Part shown: positions 1-26,909 of the stretch, one piece after another
Layout of the letters: the number at the start of each line of letters is the position of its first letter
Numbering within the stretch: the first letter of the stretch is position 1
Source of the DNA: a virus
DNA length: 26,909 nucleotides
Strand: one strand, 5' to 3'
Virus record (IMG/VR): IMGVR_UViG_3300047463_000143
Coordinates: 1 to 26,909 of that record
Made by a program: the position numbers and the translations under genes
Notes under the pieces: generated by a model
Told to the model about the DNA's origin: nothing
What the model saw: the letters and a program-made list of their open reading frames with translations, nothing else
Database searches by the model: none

Positions 1-78
1 GCTGTTAATGCCAACACTACCGCCACTCTAGTAACTATCAACGGCGGTCAAGCCGTTGGCAGTACCTATGCTTCGTAA
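1..78 (+). CDS. C-terminal end of an unidentified structural-region protein (partial)
   Basis: The first 25 codons are open and end in TAA at 76-78; the start lies outside the window. The visible tail is rich in Ala, Thr, Asn and Val and ends in STYAS, a composition typical of phage structural beta proteins, but it is too short to name. A strong AGGAG site follows the stop and serves the next gene, so the two are in one transcription unit. Confidence 0.6.
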   Translation, partial: AVNANTTATLVTINGGQAVGSTYAS

Positions 79-87
79 GGAGTAAAA

Positions 88-498
88 ATGATTGCGAACC
101 ATGTAGGTTCTTTGTATACCGATCGTTTTGATGGAATTGCATTGGGTAAGGCTTCCGGTGCATCTGTTGGATCGACTGGTAATACTGCGGTTACAATTCC
201 TATTATTTCTGGAACCGCATACATTGTTCGCAAGATTACCGTTGCAAACGCTAACGCTACGATTAACACGGCGAATGTTGTTGTTTTGACATCTTCTGAT
301 GGAAACGCATCAAACGCCGTGTCAAACGTAACGGTACTATCAAGCGTAACAAGCAATTTGACTTGGCAAGATATTCCGTTGTCTACGGCATCTGCTACAA
401 CTGTTTATACTGCTCATGCGTTGTATGTAAAAGTCAATACTGCTGTCACAAACGGTACTTGCGATATAACTATTTTTGGTGACGTTGTAAGTCTGTAA
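88..498 (+). CDS. small Ser/Thr/Val-rich probable structural protein
   Basis: A 136-residue protein with a start decided by AGGAG eight bases upstream. It has no Cys-rich or catalytic motif. The sequence alternates short Val/Ile/Thr stretches with Gly/Asn turns, as expected for an all-beta virion protein. From about residue 43 it reads like a beta-sandwich (SGTAYIVRKITVAN, then VYTAHALYVKVN). Its stop overlaps the next start (TAATG), so translation is probably coupled. Its position between an unknown gene and the adaptor gene fits a head or neck decoration or minor tail role. I do not recognise a specific family. Confidence 0.75.
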   Translation: MIANHVGSLYTDRFDGIALGKASGASVGSTGNTAVTIPIISGTAYIVRKITVANANATINTANVVVLTSSDGNASNAVSNVTVLSSVTSNLTWQDIPLSTASATTVYTAHALYVKVNTAVTNGTCDITIFGDVVSL

Positions 499-836
499 TG
501 ACCACCGTATTAGTGACAAATAACAATATAAAAACGTTCGCGTTTGAGTATGGAGGTAAAGAAATGATTTTTGAAAGTAAAAAATCATTAGAAATACCTT
601 TAGACGCGGCTTGTCACATCTTTGGTTACAAAGATAACAATAAAGAAAAATATCTAGCCCCGTTAGGGTTGTGTTCAACTGCAAATGAAATTGCAGATGG
701 ATTACAAAAACTAGAAAAGTTTGTTATTACGGAAAAACAACCAAAACAGAACCACTTTTTATCCCCGGTGGTGGAACAAGTACCTCTACCTTCTGAAAAG
801 AAGGTGGAGGGAAATTTCCAATCACGTTCAAGATGA
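498..836 (+). CDS. hypothetical protein, structural region
   Basis: A 112-residue protein starting inside the stop of the previous gene. The N-terminal two thirds look folded (TTVLVTNNNIKTFAFEYGGK, then a Lys/Glu-rich part). The C-terminal third is Pro/Lys/Glu/Gln-rich and probably disordered. In many phages a small protein of this layout sits just before the head-tail adaptor gene. I cannot assign a function. There is no signal peptide and no membrane segment. Confidence 0.7.
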   Translation: MTTVLVTNNNIKTFAFEYGGKEMIFESKKSLEIPLDAACHIFGYKDNNKEKYLAPLGLCSTANEIADGLQKLEKFVITEKQPKQNHFLSPVVEQVPLPSEKKVEGNFQSRSR

Positions 837-846
837 TGGGATATAG

Positions 847-1488
847 ATGTCTACAACTCTTTCCGACTACATTACAGAATGTCGGCGTTTGCTACATGAT
901 GCAAACGGAAATTTTTATTCAGATGCAGAACTAACAGATTACATAAATTCTGCTCGTCAGCGTCTTGTAAGAGACACTGGATGTTTGAGACAAATTCAAA
1001 CCGTTACAGCAGTACAAAACCAAGAAGTTTATACATTTTCTGCTGATTTCCCTGAAGGAATGCAGACCATGGATGTGGTCAACATTAACCTTTATTGGGG
1101 GAATACCAGGGTTCCTATGCGTTATATGCCCTGGACTCAATTCAACGCTCAATTGAGATATTGGCAGAACTATATCGGCCAGCCCATTGCTTTTTCTATG
1201 TATGGGCCTACAAGTTTGTATATTGGCCCCGTTCCAGACCAAAATTACACCATGGAAATAGATACGGTAATTTTGCCTACCGATCTAACTACATCATCAC
1301 AGATTGATGAAATTCCCGATCCATGGACAGTGCCAGTAGCTTTTTACGCCTGTTACAAAGCTAAATTTAAAGAACAATCGTATGGTGAAGCTGAGATATT
1401 CAAGCAGCAATATCAATTGCAAGCTCAATCTGTCTTAGCTACAACTTACACTCGTAGGATGCCAAACCCTTACTCAACTCCTTATTGA
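847..1488 (+). CDS. head-to-tail adaptor (SU10/P22 gp4-like) protein
   Basis: A 213-residue protein whose first 50 residues ([14 protein letters not shown], then [22 protein letters not shown]) match the recurring helical start of podovirus/siphovirus adaptor proteins that dock under the portal and extend the DNA channel. The middle is beta-rich. The C-terminal helix ([20 protein letters not shown], then a Gln-rich stretch) is also typical of the family, and the usual length is about 200 residues. It lies directly before the tail gene and 10 bases after the previous gene. The family call is from remembered sequence patterns, not a search. Confidence 0.75.
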
Positions 1489-1489
1489 T

Positions 1490-3466
1490 ATGGCTGCTGC
1501 TGAGCAAAAAAAATCATATCAAGTTATCAAGGAGTTCAAGGGCGTAAATACAAAAGCCAATCGAACTGCTATTGATGCCGGAGAATTCTCTTGGATTGAG
1601 AATGCTCAACCCGTTGGGTTCGCCAACATAAAAATAGTAAATTCAAGAAGTAATGTAGTTGATTCTGGAAATACATCCGTTACTTTTGGAAATACAGTTA
1701 ATGGATTATTTTCATGTTCTATAAATAATAAAGATTACATACTTGCATTTGAAGAAAATGGCAGGTCTGAATATTTCAATATTAATGATTCAACTACTGG
1801 AAACGTTGCTGTTACAGGAACATTTTCAAATACTGGTGTTCAAGTAAGCCAATGGAAAGATGAAAGAGTTTTAATTGTTGATCCTAGTAAGGGTTATTAC
1901 ACTTGGGATGGGACAAATTTAGTTTCTGTTGGTTCTGTCGGTGGCGTATTTGTGACCATTGGAGGAACAGGATATACCAATGTTCCAACAGTAACTATTT
2001 CTGCCCCCAATGATTCAAATGGAGTTTTAGCACTTGCAGAGGCTACCGTTTCAGGTGGGGCTGTCACCACAATAACTTTGACTGAAGCTGGAAGCGGTTA
2101 TACAACGGCCCCAACAGTCACTATTTCTGGTGGTGGTGGTTCTGGAGCAAGTGCTGTTGCTGGCATTACAACTTTTAAAACTGGAACAGTCTCCGTTCTT
2201 GTAACAAACGGAGGAAGTGACTACACAAATGTTTCAAATACAACGGTAAGCATTTCTGGGGGTGGTGGAACCAATGCTGCTGCTGTTCCAGTTTTATCTG
2301 GAGGCCAGGTTATTGCTGTCGTTATGTCCAATAGCGGTTCAGGATATACAAACACATCAAATATAACTGTCACTATTTCTGGCGGAGGTGGAAGTAACGC
2401 GACAGCAAAAGCACTTATAAACACTAATGAAAATTCTGGTATTTCTTCATTCTCTGGTAGGGTTTGGATATCTTCTGGAAGAACTGTAGCGTATACAGCA
2501 GCAAATTCATATACAGATTTTACTTCTGTATCTGCTGGCTCGATTGTATTAACAGATTCAACTCTCCATGGAAATATTCAACAAATATTGTCTGCGAATA
2601 ATTTTCTTTATATTTTTGGTGATGACAGTATTAATGTTTTTTCTGACGTTAGAGTTGACACTAACGGATTTACTTTATTTACTAACACAAACGTAAGCGC
2701 ATCTGTAGGATCAAAAAGGAAAGAAGGGATATTTCCTTATTTTCGTTCAATTTTATTTTTGAACGATTATGGAATATATGCTTTGATTGGATCAACAACC
2801 AGCAAAATTTCGGATGCTTTAGATGGTTTGTTTCCGACAATTGATTTTACCTATCCAATTACATCAGGACAGGTTCTTATTAACAATATTTTGTGTGCTG
2901 CATTTAATTTTAAACAAAACTATTACGGTGGTTCCAGGTTTATACAAGCGGTGTTTTTTGATAAAAAATGGTTTTTTACTAGCCAAGGAAATTCTTTAAA
3001 TCACATTACTTCTGTTCCTTATGGTGGAGTTATTTCTTTATATGGAATAGAAAATAATCAATTATTTAAGTTGTATTCAAATACAACTGATAATACTTCT
3101 AGCGTTATACAAACGGCTTTGTTGCCAATGGGCGATCCTATAAGGGATAAACAAGCTCTCAAAATTGCAATAGAAGCAACATTGACAACTGCTGGGACTT
3201 TATATGCAACTGTTGATAGTGAAATCAGTAGCAGTCCTCAATATACTTTATTAAATTCAATTGTTTGGTATAACTCGTCTAATAACGCAATATCATGGAT
3301 TAACAATTCAAGTGTCGTAATACCTTGGATTACTTCTGGTTATACATTGTTCAAAACAGATGCCGAACAATGGGGTAAATATTTAGGACAAACATTAACC
3401 TCAAATACCCGTGGATTTGTTGTTAACGGATTTGAATTTGAACATGAATTAAGAGCGAGGTTCTAA
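1490..3466 (+). CDS. tail hub / packaged-DNA stabilisation-type protein with GSGYT repeats
   Basis: A 658-residue protein. Residues 1-150 ([24 protein letters not shown] and following) and residues 310-658 ([26 protein letters not shown], ending [11 protein letters not shown]) look like the beta-propeller-like plug/stabilisation proteins found after the adaptor gene in podoviruses (P22 gp10 position). Residues about 150-308 hold four imperfect copies of a 35-45 residue unit with the core [15 protein letters not shown], a beta-strand module often inserted in phage tail proteins. The start is one base after the previous stop. Placement supports a neck/tail role; the exact counterpart is inferred. 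Confidence 0.65.
1940..2424 (+). repeat. four-copy [15 protein letters not shown] protein repeat within the tail gene
   Basis: Copies are visible as [52 protein letters not shown] and [19 protein letters not shown]. The DNA copies have diverged at third positions, so the repeat is old or has been maintained as protein. Confidence 0.8.
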
Positions 3467-3467
3467 A

Positions 3468-4739
3468 ATGGCTGTTCCATACACATTTGCAAGTTCAACA
3501 TCTTCTATTCCTCTTTCTCAATTAGATAGCAATTTTGCAACTGCTATTGTTTTGGGAAGTACAAATCTTTATCTAGGAAATACTACTACTTCTGTATCTG
3601 GACTAACTTTATCTAGTCCTACGTTTACTACTCCAGCGTTAGGAACACCCGCATCTGGTGTTTTGACCAATTGCACTGGCCTTCCTGTTTCTTCTGGTAT
3701 TTCTGGGTTCGGTACAAACGTAGCCACCGCGCTTGCAGTAAACGTCGGCTCCGCTGGAGCCTTCGTAGTTAATGGCGGGGCGCTCGGTACTCCTTCGAGT
3801 GGTACGGTAACAAATCTGACTGGTACAGCCAGCATTAACATCAACGGTACGGTTGGCGCAACTACGCCAAACACAGGCGCGTTTACGACGCTGAATGCGT
3901 CAGGCAATGTCACGTTATCCGGAGGCACTGCTAACGGTGTGGCCTACCTCGACGGCAGCAAGGTGCTGACCACGGGTAGTGCGCTGGTGTTTGATGGGAC
4001 GAATCTGGGGATAGGGACGAGTTCTCCTGGAAATAAATTAACCGTAAAGCCTTCTGCAACTTCCAGCGGAACATTTGATGTTCTTACTGGCTCAACAAAC
4101 ACGGATTCCATCAGAATCAGCGGTGGGGGCACAGTAAATACATGGCTGGAATTGCGTGGTTATCTCGGTGTAAAACTTTATTCAGACGCGACAAATACGG
4201 TTACTGTTGACACCTCCGGCACTCTGAGTACTACGGGCAACCTCACCGTAAGCGGTACGGGGACGAGTAGCGTAGCTGGTTTATTCGATATTTCTGCCGC
4301 CACAGCAGGGCAAATTAAATTTCCCGCTTCGCAAAACGCTTCTGCTAATGCTAATACGCTGGATGATTACGAAGAAGGAACTTGGACTCCTGTTATCGAG
4401 GGATCTGGAACCACCGGAGCAGGAACTTACTCCACGCAGACCGGGCGCTATACAAAAATAGGAAACACGGTCTACATATATGGCGATTTAGCATGGTCGG
4501 CTCATACAGGTGCGGGAAACATCAATCTATCTGGACTTCCGTTCGCTCCTGCTGCGAGTAGCGCACACCCTATTTTTGTTTTGGCAGACGGTCTAACTAT
4601 TACAGGCGTGCCGGTGTTAAACATTAACGGCACCAGCACCACGATGTATTTAACCGCACTACAAAACGGAGCTACTTCACTTGTGGCTTTGGATACCTCT
4701 GTTAATGCTTTCCGATTTACTGGATTCTACAATGTATAA
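3468..4739 (+). CDS. tail fibre / receptor-binding protein, mosaic
   Basis: A 423-residue fibre protein. The N-terminus (PLSQLDSNFATAIVLGS) is the attachment-type start often seen in phage fibres. Residues about 40-190 carry LGTPSSGTVTNLTG and TTPNTGAFTTLNASG modules, which are widespread trimeric fibre-shaft units. After residue about 295 the segment YEEGTWTPVIEGSG followed by TGRYTKIGNTVYIYGDL is a recurrent C-terminal tip domain. The fibre should recognise the host surface. Base composition jumps within the gene (see findings), which points to module exchange. The stop of the previous gene is one base before the start. Confidence 0.85.
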   Translation: MAVPYTFASSTSSIPLSQLDSNFATAIVLGSTNLYLGNTTTSVSGLTLSSPTFTTPALGTPASGVLTNCTGLPVSSGISGFGTNVATALAVNVGSAGAFVVNGGALGTPSSGTVTNLTGTASININGTVGATTPNTGAFTTLNASGNVTLSGGTANGVAYLDGSKVLTTGSALVFDGTNLGIGTSSPGNKLTVKPSATSSGTFDVLTGSTNTDSIRISGGGTVNTWLELRGYLGVKLYSDATNTVTVDTSGTLSTTGNLTVSGTGTSSVAGLFDISAATAGQIKFPASQNASANANTLDDYEEGTWTPVIEGSGTTGAGTYSTQTGRYTKIGNTVYIYGDLAWSAHTGAGNINLSGLPFAPAASSAHPIFVLADGLTITGVPVLNINGTSTTMYLTALQNGATSLVALDTSVNAFRFTGFYNV

Positions 4740-4792
4740 ACAACACATCTACGCCAAGACCACTAATGATTAACCCCACTAAAGGAGAAGGA

Positions 4793-4987
4793 ATGAATAT
4801 CGACGCGCAAAAGATAGTGAACGTACTCGCTACTCAACGAAATGCCGCGCTAGACGATTCCGCAAGGTTACAAGCAATGTTTATTCAGGTTCAAGAATTA
4901 GCCGAAGCCACACAAACAAAACTCATTAAATACATAGACAAATACGGCGATCTTGATGACAAAGCGCCGCTAGAGGCGGTGAAATGA
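4793..4987 (+). CDS. small helical hypothetical protein
   Basis: A 64-residue protein. I chose the ATG at 4793 over the in-frame ATG at 4766 because an AAAGGAG site lies at the right distance only for the former. The protein is almost entirely helical (DAQKIVNVLATQRNAALDDS, VQELAEATQTKLIKYIDKYG) and could form a coiled coil. Its stop overlaps the next start (ATGA). It lies between a fibre gene and small membrane genes. Function unknown. Confidence 0.75.
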   Translation: MNIDAQKIVNVLATQRNAALDDSARLQAMFIQVQELAEATQTKLIKYIDKYGDLDDKAPLEAVK

Positions 4988-5280
4988 GCGACTACCTAAT
5001 CGCCTCGCTCGCATTCCTGTTCATTCTGGACTGCATCACCACGCACCAAATTTTGAAAGCTGGCGGCAAGGAGCTGAACGGGCCATTAGCCAAGCTCATG
5101 TCGATGATAGGTGTGGATGAGGCGCTGGGCTTGAGCAAGATCATCGTTCTGGCCTTTATTATGGCGATGTACGTTAATGATTTATTTTTTGGTTATGAGC
5201 TTTACGTTTTAGGCAGTATCAATTTGATGTATGCGGGGATTGTTGTGTCAAATTGTTTTGTTCTAAAGAATTTGAAGTGA
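4984..5280 (+). CDS. small integral membrane protein (DUF5658-like)
   Basis: A 98-residue protein with three hydrophobic segments: about 4-17 (YLIASLAFLFILDC), 50-65 (KIIVLAFIMAMYV) and 72-92 (ELYVLGSINLMYAGIVVSNC). The pattern LDCITTHQILKAGGKELNGP, with a TT/N-G-P loop after the first segment, resembles the small phage and bacterial membrane proteins grouped as DUF5658; this is from memory. Base composition is higher in G+C at its start than in its neighbours. Translation is coupled both ways (ATGA in, GTGA out). Confidence 0.7.
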   Translation: MSDYLIASLAFLFILDCITTHQILKAGGKELNGPLAKLMSMIGVDEALGLSKIIVLAFIMAMYVNDLFFGYELYVLGSINLMYAGIVVSNCFVLKNLK

Positions 5281-5369
5281 TAGAAATAATTGGCGTTCTA
5301 GTTATTTTTGGAATTATTTCGCTAGTTATATTTTTATTTTTGTGGATGACTGGGGGTTGTGATGATTAA
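5277..5369 (+). CDS. 30-residue single-span membrane micro-protein
   Basis: A GTG start overlaps the TGA of the previous gene (GTGA). The 30 codons read IEIIGVLVIFGIISLVIFLF followed by LWMTGGCDD and TAA. One uninterrupted hydrophobic span of about 22 residues is followed by a short acidic tail with one Cys. The next gene's start lies inside it, and its GGGGG serves as the ribosome site there. Coding status rests on the tight overlaps and the clean membrane span. Function unknown. Confidence 0.5.
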   Translation: MIEIIGVLVIFGIISLVIFLFLWMTGGCDD

Positions 5370-5526
5370 GTTGGAACTTGAAGTAAATGAGGTTAACGGT
5401 GTTTTGACAGCTTTGGGACAGTTGCCGTTTGTGCAAGTTCAAGGATTGATTGCAAAGATTCAACAACAAGCAACCTTGCAAATACAAGATCAAACAGATC
5501 AAAAACAGGTTATCGGAGATAAATAA
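5362..5526 (+). CDS. small conserved phage helical protein
   Basis: A 54-residue protein starting with MIKLELEVNEVNGVLTALGQ and continuing LPFVQVQGLIAKIQQQ. This is a recognisable small family found in many podoviruses near tail or internal protein genes (pattern LEVNxVNxxLxxLGxxP, then a Gln-rich helix). The ATG has GGGGG six bases upstream. The stop overlaps the next start (TAATG). The C-terminal third is a Gln/Asp-rich probable helix. No function is known to me. Confidence 0.75.
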   Translation: MIKLELEVNEVNGVLTALGQLPFVQVQGLIAKIQQQATLQIQDQTDQKQVIGDK

Positions 5527-5855
5527 TGTCCACTAATTCTTTTACAAAGACTGGCAATACCGTTGCTTTTATTGCTAATACTTCTGCTCCAACTCCAGTG
5601 CAAGCTGTTTCTTCCACGCTTGGAGGAAATCAATATCGTATTCTTAATGCTGGTTCTGTAACTGTATTTTTAGGATATGGGAATACTGCTAATGATGCGT
5701 CAAATAACGCATCTATAGTTTCTACAACAGGAATGGCTATTCCTTTGTTGGCTGGAACTGATGAAATTTTAACATTTATGCCTAATGCCTATTTTACTGG
5801 GATTACATCTTCATCAACAGCAAATATTTACATCACTCCTGGTGATGGATCGTAA
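5526..5855 (+). CDS. small all-beta structural protein
   Basis: A 109-residue protein, Ser/Thr/Asn/Ala-rich, with alternating strands (YRILNAGSVTVFLGYGNTA, then PLLAGTDEILTFMPNAYFTG) and the ending NIYITPGDGS. The same layout and a similar last segment (CYFTPGEGI) occur in the protein at 15737-16096, so the two are probably related virion proteins. It is coupled to the tail fibre gene that follows (TAATG). A decoration or fibre-associated role is inferred from the neighbour only. Confidence 0.7.
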   Translation: MSTNSFTKTGNTVAFIANTSAPTPVQAVSSTLGGNQYRILNAGSVTVFLGYGNTANDASNNASIVSTTGMAIPLLAGTDEILTFMPNAYFTGITSSSTANIYITPGDGS

Positions 5856-7546
5856 TGCTTAAAACAGTCAGCAACTATATCAACGTATTAGGTTCCCTTG
5901 TTTATAAGGGAACTTGGAACGCTTCTACCAACAATCCTGTATTGCAATCAGGTGTTGGTAATAAAGGAGATTACTATGTTGTGTCGGTTGCTGGCTCTAC
6001 TAATTTAGACGGCATTACTGATTGGGAAATAGGTGATTGGGCTGTATTTAATGGCTCTGTATGGGAAAAAATAGACAATACTGATGTTGTATTGTCTGTT
6101 AATGGTTATACCGGCGTTGTTGTTTTGTCTGCTTCAGATGTTGGCGCTACCCCTAATACTACCTATGTTATTGCGGGGTCGGGTCTTTCAGGTGGTGGTC
6201 AATTAACCGGAAACGTCACTCTTACCAATTCTGGAGTAACGTCATTTAATACCCGAACTGGCGAGGTTACGCTTTCCAGTTCTGATGTTACTACGGCCTT
6301 GGGATATACGCCCGGAACAGGAAACGTATCTTCCGTTACAGGAACATCGCCTATAGTTTCTTCCGGCGGTAACACGCCAGCTATCTCAATGCCCGCTGCG
6401 AATGCCACAACAAATGGCTATTTGACCAGTACGGATTGGACAACTTTTAACAATAAACAGCCATCGGGAACGTACGTTACCAACGTTACTGGGACTTCTC
6501 CAGTAGTATCTAGTGGAGGAACAACGCCCGCTATTTCCATTCCGGCGGCTAATGCAACCACTAACGGTTATTTGACCAGCACAGATTGGTCAACATTTAA
6601 TAGCAAACAACCGTCTGGAACGTATGTAACTTCTGTTAGCGGAACATCTGGTCGAGTATCTTCTACTGGAGGAACTACTCCAGTTATTGATTTGGTGGCT
6701 ACTACCGTAACTGCTGCAAGCTATGGAAACGCTAGTACGGTTGCCACTTTCACGGTAGATGCTTATGGAAGGTTGACCGCTGCCGCCAATGCATCTATTG
6801 CCATTGATGTTTCTGCCGTTTCTGGAGCGGTTGCAAATACGGTAAATGTAATCGCTGGTACAGGTTTATCGGGTGGTGGTGCTTTGACGGGTAACGTAAC
6901 GTTAAATTCCACGGCTAATAGCACTAATCAGAAGGTCACAGTACAAAATAATGGTGTTGTTGTTGGTTCTCAGCCGGTAATTAACTTTATTCCTGGCACA
7001 AACATAACGATAACAACCGCTAATGACAGTAACAATACTCGGTCAAACGTAACGATTTCTACTTCCGGTTTGGGGACAATGGCGACTCAAAACGCCAATA
7101 ACGTCACTATTTCTGGAGGAACTATTGAGAACGTAGCGTTGACGTTAGATAGTCTTAATAGTACGCCAATTGGGGCTTCTTCGCCTTCAACCGGCGTATT
7201 TACAACGATGAGTACGAGTGGCGTATATGCAACGATTGTAACTAAAACGGCAAATTACACTTTAACTACAACAGATTTTACTGTTTTGGCAAATGCGTCC
7301 ACCGCAGCTTTTACATTGACGCTACCAACAGCCGTTAATGCGTCTGGACAGATTTATACAATAAAGAAAATTGATTCTTCTGCTAATGCCGTGACTATAT
7401 CAACGACACTATCTCAAACTATTGACGGTCTAGCCAGTTATGCCTTAAGTTATCAATATCAAGGTTTACAAGTTCAGAGCACAAATAGCAATTGGGTGAT
7501 TATTAACACAATACCAGCAAGAAATGGCGTTAATGGGACATTCTGA
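5855..7546 (+). CDS. large tail fibre protein with 50-residue repeats
   Basis: A 563-residue protein. Residues 10-80 (GSLVYKGTWNASTNNP, GNKGDYYVVSVAGS, DWEIGDWAVFNGSVWEK) are the classic start of large phage fibre proteins. Residues about 83-290 carry tandem units VTGTSPIVSSGGNTPAI ... TNGYLTSTDWTTFNNKQPSG. A GLSGGGALTGNVTL motif also occurs twice (about 108-118 and 333-343). The C-terminus (TTTDFTVLANASTAAFTLTL, then YTIKKIDSSANAVTI) is a common terminal beta domain. It should be a trimeric host-recognition fibre. Both ends overlap neighbouring genes by 1 base. Confidence 0.85.
   Translation: MLKTVSNYINVLGSLVYKGTWNASTNNPVLQSGVGNKGDYYVVSVAGSTNLDGITDWEIGDWAVFNGSVWEKIDNTDVVLSVNGYTGVVVLSASDVGATPNTTYVIAGSGLSGGGQLTGNVTLTNSGVTSFNTRTGEVTLSSSDVTTALGYTPGTGNVSSVTGTSPIVSSGGNTPAISMPAANATTNGYLTSTDWTTFNNKQPSGTYVTNVTGTSPVVSSGGTTPAISIPAANATTNGYLTSTDWSTFNSKQPSGTYVTSVSGTSGRVSSTGGTTPVIDLVATTVTAASYGNASTVATFTVDAYGRLTAAANASIAIDVSAVSGAVANTVNVIAGTGLSGGGALTGNVTLNSTANSTNQKVTVQNNGVVVGSQPVINFIPGTNITITTANDSNNTRSNVTISTSGLGTMATQNANNVTISGGTIENVALTLDSLNSTPIGASSPSTGVFTTMSTSGVYATIVTKTANYTLTTTDFTVLANASTAAFTLTLPTAVNASGQIYTIKKIDSSANAVTISTTLSQTIDGLASYALSYQYQGLQVQSTNSNWVIINTIPARNGVNGTF
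6335..6680 (+). repeat. 150-bp in-frame tandem repeat of the fibre shaft
   Basis: Homologous positions (GTT of VTGTS / VSGTS) fall at 6335, 6485 and 6635, an exact 150-base (50-codon) period. The first two units are full copies and the third is a diverged partial one. Most differences between copies are synonymous. Confidence 0.8.
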
Positions 7547-7887
7547 TGAATTTTGATGCTTTATCAATGGTGAAGTTTGGTGATCGGGATAGCCTGGGTG
7601 AATTTCTTTGGGAAAATGGATTGGAACATAGATTGTTTCAACAGACATTTATGGATCAAGGAATTACCCTACCAATATTTCCGATCATTGATGCTGACAT
7701 TGATAATTTAGATGATTGGTTATTAGCTCATCAAGTTGAACATCAAGCGTTTGCTAGTTTGTTAGGGTTAGAAAATCCTTTTAATTTGTTAGATACAGAT
7801 TGGAACGTTGAAAGCGATTTTTACGATTGGTTAAATCAGCATTACAACATTCATGTCGCTATAGCTAACTCTTTAAATCTTACTTAG
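7546..7887 (+). CDS. hypothetical structural-region protein
   Basis: A 113-residue acidic protein rich in Asp, Leu, His, Phe and Trp. It has two related halves: LGEFLWENGLEHRLFQQTF and LDDWLLAHQVEHQAFASLLG, followed by DFYDWLNQHYNIHVAIANSL. Each half has the shape [D/E]xLxxxHxxEHxxF, so the protein looks like two or three copies of a helical hairpin. I have seen such small acidic proteins between fibre genes and internal virion genes of phages, but I know no function. Its start overlaps the fibre stop (TGATG). Confidence 0.7.
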   Translation: MNFDALSMVKFGDRDSLGEFLWENGLEHRLFQQTFMDQGITLPIFPIIDADIDNLDDWLLAHQVEHQAFASLLGLENPFNLLDTDWNVESDFYDWLNQHYNIHVAIANSLNLT

Positions 7888-7895
7888 AAAAAATC

Positions 7896-9425
7896 ATGGC
7901 AATCAATCCAACCAACTGGGGCTACACGCCAAACTATGTTCAAAACCCAATCACTATGGAGTGGGAGTGGACGGGTCGCCCTGAAACTAGCTGGATGCAA
8001 TCTGACAATGAGCAACTAACTTCAAAACCTTGGATTGAAAATGTCATTCCAACTTCAGGTCGAGTACCTGCGCCCACTACCGGTCTAGACATTAACAATG
8101 CCATGGTGGTTCGTGGGCCTGATGGTCGCTTGTATAACGCATTTCAGGCTGGACTTAACCCGTTTGAGTTTCAAGTCACAAACGAAGGGCGTATTCGTAG
8201 TTCATCGAATCAAGGTGACGCTACTTATTTTGATTCACCGATTGCTGGTTTTACTAATATTGGTGGAACTGACTATATCCTGACAGACCCTAAAGCCGGA
8301 TTGCCGGGATATCAAACTTATGCTCCTCCTGCTGCTGATGCAGGGTTTAGCGGCGCTGAATTAGTACCATTGCCAGTACAAATAGCAATTGGACAAGGAT
8401 TGCTTAGTTCCATATTGCCAGCAGGGGGATTAAGTTCTTTTATTCAAAATCCCGTAGTCCAAGGTGCTGCTAGAGCAGCAGCACAAGGCGGGGATTTACA
8501 AGATATTTTGAAAGGTGGCGCTGTTGGAGGTCTTTCCTCATTAGCAGGTTCTACTGCTGGGGAACTTGTTGGTGGTGATTTGGGAAAAGTAGCGTCTGGA
8601 GCCGCAGGAGCGGCTACTAGAGCTGGTCTGACTGGTCAGGATATAGGAAGGGCAGCTTTGCTAGGAGGAGCGTCTGCCGGAGCTTCTGAGGCTTTAAAAG
8701 ACATTACGTCTGAGCCTGGGACTGATGTCACCACCTCAGAAACCATGCCGGCCGCGATTGAACCTAGCGCGGCTGGAGAGGGCGCTCCGCAAGAGTTGGC
8801 TCCAACTGAGTTTCAGCCGGAAAGTGAGTTTACACCAACTTATCCGCAAACAGATATACAGTTTGATGAGCCAGTTAGGTCTGAAACGGGTGAACAACTA
8901 AGCCCCCAAGAAGTCGCCCAAACCTATCCAGACTTGTACCCTGGCGGTCGTGTTCCTGAGCCTTCAGAAGAAACCACTTATTTTCCAGGTGGGGAGGCTA
9001 TTACTTATGAAAGACCTGTACGCGGTCAATTAGACCCAATGGACTATCCGATCTTTAGTCCTGAAGGTGAAATGTTAAGCCCTGATGAAGTTGCTGCCCA
9101 ATACCCAGATTTATACCCTGGAGGCGTGTTGCCTCAAGAGGGGGAAATTACAACTTACGCGCCCGGAACATCTGGAGTATCTGTATCTCCAAGTGTATTG
9201 TCACAGGTGTTTAATTTGGGCATGGGAATTCCTACTCAAAAAACCACTTCCGTAGCTCCTGTAGGTAGATATTCGCCTAGCGCCTCGGCTATGTTAGGTG
9301 CTGCTGCTTCGCCTAGCAGGGCCATGGGAGAGGGAGATATTGAATCCTCACGCACTGGCGGGAAACGTAAAAACGTATGGAATATAGCTTCTTTGAAAAA
9401 TCTTCAAGAAGGATTGGGTGTTTAA
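7896..9425 (+). CDS. large virion-associated protein with YPDLYPGG repeats
   Basis: A 509-residue protein. Residues 1-150 are Trp/Asn/Pro-rich and look folded. Residues about 160-270 are Gly/Ala-rich with small hydrophobic residues (GGAVGGLSSLAGSTAGELVG and following), the pattern of internal virion or ejection proteins that cross the cell envelope. Residues about 328-364 and 387-424 are two copies of a repeat with core LSPxEVAxxYPDLYPGG followed by a Pro/Glu-rich part and PG. The last 100 residues are low complexity. It stops one base before the next gene, which carries a third copy. Function is inferred from position and composition. Confidence 0.6.
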   Translation: MAINPTNWGYTPNYVQNPITMEWEWTGRPETSWMQSDNEQLTSKPWIENVIPTSGRVPAPTTGLDINNAMVVRGPDGRLYNAFQAGLNPFEFQVTNEGRIRSSSNQGDATYFDSPIAGFTNIGGTDYILTDPKAGLPGYQTYAPPAADAGFSGAELVPLPVQIAIGQGLLSSILPAGGLSSFIQNPVVQGAARAAAQGGDLQDILKGGAVGGLSSLAGSTAGELVGGDLGKVASGAAGAATRAGLTGQDIGRAALLGGASAGASEALKDITSEPGTDVTTSETMPAAIEPSAAGEGAPQELAPTEFQPESEFTPTYPQTDIQFDEPVRSETGEQLSPQEVAQTYPDLYPGGRVPEPSEETTYFPGGEAITYERPVRGQLDPMDYPIFSPEGEMLSPDEVAAQYPDLYPGGVLPQEGEITTYAPGTSGVSVSPSVLSQVFNLGMGIPTQKTTSVAPVGRYSPSASAMLGAAASPSRAMGEGDIESSRTGGKRKNVWNIASLKNLQEGLGV

Positions 9426-9763
9426 ATGGCTAAAGAAATTGCTCGATTGTTGCAAACTGAGTTCACAACTAATGTGAAAGCCTTGCCCATGATTGCAAAA
9501 CTATTGCAATCTCAAGGTCGCCGTGGTGACAAAATACTTGCACACATCACACCCAAAGAAGCAGAAAAACTTAAAAAAGAAGGTGGTTCAGGAACCATTA
9601 ATCCTAAAACCGGATTGCCTGAATACTATGAAGAAGGAGATATTGGGGTATATGACTCTAGTGGTCAAGAAATGTCTCCGCAAGAGGTTGCTGCATCTTA
9701 TCCAGATTTGTACCCCGGCGGTCAATTACCCGCTGAAGGTCAAGCTACCCAATTTGCTCCCGG
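8879..9763 (+). repeat. YPDLYPGG repeat shared by two adjacent genes
   Basis: Three copies of about 111 bases (37 codons) lie at about 8879-8990, 9057-9168 and 9653-9763. The first two are in one gene and the third near the start of the next. The conserved skeleton is SPxEVAxxYPDLYPGG, then six to nine variable residues, then T-x-x-x-PG. Confidence 0.8.
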
Positions 9764-10475
9764 TGTAGTTTTTACAGATTACGGTTCTACTTACCCAGGA
9801 ATTGTTCCTTCATACATTCCCATGGAGGGATATGCCGCACCTCAACCCATAGAAGCAGGAACAATGCCTCGTGCTATAGCCCCAGCTCAAGGCCCAGTTG
9901 AACCTATAGCCCCTGTAGAAGAACGTTCTGTATTAGCGGCAAGAACACCAGAAGAAAGTGCATGGGAAAAATTTACAAAAAATATGACTCCGCAAGAAAA
10001 AAGAAATCTTGCGATTAGAAGTGCTTTGGGAATTGGTGGAGGTCTACTTGCCGGATTGCAAGGAAGGCGGGCAATAAAACAAGCTCAACAGGCAAAATCT
10101 GAAATAGGCGCACTTGGAACGCAACAACAACAAATAGGTAAACAAATGCAAGAGGCGGCGCTGAGAGGGGAATTGACTCCGGCTAACCGTCAACGGATAC
10201 AAGCTGCCCAAGCTCAATTGGCTCCAAAGTATAGATCAGGGACTGCACAACCTTCTGACGTTATGAGAAATCAAATGTTGTTGGAAAATATCAGACAACA
10301 ACTTTTAGACACTCAATATAACGCTGGTTTGCGTATTGCACAGATTGGCGATCAATATGCATTTAGAGCAATTCAAACAGGATTATCGCAAGATAAATCC
10401 GCATCTGCGGCAATGAAAGCATTTAGTGGTGCTTTGGCAGGATTTATGGGAATGCAACCTAACCAACCGGCATAA
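9426..10475 (+). CDS. virion-associated protein with one YPDLYPGG repeat and coiled coil
   Basis: A 349-residue protein starting immediately after the previous stop. Residues about 45-112 hold a Gly/Thr-rich part and one YPDLYPGG repeat. Residues 125-180 are Pro-rich. Residues about 205-225 are a glycine-zipper-like hydrophobic segment (LGIGGGLLAGLQGRRAIKQA). Residues 225-330 are Gln/Ala-rich helices. The layout repeats that of the preceding protein (repeat plus Gly-rich segment) in a different order, suggesting that the two share a partner or arose from one gene. An internal virion role is inferred. Confidence 0.6.
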   Translation: MAKEIARLLQTEFTTNVKALPMIAKLLQSQGRRGDKILAHITPKEAEKLKKEGGSGTINPKTGLPEYYEEGDIGVYDSSGQEMSPQEVAASYPDLYPGGQLPAEGQATQFAPGVVFTDYGSTYPGIVPSYIPMEGYAAPQPIEAGTMPRAIAPAQGPVEPIAPVEERSVLAARTPEESAWEKFTKNMTPQEKRNLAIRSALGIGGGLLAGLQGRRAIKQAQQAKSEIGALGTQQQQIGKQMQEAALRGELTPANRQRIQAAQAQLAPKYRSGTAQPSDVMRNQMLLENIRQQLLDTQYNAGLRIAQIGDQYAFRAIQTGLSQDKSASAAMKAFSGALAGFMGMQPNQPA

Positions 10476-10480
10476 TCATC

Positions 10481-11917
10481 ATGGCAACCAAATCATCATT
10501 GACTAGCCAATTTTATTCACCAGAAGATTTTTCTTCTGCTGGACAAGCAATAAAACCTCAAATAGAGGCTTTTCAACAATATGAAAAACAACGAGAACCT
10601 TTATTAAAAGAACAGCAAAAAGCATCAGAACAACTGGCAACAGCTAAATCTGAAGTAGAAAAAACCGTTGCACAAGCTGGAGTAAAAGCTGGTGATGAAT
10701 ATATATCTGGCCTAGAAAACCTTCAACTTCAGTACCAAGGTAGGTTATCTGACAACCCCTTGCCAACTCACAAGCCGACCCAAGAAGATTTGTCTACTTT
10801 GGCCGGCTTGGGAAGCATGATAATGACAATGGGTTTTCTTGTTGGCTCCGGTGGAAAAGCAAACGCAATTGCCGGATTGGAATCTTTGACTGGCGCTCTT
10901 AATGGATGGAGGTCAGGGAGAAAAGATTTATGGCAACAAGAAATGAGGAACTTTGAAAAATCGTTTGCAAAAGTAAAAGCAGACAGGGATGAAATATATA
11001 AAAATCTAATAGAAGGACAAAAACTTGCAGCAACTAATTATCAAGCAGCAAAGCTAAAGTATGAAACTGCCGCAAGAATAGCTGGAGCAAATTCAATAGT
11101 TACTGCTGATTTGAACAAAGGCAGAGCAGATCAAGCATTAAAAAATTTGGAATCTTCTTTTAAAACGGAACAAGGATTCACCCAACAACAACAACAAATG
11201 GCTATGTCTTTGTATAGAGAAAGACAAGCTGAAATAAGACACCAACAAAATATAGCATCAAGAGAACGTGCGGCTCAGATCAGGGCGGAGTCTAAAGGTG
11301 CTGCTGGCGATAAAAAAACCAGTGGAATTGGGAAAGTCGCAGAGCAAAAACTTGAAGCAAAAGCTTCTCTTATAAAACAATATGATTCTTTAATTGAAGA
11401 TTACCAAAAAAACAAAGATAAATATCAATTATCACCAGGTTTGAGAACTGCTTTATCAGCGATTCCTGGCGGTGGCTCTGTATCAGAAAAAATGATGGCA
11501 GTTGCAAGAGCAAACCCGAATAAATATCCTAATGCAGCAGCGTTAAGCCAATTCATAGGAAAATTAGAATCAGTTATTGCCCCAGATAGACACTCATTGT
11601 ATGGCGCTAACCTTACTGCCAATGAATTGCCAAGATATGAAAGAACTGTGCCAAGAATAACAGATGATCCAAAAGTGTTCTTACAGTTTTTAGAGTCAAA
11701 CAGAAAAAATGTTGAAGAATCATTGCGTAGTTCACAAGAATTTTATTTACGCAGGGGCGTAGATTTAAAATTGAATGAAATTTACGATAAAGCGCAACCA
11801 TTTATTGCTACAGCAAGTGGAACCCCAAAATTTAATACGGTTAAAGAAGCAGAAGAAGCAGGATTACCCAGTGGAACAAAAATTATTGTTGGCGGTAAAT
11901 CAGCTACGGTGGAATAA
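10481..11917 (+). CDS. coiled-coil internal virion protein candidate
   Basis: A 478-residue protein. Long helical Gln/Lys/Glu/Ala stretches run at about 25-75 and 150-300 (for example QQYEKQREPLLKEQQKASEQ). They are broken near residues 107-135 by a hydrophobic Gly-rich segment (LAGLGSMIMTMGFLVGSGGK). The C-terminal part (AIPGGGSVSEKMMAVARANP and on, ending GTKIIVGGKSATVE) is globular, and the extreme end resembles the short beta tail seen at the ends of many phage internal proteins. Its position before the largest gene fits the two-to-three internal proteins of podoviruses. No enzymatic motif is seen. Confidence 0.6.
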   Translation: MATKSSLTSQFYSPEDFSSAGQAIKPQIEAFQQYEKQREPLLKEQQKASEQLATAKSEVEKTVAQAGVKAGDEYISGLENLQLQYQGRLSDNPLPTHKPTQEDLSTLAGLGSMIMTMGFLVGSGGKANAIAGLESLTGALNGWRSGRKDLWQQEMRNFEKSFAKVKADRDEIYKNLIEGQKLAATNYQAAKLKYETAARIAGANSIVTADLNKGRADQALKNLESSFKTEQGFTQQQQQMAMSLYRERQAEIRHQQNIASRERAAQIRAESKGAAGDKKTSGIGKVAEQKLEAKASLIKQYDSLIEDYQKNKDKYQLSPGLRTALSAIPGGGSVSEKMMAVARANPNKYPNAAALSQFIGKLESVIAPDRHSLYGANLTANELPRYERTVPRITDDPKVFLQFLESNRKNVEESLRSSQEFYLRRGVDLKLNEIYDKAQPFIATASGTPKFNTVKEAEEAGLPSGTKIIVGGKSATVE

Positions 11918-11919
11918 TT

Positions 11920-14820
11920 ATGCCTATTAAATTTGATGATCCAACGTCATCTGTTTCAGACCAACCACAAATTGAGCCAACACAAAAAAAATCATCAATA
12001 GTTTTTGATGACGTTCCTATTCCGTCTGTTGAATTTCGTCAACAACAAGCAGCAAAAGAGGCTGGCATAACGCCGGAGCCTTCTAAACCAGATCGTAGTC
12101 GTAAAGATTTTGGACTTGGCGAACTTGCAACTTCTACGGCAGGCGGGGTTGTTGGTGGTGCATTCTTGCCAGAAATTTTGTCTGTTGGAGGACGCGCTGC
12201 CCAATCAACGGGATTGCCATTCGTTTCGCCATTAGGTAGGTTTGCCACTGGCATGGCCCCTTTTATTGGCGGCACTAGAACAAGTCGCGCAATCAGCGGA
12301 GGTCTTAGTGGCGCAGCCGCTGAAACCGCAGGACAAGTCTATGAAATGGTTGATGAACCTGGTCTTGGCGCTGAAGCCACTCGGTTTGTTGTTGGTTCTG
12401 TTCCTGTCTCTGCTGCAACAACTTTCTTGACCGGAAAAGCCGGACAACTTGTTAGAGCAATAACCAAAGATGTGGTTGACATTAACCGAGCACAAGCAGC
12501 GTATACAAAACAAAAACAAGACGCCATCAACGCTATTGGAACTGCTGCTAGCGTAGAAAATTTTGACCGTTTGTTGTCTGGCATCAAGTCTGGTGTAAAC
12601 AATGACATTGGTTTGTTGAATGCCCGTGCAGCACAGATTTCTTCGCAAGCAGAAGATTTTGCCAAATCTTTGATTCAACAGGGAGAAAAAGCCGCCGCTG
12701 CTGCAACTCAACGCGGTGTCTCTGCTGGAGAAGCTGTTGGAGAAAGAGCGCAACAAACTGCTGCAAACATTGCCAGACAGTATGAACAGCGCCTGTCTCA
12801 ATTCAAAATGACAACTGAAGCAGAGGCAACTAAGGTACTAGAAGAAGCTCGTAATACTGCAAAAAAACTGCGTGACGCTGCTGCTGGGAAAGCGCGGTAT
12901 CAACGGCAGCAAATGTACCAGGCAGCAGAGGCCATTGAAAAAGATACGCAGCAACAGGTTGAAGAATTCTTGCGTAATTCTGACGCTGAAGTTACGAGAC
13001 TTCGTTCATTGCTTACAAAAACCCGCAAACGTGCGGAAGTGTCTCGAAGCTATGTTGAAGAAGCTGGCAAGCGCATTGGTCAGCCGTTGACTGAAACGGA
13101 ATTGGGACAAGCTGCTCGTTCTCCAACAGAAACGCAGTTTAATAAATTCAAGAAAATCAGAGAACAACAAATGTCTGGCGCTGAGTTAGGCATTTTCAAT
13201 GTTGCAAAAACTTTGGAACAGCAAGGTCAAAGTTACCAAAACACAAAAGCTTATGCAGATGCGGTTAAAAAACTCAATGCAATGTTGATTGACCCGGAAA
13301 CAAAGAAAGCTAGCATTACTGTTCCGCAGCTTGAATCTCAAATAAAGAACGTAATCAAGGCTTTAAAAGGCAAAGAAAAGTTAGTCACAAATGAAAAAGG
13401 CGAGGAAATTGTCCAGATCATTCCTGGCGATTTTCAATCACTTGAGTACCTCCGAAGGTTCTTGGGTGATCGTGCTGCTGGTGTTCCGGCAGAAGGTTTT
13501 GATGCCATTGGACAAAAAATGGCTGGCGATCTGAAACAGATCGTTCAGAACATTCAAGATGAGTTTGTGTCCAAGGGTGGTCAGTCAAAGCCTTGGACTG
13601 AGTATTTGAACAAGTATCGAGAAGCATCAATCCCAATCAACAACTACAAGTCAGAATTGGGAAGCAGGTTAATTGGAAAAACCGAATGGGATGCGTCTCA
13701 ATATTCGACTGATGCTGCAAAGTTGTCTGGATCAATTTTTGATTCGCATGGTTCTGTTGAAGCGTATCGTGCGTTGTCCGGCGCAAGCAATGAAGAACTT
13801 GAAAAACTTGGAAGAAGTGTCATTGCCAACGATATTTTTAACAAAGGTTCTTCTGCTAAGGATTTGCTAAAACGGTACAGCGACATACTTAAATTCCCGC
13901 CGTTTACAGCATTGCAGCAAGACCTAGCTAACCTTTCTAAGACTGAAGAATTGTCTGGCAAGAAAGCCCCAGAATTATTGCGGGCGGTGCGTGAGCGTGC
14001 CGCTAAAGGATTAAAAGCGGCATTACGGACTGAAGAACCTATTTCTGATATCTTGGCCCGTGGTGGCAAGGCCCGTTCCGCTGCCGTAACTGAACCGCGA
14101 AAAGACATACAGGCAACTATTGTTGAAGGAAAAAAGGCTGGAGAAAAAGCACTAACGGCTGGCGAAAAACAAGCCTCTCAGCTTCGAGCTGAAATTCCAA
14201 GGCAAGAACGTATGCTAACGCAACAAGCCCGTGCCGAGCAAAAGCAAGTTGGCAGGGAAGCCGCTACCGAGCGCGGTCAAATTATGACTGCTGCCAAGGT
14301 TGAAAGCAAAGAAGCAATTGAAACTTCAAAACAACAGGCAAAAGATGCAATTGCAAAAGCAGAACAGCAAGCCAGCATCCCAAAAGATCAGGCTAATGCC
14401 TTGCAAAAAACAATTGATGCTTTGGGAGATACTCCTGCAAATGCTTTTGACAAAATGGTGTTTGGGTCTGATCCCGTCAAAAACCTTACGACTTTTGCGC
14501 CTTATATAAAAGCAACCCCTCAAGGATTGAAAGATTTCCAAAAAGGAGTAATTGAAGGATTGGTTCGTAGATCAAATGGAAACATACCAAATTTGATTCG
14601 TGAATGGGATACCGTTGTAAAGCCAGCGGTTGTTCAATCTGGATTAATGTCAGAAAATAAAGCGTCTCGAATAACTAGAGAATTGACTGGGCTGAATTCA
14701 GTCACTCAAGGAAATATTAGGAAATTGACCATAATAGAAACTGCGTTTGCTAATTTGATTAGAAACGGAATCCAAGTCCCCATGATGGGATTGAGAGAAG
14801 CTGGATTAATAGGAGAGTAA
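11920..14820 (+). CDS. giant coiled-coil internal/ejection protein candidate
   Basis: A 966-residue protein, the largest in the window. Residues 1-60 are polar and Pro-rich. Residues about 65-185 are a Gly/Ala-rich hydrophobic region with possible membrane-inserting segments. Residues 185-400 and 720-830 are long Ala/Glu/Gln/Lys coiled coils (for example [20 protein letters not shown]). Residues 400-700 look globular and helical, and 830-966 form a second globular domain. No lytic transglycosylase or protease signature is recognised. Size, position at the end of the structural genes and composition fit a podovirus ejection protein that builds the trans-envelope channel; this is an inference. 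Confidence 0.6.
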
Positions 14821-14822
14821 CC

Positions 14823-14963
14823 ATGCCACTCGCTAAAGGTAGCAGTAAGAAAACGATTAGCAAGAACATTCGCAAGATGATGAGGGAGGGATATCCTCAA
14901 AAACAAGCGGTTGCAGCTAGTCTTAGTTCAGCAAGAAAAACCAAACGTAAAGGAAGAAAATAA
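14823..14963 (+). CDS. small basic conserved phage protein (DUF6496-like)
   Basis: A 46-residue protein reading [46 protein letters not shown]. The pattern KTISKNI ... G[YK]PQKQAVA[AI][AS]LS is a very recurrent mini-protein family of tailed phages, remembered as DUF6496. The stop of the previous gene lies two bases before the start, and the gene's own stop overlaps the next start (TAATG). The strong positive charge suggests nucleic-acid binding, but no role is established to my knowledge. Confidence 0.8.
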
Positions 14964-15130
14964 TGAATTACGAACAATTACTCAGCCCTGAAGAACGTGC
15001 AAGGAAAAATGAACGTGAAGGCGGCATGAGAGAGGCCGAAGGCAGTAAAGAAGCCGGACGAAACCTAGAAAGACTTAGAAAAGAAGATCGCAAGAAAATG
15101 CGAGAAATGAAGCGAAAAGGTTATCGGTGA
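14963..15130 (+). CDS. small charged helical protein
   Basis: A 55-residue protein, nearly all Arg, Lys, Glu and Gly (ERARKNEREGGMREAEGSKE, then ERLRKEDRKKMREMKRKGYR). It is probably one long charged helix and could bind nucleic acid or a virion protein. Support for coding comes from the perfect overlaps at both ends (TAATG in, GTGA out). No family is recognised. Confidence 0.65.
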   Translation: MNYEQLLSPEERARKNEREGGMREAEGSKEAGRNLERLRKEDRKKMREMKRKGYR

Positions 15131-15333
15131 GCAAAAAATCTAAAAGCATAAATCCAGACCTTGAAAAAGCTATCAGTAGTTTGCTTCAACAAGTGATGAA
15201 TGATCCTACTGCTAGTTTGACTGATAAAACCAAGGTTATTGATCGAGCTTTAAATCTTGAAAAAGTAAAACAAAAAATAAGTGATGATGAATGGGGGAGC
15301 GGTTTTCTTACGGATGAAGATGAAAGCAGTTAA
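15127..15333 (+). CDS. small hypothetical phage protein
   Basis: A 68-residue protein with a GTG start inside the stop of the previous gene (GTGA). It is helical throughout, with the segment LTDKTKVIDRALNLEKVKQK then DDEWGSGFLTDEDE. The motif 'IDRALNLEKxKxKxxDDEWGSGF' recurs in small phage proteins next to packaging or late genes. A small-terminase-like role has crossed my mind but nothing in the sequence proves it. Confidence 0.65.
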   Translation: MSKKSKSINPDLEKAISSLLQQVMNDPTASLTDKTKVIDRALNLEKVKQKISDDEWGSGFLTDEDESS

Positions 15334-15362
15334 TATTAAAATATTTTATAAAGGGGATATTG

Positions 15363-15566
15363 ATGGACAACATTGCGTTAATAAGAATTGCGTTGCAGGT
15401 TTTGTCTGACAAGGTTTTGACGATAATTTCTTTGATGATGGTTTTTGGCTTGTCATGTTGGACTATGTATGAGCCTACATTAGAGAGATTGGGAATGAGT
15501 GCTTTTTTTGCTTTGTTTTCTTTTTGTGTACTAAAAACCAAGGAAAAAGATGATGAAAAACTATAA
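15363..15566 (+). CDS. small two-span membrane protein
   Basis: A 67-residue protein. I chose ATG 15363 over the TTG at 15360 because AAGGGG lies at proper distance. Two hydrophobic segments are visible: about 18-34 (VLTIISLMMVFGLSCWT) and 44-58 (GMSAFFALFSFCVL), followed by a charged tail KTKEKDDEKL. The topology (short polar N-end, two spans, charged C-end) is holin-like, but it lies 1.8 kb before the endolysin, so that role is only possible. It overlaps the next gene by 17 bases. Confidence 0.65.
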   Translation: MDNIALIRIALQVLSDKVLTIISLMMVFGLSCWTMYEPTLERLGMSAFFALFSFCVLKTKEKDDEKL

Positions 15567-15735
15567 AGAAATAGAACCAGCGGAACCTGTTCGAGTACAA
15601 ATCCCGCAGGATGCGGTTTCAAAAAAACAATATTGGAAACCCGGAACCATGCCAGAGGGCGGGTTTAGGGCGTCTTTTTGTTTTGATGAAAAGAAAGTAA
15701 ACGGCACGACTAAACCTGGACGTAAAGTGTACTAA
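15550..15735 (+). CDS. small hypothetical protein
   Basis: A 61-residue protein. Two consecutive ATGs (15550, 15553) follow AAGGAAAAAG; the second has the better spacing, so the true product may be one residue shorter. The sequence is polar with Pro and aromatic residues (EPAEPVRVQIPQDAVSKKQY, then GTMPEGGFRASFCFDEKK) and ends basic (KPGRKVY). It looks like a mostly extended peptide, perhaps bound to a virion component. The next gene starts one base after its stop. Confidence 0.6.
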   Translation: MMKNYKEIEPAEPVRVQIPQDAVSKKQYWKPGTMPEGGFRASFCFDEKKVNGTTKPGRKVY

Positions 15736-15736
15736 C

Positions 15737-16096
15737 ATGGCAAACAATATTCCATTTCAATCAATGGGGAAAACTACTAAGGCTAGTGCTAACACAACCA
15801 GTCAAAGCGTCACTATCACTCCTGATGGAGTTTGCAACCAGATTTGTGTTTCCAATCATCAAAGCACTCAAGGTGGACAGCCAATATATTTCAACGTAAG
15901 TAATTTATCTAATGTTACGGTTACTGCTCCTACTGGAAGCGGAAGTAATGCTTCATATTGTTTGGTTTCTGTTCCTGGCAGCATAAAAACTTATACTGTG
16001 CCATTTCAGTTTTCACCGTCCAATCCTTTATATATTGCTTACATTACTGAGACATCTACATCTGAATGTTATTTCACTCCAGGTGAGGGCATTTAA
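15737..16096 (+). CDS. small all-beta structural protein
   Basis: A 119-residue protein with alternating Thr/Ser/Val strands and four Cys (residues about 33, 37, 74 and 111), for example PDGVCNQICVSNHQSTQGGQ. It ends ECYFTPGEGI, matching the end of the protein at 5526-5855 (IYITPGDGS), and has a similar order of strands, so the two are probable paralogs. A virion decoration or fibre-associated role is inferred. The following gene begins 4 bases after its stop. Confidence 0.65.
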   Translation: MANNIPFQSMGKTTKASANTTSQSVTITPDGVCNQICVSNHQSTQGGQPIYFNVSNLSNVTVTAPTGSGSNASYCLVSVPGSIKTYTVPFQFSPSNPLYIAYITETSTSECYFTPGEGI

Positions 16097-16099
16097 AAA

Positions 16100-16489
16100 A
16101 TGTCTGAGCCTGTGAGTAGCGGTTTTGCAATTGGAAAATTGCTTTCTGGCATAGCAGGTTTTTTTGGCGGTTTATCTATATCTTTTTTTTGGCAACCAAA
16201 ACAGCTTCATCAACATGGAAAACTTGTAGCTGGCGCTATTGTTGGTGGTATATCTGTAGCCGCTTCTTTTGCTTTGGGTGGAGTTGCTGCCCATTATTTA
16301 GGGTTAAATATTAATGAAGCGGATACTGCTTTGGGTATTGGTTATTGCATCGGTGTTCTTAGTGTCGGTCTTATATCATTCGTCGCCAATTTTTTTGACA
16401 AACGAGAAGGACAAGACATATTACAAGTAGCAAAAGAGTTAAAAGGAATAAAACCTACAATTAACAAAAAACGCAGAAAATCCAAATGA
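16100..16489 (+). CDS. membrane protein with glycine-rich spans, lysis cassette
   Basis: A 129-residue protein with three likely membrane spans: about 8-28 (FAIGKLLSGIAGFFGGLSIS), 42-66 (KLVAGAIVGGISVAASFALG and on) and 79-102 (TALGIGYCIGVLSVGLISFV). It ends in a very basic tail (KPTINKKRRKSK). This resembles holins and small phage inner-membrane proteins. It is the first of three membrane proteins in a row before the endolysin, with ATGA coupling to the second. It may be a holin or a holin partner. Confidence 0.65.
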   Translation: MSEPVSSGFAIGKLLSGIAGFFGGLSISFFWQPKQLHQHGKLVAGAIVGGISVAASFALGGVAAHYLGLNINEADTALGIGYCIGVLSVGLISFVANFFDKREGQDILQVAKELKGIKPTINKKRRKSK

Positions 16490-16839
16490 ACTGGGAATTT
16501 ATTTTTTTTGTTGTTATAACGATTATGGATTTATCGGCGGCGGTTATTATTTTTGTTGGTTCTTTATCTGAAAGAATGCGTCTTTATCCGACTTGGCACA
16601 AAGTTGGTTTAATAATCGCTGTTATTGGACTTATTTGCCAATCTTTTAGAAATGTTCAATATCTTTCTACGGGGGTATCACCATCAGATGTTGATGTTCC
16701 CTTATGGGTTTTTAAGGATGTTGGAATTGCAATAATTGCATTTACTTATTTGAGTATTGCAATTAAAAAACATTTTTTTGGACACAAAGTTAATAAAATG
16801 TCCAAAAACAAATCTAAAAATGTCCAAAAAAAGAATTAA
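16486..16839 (+). CDS. three-span membrane protein, lysis cassette
   Basis: A 117-residue protein. Hydrophobic segments lie at about 4-26 (EFIFFVVITIMDLSAAVIIF), 38-57 (KVGLIIAVIGLICQSF) and 74-93 (VFKDVGIAIIAFTYLSIAIK). A Lys-rich tail follows (KMSKNKSKNVQKKN). It starts inside the stop of the previous gene and ends two bases before the 3TM holin-like gene. Antiholin, holin or superinfection-exclusion roles are all possible; nothing in the sequence separates them. Confidence 0.65.
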   Translation: MNWEFIFFVVITIMDLSAAVIIFVGSLSERMRLYPTWHKVGLIIAVIGLICQSFRNVQYLSTGVSPSDVDVPLWVFKDVGIAIIAFTYLSIAIKKHFFGHKVNKMSKNKSKNVQKKN

Positions 16840-16841
16840 CA

Positions 16842-17348
16842 ATGTTTACTCTATTAACTACTGTAATTTCATTTCTTTCTGGTGGCGTTCCCAAGATACT
16901 AGATTTCTTTCAAGACCGCGCCGACAAGAAGCATGAATTGGCTTTGGCGGCACTCCAGACCGAGCGTGAACTGGCTCTCAAGAAAGCGGGCCTGGAAGCC
17001 CAAGAACGCATCGAGCATATCCAGACTGAGCAGCTACAGATCAGCGCAGAGGTGTCCCACGCACAAGTCGCGGTGCAGGAACGTCAAGCTCTGTATGCCC
17101 ACGACATTGCGATTGGTCAGGGTGCAAGCGTTTGGGTTATCAACCTTCGAGCTTTAGTAAGGCCAGCGATAACCTACGGTATGTTCCTGATGTTCGCGTT
17201 TGTGGAAGTCTTTGGTTTTTACTATGCGATCCATACCGGAATAGATTTCACCGTTGCTCTGGACAATCTGTGGGATGACGATACCCAGACGATTTGGGCG
17301 TCAATTGTTTCGTTTTGGTTCGGGACACAAGCGTTTAGCAAGAAATGA
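16842..17348 (+). CDS. 3TM holin-like protein
   Basis: A 168-residue protein. A weakly hydrophobic N-terminus (FTLLTTVISFLSGGVPKILD) is followed by a long Glu/Gln/Ala coiled coil (residues about 28-90). Two strong spans follow at about 106-128 (ALVRPAITYGMFLMFAFVEV) and 150-163 (ASIVSFWFGTQAF). This arrangement and the motif RPxxTY...FWFG match the remembered family of 3TM holins (GTA_holin_3TM type). The stop overlaps the endolysin start (ATGA), the classic holin-lysin coupling. It should make the lesions that release or trigger the endolysin. G+C rises after residue 25, possibly marking exchange. Confidence 0.8.
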   Translation: MFTLLTTVISFLSGGVPKILDFFQDRADKKHELALAALQTERELALKKAGLEAQERIEHIQTEQLQISAEVSHAQVAVQERQALYAHDIAIGQGASVWVINLRALVRPAITYGMFLMFAFVEVFGFYYAIHTGIDFTVALDNLWDDDTQTIWASIVSFWFGTQAFSKK

Positions 17349-17791
17349 ACGTAAGCGACAAGGCTATAAAAATGCTCCGTCACCATGAGGGAGTACGGTT
17401 TAAGCCTTATCAAGATGCTATTGGTTTATGGACTGTTGGCGTAGGTCATTTAATTGGTGATGGTAAAACCCTTCCTGATACTTGGAACAAGACATTTACT
17501 TCGGGGGAAGTCGATGAGATATTACGCCACGACCTTGCGCGTTTTGAAGCGGGAGTGGAGCGATTGTGTCCTGTGGGTCTTACTCAGCATCGCTTTGACG
17601 CACTCGTTTCAATCAGTTTTAACTTTGGTTTAGGGACGTTGCAGCGTTCTAGCATCCGAATGAAGCATAACCGAGAGGACTTTGAGGGTGCTGCGGATGC
17701 TTTCTTACTTTATACCAAGGCTGGCGGTAAAATTCTCAAGGGTCTGGTAACTCGCCGCAATGACGAACGGTCTGTTTATCTAGGGGCTTGA
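17345..17791 (+). CDS. endolysin, GH24 (T4/P21-type) lysozyme
   Basis: A 148-residue muramidase that cleaves the MurNAc-GlcNAc bond of peptidoglycan. The catalytic triad spacing is perfect: Glu15, then Asp24, then Thr30 (HHEGVRFKPYQDAIGLWTVG). GVGH follows, and the downstream core LTQHRFDALVSISFNFGLGT is also standard. The length is normal for single-domain phage lysozymes. There is no signal-anchor sequence at the N-terminus, so export depends on the holin encoded just upstream. The start overlaps the holin stop. Confidence 0.95.
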   Translation: MNVSDKAIKMLRHHEGVRFKPYQDAIGLWTVGVGHLIGDGKTLPDTWNKTFTSGEVDEILRHDLARFEAGVERLCPVGLTQHRFDALVSISFNFGLGTLQRSSIRMKHNREDFEGAADAFLLYTKAGGKILKGLVTRRNDERSVYLGA

Positions 17792-17792
17792 T

Positions 17793-17942
17793 ATGGTTAA
17801 AAAAGGTCTGTATTACAACATCAACCGACGCAGGAAGTTGGGCTTGCCCGCCAAGAAGCCAGGTCAAAAAGGTTATCCGACTGCCCAAGCATTCCGTCAA
17901 TCAGCCAAAACCGCAATGAAAAGGAAGATGCGCCGTGGCTAA
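17793..17942 (+). CDS. small basic conserved phage protein
   Basis: A 49-residue protein reading MVKKGLYYNINRRRKLGLPA, KKPGQKGYPTAQAFRQSAKT, AMKRKMRRG. The pattern KKGLYxNIxxRRxxG...P[TS]xxAFxxSAKTAK recurs in small proteins of many T7-like and cyanophage-like podoviruses. It is extremely basic, so binding to nucleic acid or to an acidic virion protein is likely. It begins one base after the endolysin stop and its last codons overlap the next GTG start. Confidence 0.75.
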   Translation: MVKKGLYYNINRRRKLGLPAKKPGQKGYPTAQAFRQSAKTAMKRKMRRG

Positions 17943-18162
17943 GAAATCCACCAACCTTTCTGTTGGTAGAGGAGAGAAATTATCCGTTTCTCAAGGCGGA
18001 GGTTTAACCGCCAAAGGTAGGCGCAAATATAACAGGGAAACAGGATCAAACCTGCAAGCACCACAAAAGTCTGGGCCTCGACACAAATCATTTTGCGCCC
18101 GTAGTAAAGGTTGGACAGGTGAGCGAGGCAAAGCCGCTAGACGACGTTGGGGATGCCGGTAA
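17935..18162 (+). CDS. small basic conserved phage protein (DUF6321-like)
   Basis: A 75-residue protein with a GTG start 8 bases inside the previous gene. The core QGGGLTAKGRRKYNRETGSN, LQAPQKSGPRHKSFCARSKG W is the hallmark of a very widespread tiny phage protein (remembered as DUF6321). The invariant G-L-T-x-K-G-R, Y-N-R-x-T-G-S-N-L and K-S-F-C-A-R residues are all present. The family is basic and uncharacterised. It is the last + strand gene before the repeat array. Confidence 0.85.
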   Translation: MAKKSTNLSVGRGEKLSVSQGGGLTAKGRRKYNRETGSNLQAPQKSGPRHKSFCARSKGWTGERGKAARRRWGCR

Positions 18163-18192
18163 ATTTTTAATTAAAGTTCTCACCAACGTTGA

Positions 18193-18353
18193 GGCCCAGA
18201 CCAAGACCCAGACCAAGACCCAGACCAAGACCCAGACCAAGACCCAGACCCAGACCAAGACCCAGACCTAGACCTAGACCCAGACCTAGACCTAGACAAA
18301 GACCCAGACCTAGACCTAGACAAAGACCCAGACCAAGACCTAGACCCAAACCA
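18193..18353. repeat. hexanucleotide tandem array AGACCN, 25 units
   Basis: Between the convergent gene blocks lie 25 consecutive hexamers AGACCN (18198-18347), preceded by AGGCCC and followed by a degenerate AAACCA. Only the last base varies (C, A or T), apart from two AGACAA units. A higher-order pattern is visible: the first eight units alternate A/C, and the 24-base block AGACCC-AGACCT-AGACCT-AGACAA occurs twice in a row (units 14-17 and 18-21). Both strands stay open in one frame: Arg-Pro on +, Gly-Leu on -. No start with a ribosome site is seen, so I list it as a repeat. Confidence 0.95.
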
Positions 18354-18399
18354 TTTTTGCTTTAGAGGTTTTTTCATTTGATGTCTGGGCCGGTTTTTT
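18348..18399 (+). terminator. candidate rightward terminator after the late operon
   Basis: Two weak options use T-runs here. AAACC (18348-18352) pairs with GGTTT (18367-18371) before TTT. GTCTGGGCC (18383-18391) is followed by GG and TTTTTT and is the exact inverse of GGCCCAGAC at 18193-18201; it can also pair by 7 bases with the CCCAGAC copies in the array. The long loops make both unconventional. Confidence 0.4.
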
Positions 18400-18655
18400 A
18401 CTTCAGAATCCCGAACGACTCAATCACCCCCAGCTGTACGTACCAATCGTTCGGAAGTTTTTGCGCGTCTTTCCAGTTGTTATCAGTGAATGCACCAGTC
18501 TCGTAAACAACCGAGGCGTCTTCTAGCAACGCGCACGTTTCACTCACACCCGCAAGTTTCCCCGTGTAAATATAGTTGAGACAGAAAAACGTGACACGCT
18601 CACCGATCAGTTTCTCCAGACCTTCACCGTCGACTTGTTGAACCAGCTTTTTCAT
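18398..18655 (-). CDS. small conserved phage protein
   Basis: An 85-residue protein with AAAAGGAG upstream of its ATG. The core ERVTFFCLNYIYTGKLAGVS, then TCALLEDASVVYETGAFTDN, WKDAQKLPNDWYVQLGVIES F is a pattern I have seen in many phages of Pseudomonadota: a small beta-barrel-like protein with the motif LEDxxxVYETG. Function unknown. It is the last gene of the leftward block, separated from its upstream neighbour by 84 bases that contain an inverted repeat. Confidence 0.8.
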   Translation of the reverse strand: MKKLVQQVDGEGLEKLIGERVTFFCLNYIYTGKLAGVSETCALLEDASVVYETGAFTDNNWKDAQKLPNDWYVQLGVIESFGILK

Positions 18656-18681
18656 GATTTTCTCCTTTTGATAAATATGCC

Positions 18682-18702
18682 CAATCTGGGGAACGCAGAT
18701 TG
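18682..18702. promoter_or_regulatory. 7-bp inverted repeat upstream of the last leftward gene
   Basis: CAATCTG (18682-18688) and CAGATTG (18696-18702) form a perfect dyad with a 7-base centre. It lies 27 bases upstream of the start at 18655. It could be an operator or an RNA stem in the leader; there is no T-run on the - strand side. Confidence 0.45.
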
Positions 18703-18739
18703 CAAAACACTTCTTCGCAAATTTTAGTTACTTATACTT

Positions 18740-19075
18740 TCACTCCAATTGAATAATGTGTTCTTTAGGACAATCAATGCACTCCTTGTTGTTTGGATAA
18801 ATATAATCCCCATTTACCTTTCGATGCCCACATACGCCGTATTTGGCTCGCAAGTTGCAGTTATGTATGCACCGTTCGTTGTGCGTCTTTATCGCCGCCT
18901 CCGCTTTCTCTGCGCGTTCCTGCGCTGCCGCTGTAGCCGCATCTTGTAGGCGCTGGTTAAATGTCAGCTCGGCAATGATTTCGCTTTGAGATTCAACCTT
19001 AGCGCGAAGTTCATCTCGCTGCGCCCTGACGCAATTGGGGCGATCACAGAAGTATGAGCAAGAATGTATGTCCAT
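18740..19075 (-). CDS. Cys-rich hypothetical phage protein with central coiled coil
   Basis: A 111-residue protein. I prefer ATG 19075 over GTG 19078 because AAAGG lies 7 bases before it; its A is shared with the stop of the upstream gene (TGATG). The N-terminus HSCSYFCDRPNC has three Cys, a Glu/Ala/Gln coiled coil spans about 17-63, and the C-terminal part CIHNCNLRAKYGVCGHRKVN then KECIDCPKE has six more Cys and two His. The Cys layout suggests metal binding at both ends. Similar small proteins occur in phage accessory blocks, but I know no function. Confidence 0.75.
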   Translation of the reverse strand: MDIHSCSYFCDRPNCVRAQRDELRAKVESQSEIIAELTFNQRLQDAATAAAQERAEKAEAAIKTHNERCIHNCNLRAKYGVCGHRKVNGDYIYPNNKECIDCPKEHIIQLE

Positions 19076-19263
19076 CACGCGCCTTTCACTTGTTCAGCGC
19101 ATTCATTCTTTAGAAGATGTTTTCTATACCTTTCAATAGTTTTTGATACATCAGTATTTATAGATGTTGTTGGAGTAAACCCCCCATCAAGTAAATAAAT
19201 ACCCCTACTGCGAACGTAGTTAATAGACTTTTCCAGCTTCTCTTGATTTGACATTGGTTTCAT
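19075..19263 (-). CDS. small hypothetical protein
   Basis: A 62-residue mostly helical protein (MSNQEKLEKSINYVRSRGIY, then SKTIERYRKHLLKNECAEQV). It overlaps the end of the nuclease gene by 44 bases, in another frame. GAGAGAAG precedes the first ATG; the internal ATG at 19254 has no such site. The unusually large overlap lowers confidence slightly, but the tight coupling to the next gene (shared TGATG) supports it. Function unknown. Confidence 0.65.
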   Translation of the reverse strand: MKPMSNQEKLEKSINYVRSRGIYLLDGGFTPTTSINTDVSKTIERYRKHLLKNECAEQVKGA

Positions 19264-19597
19264 GGATTTCTTCTCTCATAAGTTTTATAGCTTCCTCAAT
19301 GGGCATGGCAACTAGCCAACCCTTACCATCTGCCCGAAAAGCGATTACAGGGCGTTCTGACTCGTTTTGGAGGCTTTTTTGAGCCTCCTCCAACCATTCA
19401 TAAATTAATCCAATACGTTTTCGGCGTTTGATCTCCCATCTATACGGCTGAGTCAAAATATCAGCACCTTTATCGCGCTCTTGGCCTAAAAGCCTATTGA
19501 CTTTATATCCTAACACATCCGTTAATAGATTAGCAATCTCCCGCTCCCCTTCCTGGCCGCGCTGACGGTTACGTTTCCCGCGTTGATTAGCGTTCAT
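19220..19597 (-). CDS. small PD-(D/E)XK nuclease (resolvase-like)
   Basis: A 125-residue protein with the compact nuclease core. Helix EGEREIANLLTDVLGYKVNR carries the first acidic residues (Glu18/Glu20), followed by KGADI (Asp46) and WEIKRRKR (Glu55, Lys57). This spacing, D-x8-E-x-K, is that of VRR-NUC and Holliday-junction-resolvase-like phage nucleases that cut branched or modified DNA. The very basic N-terminus (QRGKRNRQRGQ) should help DNA binding. It shares ATGA with the glycosyltransferase gene upstream. A role in resolving recombination intermediates is inferred from the RecT/YqaJ genes in the same block. Confidence 0.8.
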   Translation of the reverse strand: MNANQRGKRNRQRGQEGEREIANLLTDVLGYKVNRLLGQERDKGADILTQPYRWEIKRRKRIGLIYEWLEEAQKSLQNESERPVIAFRADGKGWLVAMPIEEAIKLMREEIHETNVKSREAGKVY

Positions 19598-20337
19598 GGA
19601 TTGGCAGATTGCAACAACTGTCCTTCAAACGAATAGGTTCCTATGTGTCTCAAGGATGCCCAGGGAGCCGCGTAGACTTTCCCTCCATAGCGCCGCCAAA
19701 GGTTGCAGAAATGATAATCTTCAGAAAGCAGCCTACGGGTTCCGTCCTCTATGCTGGTGGCGAAGTATTCTTTAATTTCGTCTTGCTTAATACTTCCAGA
19801 TAGGTCAGTTACATCGTTGACGTAGACGGGAACTTTGTCTGCAAGATGTTCAAAAACCTGACGCTTGATAAGCATGAACCCCGTACCACCATTCCATATT
19901 TCGACAGGTTGATTGATTGGTACAGTAACGCTTGGTGAGTAATCAACCAGATTGACGACGAATTGTCCCGTATGATTTTTTAATTGATCGACAGGAACTC
20001 CGGCATCAAAAGCATCCTTGACACTTTGCCAGTTAATTTCTTTCTTTGGATAAATTCCGCAGATGATATCAACGTCTGATTCGATCATTGGCAAAATATC
20101 ATGTGCCTGAAAATGAATGTCCGCATCAATGAACATAAGGTGCGTTGCATCCGATTTCAAAAAGTTGTGTGCCAATGCGTTCCGCGCTCTTGTAATCAAT
20201 GATTCATTGAACATAAAGCTCATTACACAATCAACACCCTGTGTTTTGAGTAGGTTGTTCAGTTGAATCAATGACTGAGCATAAAACCCGGTGCATTGAC
20301 CGCCATACATGGGCGTCGCTATAAATATTTTATTCAT
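19594..20337 (-). CDS. GT-A fold glycosyltransferase
   Basis: A 247-residue protein, the usual size for a single catalytic domain. The N-terminus IFIATPMYGGQCTGFYAQSL starts the nucleotide-sugar fold. FIDADIHF contains the metal-binding DxD (Asp71, Asp73). GGTGFMLIKR (150-159) is the substrate-loop motif and LSEDYHFCNLWRRYGG (about 204-219) carries the acidic catalytic-base region. It should transfer a sugar from a nucleotide donor; the acceptor (modified phage DNA, virion protein or host surface) is unknown. There is no membrane span. It is embedded in the recombination block with 1-base and 4-base overlaps to its neighbours, so it is probably expressed early. Confidence 0.85.
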   Translation of the reverse strand: MNKIFIATPMYGGQCTGFYAQSLIQLNNLLKTQGVDCVMSFMFNESLITRARNALAHNFLKSDATHLMFIDADIHFQAHDILPMIESDVDIICGIYPKKEINWQSVKDAFDAGVPVDQLKNHTGQFVVNLVDYSPSVTVPINQPVEIWNGGTGFMLIKRQVFEHLADKVPVYVNDVTDLSGSIKQDEIKEYFATSIEDGTRRLLSEDYHFCNLWRRYGGKVYAAPWASLRHIGTYSFEGQLLQSANP

Positions 20338-20576
20338 CAGAATGGAACGTCCTCATCTTTTCGATTAATTTCTTTTGGGTATTGATTTGCTTGATTTGCA
20401 AATTGATTCACTGACAAAGAAATTAATTCACCATAAGCACTCATTCTTTTCCATGCGCTCAATTTGATTATTTTCCCATCAACCATGACTTGTCCCTTAA
20501 AATCTGGCGCTCGTTCATTACCCCTTTTGTCGCTGGAAAATAAAACTCCTTTTCCTTCTTCGGGTGCTTTAGTCAT
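20337..20576 (-). CDS. mini single-stranded-DNA-binding-like protein with SSB-type acidic tip
   Basis: A 79-residue protein. I chose ATG 20576, with AAAAGGAAT upstream, over the longer open frame. The fold segment APDFKGQVMVDGKIIKLSAW, KRMSAYGELISLSVNQF reads as a short OB-like beta barrel. The end is RKDEDVPF, close to the bacterial SSB C-terminal tip (DDDIPF in E. coli) that recruits replication and repair proteins. It is much shorter than bacterial SSB (about 178 residues). The paralogous gene just upstream overlaps it by 8 bases. SSB-like function is inferred from tip and context; the barrel match is not proven. Confidence 0.65.
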   Translation of the reverse strand: MTKAPEEGKGVLFSSDKRGNERAPDFKGQVMVDGKIIKLSAWKRMSAYGELISLSVNQFANQANQYPKEINRKDEDVPF

Positions 20577-20784
20577 CTCTATTCCTTTTAAATTTATCAA
20601 CACCAATTGAAATCAACATTCCTTTTTCCGTATGTCGTATCCATCCACCAATCTTTATCAATTCTCCTTTATATAAAAGTTCCCCTTTCAAATCAGGCGA
20701 ATGTTCATCTACTTTGTCAAAGTTAGTAAAAAGCGCACCTTTTCCCTCGATGACTCGTTTGGTTTTGTATTGAAAATCATCCAT
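20569..20784 (-). CDS. paralog of the mini-SSB-like protein, without the acidic tip
   Basis: A 71-residue protein with AAAGGAAAAT before the ATG. GKGALFTNFDKVDEHSPDLK, GELLYKGELIKIGGWIRHTE, KGMLISIGVDKF aligns along its whole length with the downstream protein (GKGVLF, PDFKG, IIKLSAW, GELISLSVNQF). The C-terminus stops at KRNRDD and lacks the D-x-P-F tip. Tandem duplication with divergence is the simplest reading; the two may form a heteromer. It overlaps both neighbours by 8 bases. Confidence 0.65.
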   Translation of the reverse strand: MDDFQYKTKRVIEGKGALFTNFDKVDEHSPDLKGELLYKGELIKIGGWIRHTEKGMLISIGVDKFKRNRDD

Positions 20785-21004
20785 TATTTTCCTTTATCAA
20801 TTTGTATCTTGCATATCGTTTTCCCCTGTCATTAATCATTTCCATTGAAATGGAATGTCCTTCACGTTTTAAATCATCAATGCGAGCCGCAAGCCTCATA
20901 CATTTTGCATCTCTGAGAGCATCCATGGGAGTGATCGGCCCTCTACGCAACATTGATAGAATTAAATTTGTTTGTTTATTTCCTTGTTGAACTCGTCGGC
21001 CCAC
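20777..21004 (-). CDS. winged-helix / helix-turn-helix phage protein
   Basis: A 75-residue protein with the pattern NLILSMLRRGPITPMDALRD, AKCMRLAARIDDLKREGHSI, followed by KRYARYKL. This is the well-known small helix-turn-helix module (ITPxxAL...C.RLAARI.DLR..GH.I) common in recombination and replication blocks of phages of Pseudomonadota. It has one HTH and a short beta wing, and DNA binding is likely. The GTG at 21004 is the only start upstream of the domain; it lies 43 bases inside the RecT-like gene, with AGGA directly before it. It may regulate the block or assist replication. Confidence 0.75.
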   Translation of the reverse strand: MGRRVQQGNKQTNLILSMLRRGPITPMDALRDAKCMRLAARIDDLKREGHSISMEMINDRGKRYARYKLIKENNG

Positions 21005-21858
21005 TCCTGTACCGACTGAGACTTTTTTTCAGACTGATCCTCCACCTTTATTTTTTTTGCAATCTCAGCGTAAATGCTGCTGGCTTCAACCAATCCAATT
21101 CGCTGAAACGTTGTTGTGTTGGAACGTTTCAACTGATCTAGTTTTTCCGCTTTCTGATCCGCTGGCATTTTGCTAGATACCACGCGGTTTACCATTTCCA
21201 TGAATGCGCTTACCCAATCCGCTTTGGAGTTGAGAACCGTTGATCCTTTATTTGGAACAACAAATTCCCATTCTTCGATCACATTATCAGGCATATCCTC
21301 GATAGTGCTCATGACAGGTTTTTTAACGTCCGCAGCATCGACGATCTGCACGTTACCCATGTCTTTAACCGGTGGGCGTTGAACATCAAAATCCTGAACC
21401 TCCTCCGGCGTATAAATGCCAACCACGCAACCAGGGAAAACTGTCCGAATTCCCTCACTGATGACTCTCGCTCGGAGCATGGCCCTGGGGTAATTTTTCC
21501 AATTATCTTTTTCTGCCAAACCAATGCGTTTGGCTTGATCTATTGTCCAAGAAATTGTCACCCCGCCGCCAGCCGGATGAGAAAACGTGGCTTTTACCTC
21601 TTGGTCGGTGTAAACGTCCCAGTTAATTTTTCCACCTGTAGACTGAAATCGAGCGAGCATTGCATCAGCTTTGAGAGCTGGCCTGCCCTGAATAACGTGA
21701 TAGTCCCTAGCGGCGATTGCCGGGTGCATACCCTCGGCCTGGGCAATCAGCATCAAAGCAATTGCCTGATCTGCATTTTTCATTCCGAATAAACCGCTTT
21801 TGGCAACAGCATTGCCCATGAATTGAATTTCATCCATCGTTACCAGTGCATTACTCAT
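20962..21858 (-). CDS. RecT-like single-strand annealing protein
   Basis: A 298-residue protein. The core ADQAIALMLIAQAEGMHPAI, AARDYHVIQGRPALKADAML, ARFQSTGG, the strand region VTISWTIDQAKRIGLAEKDN, then YPRAMLRARVISEGIRTVFP is the phage family annotated as RecT-like recombinase in many genomes. The C-terminal 90 residues are variable and polar. It should anneal complementary single strands made by the exonuclease encoded two genes upstream. ATGA couples it to the small gene upstream, and its ATG has a ribosome site AAAAGGAA within that gene. The family call is firm; annealing activity is by homology. Confidence 0.8.
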   Translation of the reverse strand: MSNALVTMDEIQFMGNAVAKSGLFGMKNADQAIALMLIAQAEGMHPAIAARDYHVIQGRPALKADAMLARFQSTGGKINWDVYTDQEVKATFSHPAGGGVTISWTIDQAKRIGLAEKDNWKNYPRAMLRARVISEGIRTVFPGCVVGIYTPEEVQDFDVQRPPVKDMGNVQIVDAADVKKPVMSTIEDMPDNVIEEWEFVVPNKGSTVLNSKADWVSAFMEMVNRVVSSKMPADQKAEKLDQLKRSNTTTFQRIGLVEASSIYAEIAKKIKVEDQSEKKSQSVQEWADEFNKEINKQI

Positions 21859-22091
21859 TTTGATTCCTTTTTAATAAATGGGATTTTTAGTTTTTTCTGG
21901 TTTTTTCCTGGGAAAAGTTCCTCAGCGCATACCAGATTTCCAGCGACGTAATAACTTATCCTACCGTAATGATTTTTATGTACTTTATCAACCACACCGA
22001 CATAGGGTTTCCCCCGATGTTCAAACGGATAAATTGCAACTACATCTCCAACCTTAACATATTTTTTTTTCCAATCAATACCGTGTTTCAT
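21855..22091 (-). CDS. small beta-rich hypothetical protein between recombination genes
   Basis: A 78-residue basic protein. KYVKVGDVVAIYPFEHRGKP, YVGVVDKVHKNHYGRISYYV AG looks like a single SH3-like or chromo-like barrel, with a basic C-terminal tail. It sits between the exonuclease and the annealing gene with 4-base overlaps on both sides, where lambda-like systems often place small partner proteins. It could bridge the two proteins or bind DNA. No family is recognised. Confidence 0.7.
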   Translation of the reverse strand: MKHGIDWKKKYVKVGDVVAIYPFEHRGKPYVGVVDKVHKNHYGRISYYVAGNLVCAEELFPGKNQKKLKIPFIKKESK

Positions 22092-22978
22092 TTCACCAAA
22101 AACCTTCTGGAACCTTCAACCTCTTTGACATACATTTTATAGGTTTCGGGTAATGCTTTTTCAAATGCTTTGGCATCGAATTTCATGGAGTTTTTTGCTT
22201 GCTTCCACGTAACCAAAGTTCCGTTATTTCCATCAAGAATTGATTTTTTCCCCATGAAAGTCATGATTCGAGTGGTGAGTGTTATCTCATCTTTTTCAAG
22301 TTTCGCAATCTGATCCTTGATAGCTCGCAGTTGCATCGCATCCATTTCAATGTTGGGCGTTGCGACGATTGACGTTCCATCATCGGATTTCATAATCGCT
22401 CTTAAATCGTCTGGATGTCTTGCTGCTGGTGGAGTGCGCGTTTGAATCGCAGCCCAAAGTTCTGCTTCCTGCTGGATCAAAACTTCTTTGTGGGCATCTT
22501 CAATGTTTATGGGATAAATGCACAGTTCCGCGCCTCCAAACAAAACGCAAAGATTTACATTTTGAACATTGAACACCGCAGCTTCGTGGATACATTGGGC
22601 CAAATCAGCGTCGGGAATGCGCGTTGATCCGTTATCACCGAATTTATCCCTGTTGTACGCCGAATAATTTTTTATTTCAAATAGAGTTTTATTGTCCTCG
22701 CTCACATAGTCAAAGTGGCTTCGCATCCATGGGTGCTTATGGTGAGTGCCTTCAATGTCCAGCTCTTTGAGCCGGATGTTGAGCCTGTCAGCGACTGCTG
22801 TGGCAATCGGAGCCTGGAGCCTCAATCCCCATTGGACGTTTTCCTGGTCAGAAATGTCCTCGATTTCTTTCTGGCCGGTTTTTTCCAGCCATACTTGACC
22901 GATGCGCCCGGATGCAATGCGCCGAGCATCGCCCGACCAGATTGCAGAGTTCCTGTTTTCAGGTGAGAAGTCAGCCAT
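22088..22978 (-). CDS. YqaJ-type viral recombination exonuclease
   Basis: A 296-residue protein from ATG 22978, chosen for the GGAG site; the upstream in-frame ATG at 22996 has none. The nuclease core is visible: helix with RRIASGRIGQVWLEKTG (about 19-35), QWGLRLQAPIA (49-59), FDYV (Asp90) and LFEIKNYS (Glu101, Lys103). It follows the D-x10-E-x-K layout of lambda-exonuclease/YqaJ enzymes that resect one strand of linear duplex DNA. The C-terminal 90 residues (about 210-296) are helical with an extra small domain. It pairs with the RecT-like gene to form a Red-like system for recombination or concatemer repair. Confidence 0.85.
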   Translation of the reverse strand: MADFSPENRNSAIWSGDARRIASGRIGQVWLEKTGQKEIEDISDQENVQWGLRLQAPIATAVADRLNIRLKELDIEGTHHKHPWMRSHFDYVSEDNKTLFEIKNYSAYNRDKFGDNGSTRIPDADLAQCIHEAAVFNVQNVNLCVLFGGAELCIYPINIEDAHKEVLIQQEAELWAAIQTRTPPAARHPDDLRAIMKSDDGTSIVATPNIEMDAMQLRAIKDQIAKLEKDEITLTTRIMTFMGKKSILDGNNGTLVTWKQAKNSMKFDAKAFEKALPETYKMYVKEVEGSRRFLVK

Positions 22979-23168
22979 TATTTTTCTCCAAGGCATTGAT
23001 AAATTCTTTTAGGTTATCAAAATCAGTTTGTTTTAATTTTCCGAATTGTTCTACAAAATCAAATAAATCATCAACATCTACATTGATGCTGAGATTGATT
23101 TTAGAGATATTCCTGATTCGGATTGCCTGTTCTATTTTTGCATCGTTTACATAGATATCGAATAGCAT
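22971..23168 (-). CDS. small acidic hypothetical protein
   Basis: A 65-residue protein with AGGAACT before its ATG. It is rich in Asp, Ile and Asn (DIYVNDAKIEQAIRIRNISK, INLSINVDVDDLFDFVEQFG). It overlaps the exonuclease start by 8 bases and could form a small partner of that enzyme. No family is recognised. Confidence 0.65.
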   Translation of the reverse strand: MLFDIYVNDAKIEQAIRIRNISKINLSINVDVDDLFDFVEQFGKLKQTDFDNLKEFINALEKNNG

Positions 23169-23169
23169 T

Positions 23170-23457
23170 TTAAGTTCCTGGTTTCAATGGTTTTCCGGTC
23201 AAATCCAAATCACCATCAAACGATGGTGGTGGATATTCCCTGTGATCTGGGAAACTCACTTTCTTTTTTTTGAAGTGGATTCCTTCTGGTTTGCATCTAC
23301 CAGCAGAATGGCGCTCGGTGTCACAGAACGGCATCAGTTGACTTCCATCGACGGGATTGACCTCGGGGGATCGGCTGCACCTCGCGTAGAGCGGATCGTC
23401 CTCACGGATGAGTGATTTCTGAAAAAATTCACAATTGATACAGAATCGGTCTGACAT
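23170..23457 (-). CDS. Cys-rich conserved phage protein
   Basis: A 95-residue protein with AGGAAAA before the ATG. RFCINCEFFQKSLIREDDPL, YARCSRSPEVNPVDGSQLMP, FCDTERHSAGRCKPEGIHFK is a recurrent small phage family with the conserved skeleton CxxC...C.RSP.VN.VDG...C..ER...G.C...G..F. The five Cys suggest a metal-bound knot. I know no function for the family. It begins the small-gene string before the exonuclease; the stop is one base upstream of the next ATG. Confidence 0.8.
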   Translation of the reverse strand: MSDRFCINCEFFQKSLIREDDPLYARCSRSPEVNPVDGSQLMPFCDTERHSAGRCKPEGIHFKKKKVSFPDHREYPPPSFDGDLDLTGKPLKPGT

Positions 23458-23502
23458 ATTTTTTTCCTATAAGTTATTGATACATGGTTATGCTACTAAG
23501 TG

Positions 23503-23694
23503 TTACAGGTGCTTACTACTTCTTTTTGATAGCTTACTCCAATACTTACCCATGTCATTGGGTAACCATCGTTTGAATTTCATCAGGTCAACGCCATCAG
23601 GGACATACCAGGACTTCCTTGCCATATCCCATCGTGCGCCTAATGCTTTGGCATTGTCTTTTTGTGCGTAAGGGACTTCGATGTAAGTTTTCAT
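23503..23694 (-). CDS. stand-alone DUF5710-type protein
   Basis: A 63-residue protein. YIEVPYAQKDNAKALGARWD, MARKSWYVPDGVDLMKFKRW LP is the short domain (VPYxxKDxAKxLGAxWDxxxKxWYVP) found both alone in phages and fused to primases, helicases or relaxases; remembered as DUF5710. It may bind DNA or modify a partner's DNA-binding. It is the first gene of the left part of the - block; no clear ribosome site is seen, and 362 bases of non-coding sequence lie upstream. Confidence 0.8.
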   Translation of the reverse strand: MKTYIEVPYAQKDNAKALGARWDMARKSWYVPDGVDLMKFKRWLPNDMGKYWSKLSKRSSKHL

Positions 23695-23718
23695 TTTTGA
23701 CCATAGGTATTGCCCTTA

Positions 23719-23812
23719 TCAGGTGATACGCACCTGCTAAGGTCTACTGCTTGTCTGCCAGCATTCAGGGCTGGTATCACCTGACCGGGTGTTATGGGCC
23801 ACACTTGCCCGG
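23719..23812. promoter_or_regulatory. operator-like dyad cluster upstream of the leftward block
   Basis: TCAGGTGATAC (23719-23729) and GTATCACCTGA (23774-23784) are perfect inverse copies 44 bases apart. The left arm also forms a 17-base dyad CAGGTG-ATACG-CACCTG (23720-23736). The right arm forms TATCACC-TGACCG-GGTGTTA (23775-23794, 6 of 7 matched). CCAGC/GCTGG (23758-23774) and CCGGG/CCCGG (23785-23812) add short stems. The 17-base dyad resembles repressor operators of the lambda CI kind; alternatively the region is a structured leader RNA. Confidence 0.5.
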
Positions 23813-23883
23813 ATTTGTTTGTTGGTCATATCTTGGGTTCACCCGACCACCGGCATGAAGCTAACGCGCCCTGACGGACTGCG

Positions 23884-23973
23884 AAAAAAAACCCCTACGA
23901 CTGGGTTCCAGGTCGCGGTGGAGGTGAGCGTATCCAAGAAGCTCAACACAACCGAAACCCATGCGTAGGGGTT
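23884..23973 (-). terminator. leftward stem with T-run (terminator-like)
   Basis: On the - strand AACCCCTACGCATGGGTT is followed, 48 bases later, by AACCCAGTCGTAGGGGTT and then Ts (A8 at 23884-23891 on +). Arms pair at 16 of 18 positions with a 2x2 internal mismatch. The stem strength and T-run suit an intrinsic terminator, but the loop is unusually long. It would stop transcripts coming from the right-hand module. Confidence 0.6.
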
Positions 23974-24027
23974 CGCTTGGATACATTCGCGCTTCCACAC
24001 GCGGCCTGTTCTTTCTCACAGACAAAC
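23884..24027 (-). ncRNA. candidate structured leftward RNA with interleaved helices
   Basis: A transcript from the promoter below would run about 140 bases to the T-run. Besides the 18-base stem, GTATCCAAG (- strand, 23984-23976) can pair over 9 bases with CTTGGATAC (23938-23930), which sits inside the loop of the big stem. The two helices therefore interleave in pseudoknot order. No start codon with a ribosome site lies inside. Existence as a stable RNA is inferred from structure only. Confidence 0.4.
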
Positions 24028-24029
24028 GG

Positions 24030-24060
24030 ATGCTAACACATAATCCCATGGTGCTGTCAA
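24030..24060 (-). promoter_or_regulatory. candidate leftward promoter
   Basis: On the - strand a consensus -35 TTGACA (24060-24055) is followed after 19 bases by TAGCAT (24035-24030), preceded by TGT so that it forms an extended -10 (TG-n-TAGCAT). The spacer is longer than the ideal 17, offset by the extended element. Transcription would start near 24023-24025, just ahead of the structured RNA. Confidence 0.5.
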
Positions 24061-24341
24061 CCCCTTGCCAGTGCTTTTTGCACAATCGGGTCAGCTAACT
24101 TCCTAGCAACCCGCTCCCTGGTTTCTGCGCTCCGCGCCTCATAGTGGCGCAGGGCATTGTGCAGGCATAACGCCAGGGTTTTCTCATGGGCAATCGGCTC
24201 AAGGGCGAAAGGTTTTCGGGCGCTCCAACCGCAACCCGTGGGCTGCGTGAAATGGACAACGTAATCCTCCCCGAAACAGGCAACCCACTTGTCACCCTTG
24301 CGGATCAGGTCGTGTCCCAGCAGCTTTATTTCTTCGTTCAT
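24057..24341 (-). CDS. small hypothetical protein of the GC-rich module
   Basis: A 94-residue protein from ATG 24341, preceded by GGGGG and overlapping the upstream stop (ATGA). LGHDLIRKGDKWVACFGEDY, VVHFTQPTGCGWSARKPFAL looks like a small beta domain, followed by a helix KTLALCLHNALRHYEARSAE and a basic helical tail. No family is recognised. It is the last gene before the non-coding region and has distinctly higher G+C than the genes to the left. Confidence 0.65.
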   Translation of the reverse strand: MNEEIKLLGHDLIRKGDKWVACFGEDYVVHFTQPTGCGWSARKPFALEPIAHEKTLALCLHNALRHYEARSAETRERVARKLADPIVQKALARG

Positions 24342-24526
24342 GGTTGCCCCCGACTGAGGGCGGCGCGGCGCAGGGTTCCCATTTCGTCCTCCCATTCGTC
24401 ATCCGGCGCATCATGGACGGCAGCGGCAGCATAGGCGTCAGCGGAGGCATAGGCGGCATCCAGGGCGGCAACCTCTCCCATTAGGTGATCCATTTCTTCC
24501 TTTGTCATGTTATCTCGATATTTCAT
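24338..24526 (-). CDS. Ala-rich acidic small protein
   Basis: A 62-residue protein with the leader TATAGGGGGTTAAC before ATG. MTKEEMDHLMGEVAALDAAY, ASADAYAAAAVHDAPDDEWE is acidic and helical, with an Asp/Glu-rich middle. Its small size and negative charge could suit a DNA mimic or a partner-binding peptide, but that is speculation. Translation is coupled on the downstream side. Confidence 0.65.
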   Translation of the reverse strand: MKYRDNMTKEEMDHLMGEVAALDAAYASADAYAAAAVHDAPDDEWEDEMGTLRRAALSRGQP

Positions 24527-24527
24527 G

Positions 24528-24653
24528 TTAACCCCCTATAGAAAAAAGTAGTACCACTGTCATCCAAAACCCTGCAATTAGCAGTGCAGCTAGGGGAACC
24601 AGGGCGAACCAACCTAGCAGGTCGTTGGCAGTCCTGCGCCATGGGGCGGTCAT
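24528..24653 (-). CDS. 41-residue single-span membrane protein
   Basis: The frame reads MTAPWRRTANDLLGWFALVP, LAALLIAGFWMTVVLLFSIG G and stops one base before the next ATG. A basic N-terminus (RR) precedes one hydrophobic span of about 26 residues, giving an N-in topology. AAGGGGGACGC is its ribosome site, and its ATG overlaps the TGA of the upstream gene (ATGA). The GGGGG of the downstream gene lies in its last codons. It fills an otherwise empty 120-base gap. Function unknown. Confidence 0.7.
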   Translation of the reverse strand: MTAPWRRTANDLLGWFALVPLAALLIAGFWMTVVLLFSIGG

Positions 24654-24901
24654 GCGTCCCCCTTAGCCTTCAAGAGGGCTGCACGGGCTGCAGCCATGGC
24701 GCGAGGGCACTCGTCAGGCTTCCCGTCCCCGTTAATTAGCAGGGACAGGGCAGCCACCATATCGGGCACGGCAGCGATTAGCCTGGCGTTATCCGCACCC
24801 ATGGGCGAGGGTGCGACCACGGTATAGCCGTCCTCGTCCACAATCGCGCGGTAGCCCACGATATGCCCCGGACAGTCATTGATGACATTCCACTTAATCA
24901 T
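24650..24901 (-). CDS. small hypothetical protein of the GC-rich module
   Basis: An 83-residue protein from ATG 24901, chosen for the leader TATAGGGGGTTAT; the longer frame has no site. MIKWNVINDCPGHIVGYRAI, VDEDGYTVVAPSPMGADNAR, LIAAVPDMVAALSLLING then Ala-rich helices. The segment AxLIAAVPDMVAAL followed by Ala/Leu-rich helices is a recurrent tail of small phage proteins (pattern ANARLIAAAPDLLAAL), remembered but without known function. The N-terminus is a short beta domain. Confidence 0.7.
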   Translation of the reverse strand: MIKWNVINDCPGHIVGYRAIVDEDGYTVVAPSPMGADNARLIAAVPDMVAALSLLINGDGKPDECPRAMAAARAALLKAKGDA

Positions 24902-24978
24902 ATAACCCCCTATAAATAGATAAATGGGCAGAATCGCCCCCATGCCCTCTGTTGCCAAAGGGCAGGGAGAGAGTACTG

Positions 24979-25638
24979 CTAAACGGTTGTCGCGGCTACA
25001 GGGGCGTCCTGGCCGGTTTCATGGGCAATTTCTTGCACTACCGGCAAAGGTGCTTTCGCCCATGGTGCGCGTCCCGCGTCGGTGGTGAGATCGGTTCTCA
25101 TTGGCATCACAACAACTAGCATATCCTGGCCAATATAGGCTAGAGAACAGCTATTGCCGCCCCAACCGAAAGTAAACCCTGCGCCGATATCTTTTGCAGC
25201 GTCCACAATGCGGACAAGGTAATCTGGATTGATCCAACAGGCTTGACCGTCCAGGGTTGACGGAATAACGCGACGATAATCGGGAAACGTGCCATCGATG
25301 GCGCGGGTGATAATACTTTGCCCATTCCAGTCGCACCGAATCTCGCCGGAATCCGATATCGAGAGTGTAATCGGTTCATCTTTTAACGATTTCATCGCGG
25401 GTTTCATCTTGAGCAAAGTATTCACCGCGTCCAAAGGCAAGATACCCGTCCATTCGCCCTCATTATCGCCTTTGGCAGCGGCACGATGTACCGCCAGCGT
25501 GTGCCCGTCCGTGGCGCATAAACGCGTCTCCAGCGGGTTAGATTCGACTAACACGCCGACAAGGTAGTATCGGATGTCTTTTACCGCTGCGAAACGGGAA
25601 ATGGCTTTCAGAGCATTGCGATCAATAGTGATTTTCAT
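24979..25638 (-). CDS. incomplete DNA polymerase III beta sliding clamp (DnaN-like)
   Basis: A 219-residue protein against about 366 in bacterial DnaN. DIRYYLVGVLVESN (21-34) and ATDGHTLAVHR (42-52), then ITRAIDGTFPDYRRVIP (110-126), match clamp domain II almost motif for motif. CWINPDYLVRIVDAAKDIG to VVVMPMR (134-181) matches the last half of domain III, including the C-terminal VVMPMR strand. Domain I and the first half of domain III are absent, and a 38-residue tail follows. Residues equivalent to the E. coli partner-binding pocket are kept (Arg23, Leu26, Thr43, Gly45, His46, Leu48, Pro119, Arg123, Val124, Val176, Met178). The leader is TATAGGAATTTACTT. Confidence 0.8.
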   Translation of the reverse strand: MKITIDRNALKAISRFAAVKDIRYYLVGVLVESNPLETRLCATDGHTLAVHRAAAKGDNEGEWTGILPLDAVNTLLKMKPAMKSLKDEPITLSISDSGEIRCDWNGQSIITRAIDGTFPDYRRVIPSTLDGQACWINPDYLVRIVDAAKDIGAGFTFGWGGNSCSLAYIGQDMLVVVMPMRTDLTTDAGRAPWAKAPLPVVQEIAHETGQDAPVAATTV

Positions 25639-25666
25639 AAGTAAATTCCTATAAATGGTTATAAAT

Positions 25667-25716
25667 GATTATCTAGTGATAATCCGCTAGCATCCTATCA
25701 CGGATAAGATGCTAGC
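25667..25716. promoter_or_regulatory. two tandem perfect hairpins between ardC-like and clamp genes
   Basis: GATTATC-TAGT-GATAATC (25667-25684) is a perfect 7-bp stem with a 4-base loop. GCTAGCATC (25686-25694) pairs with GATGCTAGC (25708-25716), and TATC-ACG-GATA continues inside after one mismatch. No T-run follows on either strand, so an operator, RNA-processing site or translation control is more likely than a terminator. Confidence 0.6.
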
Positions 25717-25727
25717 AGGTAGCACTA

Positions 25728-26585
25728 TTAAGCCGCTATGCTTTCCGCTGTAGCATCTAGTGCTTGGATATAGTCTACGGCTTTTTGCGCCAGGGCTGCG
25801 GCCTTGAAAATAGCTTTGCTATCGTCGCGGCAGGCCTTTAGCCAGTTTTCAATGTATCCGGCATGGCGCAGCTCGCCCTGGATGCGGTAATCCGCGCAGA
25901 GAAAGGCCGCGGACATTTCCGCTACCAATTCTTCAAAAGCATAGGCAGGGTTACCGTATTTCCCCTTATCCAATTCCCGGTTTAACCTATGCTTTGCGCC
26001 TGTCCAATGTGCGAGCTCATGAAAGGCCGTTGCATAGTAGTTTGCTTCGCTATCGAAAGCTGTTTTATGCGGTAATTGAATGCGATCTTGACTAGGCATG
26101 TAAAAAGCCGCGTCTCCACCATGCGATATTGTTGCGCCAGTCTTAATAATGCGATCTTCGCAAGCCGGGATAGGGTTGAATTCCCCTTCCGGCTTTTCTG
26201 TCGGGATAATTTGAATGTCGGTTTGCTCAACGTTGAAAACAGCATAACCTCGAATTACGCAATAGTTGGATTCTGTTTCTCCGGTTTCGGCATTTGTTTT
26301 CACGGATACCGGCTTGAAAAATACAATATGCGTGGCTTTTTCTCCGGCTTTTACTTGAATTCCAGCGTCGTTCCATTGTTTATAAGTTGCCCATGATGGG
26401 TTACTGTAACCTTTGGCCATGCTCGCCATTCCGAGCAACAACCGATTAATTCCCTGATAGGGTTTCTGGCTAATGAAATTCTTATCAGCGCTGGAGTCTA
26501 CGCGCCAGGGTTTAATCCATGGTGCGGCGCCTTTTTCCAATTGTTCGATTATGCTATTTGTCACGTTTTCATAAATGTTGTTCAT
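25728..26585 (-). CDS. ardC: ArdC-type antirestriction protein
   Basis: A 285-residue protein from ATG 26585, with AGAGGAATTTATA upstream; the longer frame of 336 codons is rejected. Residues 1-130 are the ssDNA-binding ArdC N-terminal domain (IYENVTNSIIEQLEKGAAPW, PWRVDSSADKNFISQKPYQG IN, ATYKQWNDAGIQVKAGEKAT). Residues about 150-285 are a zincin-like domain with HELAH (189-193) and downstream EELVAE (218-223). Plasmid ArdC protects incoming DNA from restriction. It is the first gene of the leftward block after the promoter region, so early expression is expected. The symbol is by homology. Confidence 0.9.
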   Translation of the reverse strand: MNNIYENVTNSIIEQLEKGAAPWIKPWRVDSSADKNFISQKPYQGINRLLLGMASMAKGYSNPSWATYKQWNDAGIQVKAGEKATHIVFFKPVSVKTNAETGETESNYCVIRGYAVFNVEQTDIQIIPTEKPEGEFNPIPACEDRIIKTGATISHGGDAAFYMPSQDRIQLPHKTAFDSEANYYATAFHELAHWTGAKHRLNRELDKGKYGNPAYAFEELVAEMSAAFLCADYRIQGELRHAGYIENWLKACRDDSKAIFKAAALAQKAVDYIQALDATAESIAA

Positions 26586-26909
26586 TATAAATTCCTCTAT
26601 ATATAGTGCGACCATCCGGGACGCGCGGTACTGCATAATATGCAAGCATTGTGCCATTGTTCGCACTAGGCAATCCATCCTATAAACTCGCAATGTGACG
26701 TAATACGCCGTCACAATGTGACGTAATACGTCACCCATGCAGATATCATGCCAGCAATGGTATGTTAGTACTTACTTACAATAGGTTGACCGCATACGTA
26801 TTTAGATACGCATTATATATATGTAATATATGTTTAATGTGGTATTTATAATATGTATGCTCAGGAAGGTAGTAGGGGCAATTAAGTGTCTGCCACACTG
26901 CCAGCATGG
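26586..26909. other. non-coding promoter/operator region at the right edge
   Basis: No gene is supported. From left to right it holds TGCATA-A-TATGCA (26632-26644), the 8-bp inverse pair TAGTGCGA (26604-26611) / TCGCACTA (26661-26668), the operator-like palindromes listed separately, and an AT-rich stretch with CGTAT-TTAG-ATACG (26797-26810) and TATAAT at 26847-26852. The TATAAT could be the -10 of a rightward promoter leading out of the window; no matching -35 is seen. Confidence 0.6.
26691..26734. promoter_or_regulatory. tandem palindromic operator-like repeats
   Basis: CAATGTGACGTAATACG occurs twice (26691-26707 and 26714-26730), 23 bases apart. The second is part of a perfect 17-base palindrome GTGACGTAATACGTCAC (26718-26734; 8-base arms, one central base). 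The first forms GTGACG...CGTCAC over 26695-26714. They lie about 105-150 bases upstream of the ardC-like start, a natural place for a repressor or activator of the leftward transcript. Confidence 0.7.

Follow-up and report, generated by a model that had tools for sequence, protein, structure and literature searches.

The hexamer array and its reading frame

The window analysed here, i.e. the whole 26,909-nucleotide stretch of a viral genome (IMG/VR record IMGVR_UViG_3300047463_000143, positions 1 to 26,909), contains a short and strongly repetitive tract where two blocks of genes converge, within the following set of features:

17935-18162, + strand: DUF6321 gene (Pfam PF19846, E 1.7e-14), which ends the late block; a neighbour outside the gene pair
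18180-18377, - strand: dipeptide-repeat gene, 65 aa, with an ATG at 18377-18375 and a TGA stop at 18182-18180 (from the ORF list and its translation)
18198-18347, - strand: hexamer array, 25 hexamers NGG-TCT, two of them TTG-TCT, reading G/R/W/L-Ser
18378-18397, - strand: intergenic gap of 20 nt from partner to repeat gene, with an ATGA/GTGA overlap instead in 36 of 66 relatives
18398-18655, - strand: partner gene, 85 aa (family A), predicted Sm/LSm fold, with a AAAAGGAG-type ribosome site upstream of its ATG

Positions 18198-18347 hold an in-register run of 25 AGACNN hexamers, comprising 23 AGACCN and two AGACAA units (at 18294 and 18318) and followed directly by AAACCA, as had been described in an earlier reading of the window (hereafter the first-pass annotation). 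The nested 12- and 24-base repeats reported there were also recovered: Tandem Repeats Finder delimits the tract at 18195-18346 with a period of 12 and a score of 220, and the 24-base unit AGACCT AGACCT AGACAA AGACCC occurs twice within the array, at 18282-18329. A three-unit array pattern matched 17 times in the window, vs 0 times in 100 shuffles. Because a near-identical IMG/VR record of 33,734 b (L209; 99.98% identity to the window over 6,255 b, 1 mismatch) carries the same array, it is no accident of one assembly. Two other short tandem repeats are found in the window, at 16795-16845 and 26691-26734, with units of 22 and 23 bases.

The array can be read through without a stop in four frames, namely Arg-Pro and Asp-x on the + strand and Gly-Leu and x-Ser on the - strand, instead of the two open frames initially proposed, in both of which the variable base would be synonymous. 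In the x-Ser frame, this base is the first codon position and is non-synonymous, encoding W, G, or R, and this is also the only frame with an array-proximal ATG start upstream in the ORF list. The predicted 65-aa product consists of a basic head (MKKPLKQKWF), 25 x-Ser units in which x is G, R, W, or L, and the end GPQRW, such that the translated protein is almost entirely repeat. We regard it as nearly certain that the array forms the main part of a short minus-strand phage gene that had been overlooked and that codes for an x-Ser chain. This gene would presumably be translated; a clear Shine-Dalgarno sequence was not found upstream of its start, while the start of the partner gene has AAAAGGAG. 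The earlier notion of a peptide repeat under constraint is thus retained, as the peptide is kept across relatives, but the strand, frame, and start had been wrongly assigned.

Within the window, the DUF6321 gene (+) ends at 18162 and the repeat gene (-) at 18180, and the array does lie at a convergence of gene blocks as first noted; this placement is incidental, however, as relatives like L215 have further same-strand genes after the pair. The DUF6321 gene was itself considered as a partner of the array and rejected, as 80 DUF6321 relatives had varied downstream genes and no hexamer array within at most 210 nt. Further along the minus strand, the early block of the window includes genes for a RecT-like annealing protein (20962-21858), a RecE-like exonuclease (22088-22996), a protein with a sliding-clamp/RusA-like double match (24979-25638), and an ArdC-like antirestriction protein (25728-26738).

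An array at such a junction could instead be the outcome of neutral slippage in a non-coding tract, or serve as a terminator or as DNA bound by a protein. In line with these readings, the repeat length varies between near-identical phages, and a 9-base inverse pair brackets the array (GGCCCAGAC at 18193 and GTCTGGGCC at 18383), although GTCTGGGCC is not specific to this position and is also found at 18069 within the DUF6321 gene. We scanned positions 17900-18800 with a terminator consensus covering stem-loops with loops of 3-8 bases, the long-range 9-base pair being assessed within a single fold, and obtained 0 sites on the + strand and 2 on the - strand, with 1.3 +/- 1.2 expected. The multi-register terminator suggested in the first-pass annotation thus finds no candidate + strand site in this interval, and the T-runs flanking the array correspond to the codons of the Lys-rich head and to the stop codon of the neighbour, seen from the opposite strand.

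Pairing with predicted Sm-like protein genes

A search with the 85-aa protein yielded 18 viral loci, and an x-Ser ORF starts downstream in 18 of 18, one of these ORFs being cut by the contig end and one being just 23 aa long. Profile searches extended this set to 103 loci, or 102 after setting aside one without a stop codon in reach; 85 of these were distinct, and 74 had at least 330 nt downstream. Defining an x-Ser ORF by Ser at 7 or more of 10 alternate positions in 20 aa and by a start -12 to +80 nt from the family A stop, we found that 66 of the 74 distinct loci have one immediately behind their family A gene, whereas in a control only 5 of 710 other ORFs from the same loci had an x-Ser neighbour. 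Over half of the 66 x-Ser ORFs (36) share a 4-nt ATGA/GTGA overlap with the family A gene, while in the window the ATG lies 20 nt past the family A stop and is followed by 25 x-Ser units, which places this locus within the same definition. The eight exceptions comprise four loci with short versions (L224, L319, L336, L365) and four whose x-Ser ORFs are located at another place within the locus (L310, L330, L358, L360).

When the array was compared across close relatives, it was not absent from all of them, and its hexamer was found to vary. In the orientation of the window, the + strand hexamers of relatives are AGACCN, TGACCN, and CGACCN, with GCTCCN in L226; on the minus strand, NGG-TCT, NGG-TCA, NGG-TCG, and NGG-AGC all read (W/R/G)-Ser, and x-Ser is the sole frame surviving all hexamer types. 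Both Arg-Pro (+) and Gly-Leu (-) genes, from the two open frames named in the first-pass annotation, were rejected on these grounds, their frames being lost in TCA-, TCG-, and AGC-type relatives. An Arg-Pro gene with a rare start would encounter a TGA in every unit of the TGACCN-type relatives L210, L213, L223, and L224, and the codons of other relatives turn Gly-Leu into Gly-His/Gln, Gly-Arg, or Gly-Ala. The proposed protein-binding DNA array, e.g. of an iteron or partition type, is also unlikely, as the DNA motif differs among relatives that share the peptide. Taken together, the conserved placement with an open x-Ser frame (66 of 74 loci), the encoding of one peptide by several hexamers, the lack of a terminator-like site on the + strand in the consensus scan of 17900-18800, and the location of the pair away from any convergence in relatives leave a non-coding array, whether slipping neutrally or acting as DNA, with next to no credibility compared to a repeat gene.

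The reach of this arrangement was explored in several sequence collections. A scan of viral contigs for five AGACCN units returned at least 119 stretches, and among the 80 loci analysed, a family A gene was present in 32 and an alternating-Ser frame in 67, some of them of other kinds, e.g. Val-Ser. A family A search of phage records using L215 as the query matched MW202825.1 alone, and no family A member was found in plasmids. In GTDB, family A was detected on five contigs from MAGs of mixed phyla, which may be binned phage contigs. Overall, we consider it very probable that the two genes work together, and probable, with somewhat less assurance, that the repeat gene and the Sm-like gene form a gene pair as described here.

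In some loci, a single family A gene is followed by several repeat genes. L091 (-) has 14 x-Ser genes behind one family A gene, in two tandem clusters of 8 and 6 (reverse-complement 5543-7056 and 7692-8955), with nearly all genes joined head-to-tail by ATGA overlaps and with near-identical heads (MITKR[T/S]KWRR) but differing repeats; L105, L152, and L148 have similar clusters. In MW202825.1 (L081), two tandem x-Ser genes follow the family A gene on the minus strand (4809-4991, 4988-5170, 5170-5424), and the existing annotation includes the second x-Ser gene only (UOF82383.1, "hypothetical protein"), leaving both its tandem companion and the Sm-like gene unannotated. This GenBank record is marked as contaminated and includes, at about 4766-4799, a segment that resembles an Illumina adapter; the sequence to its left may be chimeric.

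Sequence-based annotation offered little indication of what the 85-aa partner may be. The window's copy matched 0 Pfam families at E 0.1 and no fitting family in NCBIfam or PHROGs, the latter giving a single weak match (E 0.008) for 1 of 81 family A members, and profile searches of PDB sequences with family A returned no Sm proteins. However, the AlphaFold2 model based on an 81-sequence alignment (pLDDT 94.8) displays a short N-terminal helix and a strongly bent five-stranded barrel with the strand order of the Sm barrel. Each of the 50 PDB matches listed by Foldseek was either an Sm or LSm protein or a chain from an Sm/LSm complex (probability 1.00, best E 1.7e-3), and VIA-align gave a Z of 10.7 to a yeast spliceosome chain (rmsd 2.2, 69 residues) and 10.6 to an archaeal Sm protein. 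On the strength of this model, we assign a predicted Sm/LSm fold to the 85-aa protein with high confidence. Among the viral models that resemble it are three DUF6948 proteins and, from Gordonia phage Reyja, an "RNA binding protein"; the 85-aa protein does not itself belong to DUF6948 (PF22253), with an hhalign probability of 0.3 against the DUF6948 alignment, even though the folds look alike.

Two further families show a comparable arrangement. Family B (about 111 aa) is related to family A (hhalign probability 97.1) and has an x-Ser gene next to it in 60 of 68 loci (duplicates counted, one GenBank locus included), and several of the repeat-gene clusters follow family B genes. DUF6948 genes (L478-L557; L472-L475) are instead followed by Gly-x repeats, with x mostly Ser, Tyr, or Asp, in 66 of 68 loci (duplicates counted), the repeat ORF overlapping the DUF6948 stop at offset -13 in 51 loci. 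No profile link was found between DUF6948 and family A or B. The DUF6948 model (pLDDT 93.7) has only Sm/LSm entries among its listed Foldseek matches, at VIA-align Z values of at most 7.0, a weak range in which chance arrangements occur. This DUF6948 and Gly-x arrangement is also present in the cultured phages PhiPLPE, Ymer, and CV-1-33, and three contigs, identified by eye from contig names, carry both family B and DUF6948.

Repeat turnover and charge opposition

Codon statistics were derived from 68 family A arrays, each containing no fewer than 10 Ser codons. The dominant Ser codon was TCT in 28 arrays, TCG in 26, TCA in 7, and AGC in 7; TCC and AGT were never dominant, though both code for Ser. 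Within arrays, Ser codons were highly uniform (mean 0.946, with 36 of 68 arrays fully uniform), and the x codons were more varied than the Ser codons in all 68. The x residues were 28% W, 27% R, and 34% G, and all three were present in each of the 64 arrays of at least 15 units. Measured across hexamers in 66 arrays, diversity was 0.643 at the amino-acid-changing first base and at most 0.149 at every other position. The Gly-x repeats are likewise diverse at the first two x bases, which change the amino acid, and nearly uniform at third bases, i.e. the DUF6948 arrays follow the same diversity pattern as the x-Ser arrays although their hexamer is unrelated. Adenine-directed mutagenesis was considered as a source of this diversity and rejected, the Ser-codon adenine being uniform in NGGTCA arrays (17 of 17 TCA codons in L210 and 25 of 25 in L213).

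Array length changes in steps of six bases, and the reading frame is therefore kept: in 6 of 7 pairs of near relatives, the repeat lengths were a multiple of 6 nt apart, and those of the seventh pair were measured from different start codons. In two pairs of loci (L220/L221 and L315/L316), the DNA of the 85-aa gene is identical and there are differences of 24 and 84 nt in the repeat gene, which implies that array turnover is much faster than that of the neighbouring gene. A tree of 72 85-aa proteins implied at least 24 changes of the dominant Ser codon, including 6 between TCN and AGC; few forks of this tree are resolved, so the value of 24 is a guide only, and the starred branches force just 1 change per codon.

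These observations are consistent with a process in which slippage or recombination would expand, contract, and homogenise hexamers in six-base steps, while selection would hold Ser at every second place and a W/R/G mix between. Homogenisation would affect all bases alike, and selection would restore the mixture of residues while having no reason to restore synonymous variety. The repeats can thus be read as a natural experiment in which synonymous bases are uniform and amino-acid-changing bases are mixed, as would follow if residue diversity were required by selection and eroded by slippage.

Constraint on the RNA could be another cause of the uniform synonymous Ser bases. In that case, the repeat would act as an RNA, offering a multivalent site for the Sm-like ring as a means of autoregulation or as a sponge, with the peptide being secondary. 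Sm-type rings bind short RNA motifs, and the minus-strand RNA folds better than shuffles (z -4.75, compared to -2.95 for the + strand), an excess for which repetitiveness alone may account. However, the motif varies (NGGUCU/A/G, NGGAGC) beside one partner family while the peptide is constant, and closely related partners are associated with different Ser codons (AGC in L332, TCG in L324 and L325). The basic head also comes after the start codon, and the same pattern appears in DUF6948 arrays with an unrelated hexamer and peptide. We therefore view an RNA role as improbable, and favour selection on the encoded chain.

The charges of the two products are opposed. All 66 family A proteins carry a net negative charge (mean -3.0), and 65 of the 66 repeat proteins paired with them are positive (mean +10.2). 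In family B, 54 of 59 proteins are negative and all 59 repeat proteins positive. The signs are reversed for DUF6948, with 9 of 49 proteins negative (mean +2.3) and 48 of 49 repeats negative (mean -9.2). This reversal suggests direct contact between the partners, the opposition amounting to two independent cases as families A and B are related. Alternatively, the repeat protein might act alone, e.g. as a W/R-rich membrane-active or host-binding peptide, with the Sm-like gene a mere steady operon neighbour. The basic W/R-rich composition of the x-Ser proteins would fit this possibility, as would the tandem clusters with up to 14 repeat genes per Sm-like gene (L091) and the four loci in which repeat genes lie elsewhere. 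It does not readily explain why repeat genes pair with three Sm-like families, in two peptide classes and with reversed charges, and we consider a lone peptide unlikely, although less so than a role as RNA.

Proposed joint function and relation to known systems

In the mechanism that we propose, the acidic Sm-like protein encoded by the first gene would form a ring, and the disordered, oppositely charged, and aromatic-rich repeat chain would bind this ring as a tail supplied in trans. The chain would probably bind nucleic acid as well, and the combination of ring and chain would give rise to a multivalent RNA (or DNA) assembly, presumably during infection. Binding between the Sm-like and repeat proteins is, in our estimate, close to an even call, falling slightly short of it. 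Assembly of nucleic acid by the pair is a more tentative proposal, and the mechanism as a whole, i.e. an Sm-like ring with a low-complexity partner acting in trans, is marginally more tentative again. More speculative still is a generalisation to a two-part phage Sm-like machine that would come in two or more mirror-image forms, which a single phage may sometimes combine, and that would build ribonucleoprotein condensates or compartments during infection, as a viral counterpart of those Sm/LSm proteins that bear low-complexity tails. The mirror forms of such a machine, equally speculative, would be an acidic ring with a basic W/R/G-Ser chain and a basic ring with an acidic Gly-Tyr/Ser/Asp chain, the sticker chain being encoded by the fast-evolving hexamer repeat in both.

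Several known systems resemble parts of this arrangement. Eukaryotic SR proteins are characterised by Arg-Ser repeats, and the repeat protein of the window similarly includes Arg-Ser dipeptides and is basic and of low complexity; in the phage repeat, however, W and G share the Arg places, and the 65-aa protein has no match in Pfam, including to an RNA-recognition domain which would stand beside the Arg-Ser repeat in an SR protein. In a survey of low-complexity regions (PMC6821194), aromatic residues and arginine are reported to be under-represented in such regions of bacteria, archaea, and phages, and the W/R-rich repeats run against this trend.

A further parallel is provided by DUF6948 (PF22253) and its Gly-Tyr/Ser/Asp genes, in which a small Sm-like gene likewise stands directly before a dipeptide-repeat gene whose repeats evolve in the same way; they differ from the pair in the window by a Gly-x rather than x-Ser repeat, by reversed charges, and by the lack of a detected profile link to family A or B. 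The DUF6948 model also matched PDB 3by7 (VIA-align Z 6.5, rmsd 3.0 over 69 residues), an Sm/LSm-like protein of uncultured marine origin obtained from environmental DNA, which was not among the matches listed for the family A model. Because the DUF6948 and Gly-x sister version occurs in cultured phages, laboratory tests can start there.

To our knowledge, no known system joins an Sm-like protein gene with a dipeptide-repeat gene, and no description of such a pair was found in open-licence papers; we therefore rate the gene pair as new, while the Sm fold itself is old. What was noticed as an odd repeat is thereby linked to a conserved and testable gene pair of many environmental phages. The pair resembles the Sm/LSm proteins (spliceosomal Sm, LSm1-8, archaeal SmAP, Hfq) through the predicted fold of the 85-aa partner and through an Sm domain that would work with a low-complexity chain, as some Sm proteins have low-complexity tails, including the Arg-Gly tails of SmB/D1/D3 and the tail of yeast Lsm4. 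Unlike these proteins, the partner is phage-borne and has no detectable sequence relationship to them, and the chain has a gene of its own, in which hexamer repeats spell out the dipeptide period. Should the proposed mode of action hold, phages would own an Sm-like ribonucleoprotein system in which the disordered chain is a separable part; this would bear on phage RNA handling and on the origin of Sm low-complexity tails.

Follow-up and report, generated by a model that had tools for sequence, protein, structure and literature searches.

In the window, by which we mean the whole 26,909-nucleotide stretch of viral DNA that was analysed, a 219-residue protein related to the bacterial sliding clamp is encoded on the minus strand by an open reading frame with an ATG start (positions 24979–25638, stop codon included). 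Upstream of this short clamp lies a gene for an ArdC-type anti-restriction protein with ArdcN and zincin domains (25728–26738, minus strand), and downstream, on the same strand as the clamp, lie genes for a RecE/YqaJ-like exonuclease (22088–22996) and a RecT-like annealing protein (20962–21858). This neighbour set is partly kept in relatives of the window, where the exonuclease gene is also found near the clamp. Several repeats occur in the same stretch. The ArdC–clamp intergenic region contains a perfect 9-bp inverted repeat (GCTAGCATC / GATGCTAGC, within 25686–25716), two copies of a 23-bp unit with GTGACGTAATAC lie at the 5′ end of the longest ArdC reading frame (26691–26734) and represent a possible operator, and approximately 13 copies of a 12-bp tandem repeat (CCCAGACCAAGA) lie at 18195–18346, where two gene orientations meet.

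The standard description of a bacterial clamp is a closed dimer in which each subunit has three domains. The short clamp, however, has a subunit of only one and a half clamp domains. Specifically, the Pfam family of the central clamp domain, DNA_pol3_beta_2, matches residues 10–120 with an E-value of 1.6e-12, above the curated cut-off, and no second Pfam family, the RusA families included, matches at E-values up to 1. A phmmer search against PDB chains likewise aligns residues 10–128 with domain II of beta clamps (best E-value 2.7e-16). In an alignment with full-length phage clamps and E. coli DnaN, the short clamp begins at domain II, which is complete and ends normally (residues 1–126; 25261–25638, minus strand), and continues with the FNxxYL and VVMPMR motifs in the second half of domain III (residues 127–182; 25093–25260, minus strand). 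E. coli numbering follows the DnaN sequence used in the alignment and agrees with the phmmer matches to PDB chains. The same alignment provides no counterpart for domain I and places a gap at the start of domain III, where approximately 60 residues (about E. coli 253–311) are deleted at a junction near residues 129–131 (25246–25254, minus strand; placed to within a few residues). For the half-domain, the full-length proteins were compared after removal of their first half of domain III. The Pfam profile of domain III, an independent model, matches the clamp gene of relatives only over model positions 62–121, 68–121 or 72–121 of 121, and the retained part is therefore the second half; the FNxxYL motif and these positions speak against pairing the third motif of the protein with the domain's first half.

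The missing parts also carry the contacts that hold the DnaN dimer together. The residues I78, F106, I272 and L273 form the dimer contacts between domain I and domain III (PMC11139829), and both regions in which they lie are missing from the short clamp. The first-pass annotation, made by eye, had read the protein as domain II followed by the last half of domain III up to VVMPMR, lacking domain I, the first half of domain III and the parts needed to close a normal ring; the alignment, the domain III profile and the position of the hydrophobic dimer contacts bear out each of these statements. The same architecture recurs in 236 loci, and by its defining features the short clamp is not a canonical DnaN.

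Despite this truncation, the partner-binding pocket, which is an antibiotic target, is intact. All 11 pocket residues that had been named at first pass as having equivalents here are present and identical to those of E. coli: R152, L155, T172, G174, H175 and L177 correspond to R23, L26, T43, G45, H46 and L48, and P242, R246, V247, V360 and M362 correspond to P119, R123, V124, V176 and M178, respectively. Additionally, N320 and Y323, which belong to the published list for subsite II (PMC11139829), are kept as N137 and Y140, and M180 and R181 complete the pocket residues of the domain III half. Across 94 non-redundant short clamps, the E. coli residue occupies 87% of the cells at the 11 pocket positions and 21% elsewhere, and no set of 11 positions drawn at random reached the pocket score in 100,000 draws. 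The pocket is among the best conserved parts of the short clamps, and the loss of pocket residues in homologs that the first-pass annotation had named as evidence against its proposal is not what these members exhibit.

In a normal clamp, helix 1 of domain II contributes to the helical lining of the DNA channel. The corresponding segment of the short clamp, helix 1 together with the loop preceding the RYYL motif (residues 6–18; 25584–25623, minus strand), is basic. The mean charge of helix 1 is +2.0 in short clamps, compared with −0.24 in full-length phage clamps and +1.05 in bacterial clamps, and Lys or Arg occupies the position of E. coli H148 in 157 of 235 short clamps, 3 of 27 full-length phage clamps and 1 of 66 bacterial clamps; this comparison is descriptive, because the short group seemingly has one origin and thus amounts to a single observation, and a few full-length proteins are possibly aligned differently. 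The RYYL loop, which adjoins the DNA-contacting residue Gln149 of the E. coli clamp (PMC11139829), is nearly invariant in short clamps. The net charge of the short clamp body is only about zero.

The window protein extends 37 residues past the normal clamp end (residues 183–219; 24982–25092, minus strand), forming a C-terminal tail that full-length clamps do not have and that contains the motif A-P-W-A, with the Trp at W193. Among the 94 members, 72 have at least 8 residues past the MPxR end and 21 have at most 4. A Trp is found in 50 of the 72 tails, most often 10–13 residues past the Arg, and P-x-W occurs in 28, compared with 6.1 (maximum 13) over 300 shuffles. In the model of the window protein, residues 191–200 reach a mean pLDDT of 92, a value that hints at packing of the tail against the clamp body. 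Correlations between individual positions and the presence of a tail are confounded by ancestry. An Ala-Ala end, resembling ClpXP-type degrons, is present in 26 of the 72 tails.

AlphaFold2 predicts the window protein as a confident monomer, with a mean pLDDT of 93.3 and a pTM of 0.83 from an alignment of 74 members. The model superposes on residues 126–366 of the E. coli clamp (6fvl_D) over 174 residues with an rmsd of 2.2 Å and a Z-score of 18.3, and the model thus predicts that the half-domain folds even when the other half is absent. The tail-less homolog of Serratia phage Eta is modelled with similar confidence (pLDDT 92.9, pTM 0.89) and matches the same structures with a Z-score of approximately 14, with a domain II that lacks the second helix. 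Structure prediction of the single chain, a check proposed at first pass, therefore gives a confident monomer for two members. Furthermore, polar residues mostly replace the E. coli leucines L328 and L340 in the short family, whereas full-length clamps mostly have hydrophobic residues at both positions, suggesting a face that is exposed to solvent rather than paired with the other half of the domain.

A tblastn search of phage records matched 202 records, some of which hold full-length clamps, and 159 of them cover at least 80% of the query; the matched phages include those of Salmonella, Klebsiella, Escherichia and Vibrio. Scans of viral contigs gave no matches with a single protein as the query but added hundreds of loci with queries from closer pairs, while a scan of genome contigs returned almost only chromosomal DnaN, which was used as the outgroup. 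By length, the loci divide into 236 (94 non-redundant) with the short form, 27 with a phage-type clamp of full length and 65 with a chromosomal DnaN from bacteria. The median distance from FPD to MPMR is approximately 69 residues in the short form and approximately 114–125 in most full-length clamps. The window protein matches phrog_3007 over residues 1–182 (2.7e-28) and has the features of that group, namely domain II, the second half of domain III and an FPD–MPMR spacing near 69 residues. The phrog_3007 clamps KpV2811 gp36, Serratia phage Eta gp10 and Bcep781 gp15 have the same architecture, although the KpV2811/Eta group differs in having no tail. The recurrence of one architecture in 236 loci answers the earlier question of whether homologs share the internal deletion, and it rejects an assembly error as the source of the deletion.

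In a domain II tree, which uses a region without the deletion, 74 short representatives fall on one side of a single branch with 91–93% bootstrap, a value to be read with the SH-aLRT of only 11 for the same branch and with the few columns (127) available for 108 rows. The simplest reading of this tree is that the shortening probably happened once, long ago. Full-length phage clamps, such as Rhizobium phage 16-3 p081 and Aurantimonas phage AmM-1 gp50 (phrog_947), are DnaN relatives with the same pocket, but they have three complete domains in 350–400 residues and lie outside the short group. Three further phage clamps (L093, L094 and L098), encoded by reading frames of 470–523 residues, have a domain I-like N-terminus, a longer domain III and a long low-complexity C-terminal tail, and they may be intermediates or a separate variant.

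In other branches, the short clamp adjoins genes for a primase, an SF2 helicase, a PolA-type polymerase, an HNH endonuclease and ParB-like proteins. In Serratia phage Eta, the genes for SSB, a ParB-like protein, the clamp and a helicase are consecutive, with a primase gene nearby. Among 48 short-clamp records of at least 36 kb, a PolA match is present in 17 and a match to PolB or Pol III alpha in none, and the clamp loader family PF13177 has no match in 49 records (these 48 relatives and the window), absences that are only suggestive as many of the records are possibly fragments. The complete genomes of KpV2811 and Eta have no annotated DNA polymerase. A search of the clamp flanks for the canonical clamp-binding motif revealed no neighbouring family that is clearly enriched in it and no QL[SD]LF match. 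In Bcep781, the clamp gene (L376, 10433–11014) stands by itself within head genes that run on the other strand, away from the replication genes. In KpV2811 (L374, 23528–26500), ParB-like, methylase and endonuclease VII genes accompany the clamp gene, and the virion genes around them run on the other strand. Both placements are like those of mobile accessory genes.

Taken together, the kept pocket, the strengthened DNA-facing surface and the loss of the known ring-closing contacts favour a minimal clamp-derived DNA tether for clamp-motif proteins that is independent of a loader, a reading to which we assign a probability of roughly 0.4. Such a protein would not be loaded as a ring but would lie on DNA via its basic helix, as a monomer or an open small oligomer, and would hold clamp-motif proteins, most likely host Pol III, Pol IV, ligase and mismatch repair proteins, at phage replication or recombination intermediates. 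Host enzymes are the likely partners, given that PolA is found in only about a third of the larger records and PolB or Pol III alpha in none. That the pocket implies such partners and that the charge implies DNA binding are both inferences, and the Trp tail is predicted either to dock on the body or to engage another partner. The replication and recombination neighbours, as well as the lack of a loader and of a split clamp gene in the records searched, count for the tether; the single-origin charge difference, the net charge of about zero, the lack of a motif-enriched neighbour family and the Bcep781 gene among head genes count against it. The proposed mode resembles that of the herpesvirus proteins UL42 (a monomer) and UL44 (a dimer), which contact DNA directly without a ring or a loader (PMC9690074), except that it would derive from a bacterial clamp. 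The likeness concerns this mode only and does not imply homology; UL42 and UL44 work with the polymerase of their own virus and have been characterised as highly positive, whereas the short clamp is near neutral overall. More tentatively still, the family as a whole may constitute a widespread class of one-and-a-half-domain clamps that forms no closed loader-dependent ring, keeps an intact pocket and holds host clamp-motif proteins on the DNA of phages, many of which have neither a polymerase nor a loader of their own.

The first-pass annotation had proposed a monomeric decoy or adaptor, with a multimer of smaller subunits as an alternative. The adaptor part fits the confident monomer and the polar face, and an adaptor that hugs DNA without a loader is favoured here over a free decoy, with which the basic helix 1 and the H148 position agree less well, and over a small-subunit ring. 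A closed ring of small subunits, acting as a phage processivity clamp that the host loader might place on DNA by way of the retained pocket, seems unlikely. Its arithmetic, three beta-alpha-beta-beta-beta motifs per chain instead of six, and hence twelve from four chains, is not evidence. The basic DNA-facing helix, the retained RYYL loop, the adjoining primase, helicase and polymerase genes and a fold predicted in its usual place all suit a ring, but both halves of the dimer interface are missing (PMC11139829), the surface that would contact the lost half of domain III is polar, and in the Serratia Eta model the lack of the second domain II helix would leave the channel lining incomplete. We rank just below it a soluble decoy, a monomer that would occupy clamp-binding motifs in proteins of the host (Pol III alpha, loader delta, Pol IV, Hda, MutL) and so block or divert host replication during infection. 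Pocket conservation far above that of the remainder of the protein, the loss of the ring interface, the failure to find a phage partner with a clamp motif among neighbouring families and the solitary, accessory-like Bcep781 gene agree with a decoy. Phages are also known to attack the clamp pathway, as does Gp168 of phage Twort (PMC11139829); Gp168, though likewise a phage protein acting on that pathway, is a ligand in the DNA channel of the host clamp, whereas the short clamp is itself built from a clamp. A decoy, however, has no need for a basic DNA-facing helix, which is stronger here than in full-length clamps, and for the roughly two thirds of relatives without a recognisable polymerase, inhibition of host Pol III would be damaging to the phage as well.

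Two other explanations carry far less weight than the tether. In a split clamp, a second phage gene would supply domain I together with the absent half of domain III, and the two chains would rebuild a normal ring. That the absent regions jointly carry the dimer interface (PMC11139829) speaks for such a clamp, but it is very improbable, as no separate domain I/III gene is present in the window and the 48 relatives, and all five weak matches fall by their coordinates inside short clamp genes. The idea that the protein is a RusA-like Holliday junction resolvase, as many phage records and the label of phrog_3007 have it, finds support in the match to phrog_3007 noted above but deserves almost no credence: homology to RusA is refuted by the sole Pfam match, which is to a clamp domain, and by the clamp fold of both models, and the Rus resolvase of Bcep781 is noted as a separate gene (gp22).

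Relative to bacterial DnaN, the short clamp shares domain II, the second half of domain III, the clamp-motif pocket, the RYYL loop and the VVMPMR end, but it is without domain I, the first half of domain III and the dimer interface, and it has an extra tail and a more basic helix 1. No study of short phage clamps was found in the open-access literature, which is weak evidence that none exists. If the tether reading is true, the family separates two clamp functions that are otherwise found together and offers a compact natural protein for studies of the clamp-motif pocket. In databases, short clamps are named 'DNA polymerase III beta subunit', 'putative beta-clamp protein' or 'RusA-like Holliday junction resolvase', the last apparently through PHROG 3007, and the Bcep781 record notes its clamp as 'DNA Pol III b subunit fragment'. 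The RusA-like label is attached to short clamps in phrog_3007, phrog_12598 and many RefSeq phage records, for example NC_054653.1 gp36 (L002, 9001–9537) and NC_004333.2 gp15 (L004, 5998–6579), while both their sequence and their fold identify them as clamps; many short clamps thus carry a resolvase label that can be corrected. A different filing problem concerns CAKLQH020000026.1 (L005), deposited as 'Acinetobacter phage MD-2021a', which has dnaA-dnaN-recF-gyrB and looks like a bacterial chromosome.
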